Assembly (NCBI GenBank): GCA_026196225.1
Contig: JAPHRD010000110.1
Coordinates: forward strand, 1-48,739
Direction of reading: 5' to 3'
DNA length: 48,739 nucleotides
Source of the DNA: Motiliproteus sp.
Lineage (GTDB): Bacteria; Pseudomonadota; Gammaproteobacteria; Pseudomonadales; Balneatricaceae
Positions 1-48,739 of the stretch are shown here, piece by piece. The stretch's first letter is position 1; the number at the start of each line of letters is the position of its first letter. A program made the translations under genes and the position numbers. Below the pieces are notes generated by a model, which saw nothing but the letters and a program-made list of their open reading frames with translations, did no database searches and was not told where the DNA came from.

Positions 1-436
1 GCCCCACTTCACTGCTCAGAGCAAACGCAGAAACGCCCGCATCGGAGCGGGATACCTGGGTTTCGCTGATCAATTCACCGGTGGGGGCCTTGAAAAAATA
101 GGCATTTCCCTTGGCATCCAGTCTCAGCGCCACCTCGTTTTGCTCTTCGACACTGAGGTAGAGACTGTCTGCCTTTTTCGCCCCGGGGGCTTGATAGGCT
201 TCTACCTGCTGGCCGTTGTGAGTCCAGGGGTGGATCTCAGCCGCATGAAACAGCGGCACCACTTCATAAAGCAGATAGATAAAAATCAATAGGATGGCAA
301 CGATAACGCTGATGCCGCCGACACCCACTGATGCGGTGGTTAGTTGATCCTTGAATTTCCGATAGCGGCGCAGACGGGCTGCCGCTGGCGTATCGAACTC
401 AAGATTGGGAGCTGAAGTAGGTACTGAATTATTCAT
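1..436 (-). CDS. pstC: Phosphate ABC transporter permease PstC, N-terminal part (runs off the window)
   Basis: Reading the minus strand from the ATG at 436 gives 145 codons with no stop, beginning MNNSVPTSAPNLEFDTPAAA, so the gene continues beyond base 1. A basic stretch (RLRRYRKFKDQL, about residues 22-33) precedes one strongly hydrophobic helix (about residues 39-60, GVGGISVIVAILLIFIYLL), and a soluble, presumably periplasmic, region follows. This layout matches the long PstC variant of marine gammaproteobacteria and pseudomonads, where a large periplasmic domain sits between the first helix and the permease core. PstC would form the membrane channel with PstA for high-affinity phosphate import. 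It lies downstream of pstS in the same direction but behind a separate terminator and Pho box. No Shine-Dalgarno sequence is visible before the ATG, and the predicted transcription start falls on the start codon. The family call rests on the N-terminus and the neighbour only. Confidence 0.8.
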   Translation of the reverse strand, partial: MNNSVPTSAPNLEFDTPAAARLRRYRKFKDQLTTASVGVGGISVIVAILLIFIYLLYEVVPLFHAAEIHPWTHNGQQVEAYQAPGAKKADSLYLSVEEQNEVALRLDAKGNAYFFKAPTGELISETQVSRSDAGVSAFALSSEVG

Positions 437-442
437 GCCGTT

Positions 443-476
443 AGAGTAAAGCCGATTTATGACATTAATATTACAG
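443..476 (-). promoter_or_regulatory. Pho box and -10 of pstC
   Basis: Minus-strand bases 476-459 read CTGTAATATTAATGTCAT, close to the PhoB consensus of two CTGTCAT-like repeats with an 11-base period. Ten bases later is TACTCT (448-443), a plausible -10. The box-to--10 spacing is identical to that at pstS. The predicted start of transcription, about seven bases beyond the -10, coincides with the pstC ATG at 436. Confidence 0.65.
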
Positions 477-488
477 GGCGTAACGAGG

Positions 489-506
489 CAGTCATGGAAC
501 TGTCAC
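489..506 (+). promoter_or_regulatory. Second Pho-like box, opposite orientation
   Basis: CAGTCATGGAACTGTCAC matches the PhoB consensus at about 14 of 18 positions by hand alignment, with GTCA cores 11 bases apart. It points away from pstC, and no credible gene or -10 follows on the plus strand. It ends up 12 bases upstream of the pstC Pho box and could be an auxiliary PhoB site. Confidence 0.4.
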
Positions 507-594
507 ATCCGCTCTATTGCTCGCTCCGGTCGGGCCTCTCACAATACTGCCCGAACGCTCCGTATACCGGAAAGATCTCCACCTCTATCAGTGG

Positions 595-622
595 AAAAAA
601 AAGGCTGCTAAATTTAGCAGCC
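595..622 (-). terminator. Intrinsic terminator after pstS
   Basis: Bases 603-622 are a perfect 20-base palindrome (ggctgctaaa/tttagcagcc). On the minus strand it is followed by eight T residues (602-595), the classic rho-independent shape, 76 bases past the pstS stop. It separates pstS from the pstC promoter. Confidence 0.9.
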
Positions 623-698
623 CTTTCTTATCTGAGGGGATGATAGTGAAGCATCCTGCTTCAGGAATCGTCCATGCCCCTTCTCGTTCTTTTTGTTA

Positions 699-1667
699 TT
701 ACTGGATAGCAGCCAGAGTCTTCTCAACTACCTTGGCAGGTAGAGGAATGTAGCCATCCTTAACAACAACTTCCTGACCAACCTTGGACATAACCATCTT
801 GACGAATTCACGCTCAAGCGGAGCCAGAGGCTTGTTAGGCTTCTTGTTTACGTATACGTACAGGAAGCGAGACAGTGGGTACTTGCCAGAAACCGCATTG
901 TCAGGAGTCGCTTCAACGAAGTCGTTTCCTTTCTTAGCCAGAGCTACAGCGCGTACGGAAGAGGTCTTGTAACCGATACCGGAGTAACCGATGCCGTTGA
1001 TAGAGGTAGAAACAGACTGAACAACAGAAGCAGAACCAGGCTGCTCGTTTACGTTGCTCTTGTAGTCGCCCTTGCACAGTGCCTTCTTCTTGAAGTAGCC
1101 GTAGGTACCGGATACAGAGTTACGACCGTAGATCTGGATGTCTTTTCCGCCCAGATTGCCAGCAACACCTACGTCGCTCCACATAGCAGCATCTTTAGAA
1201 GCACCACACTTACGAGTGCTGGAGAAAACCGCATCAACGTCAGCGATGGTCATACCCTTGATCGGGTTGTCCTTATGTACAAATACAGCCAGAGCATCGA
1301 TAGCAACAGGAATAGCAGTAGGCTTGTAACCGTGCTTCTTCTCAAAAGCTTCCAGCTCCTTGTCCTTCATCTTGCGACTCATAGGACCCAGGTTAGAAGT
1401 ACCTTCAGATAGAGCAGGAGGCGCAGTAGAAGAACCAGCGGCTTGGATCTGAACGTTAACGTTCGGGTAGTTACGCTTGAACTCTTCAGCCCACAGGGTC
1501 ATCAGGTTAGCCAGAGTGTCAGAACCAACACTGGACAGGTTACCGGATACGCCGCTTGCCTTAGTGTAGGCCGGCAGATTTGGGTCAAGAAGGTCAGAGG
1601 CGTGAGCGCCAGCAGTCAGACCAGTAGCGGCCAGAGTTACAGCGGCCAGCAGTTTTTTAGCTTTCAT
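699..1667 (-). CDS. pstS: Periplasmic phosphate-binding protein PstS
   Basis: This 322-residue protein is the high-affinity phosphate receptor that delivers phosphate to PstCAB. It starts with a Sec signal peptide ([23 protein letters not shown], cleavage after AHA) with no lipobox cysteine, so it should be a soluble periplasmic protein. The phosphate-binding loops are visible: GSDT (about residues 48-51), GSST (about 78-81) with NLGPMSR shortly after, and [15 protein letters not shown] in the second lobe. The ATG has a good ribosome site (AGGAG, six bases upstream). A PHO-type promoter precedes it and a strong terminator follows, so it can be expressed in excess over the permease genes, as is usual for binding proteins. 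This is the PstS branch with SxN...GTYGYF motifs common in Pseudomonas and marine relatives. Confidence 0.95.
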
Positions 1668-1735
1668 TGATTGCTCCTGAGCTTAATCAATCTTTTTATA
1701 TAAAGAATTAGCGTGTTCGTTCTTAAGTGGGAACG

Positions 1736-1769
1736 ACTATAGGCGAGCAATATGACGCTAATGTTACAG
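1736..1769 (-). promoter_or_regulatory. Pho box and -10 of pstS
   Basis: Minus-strand 1769-1752 reads CTGTAACATTAGCGTCAT, a PhoB-box match, followed after exactly ten bases by TATAGT (1741-1736), a good -10. This is the architecture of E. coli PHO promoters, where the box replaces the -35. It predicts a start of transcription near 1729 and a leader of about 62 bases that contains a small CGTTC/GAACG stem. Confidence 0.8.
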
Positions 1770-1887
1770 ACTGTTAAAAAGTGATCTGGGGCCAATGTTC
1801 TGCTTTATTGTCTAAACAAGAGGCAAAATTAGACTATGGTATGATGCCCGCCACTAAAACCGCATGCTGAAAATAGGAATAATAAAA

Positions 1888-2283
1888 ATGTGCAGCTCCG
1901 ATGATGCTCTGCAGCCAGAAGGCACTCTGACCTTGCAATTACCAGCAACCAGCCGAGATACCAATATCTTTGGTGATATCTATGGCGGCTGGCTTTCAAC
2001 CCAGATGGTGCTGGCGGCAGAAACCCGCGCAGCTCAGATAGCCAAAGGTCGCATCGCCACCGTATCGATCGGTTCCATCGATTTTATGTCACCAGTACTG
2101 GTAGGAACGTTGCTAAGCTTTTACACCCAGATTGTTGAAACCGGGACTAGCTCGATACGTATCAAAATTGATGTTTGGGGCCGCTGTCCAGATGGCAGTG
2201 CGTCACGCAAGATTACGGAAACCGAAACCGTGCAGGTGGCCATCGATCCTGACGGACGTATCCGCTCGGTACCCAACAGTTAA
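1888..2283 (+). CDS. Acyl-CoA thioesterase, YciA-like hotdog protein
   Basis: This 131-residue single hotdog-fold protein should hydrolyse acyl-CoA to free acid and CoA in the cytoplasm. The signature RDTNIFGDIYGGW (residues 23-35) is the YciA/acyl-CoA hydrolase active-site region, with the catalytic Asp and the long helix (STQMVLAAETRAA) after it. I chose the ATG at 1888 rather than the in-frame ATG at 1864 because AGGA lies nine bases upstream of 1888, while 1864 has no ribosome site. The next gene starts 48 bases downstream in the same direction, so cotranscription with the aldolase and kinase is likely, although a thioesterase has no obvious place in a sugar pathway. The length is typical. 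Substrate chain length cannot be told from the sequence. Confidence 0.85.
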   Translation: MCSSDDALQPEGTLTLQLPATSRDTNIFGDIYGGWLSTQMVLAAETRAAQIAKGRIATVSIGSIDFMSPVLVGTLLSFYTQIVETGTSSIRIKIDVWGRCPDGSASRKITETETVQVAIDPDGRIRSVPNS

Positions 2284-2331
2284 TAATAGATGGCACCCAC
2301 ACTCTGATCGCCAAGCCCAGGATTAAGAAAT

Positions 2332-3957
2332 ATGAAAAGTTTATGGAATGATGCCGACGCCAATGCCTGCCAAAGTCTGCGGGCGCTGAGGGTCTACAGC
2401 TCCCGGCTACTGGGTTCTGACCCCGACCTGGTGCTGCACGGCGGCGGCAACACTTCGGTGAAAGAGACAGTTACCGATCTCCACGGAGAAAACCATCAAA
2501 TCCTGACAGTTAAAGGTAGCGGTTGGGATCTGGGCACCATAGAGGAAGCAGGCTTTGCTCCGGTTCGGATGGATGCTTTGCTTAAACTGGCCCAGCTGGA
2601 TGAGCTCAGCGATAGCGATATGGTGCGCGAACAGAAAGCGGCAATGATCGACCCCAGCGCACCGAATCCCTCCATCGAAGCGATTCTCCACGCGCTGATC
2701 CCCTACACCTTTGTGGATCACAGTCACGCCGACTCTATTGTCACCATCACTAACACCCCCGACGGCGATGCTCTGATTCGCGAAGCTCTGGGTGACAAAG
2801 TATTAATCGTTCCCTACGTGATGCCCGGCTTTATCCTTGCCAAGACCATCGCTGAAATGACTCAAGACTGTGACTGGGATGAGCTGGAAGGGATCGCCCT
2901 GATGAACCATGGCCTGTTCACCTTCGACAACGATGCTAAACAGAGTTACGAAAAACATATCGAATTAGTCACCCGCGCCGAACAGCTCCTGAACCGCAAA
3001 GGCGCGGTACTCAACATTCCCAGCATCCCAGCCGAAACCGACTTGCTGCAGCTAGCGACGATCCGCAAACAGGTCAGCGAGATAAAAGGTGGAGCCGTGC
3101 TGGCTCGGCTAAATAATTCCGATCTGGCCATCACCTTTGCCAATTACCCTCTCGATCAAATTCCACGCCCCGGCCCCCTGACTCCGGAACATGTAATTCG
3201 CACCAAATCCTTTGGTGTGGTACTGGATGCCGATAACAGCGCTGACGGCTATGGACAGCAGCTGGCCCAATACCAACAGGGTTACCAAGGCTACTTCCAA
3301 CAACACCAGCAGGGGCAGCAATGTCTCAATTCGTCCCCCAACTACGCGCTCTGGAAGCAGCAAGGTGCTATCGCATTCGGCAGCAGCACCAAAGAGCTAA
3401 GCATTATTGAAGATCTCAATCAGCATACCTTCGAAGCGATGCTCAAAGCCGAAGCGCTGGGGGGATACCAGGCGCTCGAATCGGCCCATCTATTTGATAT
3501 CGAATACTGGGAGCTGGAACAGGCGAAGCTGGCCAAAGCGGGTAACCGTCCAGCCCTGACCGGTAAAGTCGTGATGATTGCCGAGACTGACAGCCAACTG
3601 CGCGCCGCACTGTCCAATTCGCTGAAAGCAAAAGGGGCCGAAGTGCATATCTTCGATGCCGAAGCGCCCGACACACTAGTGCTGGAAACCGTTCGCCAGT
3701 GCGGAGGAATCGATGCGTTGATGGTCAATATGAGCAGCGAAGGCGCCAGCGAACTGCTGCATTCTGCAGCATCTTTCCTAACCCTGGGGATCGATCCAGC
3801 CATTGTCTATATCAACGCAGAAACCGCAGAGAGCCACAGCGGCGTACGCAATAACTACCTCAATCTCAGCTCTGGAACTCAGACAGCCCTGGCTGCAGAG
3901 ATGGCTGCCATTCTGGTAGCCGACCCGGGGGCTTCTGGGGTATCGGTCAATCTCTAA
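2332..3957 (+). CDS. Class II aldolase/adducin-family protein with degenerate C-terminal dehydrogenase domain
   Basis: Residues 1-400 form the class II (zinc) aldolase part of the RhaD/YuxG bifunctional aldolase-dehydrogenase family. Visible features are HGGGNTSVK (36-44), a candidate catalytic Glu in PSIEAILH (116) and the metal ligands DHSH (129-132, His130 and His132) and NHG (His193). Such enzymes cleave ketose-1-phosphates to dihydroxyacetone phosphate and an aldehyde. Residues 411-541 resemble the start of a Rossmann dehydrogenase (GKVVMIAETDSQ) but lack the GxxxGxG nucleotide loop and the YxxxK catalytic pair. The domain is about half the usual length, and the whole protein is 541 residues against roughly 670-700 for the bifunctional family as I recall it. 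The dehydrogenase activity is therefore probably lost. An LsrK-type kinase follows 40 bases downstream, which suggests that this enzyme splits the product of that kinase. Confidence 0.8.
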   Translation: MKSLWNDADANACQSLRALRVYSSRLLGSDPDLVLHGGGNTSVKETVTDLHGENHQILTVKGSGWDLGTIEEAGFAPVRMDALLKLAQLDELSDSDMVREQKAAMIDPSAPNPSIEAILHALIPYTFVDHSHADSIVTITNTPDGDALIREALGDKVLIVPYVMPGFILAKTIAEMTQDCDWDELEGIALMNHGLFTFDNDAKQSYEKHIELVTRAEQLLNRKGAVLNIPSIPAETDLLQLATIRKQVSEIKGGAVLARLNNSDLAITFANYPLDQIPRPGPLTPEHVIRTKSFGVVLDADNSADGYGQQLAQYQQGYQGYFQQHQQGQQCLNSSPNYALWKQQGAIAFGSSTKELSIIEDLNQHTFEAMLKAEALGGYQALESAHLFDIEYWELEQAKLAKAGNRPALTGKVVMIAETDSQLRAALSNSLKAKGAEVHIFDAEAPDTLVLETVRQCGGIDALMVNMSSEGASELLHSAASFLTLGIDPAIVYINAETAESHSGVRNNYLNLSSGTQTALAAEMAAILVADPGASGVSVNL

Positions 3958-3997
3958 CTAGGAAAACGCCCCTGTAGCCAGCACAAGGAATATCGGC

Positions 3998-4042
3998 ATG
4001 AGCAACTACTCCATGAGCAACTACGCCATGAGCAACTACGTA
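3998..4042 (+). repeat. Three tandem 15-base repeats carrying consecutive start codons
   Basis: The unit ATGAGCAACTAC plus one codon (TCC, GCC, GTA) occurs three times in a row at the start of the kinase gene and is followed directly by another ATG. Each unit adds MSNYx in frame. Change in copy number would alter the number of start codons and their distance from the ribosome site without shifting the frame. Confidence 0.95.
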
Positions 4043-5593
4043 ATGACCATCGACGCCGGAACCGGTAGCGGTCGTGCAGTGATATTTGATCTGGAAGGCA
4101 ATGAAATCGCCATCGGTCAGCAAGAGTGGAGCCACCACAGCGAAGAGAATGTTCCTAATTCTATGAATTTTGATTGCCAGGCCAACTGGCAACTGATCTG
4201 CGGCTGCATCAAGTCCGCCATGGACAAGGCCGGTATCAAAGCGGAACAGTTAAAAGCCATTACCGCCAGCAGTATGCGGGAAGGGATAGTGCTCTACGAT
4301 AGCAACGGCAAGGAGCTATGGGCTGTTGCTAACGTGGATGTTCGTGCTGACCAACAGGTACGGGAACTCAATCAGCAGTTTCCGGGGATTGAAGCGGAGT
4401 TCTATCAGCAATCCGGCCAAACCTTTGCCCTGGGCGCCCTGCCTCGACTGCTGTGGGTGAAGCAGCATCGCCCCGAAATCTACGCCAAAGCAGAAAAGGT
4501 TTCGATGATCAGCGATTGGGTACTGGCTAGACTCAGCGGCGAGATTGCCAGCGACCCTTCAAACGGCGGCACCAGCGGCGTCTTCAGTCTACAAAGCCGC
4601 CAGTGGCAGCCAGAGATGGCGGAGAAGGTCGGCATCAACCCCAACCTATTTCCTGCCACCATGGAGCCGGGGCAGGTTCTCGGTAATCTAACTTCAGAGG
4701 CGGCAACAGATACCGGTCTGAAAACAGCAACCCCCGTGATTATGGGTGCCGGTGACGTGCAATTGGGCGCTGCCGGTCTGGGGGTAGTTGAGCTAGGCCA
4801 AGCTGCCGTTCTTGGCGGAACCTTCTGGCAGCAAGTGGTAAATATAGACGCCACCACCGCACCTCCAAAGGATATGGGTATCCGCGTCAATCCTCATGTG
4901 GTGCCCGGCCAGTCACAGGCAGAGGGGATCACCTTCTTTAGCGGCCTGACCATGCGCTGGTTCCGCGATGCCTTTTGCGCCGAAGAGGTAGCTTTAGCGA
5001 AGCAAACAGGTGTCGATGCCTATCGCTTGCTTGAAGACCAGGCCAGTCAGGTTCCGGTAGGTAGCCACGGCATTATGCCGATCTTCTCCGACGCTATGAA
5101 GTACGGTCGCTGGTACCACGCCAGCCCGTCATTCCTGAACCTTTCCATCGATCCTAGCGCCTGCAATAAGGCCAGCATGTTCCGTAGCCTGCAGGAAAAC
5201 GCCTGTATCGTCTCCGCTATCAATTTGGAAGCGATCAGCCAATTTAGCGGCTATAGCAGCGACAGCCTGGTATTTGCAGGCGGTGCCAGTAAAGGTATTC
5301 TCTGGCCACAGATATTGGCAGACGTAACGGGTAAACAGATCCGCATCCCTACGGTCAAAGAAGCGACCGCCCTTGGTGGCGCCATGGCCGCGGCTGTCGG
5401 CATCGGTCATTTCAGCGATATTCGCGAAGCCGCTAAGCAGTGGGTCAGTTGGGAACGAACGGTGGAGCCGAATCCACAACTGTTTACCCCGTACCAAGAG
5501 ATTAAAGAGCGCTGGCAACAACTCTATCAACGTCAGCTACAGCTGGTAGACGAGGGACTCACCACCTCAATGTGGAAGGCACCAGGGCTCTGA
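3998..5593 (+). CDS. lsrK: FGGY-family carbohydrate kinase, LsrK (autoinducer-2 kinase) type
   Basis: This 531-residue protein is a full-length FGGY sugar kinase. The phosphate-1 loop DAGTGSGRAVIF lies at 19-30, and the adenosine-side motif FAGGASKGILW is near the C-terminus. Several stretches agree closely with E. coli LsrK as I remember it: SMREGIVLY, GGTFWQQVVN, GLTMRWFRDAFCAEE and the C-terminal GLTTSxWKAPGL. LsrK phosphorylates the AI-2 signal DPD. The rest of the Lsr system (LsrR, the LsrACDB transporter, LsrF, LsrG) is absent here; instead the gene sits behind a class II aldolase and before a cupin, so the natural substrate may be a ketose. The N-terminus is odd: three tandem MSNYx units, each with its own ATG (3998, 4013, 4028), and a fourth ATG at 4043. 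AAGGA (3985-3989) supports the first. I am sure of the FGGY kinase call and fairly sure of the LsrK subfamily. Confidence 0.75.
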   Translation: MSNYSMSNYAMSNYVMTIDAGTGSGRAVIFDLEGNEIAIGQQEWSHHSEENVPNSMNFDCQANWQLICGCIKSAMDKAGIKAEQLKAITASSMREGIVLYDSNGKELWAVANVDVRADQQVRELNQQFPGIEAEFYQQSGQTFALGALPRLLWVKQHRPEIYAKAEKVSMISDWVLARLSGEIASDPSNGGTSGVFSLQSRQWQPEMAEKVGINPNLFPATMEPGQVLGNLTSEAATDTGLKTATPVIMGAGDVQLGAAGLGVVELGQAAVLGGTFWQQVVNIDATTAPPKDMGIRVNPHVVPGQSQAEGITFFSGLTMRWFRDAFCAEEVALAKQTGVDAYRLLEDQASQVPVGSHGIMPIFSDAMKYGRWYHASPSFLNLSIDPSACNKASMFRSLQENACIVSAINLEAISQFSGYSSDSLVFAGGASKGILWPQILADVTGKQIRIPTVKEATALGGAMAAAVGIGHFSDIREAAKQWVSWERTVEPNPQLFTPYQEIKERWQQLYQRQLQLVDEGLTTSMWKAPGL

Positions 5594-5607
5594 TTTTGCC
5601 CCTACGC

Positions 5608-5637
5608 CTGACCCCTTACACCTGACCAGCGTATAAT
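5608..5637 (+). promoter_or_regulatory. Sigma-70-like promoter of the cupin gene
   Basis: CTGACC (5608-5613) is an acceptable -35 and TATAAT (5632-5637) a perfect -10, with an 18-base spacer. The start would be near 5644, leaving a leader of about 34 bases before the cupin ATG. The cupin can thus be expressed apart from the kinase operon. Confidence 0.6.
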
Positions 5638-5677
5638 AGAATGCGTATCTGCGATTTAAACGATTTGGAGTTATTCA

Positions 5678-6052
5678 ATGTACCTAACGAATGAAGACGA
5701 ACACGAATACCGCTTTGGTGACTACGGTCCTAAATACCTGACCGTCGGCCCCAACGTCGATATGGGCTTGGTCGTCATCACCCCCGGCGAAACCCACCCC
5801 TGTCATAAGCACACCCGCCAGGAGGAGTCCTTCCTCGCTGTTGAAGGAGAATGCGCTGTTTACGTAGATGGCGAGAAAGTAGTTTTGAAAGCAGGCGATT
5901 ATCTACGCTGCGATCCCGGTGAATCGCACCTGTTCCGCAATGAAAGTGAGTCAAACTTTAAAGCGGTATTTATCAAAGCCCCACACCAGGAAGAGAAGGA
6001 CAGCGTCTATATCGATTGGGAGCCAGGTCGTCCTTTTCCTAAAGAGGCCTAA
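5678..6052 (+). CDS. Small cupin-domain protein
   Basis: This 124-residue protein is a single beta-barrel cupin. Cupin motif 1 is seen as GETHPCHKHTRQEESFLAVEG (about residues 38-58), with metal ligands HxH (His43 and His45) and a Glu. Motif 2 is GDYLRCDPGESHLFRN (about 73-88), with the final His ligand, so the metal site is complete. Single-domain cupins of this size include sugar isomerases, epimerases and dioxygenases; the sequence alone does not choose between them. Its position next to an FGGY kinase and a class II aldolase makes a ketose/aldose isomerase role attractive, but that is inference. It has its own likely promoter. A GAGTGC/GCACTC stem (6075-6092) lies just downstream but lacks a T tract, so I do not call it a terminator. 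Confidence 0.8.
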   Translation: MYLTNEDEHEYRFGDYGPKYLTVGPNVDMGLVVITPGETHPCHKHTRQEESFLAVEGECAVYVDGEKVVLKAGDYLRCDPGESHLFRNESESNFKAVFIKAPHQEEKDSVYIDWEPGRPFPKEA

Positions 6053-6186
6053 AGAGGACTGATTTCGGTCAAAAGAGTGCCCCCTAGCACTCAACAAATG
6101 GGATGGATAAGGCTATTCTTGAATAATCGTTCTCCGTTATGTGCAACTAGGTATTTGTTGTTTATCTCTTTGGTATAAGCAGTTCC

Positions 6187-7287
6187 ATGAGCATGAGTCC
6201 CGAGCAGACACGCAAACAGTTGTTAACCGACCCCTTGGTTAGCTCTCTTTCTGAATCTGAAGTCGATCTGATCATCCAGCATGGTCAGCAGACCGAATTT
6301 TCAGAACATGACATCGTTGTTCACGAAGGCGACGAGGGAGATGGGGTTTTCTTTGTGTTGTCCGGTGAATTCTCGGTCAGCAAAAACTTTGCCGGGGTCA
6401 ACAAAGAACTGGGGCGTTTATGGCCCGGCCAAAGCTTCGGTGAGATCTCGCTGATTTCCGATGCGCCTAGAACAGCTACAGTTACTGCTAGAAAAACCAG
6501 CCTCTGCCTAAAACTCGCCAAAGATCGATTTGACCAACTATTGGCCGACAACGGTCATTTTGGCCTTAAGATAAGCAAGTTGCTGACCCAGCGCATGATC
6601 GAAACTGAGCGTGCCGCCAACCGTCAGCTAATCGAATCCTATCAGGCGTTGATTTTTGCACTGTCCGATCTGGCTGAATCACGTGACCCTGAAACCGGAG
6701 CGCACCTGCTACGGGTTCAAAATTACTGTCGTTTGCTAGCCATACTGCTGGCATCCACCGAACGTTATCGGGACCAGATCGACGACCGTTTTATCGAAGA
6801 CCTCTACACCGCATCGCCACTTCATGATATTGGCAAAGTAGGTATTCCTGATGGCGTTCTACTAAAACCTGGCGCACTTACCGACCAGGAATTTGCCATC
6901 ATGAAATCCCATACCGGCCTGGGTGCTAAAACCCTGAAGAAGGTATGCAGCACCCTCGACAGCTCCACATTCCGTGTCGCTTACAACGTCATTCACGAGC
7001 ATCACGAACGCTGGGACGGTAGTGGCTATCCAAACGGTACCGCCGGTGAAGAGATCTCTCTGGAAGGTCGAATTATGGCCCTGGCCGACGTCTACGATGC
7101 CCTGCTATCAAAGCGCGTCTATAAGCCAGCCTTTAGTTACGAGAAGACCAAAGCGATCATCACCGAAGGCCGGGGTCAGCACTTCGATCCTTATATCACC
7201 GATCTTTTCCTCGCCAATATCGATCAGTTTGAAGCGATACACCAGCAGTACGAGGACGAAGACACCGGTGAAATGCCGTTCCCCTAA
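6187..7287 (+). CDS. Cyclic nucleotide-binding domain fused to HD-GYP c-di-GMP phosphodiesterase
   Basis: Residues 15-135 form a Crp-type cyclic-nucleotide-binding domain. The phosphate-binding cassette FGEISLISDAPRTATV (84-99) keeps the Glu and Arg that contact cNMP. A helical linker leads to an HD-GYP domain (about 150-345) with ESRDPETGAHLLR, the catalytic HDIGK (213-217), KSHT (His242) and HHERWDGSGYP (272-282). HD-GYP enzymes hydrolyse c-di-GMP to pGpG or GMP. The protein has no membrane segment and should be cytoplasmic. The architecture suggests that a cyclic nucleotide, perhaps cAMP, gates c-di-GMP breakdown. The start is uncertain between ATG 6187 and ATG 6193, as neither has a clear ribosome site. 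An extended -10 (TGGTATAAG, 6171-6179) places a possible transcription start almost on the first ATG. Confidence 0.9.
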   Translation: MSMSPEQTRKQLLTDPLVSSLSESEVDLIIQHGQQTEFSEHDIVVHEGDEGDGVFFVLSGEFSVSKNFAGVNKELGRLWPGQSFGEISLISDAPRTATVTARKTSLCLKLAKDRFDQLLADNGHFGLKISKLLTQRMIETERAANRQLIESYQALIFALSDLAESRDPETGAHLLRVQNYCRLLAILLASTERYRDQIDDRFIEDLYTASPLHDIGKVGIPDGVLLKPGALTDQEFAIMKSHTGLGAKTLKKVCSTLDSSTFRVAYNVIHEHHERWDGSGYPNGTAGEEISLEGRIMALADVYDALLSKRVYKPAFSYEKTKAIITEGRGQHFDPYITDLFLANIDQFEAIHQQYEDEDTGEMPFP

Positions 7288-7397
7288 GCATCCCGCAGTA
7301 CTTTCACCGAGCCAAAACCATACCAACATGGCGAAATAGCCCCTGCTGACCTATCTTGCTATCAATCCAAAGGGAATATGGCTGATAGGGGATGCTC

Positions 7398-8036
7398 ATG
7401 GAGATTATGGATTTTAATGCACTGTTCTTGTGGCGTGCAGCAGAGCGCTTGATTGCATTGCTGATCGCCGCTGGCAGTATCTATTTGGGCTACCAGCTGT
7501 TCTGGTCTCTGAAAGAGTTCAAGCAAGACGGCGAAGGTAAGCTGGAACTGCCTGGCGGTATCTCCATCTTTGTCAGTCGCGTTGGTCCCGGCGTTTTCTT
7601 TGCTCTGTTTGGCACAGCCATGGTGGGGTTTACCGTGACCCAGCCCCTGTCGGTGCAACAAGCTAGCCCTGCAGCCGCCCCCGATGAACCAGCGACCAGC
7701 CAGGAAACACAGGTCCGCTATCTGGGAGACAAACAGCAGCAGCCTGGTTTTGATCAGGACTTCCGCGATACGGAGCGCTACCTCCAGGCGCTCAATACTC
7801 TCCATCCCCTACTGCAACAGGCTGTGCAATCACAATCCGCCCTCCTGGCAGACAACCAGGCCGAACCCCTGCTGATCAACCTACCGGGCATTCGGCGAAC
7901 ACTGTTGTTTAACAACTGGCAGCCGGAATGGGGCAGTATCGAAGCGTTTCAAACCTGGATCAGCAGCGGCGATCCACAGTCTCCACCGGAGAACTTAAGG
8001 GTCCCTGCACGCCTCTATCTAGGTAACCAGCCATGA
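7398..8036 (+). CDS. Unrecognised two-helix membrane protein
   Basis: I do not recognise this 212-residue protein. It has two hydrophobic segments, RLIALLIAAGSIYLGYQLFW (about 17-36) and VGPGVFFALFGTAMVGFTV (about 61-79), joined by a charged loop. A polar C-terminal domain of about 130 residues follows, beginning with an Ala/Pro-rich linker (ASPAAAPDEPA). The start at 7398 is preferred over the in-frame ATG at 7392 because AGGGG (7387-7391) lies six bases upstream of it. The stop codon overlaps the next start as ATGA (8033-8036), so translation is probably coupled to the downstream metallopeptidase and the two proteins may act together. No catalytic motif is seen. Confidence 0.75.
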   Translation: MEIMDFNALFLWRAAERLIALLIAAGSIYLGYQLFWSLKEFKQDGEGKLELPGGISIFVSRVGPGVFFALFGTAMVGFTVTQPLSVQQASPAAAPDEPATSQETQVRYLGDKQQQPGFDQDFRDTERYLQALNTLHPLLQQAVQSQSALLADNQAEPLLINLPGIRRTLLFNNWQPEWGSIEAFQTWISSGDPQSPPENLRVPARLYLGNQP

Positions 8037-9361
8037 TCAGCACGACGCGCAAGCTATTGGTGCTACTCATGCTGGTCTGCAGTTTGGGCCAGGCCGCTGA
8101 TTTTCCTCCCATCTACAAGGACGATTATTTAGAGTACTGGCGTAATCGCTACCAACCCAGCCTACAATGGAACTTTGAGAATTTAGTGATCGGTTCGCTG
8201 ACCACAGAGGAGAAACGCCAGCTCGGGCCGGTAAAACTCTCCCTGCCTCTGCGAGCTGCGGGCGAACTGGCCAGCGATCCCTTGGTATTTTATGCCGCCG
8301 ACCGTAAGATTGTATTCCCCATTCAATCGGTAAAATTCTTTGACGACCTGTCGCTGGCCTGGGCCTATGCCTGGGCCAATAATCGATCCCTGGAAAATGT
8401 CACCGACTACGTGGCCATGCTCAAGTATCGCAAGCCCCCAGCTGGTGGTTTCCCCGAGCCGCTAACCGCTCTCGGAGTCGCCCCCGATGCCTGGAAGCAA
8501 GATCCCAAAGTTGATGATGTTTCGCAGAAGATCCTCAAATCCGCCATGGTTTGGATCATGGCTCATGAAGTAGCCCATATCCTGTACCGACACCCCGGTT
8601 ACGGTGGCGGAGTCAGCGCTAAGCAAGCTCAGGGCAACGAAGCCCAGGCGGATCAGTTCGCTAACGAAATCATGCGCCGCATTGGTGTTGCTCCAGGCGG
8701 TATGGCCAACTTCTTTATGATGATGGCCCACTGGTCTCCCAATCGCGGCGACTTTTCCAGCGATAAATCCTGGAGCCGTTATTTGTCACACAAAGCCACC
8801 CATCCCTTTACCGGCCAGCGGATGCAGTTAATGGCCGACTATCTTGGCCGCCATGCTGGGGATTACAGCGCAGAAGAACCGGACAAGGCTCGCGCTGCCA
8901 AAAATGTCCGTTATATCGCCAGCCAGCTGGAGCTAATCGCCTCCATTCTTAATGACTCAGATATTCAACGCAGCATTGCCGCGAAAGCAAGGGCCAACGA
9001 TCCCTCTGGCCTCTCCTATGACCCTGAACAGCACACCTCAAAGCAACAAATGAATAGCAGTACTGCATTTCAGGGAAACTACCGCGGCAGTTTTATCCAT
9101 TTTGTCGGCAACGAGCAAGAAACCCTGTCTCTTGAGCTGCAACTCAAGCGTCGTAATCAGCAGGTGAGCGGTAGTTTTAACTTCGGCCTCGGCCAGGGCA
9201 GCCTAGATGGAGTGGTGGTCGGCAAACAGCTGCGTTTTCAATGGGTCTGGGGCGATGCCTTTGGGCGGGGACTTCTGGATAGTGAACCGCAAGGACTCAA
9301 GGGAACCATCGGTTACGATCAAAACAATAGCAACGCCGGTCGCTGGAGTTTGAGCCGGTAA
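8033..9361 (+). CDS. Exported HExxH zinc metallopeptidase with C-terminal beta domain
   Basis: This 442-residue protein has an N-terminal signal peptide (KLLVLLMLVCSLGQAA). The zinc-peptidase motif HEVAH lies at 178-182, and NEAQAD at 202-207 would supply the third ligand Glu, the gluzincin pattern. THPFTGQRMQLMAD (256-269) resembles the C-terminal His/Arg region of M48 peptidases. It therefore looks like a soluble periplasmic, M48-related protease, perhaps acting on envelope proteins. Residues from about 345 to 442 form a separate region rich in alternating beta-type sequence (YRGSFIHF, LSLELQLKRR, GVVVGKQLRFQWVWG), ending in GRWSLSR, possibly a small beta-barrel or sandwich. It is translationally coupled to the two-helix membrane protein upstream. 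Family placement beyond HExxH peptidase is uncertain. Confidence 0.8.
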   Translation: MISTTRKLLVLLMLVCSLGQAADFPPIYKDDYLEYWRNRYQPSLQWNFENLVIGSLTTEEKRQLGPVKLSLPLRAAGELASDPLVFYAADRKIVFPIQSVKFFDDLSLAWAYAWANNRSLENVTDYVAMLKYRKPPAGGFPEPLTALGVAPDAWKQDPKVDDVSQKILKSAMVWIMAHEVAHILYRHPGYGGGVSAKQAQGNEAQADQFANEIMRRIGVAPGGMANFFMMMAHWSPNRGDFSSDKSWSRYLSHKATHPFTGQRMQLMADYLGRHAGDYSAEEPDKARAAKNVRYIASQLELIASILNDSDIQRSIAAKARANDPSGLSYDPEQHTSKQQMNSSTAFQGNYRGSFIHFVGNEQETLSLELQLKRRNQQVSGSFNFGLGQGSLDGVVVGKQLRFQWVWGDAFGRGLLDSEPQGLKGTIGYDQNNSNAGRWSLSR

Positions 9362-9474
9362 CCCTTTGGACTCAATTCTGCTGGCCGAATTACACCCTAT
9401 CAGTAAAAAATTAATGATATGATCCGGTTGTAAGCGATCCAAGCTAATTTCTTTATCTGCGGTGTTTTTGGCCT

Positions 9475-11103
9475 ATGCGCGCTATAAAGCTGTCTCTGCG
9501 GCAAACGTTGTTCTTCGCTTTCCTTGTTGTCTCGCTGATCCCCGTAACCATCCTGGCAGGCTGGACTCAGCACACCGCCTTTGAAAAAGAGATGACCTCA
9601 GTTCGCGAGAAGCATCTACTGCTGGCCCGTAATCTCACCGATGCTTTAAACCGCTATGCCATCGATACTCAGGCCGTATTTATCAGCACCTTGCACGCGC
9701 TGAAGAGTTCACCCCTTTCAGAAGACTCAAAAACGCTGCTGAAAACAGTCAATATCGACGGACTGACCTATCTAAATTCTGATCAACAACTGCAAAACCC
9801 GGTATTGGGAAAAGCTGAGGATTTTAATTCAGAGATTATTCAAGCGCTGCAATCGGTCATAGCCAAAGCCCGCTCCAATCCCGGTAAGCCGATCTTCAGC
9901 GGCGCCATTCCCATCGGCAAACCCGGCATCTACCTGGTCAACCACCTTGCCGAAAGCGGTACCTGGATCGCCGCCTTAAATACTCGCTATATTATCGACC
10001 TGCAACAGTCGATCAGTTTTGGTAAAAAAGGCCACGCAGCTATCGTCGACAAGCAAGGGCGGGTCCTCGCACACCCTAAACCAGACTGGATTCTGAGTGC
10101 TAAAAGCCTCGCTAAAGTCCCCCCGGTATCGGCCATGATGCGGGGAGAAACAGGCGTCACCTCGTTTTTCTCTCCTGCCGTCAAAGCAGATATGATCGCT
10201 GGCTACTCCACCGACAAAGAAACCGGTTGGGGCGTCATGATTCCCCAGCCGATCGCCGAACTGGAAGAGCACGCCAGTCAGATTCAGATCGCCGCCATTA
10301 TTCTTGGCGTTATGGCCGCGATTGTCACAGCATTAATTAGCTGGTGGATGGCCGGTTTTATTGCAGCCCCTGTGATTCGAGCCTGCGATGCCGCACGACA
10401 GATTTCAAAAGGTAAATTCGATCAACGGGTGGATGTCAGGACCGTGCTTGTACCCGCCGAAATGAAAGATCTGGCCATGGCCTTTAACCGCATGAGTGAC
10501 GAAGTCCATCACAGCCAGCAAATTCTCGAGCAGCGGGTAGAGGAGCGCACCGAAGAACTCAGAGAAGAGATCAAAACCCGGAAAGCAGCCGAAGAGAAAG
10601 TACGCTTCCTGGCCATGCACGATGCTGTCACCGGATTACCCAACCGGGTTGCCCTCCATGACCGCATTGATGAATGTTTGCAGCAGAAACGAGTCGTCGG
10701 CGATATGTTAGCCGTGCTGTTTATCGACCTCGATGGTTTTAAACCGATCAATGACCGTTATGGCCACGCCATGGGAGATCTAGTGCTGTCAGAGATTGGT
10801 GACCGGCTAGGGGAAAGTCTTAGAAACGACGATATCGTTGCCCGCTACGGAGGTGATGAGTTTGTTGTGCTGCTGACCAATCAACACAGCGCATGTAAAG
10901 CGGCCGATGTGGCAGAAAAGCTACGCATGGAAATCGCTGGACCCATTCAAATCAACGGCCAAGAACTGCAAGTTGCCGCCAGCATCGGCGTGGTAACTAC
11001 CGATGCCAAAGGTGCCGATATCAATAAGATGCTGCGGGAAGCAGACCAGGCCATGTACCGCGCCAAAAGCCAGGGTAAAAATACCATCTACGTTAGCGAC
11101 TGA
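9475..11103 (+). CDS. Membrane diguanylate cyclase (Cache sensor, HAMP, GGDEF)
   Basis: This 542-residue protein makes c-di-GMP from two GTP. A first helix (about residues 11-29) and a second (about 272-296) bracket a periplasmic Cache-type sensor with the typical GHAAIVDKQGRVLAHP stretch and GWGVMIPQP near its end. A HAMP segment and a coiled coil (QQILEQRVEERTEELREEI) lead to the GGDEF domain (about 375-540). The active site is intact (RYGGDEFVVLL), and the inhibitory I-site RNDD lies exactly five residues before it, so feedback inhibition by c-di-GMP is expected. The sensed ligand is probably a small molecule. An extended -10 (TGATATGAT, 9415-9423) may serve as its promoter; the ribosome site is weak. 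The following gene encodes a likely c-di-GMP phosphodiesterase. Confidence 0.93.
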   Translation: MRAIKLSLRQTLFFAFLVVSLIPVTILAGWTQHTAFEKEMTSVREKHLLLARNLTDALNRYAIDTQAVFISTLHALKSSPLSEDSKTLLKTVNIDGLTYLNSDQQLQNPVLGKAEDFNSEIIQALQSVIAKARSNPGKPIFSGAIPIGKPGIYLVNHLAESGTWIAALNTRYIIDLQQSISFGKKGHAAIVDKQGRVLAHPKPDWILSAKSLAKVPPVSAMMRGETGVTSFFSPAVKADMIAGYSTDKETGWGVMIPQPIAELEEHASQIQIAAIILGVMAAIVTALISWWMAGFIAAPVIRACDAARQISKGKFDQRVDVRTVLVPAEMKDLAMAFNRMSDEVHHSQQILEQRVEERTEELREEIKTRKAAEEKVRFLAMHDAVTGLPNRVALHDRIDECLQQKRVVGDMLAVLFIDLDGFKPINDRYGHAMGDLVLSEIGDRLGESLRNDDIVARYGGDEFVVLLTNQHSACKAADVAEKLRMEIAGPIQINGQELQVAASIGVVTTDAKGADINKMLREADQAMYRAKSQGKNTIYVSD

Positions 11104-11283
11104 TTACTAATTGACCTGCATCAGCACACTATATTAATTATAAGCACCTTCTTATTTTCAGTGCTAGATTTACCCTTGGCAGATATAAATACACTATAAA
11201 ACCGACAACGTTCCTTTCTTAATCGAGGCTATTAAGCTTCTGTTTGTTGTAGGCAAAGGACTGATGAATTCAGGGATTTGAAG

Positions 11284-12909
11284 ATGAACTCGTCGGCCAA
11301 TGACTTCCTCCATAATAATGTCAGGGTCCTGAAATCCAGAGTTTCCAAAACCGCCTATCAGGCTGTTTTTATCGCTATGGTGGCCATCATTATTGCTACG
11401 CTGGCTGCTTGCTACCTGTCCCGGGGAGAGATCTCCATTGATGGGATTATTCACGTCCAATCTACCAATTATGCACTTTGGATTTTGGACGCAGTGCCCT
11501 TTGTGTTTGGCATCTGGGGCCAGTATTCCAGCACTGTAATCGCCTACGAAGCCAGCGCCATGGTCTACGACCAGACCCGTGAACTCAGAGAGAAGGCCGA
11601 CGTTCTGGAGCAGGAAGCTCGCCACAGCGCTACCCACGACGCCCTCACCGATCTACCCAACAAAGCGCTTTTCTACGACCGAGTCAGCCAATCGATCTCT
11701 GCCGCTAATCGCAGTGAGCAGCCAGTATCTGTACTCCTGATAGAGATCGCCAATTACAGTGACGTTAATGACACCTTAGGACGTAACAGCAGCGACAGTT
11801 TGCTAAAACAGGTCGCGGTACGATTACAAAGCGCCTTCACTTCGCCCGCCAGCATCGCCCGAATCGAAGGCAATATCTTCAGCCTGCTACTGTCTGGCAA
11901 AGAATCTCGACAGATGGCAACCCATACTGCCCGCAGTATCCACAATATTCTCGAACCGATCTTTTTTATCGACAAAGTTAAGTTATCCGCCCACGCTAAT
12001 ATAGGTATTGTCCACTTTCCGGAACACGGAGAAGAAGCCGATACTCTGGTACAGCGGGCCGGTGTCGCCCTCTATATGGCCCAGAACTCCAACCAGGGGT
12101 ATGCGGTTTACGACTCGTCATTCGACGCTTCCAGTCCTAGACGCCTGACGTTGTTAAGCGAAGTTAGCCAGGCCCTGGATCGCAACGAGATGGAGCTCTA
12201 CTTTCAGCCCAAGGTTAATGTCCGAGACGGCAGCGTCTATGGCGCTGAAGCGCTGGTGCGGTGGAATCACCCCCGCCACGGTCTACTGCCGCCAGATGAA
12301 TTCATCCCCATGATTGAACGTACCCGGACCATTCAAACCCTGAGCCTTTGGGTGTTGAAACAGTGTTTCACTCAAATCAGTGAATGGCGCAAACAGGGTT
12401 TAGATCTAAAGCTGGCGATCAACCTATCTGCCAAGGATCTTCACAATCCAGAATTGCCGGATCTGATCGCGGGCCTTCGCGGCAGCACTGGCGTTAACCC
12501 CAGCTGGATCATTCTGGAGATTACCGAGAGTTCAATCATGACGGATCCTGAGATGGCCCTTGAGGTTGTTCAGCGGATTCATCAGATGGGCTTTCAGTTT
12601 TCCATCGACGACTACGGCACCGGTTATTCGTCACTGGCTTACTTGAAGAAGATGCCCCTGACAGAGTTGAAGATCGACCGATCCTTTGTCACCGATATCC
12701 TTGAAGATGAGAACGACCGGGTGATCGTCAACGCCACTATCAACCTAGCCCAAAACCTGGGTCTTCAGGTAACCGCTGAAGGCGTCGAAACCCCCGAGGT
12801 GATGGCGCTGTTGAATCAGTATGGCTGCGATATCGCCCAGGGCTATCTGATCTCAAAACCGCTGAACTTAGACGATTTCCACCAATGGCTGGAGAGCTAC
12901 AAACCGTAG
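11284..12909 (+). CDS. c-di-GMP phosphodiesterase: two transmembrane helices, degenerate GGDEF, active EAL
   Basis: This 541-residue protein has an N-terminal membrane hairpin (helices near residues 28-46 and 65-85), then a coiled coil, a GGDEF-like domain (about 118-275) and an EAL domain (about 290-535). The GGDEF motif has become EGNIF (in ARIEGNIFSLLL), so cyclase activity should be lost. The EAL site is complete: AEALVRW, the Asn of NLSAKDL, EITES, DDYGTGYSSL, LKIDRSF and EGVET. It should cut c-di-GMP to pGpG at the inner membrane. The start at ATG 11284 has CAGGGA seven bases upstream; the in-frame TTG at 11278 is too close to that site. The gene ends two bases from the end of the convergent uvrD with no visible terminator between. 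Confidence 0.92.
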   Translation: MNSSANDFLHNNVRVLKSRVSKTAYQAVFIAMVAIIIATLAACYLSRGEISIDGIIHVQSTNYALWILDAVPFVFGIWGQYSSTVIAYEASAMVYDQTRELREKADVLEQEARHSATHDALTDLPNKALFYDRVSQSISAANRSEQPVSVLLIEIANYSDVNDTLGRNSSDSLLKQVAVRLQSAFTSPASIARIEGNIFSLLLSGKESRQMATHTARSIHNILEPIFFIDKVKLSAHANIGIVHFPEHGEEADTLVQRAGVALYMAQNSNQGYAVYDSSFDASSPRRLTLLSEVSQALDRNEMELYFQPKVNVRDGSVYGAEALVRWNHPRHGLLPPDEFIPMIERTRTIQTLSLWVLKQCFTQISEWRKQGLDLKLAINLSAKDLHNPELPDLIAGLRGSTGVNPSWIILEITESSIMTDPEMALEVVQRIHQMGFQFSIDDYGTGYSSLAYLKKMPLTELKIDRSFVTDILEDENDRVIVNATINLAQNLGLQVTAEGVETPEVMALLNQYGCDIAQGYLISKPLNLDDFHQWLESYKP

Positions 12910-12911
12910 TT

Positions 12912-15113
12912 TCAGCCAATCACTTCCAGTTTGGCATAACCCGCCACCAGCCATTTGGTACCTTCACTGTCAAAGTTGACCTGTACCCGGGCGTTGGCGC
13001 CCTGACCCTCGTAGCTGAGCACAACACCTTCGCCGAATATACTGTGGATAACTCGCTGTCCTAGAACCAGACCAGTATCGGGAATCGCTTCTCCTGAAAA
13101 GTTGATAGACGATTGGCTCTGAGCTGCCCGATTAAAACTGACGGGGCGACTAAACTGGGTTTTCAGCCGCACCTCATTAAGTAATTCCTCTGGAATCTCA
13201 CGGATAAATCGAGAGGGTCGATTAAAATTATCCTGGCCGTGCAGACGCCGAGACTCTGCGTAGGTGATATAGAGTTTTTCCATCGCCCGGGTAATTCCTA
13301 CGTAGCAAAGGCGGCGCTCCTCCTCCAAACGTCCTGGTTCCTCCAGTGACATCTTGTGGGGAAACAAGCCCTCTTCAACACCCGCAAGAAAGACCAGCGG
13401 GAACTCCAACCCTTTTGCCGAGTGCAGCGTCATCAGTTGGACACTATCTTCAAATTCATCGGCCTGAGCATCTCCGGCATCCAGCACAGCCTGATCCAGA
13501 AACGCCGAAAGAACCGGCACCTCCTGCTCCTCTTCCTGGCGCTCCCAACTACCGGCAAACTGACGGGCTGCACTGACCAGTTCTTCCAAGTTTTCGATGC
13601 GAGTCTGGGCCTTTTCGCCCTTCTCTTTCATGTGATGATCGATCAGACCACTGTGGCGAATTAAATGCTCGGTCTGTTCATGTAGGGGGAGATCGCCTGA
13701 CTCTTGATCCAAGCGTTCGATCAGTTGCAGAAAGCCATTTACAGCATTGGTTGCACGGGCTGGCAATAGCTTCTGCTCTACTACTTTCTCGGCGGCCTGC
13801 CAAAGGCTAAAACCCTCGGCTCGGGCCAAGCGACGAATCTGATCCACCGTTTTGGTACCGATAGCCCTGGCCGGCACGTTGATCACCCGCTCGACGGCGG
13901 TATCATCTAAACGATTGCCCACCAGCCGCAGATAAGCCAGGGCGTTTTTAATCTCCAAGCGCTCGTAGAATCGCTGCCCGCCGTAGATTCGATAGGGCAC
14001 ACCCGAACGAATCAGCGCTTCTTCCAATACCCGCGACTGGGCGTTGGAACGGTACAGCAACGCCACATCGCTGCGCTGACGATCATCTTTAACCCAGGTT
14101 TCAACCGTATCAACAATAAAACGGGCCTCATCCTGCTCGTTAAAGCCGGCGTACAGAGAGATCTGCTCCCCCTCCTCACCCTGGGTCCACAGCTCTTTAC
14201 CCAGTCGCCCCTGATTGTTGGAGATCAGCTGGTTGGCCGCTCGCAGGATGGTATTGGTGGAGCGATAGTTCTGTTCCAGGCGTACAACCTGAGTGTCGGA
14301 AAAATCCTTACTGAACTGCTGAATATTCTCGATCTTGGCACCACGCCAGCCGTAAATCGACTGGTCATCGTCACCCACCACCATCATCTTGCCGGTGTCG
14401 CCGGCCAACACTCGCAGCCAGGCGTACTGGATGCTGTTGGTATCCTGGAACTCGTCCACCAGAATATGGCGGAAACGCTGTTGATAATGGGCCAGGATCT
14501 GAGGTTGGTGTAGCCAGAGTTCATGGGCCCGTAGCAGCAGCTCACCAAAGTCCACCAAACTACCGCGCTGACAGGCCTGTTCGTAGTACTGATAGAACAT
14601 GATCAGAGTGCGTTGGTACGCATTACCATGATGTTCCAGATGCTTGGAACGCAGGCCCTCATCCTTCTGGCCGTTAATAAACCCTTGTAGCTGGCGGGGC
14701 TGCCAGTTGTTTTCGTCCAGATTCATCTCTTTAATCAGCCGCTTGATCAACCGTAGCTGGTCATCGGAATCGAGAATCTGAAAATTTTCCTGCAAACCGG
14801 CATCCTGCCAATGAGATCGCAACAATCTATGGGCCAAGCCATGGAATGTTCCAATCCACATACCCTGAGGATTCAGCCCCAGCATCTCTTCGATCCGCCC
14901 CCGCATCTCCCGGGCCGCCTTATTGGTAAAGGTTACCGACATTATGCTGTGGGGAGATATCTGCTCCGCATGGATCAACCAGGCGATTCGGTGCACCAAT
15001 ACCCGGGTCTTGCCACTGCCGGCACCGGCCAGCACTAGCAGATTACAGGCCGGAGCCGCCACAGCCTCACGCTGAGCCGGGTTCAAACCATCAAGAATTG
15101 GAGAAACATCCAT
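12912..15113 (-). CDS. uvrD: DNA helicase II UvrD
   Basis: This 733-residue superfamily 1A 3'-5' helicase acts in nucleotide excision and mismatch repair, about the size of E. coli UvrD (720). Motif I is AGAGSGKTR (29-37). Also visible are TFTNKAAREM (Ia), VDEFQDTN (II), GDDDQSIYGWRGA (III), LEQNYRS (IV), LMTLHSAKGLEFPLVFL (V) and EEERRLCYVGITRA (VI). The C-terminal region (IHSIFGEGVVLSYEG...) is the beta domain typical of UvrD/PcrA. UvrD is preferred over Rep because of length and this C-terminus. I looked for a LexA operator (CTGT-N8-ACAG) upstream of the start and saw none, in contrast to E. coli. It lies downstream of thrB on the same strand with a 109-base gap. Confidence 0.95.
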   Translation of the reverse strand: MDVSPILDGLNPAQREAVAAPACNLLVLAGAGSGKTRVLVHRIAWLIHAEQISPHSIMSVTFTNKAAREMRGRIEEMLGLNPQGMWIGTFHGLAHRLLRSHWQDAGLQENFQILDSDDQLRLIKRLIKEMNLDENNWQPRQLQGFINGQKDEGLRSKHLEHHGNAYQRTLIMFYQYYEQACQRGSLVDFGELLLRAHELWLHQPQILAHYQQRFRHILVDEFQDTNSIQYAWLRVLAGDTGKMMVVGDDDQSIYGWRGAKIENIQQFSKDFSDTQVVRLEQNYRSTNTILRAANQLISNNQGRLGKELWTQGEEGEQISLYAGFNEQDEARFIVDTVETWVKDDRQRSDVALLYRSNAQSRVLEEALIRSGVPYRIYGGQRFYERLEIKNALAYLRLVGNRLDDTAVERVINVPARAIGTKTVDQIRRLARAEGFSLWQAAEKVVEQKLLPARATNAVNGFLQLIERLDQESGDLPLHEQTEHLIRHSGLIDHHMKEKGEKAQTRIENLEELVSAARQFAGSWERQEEEQEVPVLSAFLDQAVLDAGDAQADEFEDSVQLMTLHSAKGLEFPLVFLAGVEEGLFPHKMSLEEPGRLEEERRLCYVGITRAMEKLYITYAESRRLHGQDNFNRPSRFIREIPEELLNEVRLKTQFSRPVSFNRAAQSQSSINFSGEAIPDTGLVLGQRVIHSIFGEGVVLSYEGQGANARVQVNFDSEGTKWLVAGYAKLEVIG

Positions 15114-15222
15114 ACAGGTACCCTTTGCTGGGGCTAGTAAAACGAGTGGGATCGAAAAAGGGCCATTATAGCGATTCGACCAGCGTAGGACGATGGCCGA
15201 ATCTATTCAATGCAGAAAAGGG

Positions 15223-16191
15223 TCAAACTGGCAGCTGGGCGGGGTTCTCGATATGGGCCAAAAGAATACGCCGACACTCGTCAGGATCTTTGATCACCTG
15301 CTCGCCTTCGTAGCGAGTCTCTTCCAAACCATGCAAACTGATCAGACGGGATAACCAGAAGCGCATGGCAGCGGTCCGTAGCAGCAGAGGCCAGGCTTTC
15401 TCTTCATTCTCCGCAAAAGGCCGCTGGGCGGAGTAGCCACTCAGCAACGCCGCAAGCCGTGCCTGATCCATAGTGCCGTCAGAGTTCACGCACCAATCGT
15501 TGGCAACAATAGCCAGATCATAGAGCAGGAATCCGGTGCAGGCGTTGTAGAGATCGATAATCGCCTGCAGCTGCCCCTCGTCGAACAGCGCGTTGTCGTG
15601 GAACAGATCGCCATGGATGATTCCCATGGGCAGATTCCAGGGTTGTTCCCGCAGGTCGTCAAACAGCGCCACTTCTTGACGCAACAACTCGGCATCTTCA
15701 GGACTCAGTAGATTAGCAATATTCTTAGACTCTCGACGCCACCAGAACACCCCTCGATGTGCTTGGCGGGTCAAAAAGAAGTCCTGCCCCACCCGATGCA
15801 TTCGTGCCAAGGCATCGCCAATCTGACGGCAGTGATCGGGCTCAACTTTATCCAACTGGCGTCCAGGAAAGCGGGGCAATAGTAATGCCGGGCGCTGAGA
15901 CATATTCTTCAGGGCGATGCCGTGACGATCTTTGATCGGTGCTGGAACGGGAATATCGCGCTCTGCCAGGTAGCTGGTCAGCTCGACGAAAAACGGCATC
16001 TCGTCTTTGTTGAGTTCTTCAAACAGGGTCAGAACGAACTGTTGGTTCTCACCTTCCTTACAACTATTGACGAAGTAGTTGGTATTCTCGATACCACCAT
16101 CAATACCCTGGAAAGACGTTAGATCACCCTGATCAAAACCAGCCAGAAACAGCGACAACTGCTCTTCAGTAAGGTGGGTATAAACCGCCAT
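15223..16191 (-). CDS. thrB: Homoserine kinase ThrB (aminoglycoside-phosphotransferase-like type)
   Basis: This 322-residue protein phosphorylates homoserine in threonine synthesis. It belongs to the APH/choline-kinase fold family found in Pseudomonas and relatives, not the GHMP type of E. coli. Marks are the N-terminal MAVYTHLTEEQLSLFL, GIENTNYFV, the catalytic loop IHGDLFHDNALF and the metal-binding IIDLYNACTGFLLYDLA. I use the ATG at 16191 rather than the in-frame TTG at 16194; an AGG sits about nine bases upstream. The DUF2782 gene upstream on the same strand and polA diverging from it reproduce an arrangement I recall from Pseudomonas. No other threonine gene is nearby. Confidence 0.92.
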   Translation of the reverse strand: MAVYTHLTEEQLSLFLAGFDQGDLTSFQGIDGGIENTNYFVNSCKEGENQQFVLTLFEELNKDEMPFFVELTSYLAERDIPVPAPIKDRHGIALKNMSQRPALLLPRFPGRQLDKVEPDHCRQIGDALARMHRVGQDFFLTRQAHRGVFWWRRESKNIANLLSPEDAELLRQEVALFDDLREQPWNLPMGIIHGDLFHDNALFDEGQLQAIIDLYNACTGFLLYDLAIVANDWCVNSDGTMDQARLAALLSGYSAQRPFAENEEKAWPLLLRTAAMRFWLSRLISLHGLEETRYEGEQVIKDPDECRRILLAHIENPAQLPV

Positions 16192-16276
16192 CAATGCTTA
16201 CCTGAAAACATAAATAAAGTTGAATGAAGTCGGCAACAAAGCGACCTCAGAAAACCTGGTAATCACTCTCTAGAGA

Positions 16277-16576
16277 CTACCAGCGAAACAACACCCACTT
16301 CGGTACCAGCAACTGGGATTCATCCATCCGAATGTAACCCTCATGACCGGTTGCGGGGACCAGATAGTACGGCTTGCCGATCTCGGGGACAACCTTGATT
16401 TCGATGATTTCGCCATTACGGACATATTCGTAAAAGACCTTGCCCTCAGTGCCTTTGCGAATCACGATTTCAGGCTCATCCTCACTGTACTCCGGCTCGG
16501 CTGCCTGCACTATCAGAGGAGTGAATGTCAGCAACAACGCAGCCAACAATAATGACTTAATTTTTCCAGCATTCAT
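16277..16576 (-). CDS. Small exported DUF2782-type protein
   Basis: This 99-residue protein starts with a signal peptide (MNAGKIKSLLLAALLLTFTPLIVQAAE). The mature part is small and acidic, then basic, and ends in PKWVLFRW. The pattern VIRKGTEGKVFYEYVRNGEIIEIKVVP followed by PYYLVP matches DUF2782, a family of unknown function commonly coded between polA and thrB. The start at 16576 is set by AAGGAG nine bases upstream; the longer frame from 16609 lacks such a site. The gene is 85 bases upstream of thrB and probably cotranscribed with it. Nothing in the sequence points to an enzymatic role; it is likely periplasmic. Confidence 0.85.
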   Translation of the reverse strand: MNAGKIKSLLLAALLLTFTPLIVQAAEPEYSEDEPEIVIRKGTEGKVFYEYVRNGEIIEIKVVPEIGKPYYLVPATGHEGYIRMDESQLLVPKWVLFRW

Positions 16577-16716
16577 CAGCCTTTTCTCCTTGGTTATTTG
16601 AGCACCCATTGCCCTAGAGCGATGGCAACCTGATCGCTTACTTGCAGGCTCCCTAATTTAATTTTAGACCCGCCCTGTTCAGGACAAAAGCCTCAGCAGT
16701 TTTTTCTGTGACAACT

Positions 16717-16744
16717 TTGATCCCCATCAGGTCCTGTTTTTAAT
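16717..16744 (+). promoter_or_regulatory. Possible sigma-70 promoter of polA
   Basis: TTGATC (16717-16722) and TTTAAT (16739-16744) with a 16-base spacer lie about 50 bases before the polA ATG. They match the consensus at 4 of 6 and 5 of 6 positions. No better candidate is seen in the 185-base region shared with the divergent DUF2782 gene. Confidence 0.45.
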
Positions 16745-16795
16745 GGCAGGATTCTTTATCATGACCGTTTTATTCAGCGTCGAGAAGATCTGCCC

Positions 16796-19555
16796 ATGTC
16801 TGAACAGTCCACAGTAGCCCCCCTGATTTTGGTGGATGGCTCCTCCTACCTGTATCGTGCGTTTTTCGCCTCTCAACAGGCTGATCTGCGTAACTCTGCC
16901 GGCCAGCCCACCGGTGCAATCCGTGTGGTGACCAGCATGCTGCGAAGCCTGATCAAACAGTACCCGGACAGCGCGGTGATGGTGGTCTTCGATGCTAAGG
17001 GCAAGACCTTCCGCGACGATATCTATCCCGAATATAAAGCCAACCGCCCTTCGATGCCGGATGATCTGCGCTCGCAGATCGAGCCCATCCACACCATAAT
17101 CAAGGCGATGGGCTTGCCACTGCTGGCGGTAGAAGGAGTCGAAGCCGACGACGTTATTGGCACCCTCGCCCGCCAAGCCAGTGCCGCCAGTATGAACACC
17201 TTGATCTCCACCGGCGACAAAGATATGGCACAACTGGTGGACCAGCACGTCACCCTGATCAACACCATGACCGATACCCAGATGGACCCACAAGGGGTAG
17301 TGGAAAAGTTCGGCATCGGCCCGGAACTGATTATCGATTTTCTGGCGCTGATGGGTGACAAAGTGGACAACATTCCCGGCGTTCCCGGCGTTGGCGAAAA
17401 GACCGCCTTGGGACTATTGCAAGGCATCGGCAATATAGAAAATATTTACCAGAATCTGGATAAAATCGCCGAGCTGACCTTCCGTGGTGCCAAGACCATG
17501 GCCAAAAAACTGGAAGCTCACCGCGATGAGGCAGAGCTTTCCTACACCCTGGCCACCATCAAAACCGATGTTGAATTGGAGATCGGTGCAAAAGAGATCA
17601 AAAACGGTGAGTTAGACAAGGAACAGCTAAAAGCCCTGTTCCAGGAATTTGAATTTCGCAGCTGGCTGAAAGAGCTCGACGGCGATAGCACCGAAGCAGC
17701 AAGCGCTTCTGGTGATAACGATAGCCTACCCATCGCTCCCAGCGACGTGCACTACGACACTGTGCTCACCAGCGGAGCCCTGCGTGGCTGGCTACAACGG
17801 TTAGAACATGCGGAGCTGTTTGCCTTTGATACCGAAACCACCAGCCTCGATTATATGGAAGCGGAGCTGGTTGGGATCTCCTTTGCCGTAGAGCCGGGCC
17901 AAGCCGCCTACGTGCCCTTAGCCCACGACTATATGGGGGCACCAGAACAACTGGACCGAGCCGAAGTTCTGGAGCTAATGCGCCCGCTGCTGGAAAACCC
18001 GGATCGGGCCAAAGTCGGTCAGCACCTCAAATACGACAAGAATGTGCTGGCTCGCTACGGCATCGAGCTGCAGGGGATCGCCTACGACACCATGTTGGAG
18101 TCCTATGTGCTCAATTCCACCGCTACCCGCCACGATATGGACAGCCTGGCTGAAAAATACCTGGGCCAGAAAACCATCCACTTCGAAGAGATCGCCGGAA
18201 AAGGCAAGAAGCAGCTGACCTTCAATCAGATCGAATTGGAGCAAGCCGCACCCTACGCCGCCGAAGACGCGGACATCACTCTGCGCCTGCATCAAACGCT
18301 GAAAGCCAAGTTAGACAACGAACCAGCCCTGCTGGAAATCTTTGAGTCATTGGAGCGGCCACTGATTCCAGTACTGTCCAAAATCGAACGCCAGGGAGCC
18401 CTGGTGGACGCCAATATGCTGGGGCAGCAGAGCCATGAACTGGCTGAACGGTTGGTAACACTGGAACGAGAGGCCCATGAGTTGGCCGGTGGCGAACCCT
18501 TTAATCTCAACTCCCCGAAACAGCTGCAGGAGATTCTGTTTGAGCAGTTGAAGCTGCCGATTATCAAGAAGACTCCCAAAGGCGCGCCGTCCACCGCAGA
18601 AGAGGTCCTGGTAGAGCTAGCACTGGACTATCCGCTACCGAAATTGATTCTGGAATATCGCAGCCTCAGCAAGCTGAAATCCACCTACACCGACAAGCTA
18701 CCGCTGATGATCAAGCCCCAGACCGGGCGTATCCATACCTCCTATCATCAGGCGGTCACCGCCACTGGCCGTCTCTCATCAACAGATCCCAATTTGCAGA
18801 ATATTCCAGTACGTACTGCAGAAGGTCGGCGTATTCGCCAAGCCTTTATTGCCCCCGAAGGCTACAAAATTGTCGCTGCTGACTACTCCCAGATCGAACT
18901 GCGAATCATGGCTCACCTCTCCCAAGACAAAGGCCTGCTCAACGCCTTTGCCGCCGGTGAAGATATCCACCGCGCCACCGCCGCCGAAGTTTTCAAAGTA
19001 CCGCTGAATGCCGTCAGCAGCGATCAGCGCCGCAGCGCCAAAGCGATCAACTTTGGACTGATCTACGGCATGTCAGCCTTTGGCTTGGCCAAACAGCTGG
19101 GGATCGCCCGTAAGGACGCGGCACAGTATATCGAGCACTATTTCGAGACCTACCCCGGTGTTCAAAACTATATGGACGATATCCGCAGCCAGGCCGCCGA
19201 GAATGGCTACGTAGAAACCCTCCGTGGCCGCCGACTTTATCTGCCAGAGATCAAATCCCGTAACGCCATGCGCCGCCAGGCCGCCGAAAGAACCGCCATC
19301 AACGCGCCGATGCAGGGCACTGCTGCCGATATCATCAAGCAGGCGATGATTGACGTTGATGCCTGGCTCAGCACCAGCGATTGGGATGTACGAATGATCA
19401 TGCAGGTCCACGATGAACTAGTATTCGAAGTACCCGAATCACGACTACAAGAGTTTAAATCCGAAGTGATTGAACGGATGGCACAAGCCGCCAAACTGGA
19501 CGTTCCTTTGTTGGTTGAAGCAGACGACGGCGATAACTGGGAACGGGCCCACTAA
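16796..19555 (+). CDS. polA: DNA polymerase I
   Basis: This 919-residue protein is full length. The 5'-3' exonuclease domain (about 1-290) shows [14 protein letters not shown], the acidic [10 protein letters not shown] and [18 protein letters not shown]. The 3'-5' proofreading domain keeps its metal-binding acids ([11 protein letters not shown], and [10 protein letters not shown] for Exo III), so proofreading is expected. The polymerase domain has motif [15 protein letters not shown], motif [20 protein letters not shown] and motif [12 protein letters not shown]. It fills gaps and replaces RNA primers in replication and repair. The gene is transcribed away from DUF2782-thrB-uvrD. A candidate small RNA lies directly downstream. 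The ribosome site is weak (GAGAAG about eight bases upstream). Confidence 0.98.
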
Positions 19556-19591
19556 TCGGACCGGTTTTCAGTCAAAAACTCAGTTCTGAAC

Positions 19592-19748
19592 TATACTTAA
19601 TGAACCCAGAATCCCAATCTGGGGTCACATGTATTGAGAGTCATGTCATTCTCGACAGTTGGTGCCATCTGAAATGGCTCTTATAAAAATAATACATGTC
19701 CATTAGGCCCTATTAATCGCTCCCCTTCCGACTATAGGGCCTTTTTTT
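19592..19748 (+). ncRNA. Candidate Hfq-type small RNA downstream of polA (Spot 42/ErsA position), with -10 and terminator
   Basis: No open frame explains this stretch. TATACT (19592-19597) is a good -10, though its -35 is weak, giving a start near 19604 and an RNA of about 145 bases. The RNA would begin with the stem CCCAGA/TCTGGG (19605-19610 with 19618-19623, loop ATCCCAA). A second stem GCCAT/ATGGC (19664-19678) follows, then an A/U-rich single strand (TTATAAAAATAATA, 19681-19694). It ends in a perfect 9-base-pair terminator stem AGGCCCTAT/ATAGGGCCT (19705-19713 with 19734-19742) and a run of seven T. The 20-base terminator loop holds CTCCCCTTCC, which could pair with Shine-Dalgarno sequences. 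The site just after polA is where Spot 42 and ErsA are coded. Sequence homology to either is not claimed. Confidence 0.7.
19705..19748 (+). terminator. Intrinsic terminator of the candidate small RNA
   Basis: This is a perfect nine-base-pair stem with a C-rich 20-base loop followed by seven T residues. It would also stop transcription reading out of polA. Confidence 0.9.
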
Positions 19749-19911
19749 GCCCCCCTTTTCGACATTCAAAGCCCCCTAAATAGCTCAGACTGGCGTTTCA
19801 GGAACAAGTTAAAACAGACGGTAATGCACCGCTTACCCGCCGTAATAGGAAATGTTGAGTTTATTTTTTTAATACCCTATTGGAGTGATTAAATAGCTAT
19901 CAGCGAATTTA

Positions 19912-19944
19912 TTCAGATTGCGTTCAGACAACCTCCCTTATGCT
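19912..19944 (+). promoter_or_regulatory. Direct-repeat operator (TTCAGA-N5-TTCAGA) and -10 for the PhoP/PhoQ-like operon
   Basis: TTCAGA occurs at 19912-19917 and 19923-19928, an 11-base period typical of OmpR/PhoP-family activators. Ten bases after the second copy is TATGCT (19939-19944), a usable -10, so the repeat sits where a -35 would be, as in activator-dependent promoters. The nearest regulator is the PhoP-like protein encoded at 20902 in the same operon, which suggests autoregulation. The rest of the gap since the small RNA (19750-19911) shows only A/T-rich sequence with no gene. Confidence 0.55.
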
Positions 19945-19980
19945 GACTCCACATTGAGACAAAACAGCAAGGAGTTGATC

Positions 19981-20541
19981 ATGATTAAGCAATTGATTAC
20001 AGGACTGGTGGTCACTGGCTTAACCTGTAACCTGGCCTTCGCCGACAACGGCTACAAAAACAATCGCCACGGTAAAGCCCGCATCCATTACGCCAAGGTG
20101 GTAAACGTTGACCCCATCACAGAGACCCTGACCCATCGCGTACCTCGTGAAACCTGCTGGACCGAGCAAGTGGCCTATCAGGAGCCAGGATACCGTAATA
20201 ATTCCTACACTCCGGCTTTGATCGGTGGCCTCATAGGCGCAGCCGTCGGTAACAGCCTGGGGAAAAAACATCACAAGACCAACCGGACCATTAAAGCAGT
20301 TGCCCTGGGCGCATTGGGTGCCTCCATCGGTCGCGACATGGGACGCCGTCATCACACAGCTTCGCGAGTCGAGTACCGGGACGAACAGCGCTGCGAAGTA
20401 AGCTATGAAACCAGCTATGAAGAACGCATTGTTGGTTATGATGTTCGCTACCGTTACCGGGGCGAGACATACAACACCAAGATGGACTATGATCCGGGTA
20501 ACAAGATTCGTGTTCGGGTTAATGTCAGACCGGTGATCTGA
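19981..20541 (+). CDS. Exported glycine-zipper 2TM-domain protein
   Basis: This 186-residue protein has a signal peptide (MIKQLITGLVVTGLTCNLAFA). Its middle contains two glycine-rich helices, ALIGGLIGAAVGNSLGKKHH (about 78-97) and AVALGALGASIGRDMG (about 105-120), the glycine-zipper 2TM pattern of the 17 kDa antigen/SlyB family. Flanks are rich in Tyr, Arg and His, and the only mature cysteines lie in ETCWTEQ and QRCEVSYE, which could form a disulfide. There is no lipobox, unlike SlyB. AAGGAG six bases upstream fixes the start at 19981. It is first in an operon that ends with a PhoP/PhoQ-like pair; in enterics slyB is a PhoP target, so a role in envelope stability under the control of this system is reasonable inference. 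Confidence 0.82.
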   Translation: MIKQLITGLVVTGLTCNLAFADNGYKNNRHGKARIHYAKVVNVDPITETLTHRVPRETCWTEQVAYQEPGYRNNSYTPALIGGLIGAAVGNSLGKKHHKTNRTIKAVALGALGASIGRDMGRRHHTASRVEYRDEQRCEVSYETSYEERIVGYDVRYRYRGETYNTKMDYDPGNKIRVRVNVRPVI

Positions 20542-20573
20542 CCCCGCCCCCCGATGAGAAGAGGCCTATTCCA

Positions 20574-20891
20574 TTGTTTACACAGAGGCAGCCCCCTGCA
20601 GTTCGCTGGTCATCTATTTTCGCAGTCATGGGGTTGCTGCTCTGCCTAGCCTTTCCCGCTCAAAGTCGAGACAAGCTCTCCAGTAGCCAAGCTGCCGCCC
20701 AGGTTCAAAGCCAATACGGCGGCCAGGTTCTGGGAATTCAATCGCTACGCCTCAACAACCGTGATGCCTACCGCGTTAAGGTGCTGCTGCCTTCAGAACG
20801 AGTACGGGTGATCCTGATCGACGCCTACACCGGCCGTTCACTTAAATCGAAGAAGAACGGTAAAGGCAAGAAACCACAGAAGAATCGATAG
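20574..20891 (+). CDS. Small exported PepSY-like protein
   Basis: This 105-residue protein begins at a TTG with GAGG nine bases upstream. Starting there gives a normal signal peptide (basic MFTQRQPPAVR, core IFAVMGLLLCLAFPAQS). The only ATG alternative in the frame, within that core, would leave no basic n-region. The mature part (SSSQAAAQVQSQYGGQVLGIQSLRLN...YRVKVLLPSERVRVILIDAYTGRSL) has the PepSY-type pattern of a helix followed by strands. The tail is very basic (KSKKNGKGKKPQKNR). Genes of this kind often precede PhoP/PhoQ-like pairs, where they may modulate the sensor. The stop is 10 bases before the response-regulator ATG. The specific function is unknown. Confidence 0.78.
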   Translation: MFTQRQPPAVRWSSIFAVMGLLLCLAFPAQSRDKLSSSQAAAQVQSQYGGQVLGIQSLRLNNRDAYRVKVLLPSERVRVILIDAYTGRSLKSKKNGKGKKPQKNR

Positions 20892-20901
20892 TGAGGGAAC
20901 C

Positions 20902-21582
20902 ATGCGCGTTCTGGTGGTCGAAGACGAACAAACACTGCGTCAGCAATTAACCGACAGCCTTAAACAGGCTCAATACGTGGTGGATGCGGCGCCTGACGGT
21001 GAAGAGGGCCTGTATCTGGCTTCCGAATGGCCCTACGACTTGGCCATTGTGGATCTGGGATTGCCAAAAATGAGCGGCATGGAGCTGATCAGGAAATTGC
21101 GCGAAACCGGTATCGGTTATCCCATCCTGATCCTGACCGCCCGCGGCGACTGGCAGGACAAAGTAGAAGGATTGGAGGCGGGTGCCGACGATTACCTAAC
21201 CAAACCATTCCACATGGAAGAGCTCAATGCCCGAATCAATGCCCTGCTGCGCCGAAGCGCCGGTCACGCCCAACCACTGATGCAGTTTGGCCCCATCAGC
21301 CTCGATAGCAACGCCAAACAGGTCAAACGGCTGGATCAGGCTCTGGAGCTGACCGCCTATGAATACGCCACCCTGGAGTACCTGATCCACCATGCCGGCA
21401 AGGTGGTGTCCAAGACCGAGCTAACCGAACATATCTACGATCAGGATTTTGACCGCGACAGCAACGTCATCGAAGTATTTATTACCCGCTTGCGCAAAAA
21501 GCTCGATCCAGACGGTGACCTGAAACCCATCGTCACCGAACGGGGACGGGGCTACCGCTTCGTCCTCGAGCAGGGCAACTGA
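20902..21582 (+). CDS. PhoP-like response regulator (OmpR family)
   Basis: This 226-residue regulator has a receiver domain with the acidic pocket VVEDE (residues 5-9), phosphoacceptor Asp51 (AIVDLGLPKMSG), Thr79 and Lys101 (YLTKPF). A winged-helix DNA-binding domain (about 125-224) follows, with LTAYEYATLEYL, SKTELTEHIY and VIEVFITRLRKKL. Segments such as LILTARGDWQDKVEGLEAGADDY and YDQDFDRDSNVIEVF resemble PhoP of Pseudomonas and relatives as I recall them. GAGGGA gives a strong ribosome site. It should activate promoters carrying direct repeats with an 11-base period, possibly including the one at 19912. The sensor kinase gene follows five bases after its stop. Confidence 0.9.
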   Translation: MRVLVVEDEQTLRQQLTDSLKQAQYVVDAAPDGEEGLYLASEWPYDLAIVDLGLPKMSGMELIRKLRETGIGYPILILTARGDWQDKVEGLEAGADDYLTKPFHMEELNARINALLRRSAGHAQPLMQFGPISLDSNAKQVKRLDQALELTAYEYATLEYLIHHAGKVVSKTELTEHIYDQDFDRDSNVIEVFITRLRKKLDPDGDLKPIVTERGRGYRFVLEQGN

Positions 21583-21586
21583 GTCA

Positions 21587-22945
21587 ATGACGGTGCGATT
21601 CCGGCAGATTTTCAATCGCCACCTACTTCATCCCAACTCCCTCACCGGCCGATTACGATTAGCCTCTGGATTGCTGTTACCCCTAATCATGGGTCTGACG
21701 GCGCTGATTATAGAGCAGGCGTTCAGTAACAGTCTGGAAGCCTCCACCAGAGAGCGACTGCGATTGCAAACATACGTGCTGCTGGGTGCTGCAGAAGCCG
21801 GCGGCGGTACTCTTTGGATGCCCCCTGTTTTACAAGAACCCCGTTTTGGCCAGCCCGGATCTGGACTCTATGGCCTGGTCACCAGCGATAGCGGCGAACT
21901 ACTTTGGCGCTCCCCATCCACCCTCGGTCTATCGGTGGAGCCGCCGCAATCTGGCCAGGAACAGCAGTTTGGCCGCACCCCCAGCGATCTGTTCTATTAC
22001 AGCTACCCGGTGGTTTGGGAAACGGAAGACGGCCGCGAAACCCCCTTTACCTTTATCTCCCTGGAGATCCCCACTGTCTACAAGGCTGAATTAAGCAGCT
22101 TCCGGATGCATCTTTGGGGCGGCCTTGGACTACTGGCTTTGCTGTTATTGGTAGCCCAGGGCACCATATTGCGCTGGGGCCTGAACCCCCTTAACCGCAT
22201 GGCGGACGACCTGAAGGCGATCGAACAGGGCCGTGCCGATCGCCTCAGCGGCACCTATCCGGAGGAGGTCAGCCCGGTCACCACCAATCTCAATCTGTTG
22301 CTGGAGGGTGAGCAACGCCAGCGCCAACGCTATCGCAACACCCTATCCGACCTGGCCCACAGTCTAAAAACCCCCTTAGCGGTCCTGCGCAACCAGGCCG
22401 ACAGCGAACAGAGTTCAGACCGCGATACTCTGGCAGAGCAGATTGACCGTATGGATCAGATCATCAGCCACCAGCTAGGCCGGGCAACCACCACCAGCAT
22501 CCATCACCTGTTGAAGCCGGTGGATCTGATCGCGATTATTAAGCGCATCGGCAACGCCCTAGAGAAGGTCTACCAGAGTAAGTTCAAGAGTTTTGATGTT
22601 GAGGGCTCTGCCCTACAGTTTAAGGGCGATGAACGAGATCTGATGGAGATCCTTGGTAACCTAATCGACAACGCCTTTAAATACGGCAACGGCCAAGTAC
22701 GGGTGACGGTATCCCAGCAGCAAGAGACCTTGCTGATTGCTGTGGAAGATGACGGCAATGGCGTATCCGAGCAAGACTCAGATGCGATTCAGCAGCGCGG
22801 TACCCGTGCCGATAGTTTGGAACCGGGACAAGGCATCGGATTATCGGTGGTGCGAGATATTCTTAACGGCTACGACGGCCAATTGGAAGTAAGCCGCAGT
22901 GAGCTGGGCGGAGCCCAGTTTCAGCTAAAGCTGCCTCTCAATTAG
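21587..22945 (+). CDS. PhoQ-like sensor histidine kinase
   Basis: This 452-residue inner-membrane kinase has two helices (about 27-45 and 176-197) enclosing a periplasmic sensor of about 130 residues. A HAMP region (LNPLNRMADDLKAIEQG) follows. The dimerisation helix is LSDLAHSLKTPLAVL with phosphoacceptor His258, the PhoQ form of the H box. The ATPase domain has the N box LGNLIDNAFKYG, G1 VEDDGNGV and G2 GQGIGLSVV. In enterics PhoQ senses low magnesium, acid pH and cationic peptides; the ligand here is unknown. Its stop codon overlaps the stop of the convergent argA by three bases, with no terminator between them. Confidence 0.9.
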   Translation: MTVRFRQIFNRHLLHPNSLTGRLRLASGLLLPLIMGLTALIIEQAFSNSLEASTRERLRLQTYVLLGAAEAGGGTLWMPPVLQEPRFGQPGSGLYGLVTSDSGELLWRSPSTLGLSVEPPQSGQEQQFGRTPSDLFYYSYPVVWETEDGRETPFTFISLEIPTVYKAELSSFRMHLWGGLGLLALLLLVAQGTILRWGLNPLNRMADDLKAIEQGRADRLSGTYPEEVSPVTTNLNLLLEGEQRQRQRYRNTLSDLAHSLKTPLAVLRNQADSEQSSDRDTLAEQIDRMDQIISHQLGRATTTSIHHLLKPVDLIAIIKRIGNALEKVYQSKFKSFDVEGSALQFKGDERDLMEILGNLIDNAFKYGNGQVRVTVSQQQETLLIAVEDDGNGVSEQDSDAIQQRGTRADSLEPGQGIGLSVVRDILNGYDGQLEVSRSELGGAQFQLKLPLN

Positions 22946-24315
22946 CCCAGCTGTTTGGTAAACACTTTGGAATTACGCTGCAAATTGTAGAGCGATTGCT
23001 TGGCGCTCGGCAGCGAATCAATCTCAGTTTCTACAAAGCCTCGCTCCTGGAACCAATGAGCGGTACGGGTCGTCAGCACGAACAGACGATCTATCTGCTG
23101 TGCTTTAGCATTGAGTTCAAGCTGCTTTAACAATTGATCACCCCGATCTCCACCGCGATAGGCAGGGTCCACTGCCACGCAGGCCAGCTCACCAGAACCA
23201 TCTTCGTAACCATAGAGCGCAGCACAACCAATCACCGCGTTGTCCCGTTCGATGACGGTAAAACGATCGATTTCGTTCTCCAGTAACTCCCGGGAACGAC
23301 GTACCAGAGTACCGGCATTTTCCAGCGGCTGAATCAACTCAAGAATGCCACCCACGTCTTCGATACCCGCCTGACGCAGTTGTTCATAGCTTTCCTGGAC
23401 CACCATGGTGCCAGCCCCTTCGCGGGTAAAGAGCTCGAGCAGTAGCGCGCCGTCAGTGAGATAGCTCACCAGGTGACCGCGGTCGACCCCGCCCTGGCAG
23501 GCAGTGGTAATGGCGGTGAGTTGCCGCGACAGTTCAGAATGCGCAGTGGCGCTGTCTTCCAGACTATCCAGATAGTGATGGAGGAGCCGCTCCGCCCCTT
23601 TCAACAGCAATTCAGAATGGCGCTGTCCTTGCTGGTTGGTGATGCCATCACTAGCACCAAAGCAGATCAGCTTGTCAGCCTGGAGCTCAACCGCTGCCTG
23701 CGAGGCAACATCTTCTAAAGCCAGGTTGAAGATCTCACCCGTGGGCGAGTAACCCAAATTGGAAAGCAGCACGATTTGGCCCTGATCGAGCTGACGGGCG
23801 ATGGCCTGACCATCCACCCGACGCACTTCGCCGGTATGGCAATAGTCGACACCATCCACCACGCCGATCGGTTTACCGGAGACGAAATTACCGCTGCACA
23901 CCCGCAACCGTGCGCCCTGCATCGGCGAATTAGCCAAGCCCATAGAGAGCTTGGCCTCAATATCTGTCTTTAGGCTGCCAACTGCTTCTTTGACACAAAC
24001 CAGTGCCTGCTCATCGGTGACCCGAAGATGGTGATGGAGTCTGGTCTGTAATTGCTGCATCTGCAGCCGCGCTTCAATTTGCGGACGAGCGCCGTGTACC
24101 AACACCAAGCGCACACCCAGGCTGTCGAGCAAAGCGATATCATGAACGATGTTGGCAAAGTTATCGGATGCCACCGCTTCGCCGTCGAGCATCAGCACAA
24201 AGGTCTTGCCTCGGTGGGCATTGATGTAAGGCGAAGAGTGGCGGAAAAAATCCACGTACTGCCGATGTTTTCCCTGTAACTCTTGGCTTTTTTCAGTGCT
24301 GTTGTCTTTGCTCAC
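22942..24315 (-). CDS. argA: N-acetylglutamate synthase ArgA
   Basis: This 457-residue protein catalyses the first step of arginine synthesis, acetyl transfer from acetyl-CoA to glutamate. The N-terminal amino-acid-kinase domain (about 20-290) shows LVLVHGARPQIEARL and LLSNLGYSPTGEIFNL and acts as the arginine-binding regulatory part. The GNAT acetyltransferase domain (about 310-450) shows GCAALYGYEDGSGELACVAV and YRGGDRGDQLL for acetyl-CoA binding. The first codon is GTG. It is 104 bases downstream of argE on the same strand, a pairing known from related genomes. The argA leader shows no clear ArgR box by eye. Confidence 0.96.
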   Translation of the reverse strand: MSKDNSTEKSQELQGKHRQYVDFFRHSSPYINAHRGKTFVLMLDGEAVASDNFANIVHDIALLDSLGVRLVLVHGARPQIEARLQMQQLQTRLHHHLRVTDEQALVCVKEAVGSLKTDIEAKLSMGLANSPMQGARLRVCSGNFVSGKPIGVVDGVDYCHTGEVRRVDGQAIARQLDQGQIVLLSNLGYSPTGEIFNLALEDVASQAAVELQADKLICFGASDGITNQQGQRHSELLLKGAERLLHHYLDSLEDSATAHSELSRQLTAITTACQGGVDRGHLVSYLTDGALLLELFTREGAGTMVVQESYEQLRQAGIEDVGGILELIQPLENAGTLVRRSRELLENEIDRFTVIERDNAVIGCAALYGYEDGSGELACVAVDPAYRGGDRGDQLLKQLELNAKAQQIDRLFVLTTRTAHWFQERGFVETEIDSLPSAKQSLYNLQRNSKVFTKQLG

Positions 24316-24419
24316 GTTTCCAATTCTCGTCGCCGGGCATATGGCCTTGCCAATCGCAGTTTTAATTTACCGTTTAATCAGCAGCTTAGATGCTTTTCGA
24401 GCGTCTGTTAAGTGGCCAA

Positions 24420-25568
24420 TCACAAACAACACTTGGCAATCAGCTGCTGCAGTACCGCGATAGTCGGTTTTACCTGCTTAAGATCCAGGTATTCATCCGG
24501 CTGATGGGCCTGATCGATAGACCCCGGTCCCATAACGATGGTATCCATACCCAGCTGTTGCAGGAAAGGCCCCTCTGTTCCAAAGGCGACAGTCTGAGCA
24601 CTGTGGCCGGTTAGCCGTTCCGCCATCTGCACCAAGGGTGATTCAGCGTTATTTTCAAAGGCAGGAATGCCGCCAAACAAGGCTTCAGTTTCCAGTTCGA
24701 TCTGGCAGCGATCGGCTACATTTTTAAGACGCTGAGAAATCTGTCCCCGCAGTTCGTGAATATCCATGCCGGGCAGTGGCCGCAGGTCAAAATCCAATTC
24801 ACATTGGCCGCAGATTCGGTTGGGGTTATCGCCACCATGGATGCAACCCAGATTCATCGTCGGCACCGCCACTTCAAAAGCGTCGTTCTGATAACGCTGC
24901 TGCATCTCCCTACGAAACGCTAATAGTTCCGACATTACTTCGTGCATCGCATCCAGGGCACTATTACCGAGAGCCGGGTTGGAGGAGTGCCCAGCACGCC
25001 CCTGCACCCGCACACGCTCCATCATCATGCCCTTGTGCATGTAGATCGGTCGCATCTCTGTGGGTTCACCGATCACCGCATAACGCGCCTTGGGGCGCCC
25101 TAGTTCGGCCAAAGCCCGGGCTCCACTCATGCTGGTCTCTTCATCAGCGGTGGCCAGTATAATTAGGGGCTGCTGCAGGGGCCGGTCGAGAAAATCTTTT
25201 GCCGCCTCAATAGCCAGGGCGAAAAACCCTTTCATGTCACAGGTGCCCAACCCGTACAGACGCTGATCCTGCTCCTTGAGCTTAAACGGGTCGGTATTCC
25301 AGCGTCCTTGGTCGTAGGGCACCGTATCGGTATGGCCCGACAGTACCAAGCCGCCAGGACCGCTGCCCAACGTCGCAATCAGGTTGGCTTTTCCGGGTTC
25401 ACCGGGCACATCCAATACTTCACAACTAAAACCTGCGGTACTGAGCCAGGACTCCAATTTGTCGATAACGCTGCGATTGCTCTGGTCCCAACCACTCCGG
25501 GTCGAACTGACCGATTCGCTGGCGATCAATTCCTGCATCATGGTAATAAGAGATGGAATTTGCTGCAT
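24420..25568 (-). CDS. argE: Acetylornithine deacetylase ArgE
   Basis: This 382-residue M20-family zinc hydrolase removes the acetyl group from N-acetylornithine in the linear arginine pathway. Visible metal ligands and catalytic residues are SGHTDTVP (His and Asp), LGTCDMKGFFA (bridging Asp), ATADEETSMSGA (catalytic Glu pair), VIGEPTEM and the C-terminal GPGSIDQAHQPDEYL (final His). RVQGRAGHSSNP belongs to the lid/dimerisation domain. Together with argA downstream it indicates arginine synthesis by ArgE rather than ArgJ recycling alone. AGG lies seven bases before the ATG. The upstream neighbour is a phosphate transporter separated by a strong terminator, so argE probably has its own promoter, which I could not identify. 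Confidence 0.95.
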   Translation of the reverse strand: MQQIPSLITMMQELIASESVSSTRSGWDQSNRSVIDKLESWLSTAGFSCEVLDVPGEPGKANLIATLGSGPGGLVLSGHTDTVPYDQGRWNTDPFKLKEQDQRLYGLGTCDMKGFFALAIEAAKDFLDRPLQQPLIILATADEETSMSGARALAELGRPKARYAVIGEPTEMRPIYMHKGMMMERVRVQGRAGHSSNPALGNSALDAMHEVMSELLAFRREMQQRYQNDAFEVAVPTMNLGCIHGGDNPNRICGQCELDFDLRPLPGMDIHELRGQISQRLKNVADRCQIELETEALFGGIPAFENNAESPLVQMAERLTGHSAQTVAFGTEGPFLQQLGMDTIVMGPGSIDQAHQPDEYLDLKQVKPTIAVLQQLIAKCCL

Positions 25569-25629
25569 GGGATACCTGTAAGAGACGATGAAACCTGTCC
25601 GCTATTGTGCAGAGATTAGCCGGCAAATA

Positions 25630-25662
25630 CAAAAAAGCCCGGGACGCTAACGCCCCGGGCTT
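25630..25662 (-). terminator. Intrinsic terminator of the phosphate transporter operon
   Basis: AAGCCCGGG (25635-25643) and CCCGGGCTT (25654-25662) form a nine-base-pair stem with a 10-base loop. On the minus strand it is followed by a T run (complement of 25631-25636), just past the stop of the transporter gene. Confidence 0.9.
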
Positions 25663-25683
25663 CGGATATCGGCGAGAATTAGA

Positions 25684-26949
25684 TCAGCCGAACACACCCT
25701 TCAAAATAAAGAAGATCAAGATTGCCAAGCCTGCACCAGCGGGCAAAGTTACAATCCATGACATAAAGATGGTGCCAACTACCCGTAGGTTGAGGGCTGA
25801 CAGACCACGGGCAATACCCACACCCAGTACCGCTCCCACCAATGTATGTGTAGTGGAGATCGGTAAACCAGTGCCTGAGGCGATAACCACGGTGGTCGCT
25901 GCTGCCAGAGTTGCGGCAAAACCACGGCTCGGGGTCAGCTCGGTAATATTGTTGCCGACAGTGGCGATAACCTTATGTCCGTACATCACCAGACCCAGCA
26001 CGATACCGCCACCACCAAGCAGCAGAACCCAGGCGGGCATCATCGATTTCTGGGCTACTTCACCGCCAGCAGAAACGATAGAGATAACCGCAGCCAGAGG
26101 ACCAACTGCGTTGGCCACATCGTTGGAGCCGTGGGCAAAAGCCATGGCGCATGCGGTAAACATCATCAGGATACCAAACACCTTCTCAACACTGGTGAAG
26201 TGGTAATCGTTGTTCTCTCCAGGCGCTGGCTCAATACGGCTTTGCAGGTATTTTGCCAACATAGCCAGAGCAAAAGCTACGACGATGGAAGCTAACGCAC
26301 TCTCACCAAAACTGAATCCCAAACCGATATGCTTGAGGCCCTTAGTAAAGGTCACCATCGCAATGATAAAGCCAACCAGGAAACTATAAATGGGCATATA
26401 ACGCTTGGCGTTACCAAACGGGTCTGAACTATCCAGTATCAACTTTTGTACGCTTCGGAACAGAATAAATCCGAGACTACCCGCCAGCACCGGCGAGACC
26501 ACCCAGCTGGCAACGATCTTGCCGACTTTTCCCCAGGCTACTGCATCGACAGAGATACCAACGGCAGCAAAACCAACGATCGCCCCCACGATAGAGTGGG
26601 TAGTGGACACCGGCCAGCCGAAGTGAGTAGCGATCAACAACCAGATACCCGCTGCCAACAACGCGGCAATCATACCGAACACCAGCAACTCTGGTGTTCC
26701 GGCCATTATTCCGGGGTCGATAATGCCTTTACGAATGGTCGCTGTAACCGCACCACCGGCCAGGTAGGCACCGGCGAATTCGAAAATGATGGCGATCATA
26801 ATCGCCTGCTTGATGGTGAGCGCCTTGGATCCAACCGAGGTACCCATGGCGTTGGCAACGTCGTTTGCACCTACACCCCAGGCCATAAAGAAGCCAAATA
26901 CACAGGCCAGGATAACCAGCACATCACCGTATTCTGCAATGATAGTCAT
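25684..26949 (-). CDS. Low-affinity inorganic phosphate transporter, PiT family
   Basis: This 421-residue protein has about ten membrane helices and the two inverted PiT signatures: GANDVANAMGTSVGS near residue 27 and GSNDVANAVGPLAAV in the second half. Each half also carries a TTH motif: GWPVSTTHSIVGAIVG and GLPISTTHTLVGAVLG. PiT carriers import phosphate, usually as a metal-phosphate complex, with H+ or Na+. A cytoplasmic loop in the middle (about 205-265) separates the halves. The gene for its DUF47 partner lies directly upstream (37-base gap), the normal arrangement. With pstS/pstC in the same window, the cell has both high- and low-affinity uptake. Confidence 0.93.
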   Translation of the reverse strand: MTIIAEYGDVLVILACVFGFFMAWGVGANDVANAMGTSVGSKALTIKQAIMIAIIFEFAGAYLAGGAVTATIRKGIIDPGIMAGTPELLVFGMIAALLAAGIWLLIATHFGWPVSTTHSIVGAIVGFAAVGISVDAVAWGKVGKIVASWVVSPVLAGSLGFILFRSVQKLILDSSDPFGNAKRYMPIYSFLVGFIIAMVTFTKGLKHIGLGFSFGESALASIVVAFALAMLAKYLQSRIEPAPGENNDYHFTSVEKVFGILMMFTACAMAFAHGSNDVANAVGPLAAVISIVSAGGEVAQKSMMPAWVLLLGGGGIVLGLVMYGHKVIATVGNNITELTPSRGFAATLAAATTVVIASGTGLPISTTHTLVGAVLGVGIARGLSALNLRVVGTIFMSWIVTLPAGAGLAILIFFILKGVFG

Positions 26950-26986
26950 GGAGATTCTTCCAAAGAAATTAACAAGTCAGTGTGAG

Positions 26987-27667
26987 TTATCGAGCCAACA
27001 GCAGCTGTAGGCGACTACCTACCTGTTGAGCGCGGTCGGCTAGTTCGCCGATCCAGTCGATTACCTTGTAAAGGAACATCACATCAATAGGAGGAAGATC
27101 CTTCTCCACTTCAAATAACCCGTGACGGATTTCTATCTCTAGCAGATCAGTGGCATGTTCAAGCTGGTCCAGCTCGTTGATCATCTCCGCCACAGATTCA
27201 GCTTCACGGCCCCGAAAGCCTGTAGCAACCAGCTCGTCCAACTCATTCAGAGCGGCCACAGCCTGTTCGGTCACTTTAAGCGAGCTCTTCAGGTACTCAG
27301 TCATCGGCTTAGCAAGGATCTCAGGGATCTCCATCTGCCGACCCAACATGATGCCGGCAATATCCTTGGCCTTGTTAGCGATCATGTCCTGCATTCGCAG
27401 TAGCTCTAGCAGGTCCGTTCGTGGAACCGGCATAAACAGACTTTTAGGAAGATGGGAGCGAACCCCACGCTTGAGCTCATCCGCTTCATTTTCCAACTCG
27501 CTGATGCGCTGTTGAATCTTTTCAGCCTGCTGCCAATCCTTTGCCATCACTGCATCAAAAAAAGTGACCAGTTCCAATGCGCAGCTATGAGCCTTCTCGA
27601 TATGCTGCTGCATCGGCTTGACTGGCGATTTAGCAAACATTTGTAAAAAGGAGCTATTTGCCACCAT
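26987..27667 (-). CDS. DUF47/PhoU-like protein (TIGR00153 type), Pit accessory
   Basis: This 226-residue all-helical cytoplasmic protein belongs to the DUF47 family, distantly related to PhoU. Typical pieces are SPVKPMQQHIEKAHSC near the start, ISELENEADELKRGVRSHLPKSLFMPVPRTDLLELLRMQD in the middle and FLYKVIDWIGELADRAQQVGSRL at the end. Partners of PiT transporters in this family are thought to regulate phosphate flux. The sequence MPVPRTDLLELL is diagnostic for the group as I know it. It starts at an ATG preceded by AGGTAGGT and is first in the two-gene operon with the transporter. Confidence 0.9.
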   Translation of the reverse strand: MVANSSFLQMFAKSPVKPMQQHIEKAHSCALELVTFFDAVMAKDWQQAEKIQQRISELENEADELKRGVRSHLPKSLFMPVPRTDLLELLRMQDMIANKAKDIAGIMLGRQMEIPEILAKPMTEYLKSSLKVTEQAVAALNELDELVATGFRGREAESVAEMINELDQLEHATDLLEIEIRHGLFEVEKDLPPIDVMFLYKVIDWIGELADRAQQVGSRLQLLLAR

Positions 27668-27736
27668 GATGACCTACCTTTAAGCTTAAAAAATTGGCGC
27701 CAGTATACGGACCCCTGTCATGGTTTTGTAGCCATA

Positions 27737-27754
27737 ACGTCACATTATCGTCAT
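27737..27754 (+). promoter_or_regulatory. Possible Pho-like box upstream of the CYTH gene
   Basis: ACGTCACATTATCGTCAT has two GTCA cores 11 bases apart and shares ACATTAnCGTCAT with the pstS Pho box. A possible -10 (TATAGC, 27769-27774) lies 14 bases beyond, not the ten seen at pstS and pstC, so the case is weaker. It lies in the region between the divergent DUF47 and CYTH genes. Confidence 0.35.
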
Positions 27755-27863
27755 ATGCATTTACGCCTTATAGCCTTTGTAAAAACAAATGGTTAACATT
27801 CAATAGGCATTGTCGACACATAGGCTAGACATTGCCTCAATTGGATTTATCGGGAGAACACAC

Positions 27864-28877
27864 ATGGCCCAGGAAATCGAACTTAAACTCAGCCTGCCTA
27901 GCAGTGACCAACAACAACTGCGGGATCATCCGCTACTGGATCAGCTAAGTTGTGGCGAGGTAAGGCAGTGGGATCTCGACAACACTTACTTCGACACTCC
28001 CGGTCAAGCCCTGAATAAACATCGAATTGCATTGCGAATCCGGCGCCAGGGTGAACGCTTTATTCAGACATTAAAAACCAAAGGCACCAGTAGCGGCGGC
28101 CTGCACCAGCGCCATGAGTGGGAATGGGATCTGGATCAACCTCAGCTGCAACCGTCACTACTACCCGTCGAAGCATTTCCAGCGGATATAGATGTTGAAC
28201 AGTTGCAACCCGCCTTCAATACCAATTTCCAACGCACCGCCTGGCAGCTGACAATGTCCGACGGCGACCAAAGCGCCCATATCGAACTGGTACTGGACTT
28301 GGGCTCCGCACGCTCTGGATTTTCACAACGCCAGGACCCCATCAGCGAGGTTGAACTGGAATTGAAGGGCGGCGAGCCTCGTCTGATCTACCTGCTGGCG
28401 CTGGAGCTGGCGAAAACTATTCCTTTACGTATCACCCAGGTTAGTAAAGGGGAGCGGGGCTACCGTCTTGATGCCCCCTTGCAAGTACCGGACTTTCCAA
28501 GCGCCCATGCCAATCAAAGCGCTCTGCAACGCCTGATGGAGCTGTTGGAGTGCTGCCAGAGCCTAATCGAATGTTATGAGTTTGAGCCGCAACCCGAGCC
28601 ACTGTGTAAACTGCTACAGGCTATGGAAGAGGTTCAAGCGCTGCTGGAAGTGGGTACTGTACGCCTGCCCAACAATATTCATGAACGCTATCAGCACAGC
28701 TGCCAGCAGCTGCGTCTACTACTCAGTCCATGGTTATTATCAGAGGGGATCAGCACCGAGAATAATGACCAGAACCTAGCCAAAATTAACCGATTGCTGG
28801 CAAGTCTGCCGCTGAGCCAATCGTTACTGCAACTGAGCTACAGCTGTTTTCTTCGACAGACTGAAAGTGCCGCTTGA
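27864..28877 (+). CDS. CYTH-domain protein, inorganic triphosphatase-like
   Basis: This 337-residue protein starts with MAQEIELKLSL, the ExExK signature (residues 4-8) of CYTH triphosphate-tunnel enzymes, such as E. coli YgiF, which hydrolyses tripolyphosphate. Other tunnel residues appear in DNTYFDTPGQAL, IALRIRRQGERFIQTLKTKG and EVELELKGGE. The CYTH part ends near residue 205. The C-terminal 130 residues are helical and Leu/Gln/Glu-rich, without the repeated histidines of a CHAD domain, which in YgiF is larger. The domain is therefore a reduced or diverged CHAD or something else. GGGAG seven bases upstream fixes the start at 27864. glnE follows on the same strand, as ygiF-glnE in enterics, but here with a 172-base leader. 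Confidence 0.88.
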   Translation: MAQEIELKLSLPSSDQQQLRDHPLLDQLSCGEVRQWDLDNTYFDTPGQALNKHRIALRIRRQGERFIQTLKTKGTSSGGLHQRHEWEWDLDQPQLQPSLLPVEAFPADIDVEQLQPAFNTNFQRTAWQLTMSDGDQSAHIELVLDLGSARSGFSQRQDPISEVELELKGGEPRLIYLLALELAKTIPLRITQVSKGERGYRLDAPLQVPDFPSAHANQSALQRLMELLECCQSLIECYEFEPQPEPLCKLLQAMEEVQALLEVGTVRLPNNIHERYQHSCQQLRLLLSPWLLSEGISTENNDQNLAKINRLLASLPLSQSLLQLSYSCFLRQTESAA

Positions 28878-28982
28878 TCCCCAGGTGTTAATTAACATAA
28901 TCTGATGGAATAGATCGGCACGTATAGACCGCCAGTTCACGGGCGCAGACAATGTGCGTGCTGACTCCAAGTAGGACAAAAC

Positions 28983-29030
28983 CGTTGCCAGCAAACCCCT
29001 GTGGTACTAAACCTTGTGGTACTGGCAACG
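28983..29030 (+). repeat. Inverted repeat enclosing a direct repeat in the glnE leader
   Basis: CGTTGCCAG (28983-28991) and CTGGCAACG (29022-29030) are a perfect nine-base inverted repeat. Its 30-base loop, together with the edge of the right arm, contains two copies of TGTGGTACT (29000-29008 and 29015-29023). The structure ends just before the glnE ribosome site (AAGGA, 29038-29042), so a folded leader could influence translation or be bound by a regulator. Confidence 0.7.
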
Positions 29031-29049
29031 ATCAAAGAAGGACATCAGT

Positions 29050-31965
29050 ATGCAGGGTCCCATTCTGGATCAGGTACCAGAACCACTCCACATCAACGTC
29101 AATCGACACTGGCAACACTTCGTCGAAAAAGCCGACGAGCCACAGCTAAATACCCTAAACACACAGCCTGAGCAGTTTTGGCAACAGCTTGCCAGAGTCT
29201 GGGCTTGCAGTGACTTTGTCGCCAGCCAATGCGGACGCAACCCCCAATGGTTGATCGATCTATTGGAGCCATTGCAGCAAAGCTACGCCAGCAGCCGCTA
29301 CGCCGACACCCTAACTACATTGCTGGAAACTGTTGAAACCGAAGCGCAGCTGCACCAGGTATTACGCCAGTTCCGCAATCGGGAGATGATCCGTATCGTC
29401 TGGCGCGATCTGTTGCGAGATGCCGAGGTGGAAGAAACCACCGCTGATCTCAGTAATCTTGCTGATGCCTGCATCGACGGCGCGCTGACCTGGCTCTATC
29501 GATGGGCTTGCGAAAACTGGGGCACGCCCTATGGACGCGGTGAAAATGGCCAGCCACAGCAGATGGTGGTGCTCGGTATGGGTAAGCTGGGTGCCCAGGA
29601 GCTCAACCTGTCCTCGGATATTGATCTGATCTTCGCCTTTCCAGAGAACGGCGAGACCCGCGACGGCAAGCGCTGCCTGGACAATCAGACCTTCTTTAAC
29701 CGTCTTGGCCAGAAGCTGATTCAGGCCCTGGACAACAATACCGTCGACGGCTTTGTATTCCGCGTCGATATGCGCCTGCGACCCTACGGTCAATCCGGCA
29801 TTCTCTCCCCCTGTTTTGCCGCTATGGAGGAGTATTACCAGGATCAGGGCAGGGACTGGGAACGCTACGCCATGATCAAGGCCAGAGCAGTGGCCGGTTG
29901 CCAACAGGCCGGTGACCAACTGCTGACCCTGCTGCGCCCCTTTGTCTATCGCAAATACCTGGATTTCAGCGCCTTCGAATCACTGCGTGATATGAAGGCG
30001 ATGATCAACCGGGAAGTCCGTCGCAAAAATCTTCATGGCAACGTCAAGCTGGGTTCTGGCGGCATCCGCGAGGTTGAATTTATCGCCCAGGCCTTCCAGT
30101 TGATTCGCGGAGGCCGTGACAGCCGTCTGCAGCAGCGCGAATTGCGCAATGTTCTACCACTGTTACCGGAAACCGTGGGCATGCCCCAACAAGCGGTCGA
30201 GGAGCTGATTGAAGCCTACCGCTTCCTCCGCAACAGCGAGCACGGCATCCAGGCCTTTGCCGACCAACAGACCCAGGAGCTGCCTGGCGATGACGTAGGC
30301 CGATTGCGACTGTCCTACGCCATGGGTTTCGACGACTGGAACAGTTATTTCCAAGCCTTGGAGCAACAGCGTGCACGAGTCGAGAAACATTTTGACGAAG
30401 TAATCGCACCGGTCCAGGAAGAGGATGAGGAACACTCCGAGCAGGATTGGCAGCCACTGTGGAACCAGGAACTCACCGAAGAACAATCGATCCAACTGCT
30501 GGCCGACAATCATCACGAAGATGCCGCCGAATCATTACGACTGCTGGACAATCTCCGCAGCAGCCGCAAAGTGGAAATGATGCAACAGATCGGCCGGGAG
30601 CGACTCGATAGCCTGATGCCACTGCTGCTGGAATCGGTCGCAGGCACAGAAACCGCCACCCAGACTCTGGCCCGCACTCTACAACTGGTGGAAGCGGTAC
30701 TGCGCCGAAGTGCCTATTTTATCCTCCTGATCGAAAACCCCGGTGCTCTGGCCCAGTTGGTCCGGCTCTGCGCAGCCAGTGTCTGGTTTGCCGACTTACT
30801 GGCCAAACAGCCTATTCTGCTGGATGAACTGATCGACGTTCGCAGCCTCTACAGCCCTCCTGACCGGGAAGCCCTGGAAGACGAGCTTCGTCAACAACTA
30901 CTGCGTATTCCCGAAGAAGATGTCGAACAGTTGATGGAAGCCCTTCGCTACTTCAAGAACGCCCATGTACTGCGGGTCGCGGCCGCGGAGATCACTGGTG
31001 CTTTGCCTCTGATGAAAGTGAGCGATTACCTCACCTATATCGCTGAAGTGATTCTGGACGGCGCACTCAAAATCGCCTGGCACATGATGACCGAAAAGCA
31101 TGGCTCCCCGCAGCGCGAACCGGGAGTGCCCTGCGATCCCGATTTTATCGTCATCGGCTACGGCAAAGTAGGGGGTATCGAGCTCAGCTATGGATCTGAT
31201 CTGGACCTGGTCTTTATCCACGACGCCGCACCGGGTCTGGCTACCGATGGCCCCAAACCCATTGATGCCCAGGTATTCTTTACCCGCCTTGGTCAACGGA
31301 TTATCCACCTCCTGAATACCGCCACCACTTCCGGCCAGCTGTACGAAGTGGATATGCGTCTGCGCCCCTCGGGCAACTCAGGACTGCTGGTCAGCTCGAT
31401 CAAAGCGTTCCGGGACTACCAACTCAAGGAAGCCTGGACCTGGGAGCATCAAGCCCTGGTGCGCGCTCGGGTTGTAGCAGGCTGCCCTCGCGTGAAGGCA
31501 AGATTTGAGGAGGTCCGACAGGAAGTGATCAGCCAACAGCGGGAACAGGATACGCTACGTAAAGAGGTGCTGGAGATGCGCCTGAAGATGCGCGAGCATC
31601 TAGGCTCGAAGAAATCCAAACAGGGCGAGAGCGGTGTTTTCCATCTGAAACAGGATGCCGGCGGCATCGTCGATATCGAGTTTCTGGTGCAGTTCTTCGC
31701 CCTCGCCTACGCCAACGAGAAGCCTGATCTGATCACCTTTACCGACAACATCCGGATTCTCGATGCCATCGAAGCAAACGATTTGTTGCCTGCGAGGGAT
31801 ACCGAGTTTCTGAGGGAAGCCTACAAATCCTATCGATCGCTGGGGCACCGCCTGACCCTGCAAGGCCAGTCCAATGTTGTCAGCGAAGATCAAGCGCGAG
31901 AATTGCGTGAAGCTGTTGCGGGTATCTGGCAACGGGAGATGGAAAAAGACCCTAGTTATTCCTAA
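29050..31965 (+). CDS. glnE: Glutamine synthetase adenylyltransferase/deadenylase GlnE
   Basis: This 971-residue bifunctional enzyme adenylylates and deadenylylates glutamine synthetase in response to PII and glutamine. It has two nucleotidyltransferase domains: the N-terminal one with GKLGAQELNLSSDIDLIFAF (deadenylation) and the C-terminal one with GYGKVGGIELSYGSDLDLVF (adenylylation). Each has the paired acids DxD and a following VDMRLRP. Length is close to E. coli GlnE (946). The start at ATG 29050 is set by AAGGA seven bases upstream; the longer frame from TTG 29014 lies within a repeat and lacks a ribosome site. A strong terminator follows, and ilvE converges on it, the glnE-ilvE neighbourhood seen in Pseudomonas. 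Confidence 0.96.
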   Translation: MQGPILDQVPEPLHINVNRHWQHFVEKADEPQLNTLNTQPEQFWQQLARVWACSDFVASQCGRNPQWLIDLLEPLQQSYASSRYADTLTTLLETVETEAQLHQVLRQFRNREMIRIVWRDLLRDAEVEETTADLSNLADACIDGALTWLYRWACENWGTPYGRGENGQPQQMVVLGMGKLGAQELNLSSDIDLIFAFPENGETRDGKRCLDNQTFFNRLGQKLIQALDNNTVDGFVFRVDMRLRPYGQSGILSPCFAAMEEYYQDQGRDWERYAMIKARAVAGCQQAGDQLLTLLRPFVYRKYLDFSAFESLRDMKAMINREVRRKNLHGNVKLGSGGIREVEFIAQAFQLIRGGRDSRLQQRELRNVLPLLPETVGMPQQAVEELIEAYRFLRNSEHGIQAFADQQTQELPGDDVGRLRLSYAMGFDDWNSYFQALEQQRARVEKHFDEVIAPVQEEDEEHSEQDWQPLWNQELTEEQSIQLLADNHHEDAAESLRLLDNLRSSRKVEMMQQIGRERLDSLMPLLLESVAGTETATQTLARTLQLVEAVLRRSAYFILLIENPGALAQLVRLCAASVWFADLLAKQPILLDELIDVRSLYSPPDREALEDELRQQLLRIPEEDVEQLMEALRYFKNAHVLRVAAAEITGALPLMKVSDYLTYIAEVILDGALKIAWHMMTEKHGSPQREPGVPCDPDFIVIGYGKVGGIELSYGSDLDLVFIHDAAPGLATDGPKPIDAQVFFTRLGQRIIHLLNTATTSGQLYEVDMRLRPSGNSGLLVSSIKAFRDYQLKEAWTWEHQALVRARVVAGCPRVKARFEEVRQEVISQQREQDTLRKEVLEMRLKMREHLGSKKSKQGESGVFHLKQDAGGIVDIEFLVQFFALAYANEKPDLITFTDNIRILDAIEANDLLPARDTEFLREAYKSYRSLGHRLTLQGQSNVVSEDQARELREAVAGIWQREMEKDPSYS

Positions 31966-31973
31966 ACGTCAGG

Positions 31974-32009
31974 CACAAAAAGCCCGGTCAATTAGCCGGG
32001 CTTTTTGTG
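31974..32009. terminator. Bidirectional intrinsic terminator between glnE and ilvE
   Basis: CACAAAAAGCCCGG and CCGGGCTTTTTGTG form a perfect 14-base-pair stem with an eight-base loop. T runs appear on the 3' side in both directions, so it serves the convergent genes glnE and ilvE. Confidence 0.95.
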
Positions 32010-32039
32010 GTGTTGGTTTAGTTGCGAGCTTTTAACCGA

Positions 32040-33035
32040 TCAGATGCTGGTCAACCAGCCATGGCGATCTTCAGCCTTGCCCCACTGAATATCGTTCAGT
32101 GTTTGACGCAGCTTAACGGTGGTTTCGCCTACTTTGCCGTTACCCACCGAGATCTCCTTGTCACCGTAGATCAGAGTGCCAACGGGAGCCAATACTGCAG
32201 CCGTACCAGACAATGCAGCCTCACAGCCTGGCTTTGCTGCCCGCTCCAGTAGTTCGTCTACAGACAACTGACGTTCGGATACCTTCATTCCCATGTCTCG
32301 AGCCAGGGTAAGGATAGAATCCCGGGTTACCCCGTGCAGGAAGCTTTCATCCAGTGCCTTGGTAATAATCTCATCGCCATCGATAAGCAGAAAGTTAGCA
32401 GCGCCGGTTTCTTGGACATCGCCACCTGGGCAGAACAAAACCTGATCCGCCTTGTACTTGGCTTTCGCTTCCATGATTGGTCGCAGGGCACTGGCGTAAT
32501 TTCCGCCACTCTTGATCATGCCATTGTGGGGCGCGCAACGCATACCCTGGTCATCCACCAGCAGACGCAGGCAGGCATCGCCTCCAGCAAAGTAATCACC
32601 CACCGGTGAAAGCAAAACGTACTGGCAAGCGGTAGTTGAAGGTGCAGCTGCCTTACCGATAGCGGGCTCTGTCCCGAACAGGGTGGGACGAATATACATG
32701 GAGCCAGGAGGAGCCGGGACCTCATCGGCAAAATGAGCTACCAGATCGGTCACCATCTTGGTGGTCACGGCCTGATCAATTTCAGGCAGCGCCAGCAGCT
32801 GTGCGCTCTGGGAAAAACGCGCCATATTGCGATCGATACGGAAGATCTTGATGGTGCCGTCATCATGGCGAAAAGCCTTCAAACCTTCGAAGCAGGTGCT
32901 GGAATAGTGCAGCACGTGGGCGCCTGGATGCAGCTGAATACTGTCGCTGGACACCAGATCAGGGGTGCTCCAGGCAGTACCGTCAAACCAGGTAATCGCC
33001 ATTTCGGGCATGAAAACGGAACCAAACGCGGACAT
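32040..33035 (-). CDS. ilvE: Branched-chain amino acid aminotransferase IlvE
   Basis: This 331-residue PLP enzyme transfers amino groups between glutamate and the keto acids of Val, Leu and Ile. Fold-type IV features include HYSSTCFEGLKAF, RPTLFGTEP, the lysine region GMIKSGGNYASAL (Schiff-base lysine), VQETGAANFLLI and FLHGVTRDSILTLA. Length and the MYIRPTLFGTEP and GGNYA segments point to the group II (YwaA/eukaryote-like) type rather than the shorter group I enzyme of E. coli. GAGG lies seven bases before the ATG. It shares a terminator with glnE. The 209 bases upstream, to the end of kdkA, hold its promoter region; I saw no leader peptide or attenuator there. Confidence 0.93.
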   Translation of the reverse strand: MSAFGSVFMPEMAITWFDGTAWSTPDLVSSDSIQLHPGAHVLHYSSTCFEGLKAFRHDDGTIKIFRIDRNMARFSQSAQLLALPEIDQAVTTKMVTDLVAHFADEVPAPPGSMYIRPTLFGTEPAIGKAAAPSTTACQYVLLSPVGDYFAGGDACLRLLVDDQGMRCAPHNGMIKSGGNYASALRPIMEAKAKYKADQVLFCPGGDVQETGAANFLLIDGDEIITKALDESFLHGVTRDSILTLARDMGMKVSERQLSVDELLERAAKPGCEAALSGTAAVLAPVGTLIYGDKEISVGNGKVGETTVKLRQTLNDIQWGKAEDRHGWLTSI

Positions 33036-33244
33036 GTAGTTACCTCAAGAAATCAAAAAACCCCACTAAAAACCGCTCGCGAAAACCCTGTCGGCTGCTA
33101 AATCTCGACTCTCGATAATAAAACAAAGGATTGCGGAACGGCCTAACCCGACGATTGTAATCACCAACGCAGTAAAAGGGAATTACCTAGCCCACTGCTT
33201 AGGCAAAACATAGAAAAAAAGTACGCCGATAGACTTGAGCCCCC

Positions 33245-33964
33245 CTAGCCGCTATAGCCCTGCAATAACTGCTGCCAACCTTGCTCCATCTCACTGTTGC
33301 TGAATTCCTTTTGGATTGATCGCAACAGACGATCGAGATTACTCTTCTGCCAGCTGTTTTTGGGACTGCGTAGACAGCAGCGGTCAAAATCGATCAGAAA
33401 AACCTGCTGATCATCGGCGACTAAAATATTGCGGATATTAAGATCAACATGATCCAAACCAACAGCATGGAACCGAGCGATGATTTGACCGATCCGCACC
33501 CAAGGGGTTTCTGCCGGAGCCTTTGCCAGTTGCTGAGCCATGGATCGAACCTTGGGTAAACGTTCGGTAAGCAGATCGGCGCGATAGAACAAGCCTTCAC
33601 GAATGATCTGAGCCGCCAGCGGGCGTGGCACCGGCAAACCCCGGGCATATAAATCTGCAGTCAGATTGAGTTCCTGCCAAGGTCGGGTTTTTGTCATTCC
33701 CTGCCAAAGGTAGCTATCCTCACTAAAGCGGGACACCAAACCGCCCCGTCGATAGTGACGCCATACCATGGCAAGGGGTTGATCATCGAGTTCGATATCA
33801 ACAAAGTAGCTCTCACCACGACCGGGAGCCGAGTGAACTTGCTGGCCTTGGCCCCGCCACCAGTTGAGATCAAACCAGGATGGAGTAATATGCTCAACCA
33901 GTTCCGGCACCGACAACAAAGTGGTGTCCTCCCGTTGAAGGCAATGGAATTCGATCGGTGACAT
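33245..33964 (-). CDS. kdkA: Kdo kinase KdkA
   Basis: This 239-residue protein is a small protein-kinase-like enzyme that phosphorylates the Kdo sugar of the LPS inner core at the cytoplasmic face. The family pattern is clear: YFVDIELDDQPLAMVWRHYRRGG (the ATP-binding lysine is replaced by the HYRRGG region), the catalytic loop GLDHVDLNIRNIL and the metal-binding IDFDRC. I use ATG 33964; an in-frame TTG at 33970 is possible. The 5' end overlaps the 5' end of the divergent GT9 gene by seven bases. KdkA usually accompanies a WaaA that adds a single Kdo, so one phosphorylated Kdo is expected in this organism. Confidence 0.92.
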   Translation of the reverse strand: MSPIEFHCLQREDTTLLSVPELVEHITPSWFDLNWWRGQGQQVHSAPGRGESYFVDIELDDQPLAMVWRHYRRGGLVSRFSEDSYLWQGMTKTRPWQELNLTADLYARGLPVPRPLAAQIIREGLFYRADLLTERLPKVRSMAQQLAKAPAETPWVRIGQIIARFHAVGLDHVDLNIRNILVADDQQVFLIDFDRCCLRSPKNSWQKSNLDRLLRSIQKEFSNSEMEQGWQQLLQGYSG

Positions 33965-35037
33965 TAACAAAACCTATACAGCTACCGCTAAACCGGGCGC
34001 CCAAATCTATCTGTATCCTTCGCCTCTCTGCGCTGGGGGATGTCTGTAACCTTGTCCCCACCGTGCGAGCACTGCAAAGGCAGTGGCCCAATTGTCGCAT
34101 AACCTGGATTCTGGGCAAAACCGAGTTGCAGCTGCTCCAGGGCTTGGAAGGCGTCGAACTGATCCCCTACGACAAAAAGAGCGGCATCAAAGGGATGCTG
34201 GCAATTCGCCAACAGCTGCAGGGACACCAGTTCGATGTGTTACTGCACATGCAGCAGGCGATTCGGGCCTCTCTGTTGTCGCTTTTTATCTCCGCCCGAT
34301 ATCGTGTCGGATTTGACCCCGATCGGGCCAAAGACTATCAGCATAGGTTTACCCGCTACCATATCCCTCCCCATGCCAAGGCCCATGTGCTGGAGGGGTT
34401 TCTGGATTTCGCCCATGTGCTGGGAGTGAATCCACAGCCGTTGACCTGGAATATTCCCATTCCCGAAGCGGCAAGAGAGCAAGCAGCAACCCTGAAACCG
34501 GATGGTTCCTATCTGTTGCTCAGCCCCTGTTCCAATCAACGGGCACGCAACTTTCGTAATTGGCTGCCGGAAGGCTACGGACAAGTGATCGACTACGCCT
34601 ATGAAAAACATGGCCTGACAACACTGATGACCGGCGGTACTACCGACCTTGAAAAGTCCTTCGGTGAGCAGATCAGTGATTTATGCCAGCACAAACCCGT
34701 CAACCTGATCGGCAAAACACCGCTGAAAGTATTGCTGGCCCTGGTTGATGACGCCCGCCTGGTGGTTGCCCCTGACTCAGGTCCCGCCCATATGGGTACC
34801 GCCATGGGCACGCCAGTACTTGGCCTCTACGCCAGCACCAATCCCGACCGAGCTGCGCCCTATCTTTCTCAACGCTGGGTGGTCAATCAGTATCCACAGC
34901 AGGTCCGCAAGCATTTCAACTGTTCAGTTGAAGAGCTGCCATGGGGCACTCGAGTCCGGGCTGCCGACGTGATGTCAGGTATCCATACAACCCAGGTGCT
35001 CAAGCAGTTCGACCTGTTAATGAACGAAACCCAATGA
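33958..35037 (+). CDS. GT9 family glycosyltransferase (heptosyltransferase-like)
   Basis: This 359-residue GT-B enzyme belongs to the ADP-heptose:LPS heptosyltransferase family. Marks are the N-terminal SICILRLSALGDVCNLVPTVRAL and the nucleotide-site DSGPAHMGTAMGTPVLGLYASTNPDRAAPY. It could be heptosyltransferase I (WaaC), since the inner core needs one and WaaF is encoded at 44455; however the GT9 genes at 36438 and 41343 compete for that role, so no symbol is given. The start is a GTG with TGGA nine bases upstream and overlaps the start of the divergent kdkA; the next domain-compatible start lies inside the conserved N-terminus. The stop overlaps the waaA start as ATGA, so the two are cotranslated. 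Confidence 0.88.
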   Translation: MTLTKPIQLPLNRAPKSICILRLSALGDVCNLVPTVRALQRQWPNCRITWILGKTELQLLQGLEGVELIPYDKKSGIKGMLAIRQQLQGHQFDVLLHMQQAIRASLLSLFISARYRVGFDPDRAKDYQHRFTRYHIPPHAKAHVLEGFLDFAHVLGVNPQPLTWNIPIPEAAREQAATLKPDGSYLLLSPCSNQRARNFRNWLPEGYGQVIDYAYEKHGLTTLMTGGTTDLEKSFGEQISDLCQHKPVNLIGKTPLKVLLALVDDARLVVAPDSGPAHMGTAMGTPVLGLYASTNPDRAAPYLSQRWVVNQYPQQVRKHFNCSVEELPWGTRVRAADVMSGIHTTQVLKQFDLLMNETQ

Positions 35038-36302
35038 TTCCTGGATTTCTGCAAAACCCGCTCTACCAGTTGCTACTTTGGCTGCTGGCACCGCTGTGGC
35101 TGTGGAAAACCCGCAGCCAAGATCCCAAACGCTGGCTTGAACGGCTGGCAAGCTATCCCCAATCGAACCTATCCGAGCACCCGATCTGGATTCATGCAGC
35201 GTCTCTGGGAGAGGCAAAAGCAGCCTGTATGCTGATGCAGGCTTTGCGAGATCAAGGCTTTCAAGGTCATTTTGTCGCCACCACCACAACAGCTACTGGC
35301 GCCGAAGCGATCAATGAAGGTTTGCAAGTTGGGGACTGCCATCTCTATGCCCCTTACGACCTGCCACTAGTGGTGCGGTCGGCGTTAAAACAGATCCAGC
35401 CACAAATGCTGATCGTGATGGAAGTAGAGATCTGGCCCAATCTGTGGAAAGCCTGTCATCAGCGCGATATCCCCATCGTTCTAGCCAACGCGCGACTGAG
35501 CGACAGTTCTGCTAAACGTTACCGACAACTACTTTCCCAATTGATTGGCAAAACCCTAGGCTATGCCCAGCTGATACTGGCCCAAAGCGAAGCGGTCAAA
35601 CTGCGCTATCAGGAACTCGGTGCCAACGAGCAGGCCCTTGAGACAGCGGGTAATCTAAAATACAGCCTGGAAATCAGCGAAGAAACTCGCCAACAAGGTG
35701 AACAGTTACGAGCACTGATGGGGCAAGACCGTCCCATTTGGTTGGCCGCCAGCACCCATGAAGGGGAAGAGACAATCGCCCTGGATTGCCAGCAACATTT
35801 GCTAGAACATCACCCCGATGCGCTATTGGTTCTGGTGCCCCGGCACCCACAGCGCTTTCAGTCGGTAGCAGAGCTGTGTCAGCAATCAGGACTAAGCTTC
35901 CAGCGCCGCAGCAGCGATGCCCAACCTGTTGCCGACAGCACTCAGGTATATCTGGCCGATACCATGGGCGAACTGCTCGCTCTTTTCTGCGCCGTCGATC
36001 TTACATGGGTGGCAGGAAGTTTCACTAATGTCGGGGGTCACAATATTCTTGAGCCCGCGGCTTGCGATTGCCCTATCCTAGTCGGCCCAGATATGAAAAA
36101 CTTTGCCACCATTACTGAGGAATTCCTGGAACAACAAGCGATGCTGCAGGCGACTAGCCCTACCCAGCTGAGGGAATATTTGCAGCGACTATTGAAAGAT
36201 ACGACTCTGCGACAGCAATTAAGTAGACAAGCAGCTGACCTGACCACTCCCTATCGGGATGCACGTCAACAGCAGGCCAAGGCGATCGCTCATTTCCTAT
36301 GA
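35034..36302 (+). CDS. waaA: Kdo transferase WaaA
   Basis: This 422-residue GT30 enzyme transfers Kdo from CMP-Kdo to the lipid A precursor. The N-terminal hydrophobic stretch YQLLLWLLAPLWLW anchors it to the inner membrane. The signature HAASLGEAKAA contains the catalytic Glu; VEIWPNLW, STHEGEE and GGHNILEPA are further family marks. I start at ATG 35034, which overlaps the stop of the preceding gene (ATGA). Whether it adds one or two Kdo units cannot be read directly, but the nearby kdkA favours one. The end is followed by 135 bases without a gene before the next GT9 gene. Confidence 0.95.
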   Translation: MIPGFLQNPLYQLLLWLLAPLWLWKTRSQDPKRWLERLASYPQSNLSEHPIWIHAASLGEAKAACMLMQALRDQGFQGHFVATTTTATGAEAINEGLQVGDCHLYAPYDLPLVVRSALKQIQPQMLIVMEVEIWPNLWKACHQRDIPIVLANARLSDSSAKRYRQLLSQLIGKTLGYAQLILAQSEAVKLRYQELGANEQALETAGNLKYSLEISEETRQQGEQLRALMGQDRPIWLAASTHEGEETIALDCQQHLLEHHPDALLVLVPRHPQRFQSVAELCQQSGLSFQRRSSDAQPVADSTQVYLADTMGELLALFCAVDLTWVAGSFTNVGGHNILEPAACDCPILVGPDMKNFATITEEFLEQQAMLQATSPTQLREYLQRLLKDTTLRQQLSRQAADLTTPYRDARQQQAKAIAHFL

Positions 36303-36437
36303 TAGAATCCACTGCTTCTGCTGGGATGGTTTCTGTCTGAGCCGTAGGTAGTAGATAGGTGTTGTGCTCAACATCGCCGTATATCGCTAACCACTGTGGC
36401 ATACCATCACATTAACCATTTGATTGGACCGAACTGG

Positions 36438-37457
36438 ATGAAACTTTGGTTTGAGCGGGGCGCTTGGGCTTCCCGTAAAGGGCGCAAAGCTGCTGCAGCA
36501 CTGCAACCTGAAGCAGTGCGTAAAATTGCCGTTATCCGTCACGCAGCGCTCGGTGATATGGTCATTGCTCGCCCCTTCCTGTTGGAGCTACGCCGCTTTT
36601 TCCCCAATGCCGAGATCACCCTCAGCCTAACGTCCAACTACACCTATGGCGCGCCCGAAGATCTAGTGGACCGGGTCCATACGGTATATGGACAAGACCA
36701 ACGGGATATTCCCAAGCGTGAGCAGATCCGACGGGCTAAGGAACTGGGAGAACAAGATATCATCTTCGATCTTGCTGCCACTGCTCGTTCCTTTCATGTC
36801 ACCACGTTGAACAAAGCCAAGCTAAAAGTGGGGTTCCCCTACAAGCGGGTACAGAATTACCTCTATTACGACATCGGTATTCTGCGTACCGATTTTCGTT
36901 TTGAAGGGGAGATCTTACTAGATTTCCTGCACATCTTCGGCCATCGTTGCGAATATCCACTGAACTTCACCCTACCCCAATTCCATGCAAACAACAGCAA
37001 ACAGCGCATTGTCTATTTCTTTGGAGCCTCGACTGCAGAGAAGTGTTATCCAGAAGAGAAGATGATTGCCGTGATTGCCCAACTGGCTAAGGATCTTCCC
37101 AATCATCAGCACATAGTTCTGGAAGGAATTAAAGCTGATGAGAAAGCTGACCACATCCTTGAGCAGCTGTCTGAATTTACCAATGTCAGTAATCAGAGCA
37201 CTCTGGATCTGGATCAACTGACTGACTGGCTGGCTGAATCAAACCTGGTCGTCTGCAATGATACCGGCGTGCGCAACTTGGCTATTGCAACCCACACGCC
37301 GACGCTGGGAATATTCTTCTCCACCGTTCCCTATCGCTACTGGCCCCAGTACGAACAGCACTATGCGATGTTCAACCCCGATGGTTCCATTCCCGCAGTC
37401 AACGACGTCGCAGCCTTGGCCGTACGGGCAATACAGGCCCAAAACCATGACCAATAA
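36438..37457 (+). CDS. GT9 family glycosyltransferase
   Basis: This 339-residue heptosyltransferase-family protein shows IAVIRHAALGDMVIARPFLLEL at the start of the first Rossmann lobe and CNDTGVRNLAIATHTPTLGIFFS in the second, with Asn-Asp-Thr-Gly in place of the usual DSG/NDSG. It is more diverged than the gene at 33958, and the sugar it uses is unknown. I start at ATG 36438 with TTGGA nine bases upstream; the longer frame begins with GTG at 36396. Its stop overlaps the first 11 bases of msbA, which implies coupled expression of core assembly and lipid A export. Confidence 0.85.
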   Translation: MKLWFERGAWASRKGRKAAAALQPEAVRKIAVIRHAALGDMVIARPFLLELRRFFPNAEITLSLTSNYTYGAPEDLVDRVHTVYGQDQRDIPKREQIRRAKELGEQDIIFDLAATARSFHVTTLNKAKLKVGFPYKRVQNYLYYDIGILRTDFRFEGEILLDFLHIFGHRCEYPLNFTLPQFHANNSKQRIVYFFGASTAEKCYPEEKMIAVIAQLAKDLPNHQHIVLEGIKADEKADHILEQLSEFTNVSNQSTLDLDQLTDWLAESNLVVCNDTGVRNLAIATHTPTLGIFFSTVPYRYWPQYEQHYAMFNPDGSIPAVNDVAALAVRAIQAQNHDQ

Positions 37458-39174
37458 AATTCTCTTCTCCCGATTACTGGCCTACGCCCGCCCCCAATGG
37501 GGAACGGCAGTAATTGCGGTCATCGCCATGGCTGTTGTTGCAGCAACGGAACCGGCAGTCGCTGCACTTATGCAACCAATGATCGATGGCTCTTTTATCG
37601 AAAAAGATCCAGATACCATCATCATGGTTCCCTTGGCACTGATGGGGTTGTTTCTTGTTCGCGGCGTCGGCCGAATCCTCAGTACCATAGCGCTAACAGC
37701 GGTCGCAACACGACTAGTGATGGATATCCGGATGGATATGTACCAGCAGATTCAAGAGCTGCCTCAGAGCTTTATGGACTCGATAACGACCGGCAAGCTG
37801 CTATCCAAGGTGACTTACGACGTTGAACAATTATCCGTAACCACCAGCCATGTCTGGATGGTCTTGGTCAGCGATACGCTTAAAGTTATAGGCCTGCTTG
37901 GATTTATGTTCTATCAAAGCTGGCAACTCTCTCTGATGATGTTAATTACCGCGCCGGTAATCGGTTTAATCATCGTATTTGTCAGCAAACGCATGCGTAA
38001 ATCCAGCAAAGCGTTACAGACCGGTATGGGTAATCTGACCCACCGAATGGAAGAGGGAATCAAAGGACACAAGCTAATCAGATTGTATGGTGCCGAAAAG
38101 CAGGAAACAGAAAAATTCCGCGGAGTAACCAACCTGCTTAGACAGAACACCAATAAACTAAAAGCGGTAGGTGCCTGCAATTCTCCCATCACTCAGTTTG
38201 TCATCTCCATTGCCTTGGCTTCAGTGGTCTACATCGCTGCCAATTTGGAAGGAGAGTCTGCGATGACGCCCGGTGCCTTTATCTCCTTTTTCACTGCCAT
38301 GGGCATGCTGTTCTCACCCATGCGATCCCTGACCAGTGTCACCGAGCCTTTTCAAAAGGGCATGGCTGCAGCCGAAAGTATATTTACCTTGCTCGATGAA
38401 GCTCGTGAACAAGACAGTGGAAAACGTGAACTGGCTAACGCAAAAGGACAGATAGATATAGAACAACTGAGCTTCAGCTATGACAGCCAGGACTCGCCAG
38501 CACTCAAAGATCTAAACCTGTCTATCAAAGCCGGTGAAACGGTCGCCCTAGTTGGTGCCTCTGGCAGCGGAAAAACCACTCTCACTCAGTTGATTCCGCG
38601 ATTCTATTCCCCGCAACAGGGATCCATCAAAATTGACGGTAACAATACCTGTGACCTGACGCTTCGCAGCCTACGTAACCAAATTGCCTACGTGGACCAA
38701 GAAGTACTGCTATTCGACGAGAGCGTCGCTGAGAACGTTGCTTTCGGAGATCCCAACGGCCCCGATCTCGAGCGTGTAAACCTAGCTCTGCGCCAAGCCC
38801 ATGCTGAACAGTTTGTCTCGGAGCTGGAGAACGGAGTCAAATCCAGTATTGGCGAAGGAGGCAGCATGCTGTCTGGTGGCCAGCGTCAACGCCTAGCGCT
38901 GGCACGGGCTTTCTATCGTCAAGCTCCGATCCTGATCCTCGATGAGGCCACTTCTGCGTTAGATAATGAATCTGAGCGCCAGGTACAAGCGGCGCTAGAG
39001 GAGCTATGCACCGACAAAACCACAATTATCGTTGCCCACCGATTGTCTACCATCGAGAAAGCCGACCGGATCGTGGTGATGGATCAGGGAGAGATCAAGG
39101 AAATTGGCACTCATCAGCAGCTAATGGCACAGCAAGGACTTTACCGCGGTCTTTACCAGCAAATGGAATCATGA
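37447..39174 (+). CDS. msbA: Lipid A/LPS flippase MsbA (ABC transporter)
   Basis: This 575-residue half-transporter fuses six membrane helices (about residues 18-290) to an ATPase domain. Walker A is GASGSGKTT (370-378), the Q loop contains Gln418, the signature is LSGGQRQ (475-481), Walker B is LILDEAT (496-502) and the switch is His531. It moves core-lipid A across the inner membrane as a homodimer. The membrane part (MTNKILFSRLLAYARPQW, and later LPQSFMDSITTGKLLSKVTYDVEQ) fits MsbA rather than other ABCB exporters. The ATG at 37447 lies within the end of the preceding GT9 gene, and the stop overlaps the next start as ATGA. Confidence 0.95.
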   Translation: MTNKILFSRLLAYARPQWGTAVIAVIAMAVVAATEPAVAALMQPMIDGSFIEKDPDTIIMVPLALMGLFLVRGVGRILSTIALTAVATRLVMDIRMDMYQQIQELPQSFMDSITTGKLLSKVTYDVEQLSVTTSHVWMVLVSDTLKVIGLLGFMFYQSWQLSLMMLITAPVIGLIIVFVSKRMRKSSKALQTGMGNLTHRMEEGIKGHKLIRLYGAEKQETEKFRGVTNLLRQNTNKLKAVGACNSPITQFVISIALASVVYIAANLEGESAMTPGAFISFFTAMGMLFSPMRSLTSVTEPFQKGMAAAESIFTLLDEAREQDSGKRELANAKGQIDIEQLSFSYDSQDSPALKDLNLSIKAGETVALVGASGSGKTTLTQLIPRFYSPQQGSIKIDGNNTCDLTLRSLRNQIAYVDQEVLLFDESVAENVAFGDPNGPDLERVNLALRQAHAEQFVSELENGVKSSIGEGGSMLSGGQRQRLALARAFYRQAPILILDEATSALDNESERQVQAALEELCTDKTTIIVAHRLSTIEKADRIVVMDQGEIKEIGTHQQLMAQQGLYRGLYQQMES

Positions 39175-40076
39175 GCGAATCCTCTTCTTCCTGGACTCAG
39201 TTTCTGCACCCAAAATATTGGCCGGTGTGGCTGTGGCTGGGTTTTCTACGCTTAGTAATTCTGTTGCCATTTCCAGCGCTTCTGACTATCGGTCGTGCGC
39301 TGGGGCGTCTAGCCTATAGCTTAAGGCCAAAGCGGGTCGATGTGGCAAGAAAGAACATCCGCCACTGCTTTCCATCTATCAGCGACGATGAGATGGAATC
39401 ACTAGCGAAACGCCATTTCGAATCAATGGGTATCTCATTTTTTGAGACAGCGCTATGCTGGTGGGCCTCACAAAATCAGCTTGATGGCCTGGTGGATCAG
39501 ATCAATGGCCTTGAGCACATCCAACAAGCTCAAGCCGACAAGCAAGGTGTGATTCTTTTGGGTGCCCACTTCACCGATATGGAGATTTGCCTGCGACTTC
39601 TGAGTTTAAAATTTCCCTTCGCCCCGGTATATCGCAAGATGAACAACCCTCTGTTGGAACATTTCACCAGTAAAGGGCGCAATAAGAACACCGCCGGCGC
39701 CATTGCCAAGCAGGATATGAAGCGGTCAGTACGCCATCTGCGCAACGGTGGCGTTCTTTGGTTTGCACCGGATCAACAGCACCAAGGTAGCCATAGCTCC
39801 CTTGTGGATTTCTTTGGACAACCCGCCCACAGCGCCACCTCCACCTCAAATCTCGCCCGAGTCGGTAAAGCCAAAGTAGTTACGGTCTGGTTTGCTAGAA
39901 ATGAAAATGGCTATCGAGTCGATATCCTGCCACCGCTTGAAGACTTTCCCTGTGGCGATGGGGTGCAAGATACTGAGCGCTATCATCAGCTGATCGAAGC
40001 ACAGGTGCTAAGAGTCCCAGAACAATACTTATGGACCCACAAACGCTTTAAAGATGCACCTGGGATGCGCTACTAG
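39171..40076 (+). CDS. Lipid A biosynthesis acyltransferase, LpxL/LpxM type
   Basis: This 301-residue protein belongs to the lysophospholipid-acyltransferase-like family that adds secondary acyl chains to lipid A. Features are the N-terminal membrane helix (VWLWLGFLRLVILLPFPALLTIGRALG), the HX4E catalytic motif in LGAHFTDME, and WFAPDQQHQG, which matches the GGVLWFAPDQ region of LpxL. The ATG overlaps the msbA stop (ATGA). Position after msbA supports a lipid A role, since acylation is followed by MsbA export. Choice between LpxL and LpxM is not possible from this sequence alone. The gene ends seven bases from the end of the convergent GT4 gene. Confidence 0.92.
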   Translation: MSESSSSWTQFLHPKYWPVWLWLGFLRLVILLPFPALLTIGRALGRLAYSLRPKRVDVARKNIRHCFPSISDDEMESLAKRHFESMGISFFETALCWWASQNQLDGLVDQINGLEHIQQAQADKQGVILLGAHFTDMEICLRLLSLKFPFAPVYRKMNNPLLEHFTSKGRNKNTAGAIAKQDMKRSVRHLRNGGVLWFAPDQQHQGSHSSLVDFFGQPAHSATSTSNLARVGKAKVVTVWFARNENGYRVDILPPLEDFPCGDGVQDTERYHQLIEAQVLRVPEQYLWTHKRFKDAPGMRY

Positions 40077-40082
40077 TTTGGC

Positions 40083-41177
40083 TTATGAATTTAGCGAACA
40101 CAGTTGATCGTATAGATGCTGAAAGTGAACTTGTTCGGAAAAACATCGATCTGCTTTCTCTCGGCCGGCATCCGCTAGACGCTCTTTAAAAGCGGGTTGC
40201 TGATAATAACGCTTAATCGCTTCTTCTAGATTCTGACTGTTTCCCGCTTCGAACAATAGGCCATTAATACCATCATCGATAATCTCAGGCACACCTCCTG
40301 CGTTACTACCAATTACTGCAACACCTGCACGCATCGCCTCAGGCAACACCAGGCCGAAGGTTTCGTTGTAGGTTGTTAACAGTACTACGTCAAAATTGCC
40401 CATGGAATCGATGGGCTGATCTATAAAATCGATAAATCGGATTCGCTCTCCGAGCTTCCGCTCGTCAATCTGTGACTGCAGTTTCTGCTGGTAACCGGAG
40501 TCCATCACATGCCCCACCAGGGTAGCTGACAGATCCAACCCCTGTTCCAATAAAGAGATTACCGCTTCGACCAGCAGGTGCTGACCTTTTCCATGCTCTA
40601 CCCGTCCAAACAAGGCCAGATTAAGAGTGCGTTTTGGGAACGCCAGATCAGCAAAAAAGTCCTCTCGCTTGCCATCCCCTTCAGGAGCTCGAACCCCCAG
40701 ATAGAGACATTGAATCTGTTCAGCAGACATAGGCAGGTAATCTAGTGCCTGCTCACGCATCGCCTGTGTAATGGTCAAAAAACGATCAACAGCCCGATAC
40801 TGGACACGATGAAGCAGATCCTTCTTGGGACGGGTAATCTCCATATGACGAGTGTAGACAAGTGTGAATGGGAAGCGTTTTTTAGCCAATGAGGCCAGCA
40901 CCAGATCCTTAGCCCAATGCATGTGGACGATATCGACCCGATGATGACGTAGCAGGCTTGCTAATTTCCCTGCGGCCAATAGTGGTAATCGACGACTAGA
41001 GACATCGAGGTAGATAACTTCAATCTGAGCCTCACGGAACCGCTGAGCCAACGGACTACCTTTAGCTACGATCGCCAGGCATTCCAATCCTCGCTTGCTT
41101 AGGGCTTGGTATTCCCGAACCGCATATAGCTCCAGCCCCCCTATCCCAGGAGAAAGACACAGTATGGCAATTTTCAT
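40083..41177 (-). CDS. GT4 family glycosyltransferase
   Basis: This 364-residue GT-B retaining glycosyltransferase shows the N-terminal glycine-rich LSPGIGGLELYAV, the acceptor-side HMHWAKD, and in the donor domain LALFGRVEHGKGQHLLVEA and the EX7E motif YNETFGLVLPEAMRAG. GGVPEIIDDGINGLLFEAGN follows, typical of GT4. It probably adds a sugar to the LPS core or to a surface polysaccharide from a nucleotide sugar; donor and acceptor are not predictable. It stands alone on the minus strand between the plus-strand acyltransferase (convergent) and another GT9 gene (divergent), suggesting its own promoter in the 165-base region at 41178-41342. Confidence 0.9.
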   Translation of the reverse strand: MKIAILCLSPGIGGLELYAVREYQALSKRGLECLAIVAKGSPLAQRFREAQIEVIYLDVSSRRLPLLAAGKLASLLRHHRVDIVHMHWAKDLVLASLAKKRFPFTLVYTRHMEITRPKKDLLHRVQYRAVDRFLTITQAMREQALDYLPMSAEQIQCLYLGVRAPEGDGKREDFFADLAFPKRTLNLALFGRVEHGKGQHLLVEAVISLLEQGLDLSATLVGHVMDSGYQQKLQSQIDERKLGERIRFIDFIDQPIDSMGNFDVVLLTTYNETFGLVLPEAMRAGVAVIGSNAGGVPEIIDDGINGLLFEAGNSQNLEEAIKRYYQQPAFKERLADAGREKADRCFSEQVHFQHLYDQLCSLNS

Positions 41178-41342
41178 CTATGGATCTCTTTTCGCTGCGT
41201 AATACCAGGATAACCAAGACACGGTTGCCCATAGGATTGGAAATACCGATAATTCCGTTACTTAAAGCCCCACACGGGGAATACTTCTCTGTTGTTAGAG
41301 ACATCATCGTCCGGTTTTCGCCGATTGAGTCAATGGTCTTGT

Positions 41343-42386
41343 ATGAAAAAACGCGCCGCGCCCAAAAAAATTCTAGTTGTTCGCAACGATAAACTCGGTG
41401 ACTTTATGCTGGCCTGGCCGAGCTTTGCGGCCCTCAAGCTTGCGTTCCCGGACGCGTTAGTGACCGCACTGGTTCCCAATTACACCCAGCCTATTGCCGA
41501 ACTATGCCCATGGATAGACGAAGTACTCATCGATCCTCAGCAGCAGGGATTAAAGGGTTCATTCGAACTAGCTAAGATTTTTAAAGCGAATCAATTTGAC
41601 CTGATGCTAACACTATTCTCAACAACGCAAGTTGCCTTTGCGGGACTTTTAGCGGGCATAGCCAATCGCTGGGCACCAGCTACCAAACTTGCTCAATATT
41701 TTTATAATTTCCGGCTGAAACAGCGCCGCTCTCGGTCCGAAAAACCGGAATACCGATATAACCTTGATCTGGCCAATGCCTGCATTGCCAGCTACGGCAA
41801 TAGTACTCCCGTCTCGCCATCCGGCCCCTTCCTTAAATTTGATAGTAGGACAATGGAAGAGACCCGCCGTGCTTTCGTTGAACACCATTCAATCCCCGAA
41901 AACTGCCGCTTAATCTTTATTCACGCAGGCCATGGCGGCTCAGCAAACAACCTCTCCATTCAGCAATACGCCGAACTCGCTACTCTTATCAACAGGGACA
42001 ATATTTGCTTTATTTTGACAGCAGGCCCTGGAGAGCTCGCCGCGACCCAAGAGTTAGCTTCACTATTAAAACAGAATGGGGTAGATCACCGACTTTATGA
42101 GTCAAAATCTGGATTGGCCGATTTCAGCCAGCATCTAGCTCTGGCAGACCTGTTTATCGCCGGCTCAACCGGGACGCTGCACATAGCAGGAGCATTAGAC
42201 CGCCCTACCGTGGGCTTCTATCCCAATCGTCGCTCAGCAACTCCGCTGCGATGGCAAACCTTAAACTCTGAAGGCAACTACCTGGCCATTACGCCGCCAT
42301 CCGAGATTGAGCAGGATATGAGTCATGTGGATCTGCAGAAAGCTGCTGAAAAAATCAGAGGTTTTCTGGATGAGCTAGCGCTTTGA
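41343..42386 (+). CDS. GT9 family glycosyltransferase
   Basis: This 347-residue heptosyltransferase-family protein shows ILVVRNDKLGDFMLAWPSFAALK at the N-terminus and the C-terminal FIAGSTGTLHIAGALDRPTVGFYPNRR. Gly-Ser-Thr-Gly-Thr replaces the NDSG loop. That version is found in GT9 members of LPS core loci outside waaC and waaF. The start is uncertain: ATG 41343 has no good ribosome site, though it places the conserved beta strand at the expected distance. It is convergent with the GT2 gene (five-base gap). The role is presumed to be core heptose or hexose addition. Confidence 0.85.
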   Translation: MKKRAAPKKILVVRNDKLGDFMLAWPSFAALKLAFPDALVTALVPNYTQPIAELCPWIDEVLIDPQQQGLKGSFELAKIFKANQFDLMLTLFSTTQVAFAGLLAGIANRWAPATKLAQYFYNFRLKQRRSRSEKPEYRYNLDLANACIASYGNSTPVSPSGPFLKFDSRTMEETRRAFVEHHSIPENCRLIFIHAGHGGSANNLSIQQYAELATLINRDNICFILTAGPGELAATQELASLLKQNGVDHRLYESKSGLADFSQHLALADLFIAGSTGTLHIAGALDRPTVGFYPNRRSATPLRWQTLNSEGNYLAITPPSEIEQDMSHVDLQKAAEKIRGFLDELAL

Positions 42387-42391
42387 GCACA

Positions 42392-43171
42392 CTATTTCAG
42401 CGCCTTGGTGCGGCTCCAAAGATCAGCATATTTTACAAAGCAGGAATGAGTGGATAGTAAAGCCATCAACAACCCATGACGGCCGTCAAGAAAACCGCCA
42501 CGAATCAGGTACATTTTCACAAACAACCCCAACCCATGAAGGAAGGCTTGCAGCAATGAGGCTTGCTTACCTTTCGCCTCTCGCTGCTCTGCAAACACGG
42601 CGGCGTAACGGGCTGATTTAACCAGGTAGTCTTCCATATCCCGGTAGCTGTAATGATGCATTCGTGCTTCAATTTTCTTAACCTTACAGCCTTCTTTTAA
42701 GCTCAATCGCTCGTGCACTTTGATATTCGGATCCCAGCTACCTTTTTCACGGGGATAAAGACAGAGCTTATGAGAACACCAGCCACCAAAACGAAGCGCC
42801 TTACCAAAGACATGGGTCTGCCAACGTAGCTTAAACGCGGTATTGCCCTGCTGGTCAATTCTAAGCTCAGCGATGCGCTCCGCTAATTCTTGGGATACCA
42901 TTTCATCGGCATCCACCATTAGAATCCAGTCACCGCTACAAAGATCATGAAGACGCTGGCGCTGCATACCGAAACCCTGCCAGTCATCATTGATAAATAC
43001 CTTGTCGGTGTAGCGACGGGCAATCTCCAATGTCTGATCAGTACTGCCGGAATCGAGCACGACTATCTCGTCAACCCAAGTCAGTGCCTGCAAGCACTGC
43101 TCCAGCATCTCCTCTTCATTTTTAACCATCAGGGCTGCGCTGATGGTCTTCCGAGCTGAATTAGTTGTCAC
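42392..43171 (-). CDS. GT2 family glycosyltransferase, WaaE/KdtX-like
   Basis: This 259-residue inverting GT-A enzyme shows ISAALMVKNEEEMLEQCLQAL, VDEIVVLDSGSTDQTLEIA, the DxD motif MVDADE, and a C-terminal WDPNIKVHERL followed by a membrane-associating stretch. This is the pattern of WaaE/KdtX, which adds beta-glucose to inner-core heptose I in Klebsiella and relatives. The start codon is a GTG at 43171 that overlaps the waaL stop (GTGA), with AGGAA six bases upstream. The longer reading frame upstream lies inside waaL and is not real. The two genes are thus translationally coupled. Confidence 0.88.
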   Translation of the reverse strand: MTTNSARKTISAALMVKNEEEMLEQCLQALTWVDEIVVLDSGSTDQTLEIARRYTDKVFINDDWQGFGMQRQRLHDLCSGDWILMVDADEMVSQELAERIAELRIDQQGNTAFKLRWQTHVFGKALRFGGWCSHKLCLYPREKGSWDPNIKVHERLSLKEGCKVKKIEARMHHYSYRDMEDYLVKSARYAAVFAEQREAKGKQASLLQAFLHGLGLFVKMYLIRGGFLDGRHGLLMALLSTHSCFVKYADLWSRTKALK

Positions 43172-44448
43172 GCTGGGTTCCTGATAGCCTCTTTGGGAGG
43201 GGCTGAATGATAACAGTGACTCAGCATTCCTGCGATAACAGCAACATTTAGTGCCAAAAAGCTGGTACTGATATTGTGTTCGAACATAGCTTGAGTAAGG
43301 CTGAAATCGAAATATCCAAAGACTAGCAGTAAACCTAAACAGGCCAACTGTGGATCCGTATTTCGCCAACGTGTAAAAAAATACACAAAGAGACCATAAA
43401 GAAGAACAAATGCAATTCCTCCCATAACTCCCAACTCGGCTAATAGATTCAAAAAATCATTATGGGGGTGATCATAAACATCCGTATTAAAAAGACCTTC
43501 CGCCTTCATTCGTTCAGCTTCAGGTCTATAACCTTCTTTTCCAACTCCCATCAAAGGATGTTCGAGAAACATATTCCAAGCTCCTCTCCACATTTCCAAT
43601 CGTGAACCTGCAGAGCCCTCCGCAACCCCTTCTTCAAAATAAAGTATCGTTTTATCAACAGCCAAATCTACTTGGCTGTTAACCAACGCATTACCTTGGT
43701 AAATACCAATTAAGGAAGCCAAACAAACGGTATAAATTAACCAACGAAGTAGTCTGCTGGATATCGAAAACGACAAGACTAACCAAAGCAGAAAAGGTAG
43801 AGCCACCCAACCGCCTCGGGTACCGGAACAAATCGATCCTAAGAGACCAAAACAAAACCCTACAAACGCAAGAACTAGCAACCAAATGGGTACTTTCCTA
43901 TTCTCTTTAGATGGCACAAATATCGCTAAAGAAAACATCCCCAGCATCAGTGAAATATCACCAAATGGAATCTTATGAGTAAACCCGTGAGCTACGCCCA
44001 TTCCTAGTACATACTTTTGGTAGTAGCCAAAACATCCCGCGGCAATTGCACCTCCAATCGCTCCAATAAGAAGATAGTTTCGATGAAGTCCATAGTGCCT
44101 AATGGCAAGAAAAACTGGAATAACCAATAGAAACCGTAAAGGCTTATCAAGATTACTCCAAATCCAATCTCCATGAAGCAACATCGATAGAGCAACAGCT
44201 AGCGGTAAAGAAACAAGCCCTAAGATCAAGACCTTATCATTTTTTTCCAATGGCCTAGGAGGACGTTTAAAAGAAAACACCAACAATGCAACTGAACAGA
44301 TTAGAATCAGTGCTGCCCCATATCCAATACCGCGGTGAACCGACAGCACCAATAAATTTATTAGTACCACCGCTACACCCACCAGCAATAGGAAGTGTCT
44401 ATGGTTTGGTAACAAGTACGACGTCATTTTTTTACTAAAAGCACTCAT
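43168..44448 (-). CDS. waaL: O-antigen ligase WaaL-like membrane protein
   Basis: This 426-residue polytopic protein has about ten to twelve membrane helices and the large periplasmic loop of the Wzy_C/O-antigen ligase family. SRLEMWRGAW, EHPLMGVG and DHPHNDFLNLLAELG carry the conserved Arg and His residues. WaaL joins O-antigen to core-lipid A in the periplasm; a few relatives are polymerases (Wzy) or protein glycosylases, which the sequence cannot exclude. Position inside the core locus, between waaF and a core transferase, favours WaaL. Its DNA looks more A/T-rich than its neighbours: two hand-counted 60-base lines have 26 and 27 G+C, against 34 in a polA line. Confidence 0.88.
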   Translation of the reverse strand: MSAFSKKMTSYLLPNHRHFLLLVGVAVVLINLLVLSVHRGIGYGAALILICSVALLVFSFKRPPRPLEKNDKVLILGLVSLPLAVALSMLLHGDWIWSNLDKPLRFLLVIPVFLAIRHYGLHRNYLLIGAIGGAIAAGCFGYYQKYVLGMGVAHGFTHKIPFGDISLMLGMFSLAIFVPSKENRKVPIWLLVLAFVGFCFGLLGSICSGTRGGWVALPFLLWLVLSFSISSRLLRWLIYTVCLASLIGIYQGNALVNSQVDLAVDKTILYFEEGVAEGSAGSRLEMWRGAWNMFLEHPLMGVGKEGYRPEAERMKAEGLFNTDVYDHPHNDFLNLLAELGVMGGIAFVLLYGLFVYFFTRWRNTDPQLACLGLLLVFGYFDFSLTQAMFEHNISTSFLALNVAVIAGMLSHCYHSAPPKEAIRNPA

Positions 44449-44454
44449 CTATTG

Positions 44455-45450
44455 TTAACCTAGATTATCGACAACTTGATTAGGTTGGACATCAGTCAAC
44501 TTGATGCCTACAGGCAACTCCCGCACTCCCTTAAGTGATTCATCCCCACCCAAGTCGGCACGCAAAATATGACAATTTTCCGTTAGCGGCGGAGTATATT
44601 CAGGAGTGGTAGTGCGGTAGATCGCCACCAGATGGCATCCAACAGCAGCAGCCACATGCATCAAGCCGGAATCGTTGGTAATAGCATGCTTGGCCAGTGC
44701 CAATATATCTACCGCATCTTTGAGTTCGGTACGGCCACAGAGGTTTTCTACTGGAGCCTTGCTGGCTGTCTGAATTTGTTCGGCGACATCCCGATCCTTT
44801 GGCGATCCCAAGCACCACAACTGATAACCTTTGTCGGCCAAAGCCTCCGCTGATTCCGCCCAATATTCGACAGGCCACTGTTTAGCGGGACCAAACTCAG
44901 CACCTGGCAGCAACGCGACTACGGGCTTATCTAGATTAAGATTATTTTGCTCCAGAAAACGCTGTTGGTTGTCTTGATCCACCTGCAACTGAGGCTGGAG
45001 GATCTCAGGGCGCTCCATGGATATCGCGCCACCCAGAGCGACATAACGCTCTACCGCCAATGGTAGCCGTTGCTTGTCCATCAAGCGCATATCGTTGATC
45101 AAACCGAAGCGCATTTCGCCCCGATAGCCAATACGCTCTGGTACTTCAGCAACAAAAGGCAAAAGCGCTGATTTCCAGGAACGGGGAAGAACGATGGAAT
45201 GGCTATAGCGACCACGCAATTGCTTGCCCAGCTGGAACCGTTTCCCCCAGCCGAACTCACCGTGTTTTACATCCAGCGCAACGGCGTTCTGGACTTCGGG
45301 CATCCTCGCTAAAATGGGCTGCGACCAGCCGGGAGCCACCACATCAACAGTACAATCGGGTTGGTCCGCTTTGAGCCGTTTGAACAGACTCTGAGCCATG
45401 ACCATATCCCCCACCCAGGAGGGGCCAATGATCAGCCACTTTTTAGACAT
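44455..45450 (-). CDS. waaF: Heptosyltransferase II WaaF
   Basis: This 331-residue GT9 enzyme adds the second heptose to the LPS inner core. It carries the WaaF-type N-terminus WLIIGPSWVGDMVMAQSLF, the signature LLPGAEFGPAKQWP and the NDSGLMHVAAAVG loop. This is the clearest assignment among the four GT9 genes. It is six bases upstream of waaL and 30 bases downstream of hldD on the same strand, so ADP-heptose supply and use are in one operon. The C-terminus (ILRADLGGDESLKGVRELP) differs from the cysteine-rich end I recall for enteric WaaF. Confidence 0.95.
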   Translation of the reverse strand: MSKKWLIIGPSWVGDMVMAQSLFKRLKADQPDCTVDVVAPGWSQPILARMPEVQNAVALDVKHGEFGWGKRFQLGKQLRGRYSHSIVLPRSWKSALLPFVAEVPERIGYRGEMRFGLINDMRLMDKQRLPLAVERYVALGGAISMERPEILQPQLQVDQDNQQRFLEQNNLNLDKPVVALLPGAEFGPAKQWPVEYWAESAEALADKGYQLWCLGSPKDRDVAEQIQTASKAPVENLCGRTELKDAVDILALAKHAITNDSGLMHVAAAVGCHLVAIYRTTTPEYTPPLTENCHILRADLGGDESLKGVRELPVGIKLTDVQPNQVVDNLG

Positions 45451-45480
45451 CAGTAGTTATACGCTTTCAGGAAGGAAAAG

Positions 45481-46428
45481 TTAGCCGTCACGATTGAGCC
45501 AACGCATATATTCGCTGACACCCTCTTCTACGGTTTTGAATGGATCGTCGTAACCAACCGATCTCAGCTTGCCCATATCGGCTTCGGTAAAGCTTTGATA
45601 GGCACCCTTCAGATGATCAGGGAACGGGATATATTCTATCTCGCCCTTGCCGTGATGCTTGATCACTGAGTTAGCCACGTCGTTAAAGGCCTGGCTGCGT
45701 CCGCTACCTAAATTGAAAATGCCAGAGTGCTCCGGATTGTCCATAAACCAGAGATTAACTTTGACCACATCACCGACGTAGATAAAGTCGCGCTTCTGCT
45801 CGCCGTTTCCGTAACCGTCATAACCCTGGAACAACTTCGGGTTTTTGCCCTCAAGAATCTGAGTATTGAGGTGAAAAGCGACACTGGACATGGAACCTTT
45901 GTGCTGCTCCCGCGGGCCATAAACGTTAAAGTAGCGGAATCCAACCACTTGGCTCTGGAATCGGCCCATATGGCTGCGGACATACTGGTCAAACTGCCAC
46001 TTGGAATAGCCGTAGACATTGAGAGGTCCTTCGTACTCCAGCTCCTCTTTAAATACCGAGCCTTTGCCGTAGGTGGCTGCGGATGAAGCGTAAAGGAAGG
46101 GCAACTGACGCTCCTGACAATAATGGAGCAGCACCTTGGAGTACTCGTAGTTGTTCTCCATCATATACTTGCCGTTCCACTCGGTTGTGGCAGAGCATGC
46201 ACCTTCATGGAAAACCGCTCGAACTGAATCAAAACGTTCACCGGCTTTGATGCGCTGGAGGAAATCATCTTTGTCGAGATAGTCAGTAATCTGGCAATCC
46301 TGCAGGTTCCAGAATTTGTGGCCATCGGTCAGATCATCGACCACTAGAATATCGGTAATGCCGCGGTCGTTCAGGCCTTTGACGATATTGCTGCCGATCA
46401 TGCCAGCGCCGCCAGTTACAATAATCAC
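45481..46428 (-). CDS. hldD: ADP-L-glycero-D-manno-heptose 6-epimerase HldD
   Basis: This 315-residue SDR epimerase converts ADP-D-glycero- to ADP-L-glycero-D-manno-heptose, the last step of heptose precursor synthesis. The NADP-binding GGAGMIGSN starts at residue 6, [12 protein letters not shown] gives the catalytic Tyr-Lys pair, and [21 protein letters not shown] is family-specific. Length is near the E. coli enzyme (310). The usual Phe in GGAGFIGSN is Met here, a conservative change. It lies between hldE and waaF in one minus-strand operon. Confidence 0.96.
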
Positions 46429-46477
46429 GTTCTACATCTCCGGTTCGCCCACCCGAGCCATTGCTCAGGCGGGAGGA

Positions 46478-47926
46478 TTAGTTTTCTTCGCCATTTTGGC
46501 GGATACGGCTGACAATGTTGGTGGTGGAACAACCGTCCACAAAGTCCAGAATCACCACTTCACCACCGTTCTCTATCACACACTCGCCGCCAGCAACCTG
46601 GTCCGCTTGATAGTCCCCACCCTTGACCAGAATATCGGGCAACAGTTCACAGATCAGATCACGTGGGGTGTCATCTTCAGAATCTTTGCCAAAAGGAATC
46701 ACCCAATCGACGCTACCCAGACCAGACAGAACAGCCATTCGCTGCTCCAGAGGATTGATGGGCCGCTCAGGACCTTTGAGTCGCACCACTGAATCGTCGC
46801 TGTTTACCGCTACGATAAGTTTATCACCCAGGGAGCGAGCTTGCTCCAGATACTGGACATGGCCAGCGTGGAGAATATCGAAGCAGCCGTTGGTCATCAC
46901 CACCTTCTCCCCCTTGGCGCGAGCGATTTGCAGCTGGCGTTTGAGGGCGTGCGTACCAACCACGCCGCTCTCTTCGATGGCATCACCAAGGATGGCCTGA
47001 TTCAGTTCTTCAGCGCTGACGGTAGCGGTACCCATTTTACCGACCACAATGCCACCGGCGAGATTCGCCATGCGAGTGGAATCCTCGATATCCTCACCTG
47101 CAGCCAAAGAGGCTGCCAGGGTAGCGATAACCGTATCGCCAGCACCGGTGACATCGAACACTTCCCGTGCCACGGTAGGAATATGCAGTTCATCGTCATC
47201 GCGGATCAGTGACATTCCTCGCTCGCTGCGGGTTATCAGCAGCGCGTCCAGATCACAGGAATCACGCAATCCATGAGCTTTGTCTATCATCTCCGCTTCT
47301 TCGTCCCAAGGACCAACCACAGCGGAAAACTCAGATTCATTCGGGGTAATCAGGGTGGCGCCATTATAGCGACTGAAATCAGTCCCTTTCGGATCCACCA
47401 GAATTTTCTTACCCGCCGCCCGAGCCCGCGAAATCATAGCCCGTATCTCATCCAGACAGCCCTTACCGTAGTCGGAGAACACAACCACATCCGCTTCCGG
47501 CAAACAGGCATCAAAACGGCTGAGTAAGTGGGCGTGGTCATATTCGGTAAATCCGTCTTCAAAATCGAGACGGATAAGTTGCTGGTTGCGACTCATCACC
47601 CTTAATTTGGTGATGGTGTCGGAGCCTTCCACCTCTTCGAATTCACAGGTGACACCGGCTTCTTCCAACTGACTCTTAAGAATGCTGGCCGATTGGTCCT
47701 GCCCCACCAGAGATAGCAGGGATGCATTCCCCCCCAAGGCCACGATATTGAGGGCAACATTACCAGCGCCGCCGGGACGTCCTTCATGATCCTTAATATG
47801 AACCACCGGAACAGGAGCTTCTGGAGAGATTCGCTGGGTATGGCCATGCCAATAGCGATCCAGCATCAAATCGCCAACTACGAGCACACGACTGTTGTTA
47901 AATTCAGGAATATAGGAGGGTTGCAT
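46478..47926 (-). CDS. hldE: Bifunctional heptose kinase/adenylyltransferase HldE
   Basis: This 482-residue protein has an N-terminal ribokinase-type domain (about 1-320) that makes heptose-1,7-bisphosphate. GRPGGAGNVALNIVALG and the catalytic FDVTGAGDTVIATLAA are visible. The C-terminal cytidylyltransferase-type domain (about 345-480) makes ADP-heptose, with TNGCFDILHAGHVQYLEQA containing the HxGH motif. Both sites appear intact and the length matches E. coli HldE (477). The start is two bases after the gmhA stop, so the heptose genes gmhA-hldE-hldD are clustered in pathway order apart from GmhB, which is not in the window. Confidence 0.97.
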   Translation of the reverse strand: MQPSYIPEFNNSRVLVVGDLMLDRYWHGHTQRISPEAPVPVVHIKDHEGRPGGAGNVALNIVALGGNASLLSLVGQDQSASILKSQLEEAGVTCEFEEVEGSDTITKLRVMSRNQQLIRLDFEDGFTEYDHAHLLSRFDACLPEADVVVFSDYGKGCLDEIRAMISRARAAGKKILVDPKGTDFSRYNGATLITPNESEFSAVVGPWDEEAEMIDKAHGLRDSCDLDALLITRSERGMSLIRDDDELHIPTVAREVFDVTGAGDTVIATLAASLAAGEDIEDSTRMANLAGGIVVGKMGTATVSAEELNQAILGDAIEESGVVGTHALKRQLQIARAKGEKVVMTNGCFDILHAGHVQYLEQARSLGDKLIVAVNSDDSVVRLKGPERPINPLEQRMAVLSGLGSVDWVIPFGKDSEDDTPRDLICELLPDILVKGGDYQADQVAGGECVIENGGEVVILDFVDGCSTTNIVSRIRQNGEEN

Positions 47927-47928
47927 AC

Positions 47929-48507
47929 TTATTTATCGCCTGCAGGGACCAATTGGCTGTCGATCACTTCGCACAACCAATGACCGATGAAAATATGGAC
48001 CTCTTGAATACGGGCGGTCTCGTCACAAGAAACCACCACACTATGGTCAGCCATCGCAGCGAGCTGACCGCCATCGCGCCCCAACAGGGTAGCGGTCGCA
48101 ACGCCCATGGTTTTCGCTTGCTCAATACCCTGAATAACGTTGCCGCTATTACCAGACGTGGAGATACCGATGACCAGATCACCGGGACGGGCCAGGGCTT
48201 CTATCTGACGGGCAAACAGGCTGTCAAAATCGTAATCGTTGCTGTGGGCGGTTAAAATCGATGAATCGGTGGTCAAGGCAATAGAAGGCAGCGGACGTCG
48301 CTCTGCCTTATAGCGCACCATAAATTCAGCAGCCAGATGTTGGCAATCGGCAGCGCTGCCACCATTACCCATCCAGAGCACTTTACCGCCCTGTTTAAGG
48401 CAATCAACAACTGCTCCAGCCAGCGCCAAAACCTGTGGAGCAAGAGTGCCTACTTTAGAAAAAACCTGTTGGTGTCGATCCAATGCGTTTTCAAAACTTT
48501 CGATCAA
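47929..48507 (-). CDS. gmhA: Sedoheptulose-7-phosphate isomerase GmhA
   Basis: This 192-residue SIS-domain enzyme starts heptose synthesis by converting sedoheptulose 7-phosphate to D-glycero-D-manno-heptose 7-phosphate. WMGNGGSAADCQHLAAEF holds the phosphate-binding Ser and the zinc/catalytic His region, ALTTDSSILTAHSND and GISTSGNSGNV follow, and QEVHIFIGHWLCEVID gives the C-terminal His residues. Size matches the family. It is first in the minus-strand operon gmhA-hldE-hldD-waaF-waaL-GT2. The tRNA-Phe gene diverges from it, with 134 bases between them. Confidence 0.97.
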   Translation of the reverse strand: MIESFENALDRHQQVFSKVGTLAPQVLALAGAVVDCLKQGGKVLWMGNGGSAADCQHLAAEFMVRYKAERRPLPSIALTTDSSILTAHSNDYDFDSLFARQIEALARPGDLVIGISTSGNSGNVIQGIEQAKTMGVATATLLGRDGGQLAAMADHSVVVSCDETARIQEVHIFIGHWLCEVIDSQLVPAGDK

Positions 48508-48598
48508 GCCGCCATCCTCTACGATCCACGAAAAGCGGCATTATATCAGAGCCGAGGGGGTGGAAACCACGCTAGATAAATCACACGAAAACAAGTTC

Positions 48599-48627
48599 TT
48601 GACAGCAGAAAAGAAACAGGATTAAAT
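48599..48627 (+). promoter_or_regulatory. Promoter of tRNA-Phe
   Basis: TTGACA (48599-48604) is a perfect -35 and TTAAAT (48622-48627) a fair -10 with a 17-base spacer. A G/C-rich discriminator (ACGCGCC) follows, the kind associated with stringent control of stable RNA promoters. The start would be near 48634, eight bases before the mature tRNA. Confidence 0.8.
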
Positions 48628-48641
48628 ACGCGCCTCCTGAT

Positions 48642-48717
48642 GCCCGGATAGCTCAGTCGGTAGAGCAGAGGATTGAAAATCCTCGTGTCGGTGGTTCGAT
48701 TCCGCCTCCGGGCACCA
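48642..48717 (+). tRNA. tRNA-Phe (anticodon GAA)
   Basis: This is a 76-base tRNA with encoded CCA. The acceptor stem is GCCCGGA/TCCGGGC, the D-arm contains GCTCAGTCGGTAGAGC, and the anticodon stem is GAGGA/TCCTC with loop TTGAAAA (anticodon GAA at 48675-48677). The T-arm contains GGTTCGATTCC. It is nearly identical to E. coli tRNA-Phe as I recall it. Confidence 0.98.
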
Positions 48718-48739
48718 CGTCTTTAAAGGCTTGCGACTA

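Follow-up and report, generated by a model that had tools for sequence, protein, structure and literature searches.

The window analyzed in this study is a stretch of 48,739 nt from Motiliproteus sp. (contig JAPHRD010000110.1); the genome it belongs to, G000, comprises 3.96 Mb in 138 contigs. The polA gene ends with its stop codon at 19555, the next ATG lies at 19981, and the interval between them contains, on the same (+) strand, what sequence comparison indicates is a conserved small RNA (sRNA) gene. An earlier note on this DNA had placed a candidate sRNA after polA, in the position of Spot 42 and ErsA, and the coordinates agree with that placement. The second stem, the A/U-rich tract, and the perfect terminator with seven T that it described are all present in the sequence. 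The tract occupies about 19682-19695, and the terminator is a perfect 9-bp stem (19705-19713 with 19734-19742) that encloses a 20-nt loop (19714-19733) and leads into seven T at 19742-19748, the first of which takes part in the stem pairing. The conserved part measures ~113 nt, from near 19636 to the terminator end at 19748 (Table 1). A small protein was considered and rejected: a 9-codon frame begins at ATG 19643, and by eye G001 shares this frame but continues it beyond the stop, and an ATG is missing there in G002, G004, and G005.

Table 1. Observed and predicted features of the post-polA interval, with the evidence for each
Feature	Position	Strand	Evidence
sRNA gene as conserved	19636..19748	+	Covariance models R1 and R2 match 19636-19747; fold z -3.0
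Stem-loop 1, arms GAGAGTCAT/ATGGCTCTT (19636-19644 pairs with 19674-19682)	19636..19682	+	8 of 9 pairs changed on both sides in relatives
Terminator hairpin with its T run	19705..19748	+	Sequence; 6 of 8 pairs changed on both sides
C-rich seed of the terminator loop, CTCCCCTTCC	19720..19729	+	Conserved in the family; single copy in the window
Predicted -35, GAACCC, sigmaE/AlgU-type (relatives GAACTT)	19602..19607	+	Register common to relatives; matrix score
Predicted -10, TCACA	19625..19629	+	6 nt ahead of the first conserved helix; matrix score
First stem of the earlier note, CCCAGA/TCTGGG, with CCC loop; probably promoter spacer DNA	19605..19623	+	Counterpart only in G001 among the genus loci

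We searched 96 relatives for PolA and obtained matches in 57 of the 60 that belong to the window's family and in 35 of the 36 that come from other families of the order. Post-polA sequence was collected from all 57 family genomes; of the 35 PolA-positive genomes outside the family, 28 were used (G061, G072, G075, G081, G091, G092, and G094 were left out). One relative in the same genus as G000, G004, is identical after polA to Motiliproteus sediminis over the 420 bases compared (L115, L039). Because direct DNA similarity was convincing in only three of five genus relatives (G001, G005, and G002), we turned to covariance models. R1, for which the window and G001 supplied the sequences, found 20 loci at E 0.05 in a set of 59 sources; by itself it matched 6 of 116 family genomes, and on 85 polA loci it recovered nine true ones and a single weak stray hit, L089 (E 0.96).

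The second model, R2, matched 59 of the 116 family genomes at E 0.1, covering 11 of 16 genera; the 57 genomes in which it found no match at that threshold count against our best reading. Of its places, 35 could be checked against known polA coordinates (G000 excluded), and 29 of these follow polA in the same orientation at a distance of no more than 600 nt, 12 of them in genomes that contributed no row to R2. The place in G056 is 2.9 kb from polA, and that in G058 is not near polA, being on another contig; the polA contig of G058 ends soon past the gene. Second or weak places on other contigs occur in G032, G001, G006, and G009. The second place in G032 (L330, contig C1, - strand, about 1501-1613) scores 33.6 bits away from polA, and its terminator hairpin loop carries CCCCCCTTCC. 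Over 390 genomes of the order, R2 matched 20 at E 0.05; the 10 outside the family are no more than chance would give, and one of them (G460) is matched at ErsA.

The helices were examined by folding and by covariation. The segment 19636-19748 folds better than its shuffles (z -3.0, with 2 of 200 shuffles as good), as does the longer segment 19603-19748 (z -4.1, 0 of 200). In the R1-based alignment of 19 distinct rows, 16 of 20 pairs changed on both sides, compared with 8.0 (sd 1.6) in shuffles, none of 500 of which did as well, and sliding the structure along the alignment gave at most five such pairs. Pairing was possible in 96.3% of the pair cells. Fitting the alignment to the structure biases it toward that structure, and the shuffle and slide controls are a partial guard; with that reservation, covariation supports the predicted helices. 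The earlier note had asked, as its own test, whether relatives conserve the stems and the loop, and conservation was found in the covariation, the loop, the promoter, and the covariance model matches. Conservation, covarying helices, a promoter pattern and loop kept in relatives, linkage to polA, and the presence of rpoE and hfq in the genome are observations; transcription of the gene is what we infer. Counted against our best reading is the predicted probability of stem-loop 1 in a window RNA starting at 19636, which is only 0.17, with a rival 5' hairpin predicted instead; this probability rises to 0.53-0.57 with two to four extra upstream bases and to 0.92 with ten. In the remaining four members of the genus the rival hairpin is not favored; the one exception is G004 with ten bases of upstream sequence included.

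Between polA and the first helix, relatives carry the pattern GAACTT-N15-17-TC, which we take to be the sigmaE/AlgU promoter form. Within 200 nt after polA it occurs in 31 of 57 family genomes (mean 0.75 and maximum 3 in 200 shuffles), and the looser GAAC-N17-19-TC occurs in 45 of 57 (shuffles 5.6, maximum 12). Other families of the order show the stricter form in 7 of 28 genomes (shuffles 0.19, maximum 2) and the looser one in 10 of 28 (shuffles 2.3, maximum 7). In the register of the relatives, the window carries GAACCC-N17-TCACA (19602-19629), a weaker form that overlaps the first stem and CCC loop of the earlier note. A matrix trained on 41 sites from other genera scored it 9.4 bits, the top value in the interval and one that 1.6% of 3000 random window stretches reach; the runner-up, GAACTA-N18-TCCCA, scored 8.7 bits. 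Two results count against the assignment: 9.4 bits is weak beside the relatives (17.9 in G004, 14.1 in G002, and 11.2 in G005), and G001 has no good sigmaE-type site (3.3 bits, equalled by 22% of random stretches). The distance from the -10 block to the first helix is 4-6 nt in eight of the first nine loci compared and 10 nt in G001. The window genome encodes RpoE (303 bits, above cut-off), with GAACTA-N16-TCCTA upstream of rpoE. The RNA is probably switched on by envelope stress, through the predicted sigmaE-type promoter.

This placement changes part of the original description. The sigma70 -10 proposed at TATACT (19594-19599) did not hold up, as a promoter scan returned no + strand site there and no good -35 was visible by eye. 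The note's first stem, in which 19605-19610 pairs with 19618-19623, does exist in the sequence together with the CCC loop, but both are probably promoter spacer and not part of the RNA; among the genus loci compared, only the sister genome G001 has a counterpart. Because that stem sits in the predicted spacer, the true 5' end probably lies at 19634-19636. The sRNA gene of the earlier note is retained, with a 5' end that is probably ~35 nt further downstream than the one near 19600 implied there.

Strong inverted repeats of differing sequence lie over the -35 region in G005, G027, G051, and G036 (L116, L150, L147, and L138). Inverted repeats over the promoter were rejected as a general rule, with a mean z of -0.57 over 46 genomes, 12 of which fell below -1.5. 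In genus g4, whose genomes are small, the promoter pattern after polA is absent from all four loci (L148, L149, L153, and L156), and the sRNA may have been lost there.

The 20-base loop with a C-rich, anti-Shine-Dalgarno-like seed was correctly described and is strongly conserved in relatives; CTCCCCTTCC occurs once in the window, against 0.11 expected. At 45-150 nt after the promoter, CCCCTT is found in 37 of 45 promoter-matched family genomes (mononucleotide shuffles 2.6, maximum 8) and CCCC in 42 of 45 (shuffles 15.6, maximum 23). Genera g12 and g13 have an additional C-rich stretch ~22 nt after the -10. Hfq was found in all five genomes examined, and hfq is encoded in the window genome.

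We searched for targets with GGAAGGGG-N4-13-ATG, which gave 105 sites in five genomes versus 53 for the reversed pattern, an excess that ordinary Shine-Dalgarno sites would also give. The candidate targets comprised 27 translations, with one locus represented twice; a single gene recurred between genomes, and it seems to lie inside a longer frame. The sole target lead is a gene for a PagL-like lipid A deacylase, an outer-membrane enzyme, in the window's own genome (L215:934-1503, contig C10; Pfam PF09411, 108.7 bits). An unusually G-rich ribosome-binding site, AAAGGAAGGGGAAAATCC, precedes its ATG and is complementary to the sRNA loop, so that in the window genome the start region is predicted to pair with the loop. 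The pairing would be less extensive in G001, whose orthologue keeps AAGGGGAA, and absent in G005, whose orthologue does not; no orthologue was matched in G002, G003, or G004.

Comparison with known RNAs began with ErsA. Searching the window with the Rfam family Pseudomon-1/ErsA (RF01719) gave nothing at the gathering score (50 bits) or at E 10, and no match turned up in the window's own genome, in the 18 family-1 genomes of the order-wide draw, or, at E 1, in 20 loci of the family. By sequence, the window RNA is not an RF01719 member. The earlier suggestion of an sRNA gene in the position of ErsA holds, and the element is like ErsA in position and shape. RF01719 does match L183 (121.3 bits) and L061 (73.6 bits), and it exceeds its cut-off in 17 of 390 genomes of the order, all in one family (f21); at E 0.05 it adds 26 genomes, two of which (G066 and G093) are matched next to polA by coordinates. 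In the reverse direction, R2 was run on 15 sources (43 kb) and landed, weakly, on ErsA in every one of the 13 that are RF01719-positive, with E values of 0.0003-0.5; ten of these are the top RF01719 loci and close kin that are not independent. It finds no match in L175 and L176. The top three R2-ErsA alignments cover mostly the terminator with its C-rich loop.

ErsA itself is encoded between polA and engB and folds into three stem-loops with a U-rich linker (PMC8575079, in part), whereas the window RNA has two main helices and the window genome does not have engB as its next + strand gene. Like the window RNA, ErsA directly follows polA in the same orientation and ends in a terminator hairpin with a C-rich loop. 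The ErsA loci that were read carry GAACTT-N16/17-TC, a pattern that is strong in the window's relatives and weak in the window. ErsA depends on AlgU/T (sigma22) and represses oprD with Hfq (PMC7264166 and PMC5819304, in part), and Pseudomon-1 is listed for Pseudomonadales (PMC2864571, in part). The window RNA would work like ErsA and is perhaps homologous to it, from the same ancestral gene.

Spot 42 (spf) shares the place after polA. The earlier note had found the sequence unlike Spot 42, which is borne out by an Rfam search in which RF00021 had no match in the window at gathering or at E 10; by eye, Spot 42 RNAs in enteric loci also differ in sequence and start. The best sub-threshold Rfam match in the window, JA04 (25.6 bits against a cut-off of 81, E 0.15), was discarded as evidence. 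At L079 (Rheinheimera soli), within about 300 nt after polA, GAACTT-N15-TCTTA and a short terminator are followed by the start of a Spot 42-like sequence; Spot 42 had no Rfam match there at gathering, and this locus may hold the two RNA types side by side. The E. coli RNAs RybB, MicA, and MicL are also short, sigmaE-dependent sRNAs with a sigmaE-type promoter, with other genes and seeds than the window RNA.

In Xanthomonadaceae, sX13 is always found downstream of polA; its C-rich loops act, without Hfq, on G-rich motifs close to the start codons of its targets (PMC3771888, in part). As described in that source, it resembles the window RNA in place, in C-rich loops, and in the G-rich targets predicted for the window RNA, and differs in its Hfq independence and in having three C-rich loops, where the window RNA shows one. 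A limited literature search returned this paper as the only one on a C-rich sRNA downstream of polA, and it returned no small RNA of Motiliproteus and no comparison of sX13 with ErsA. Alcanivorax dieselolei has a conserved, expressed sRNA4758272 beside a ribosome biogenesis GTP-binding protein gene (PMC9788540, in part), which may be the same locus because that neighbor is the kind of gene that follows ersA; the part of that source used here does not name the window RNA.

We give a probability of about 0.7 to the reading that the interval holds a conserved sRNA gene downstream of polA, with a likely sigmaE/AlgU-type promoter and ErsA-like action of a C-rich loop. That there is only a polA transcription terminator with leftover sequence, and no regulatory RNA, seems highly improbable: the hairpin could also end polA transcripts, but a terminator has no need of another covarying helix, of a promoter pattern separating that helix from polA, or of a conserved loop sequence. 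We also consider it unlikely that a sigma70-type TATACT promoter makes a ~145-nt RNA that starts with the CCCAGA/TCTGGG hairpin and so gains a second CCC loop. TATACT has no matching -35, and in the other relatives compared the same part is promoter, with the conserved RNA starting near 19636; G001, on the other side, shares TATACT, keeps the hairpin as CCCCGG/CTGGGG, and lacks a good sigmaE site, and the extra upstream sequence favors stem-loop 1 in the window (0.92 with 10 bases).

Two origins of the likeness to ErsA were weighed. One ancestral post-polA sRNA, driven by sigmaE/AlgU and carrying a CCCC loop, could have been kept across much of the order, with ErsA as the Pseudomonas branch and the window as a marine (Motiliproteus/Neptuniibacter) branch outside Rfam whose sequence drifted beyond the ErsA model; we hold this tentatively, at close to even odds. 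A real sRNA that resembles ErsA by convergence, having gained its polA site and C-rich loop independently, is a serious competitor that we would still bet against. In its favor are the absence of RF01719 matches in the 18 family-1 genomes of the order-wide draw and, at E 1, in the 20 family loci, the top three R2-ErsA alignments being mostly terminator and C-rich loop, and the occurrence of C-rich loops in unrelated sRNAs (PMC3771888, in part). Against convergence, the two groups agree in place, orientation, and promoter type and in having a terminator with a C loop, the promoter pattern also appears in other families of the order, and sub-threshold RF01719 matches lie beside polA in two more families (G066 and G093).

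Under the reading of a sigmaE-controlled, ErsA-like sRNA, envelope stress would free RpoE, and an RNA of about 113-115 nt would be made from the sigmaE (RpoE/AlgU)-type promoter, ending at the terminator at 19748. It would act in trans, the C-rich loop of its terminator hairpin (CUCCCCUUCC) pairing with ribosome-binding sites that are rich in G, GGAAGGGG for example, and thereby lowering or blocking translation of the mRNAs that carry them. Hfq would probably be involved, at the A/U linker and the U tail, and the likeliest targets would be envelope proteins. Each step past conservation, from sigmaE control, Hfq binding, and targets to homology with ErsA, is one that we infer.

Since Rfam recognizes neither the window RNA nor the 20 family loci, annotation based on Rfam would miss this RNA. 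The pattern shared within one marine family, a sigmaE-type promoter with a C-rich terminator loop, also fits ErsA. As these are free-living marine strains, they would open RNA control of envelope stress to study outside pathogens.
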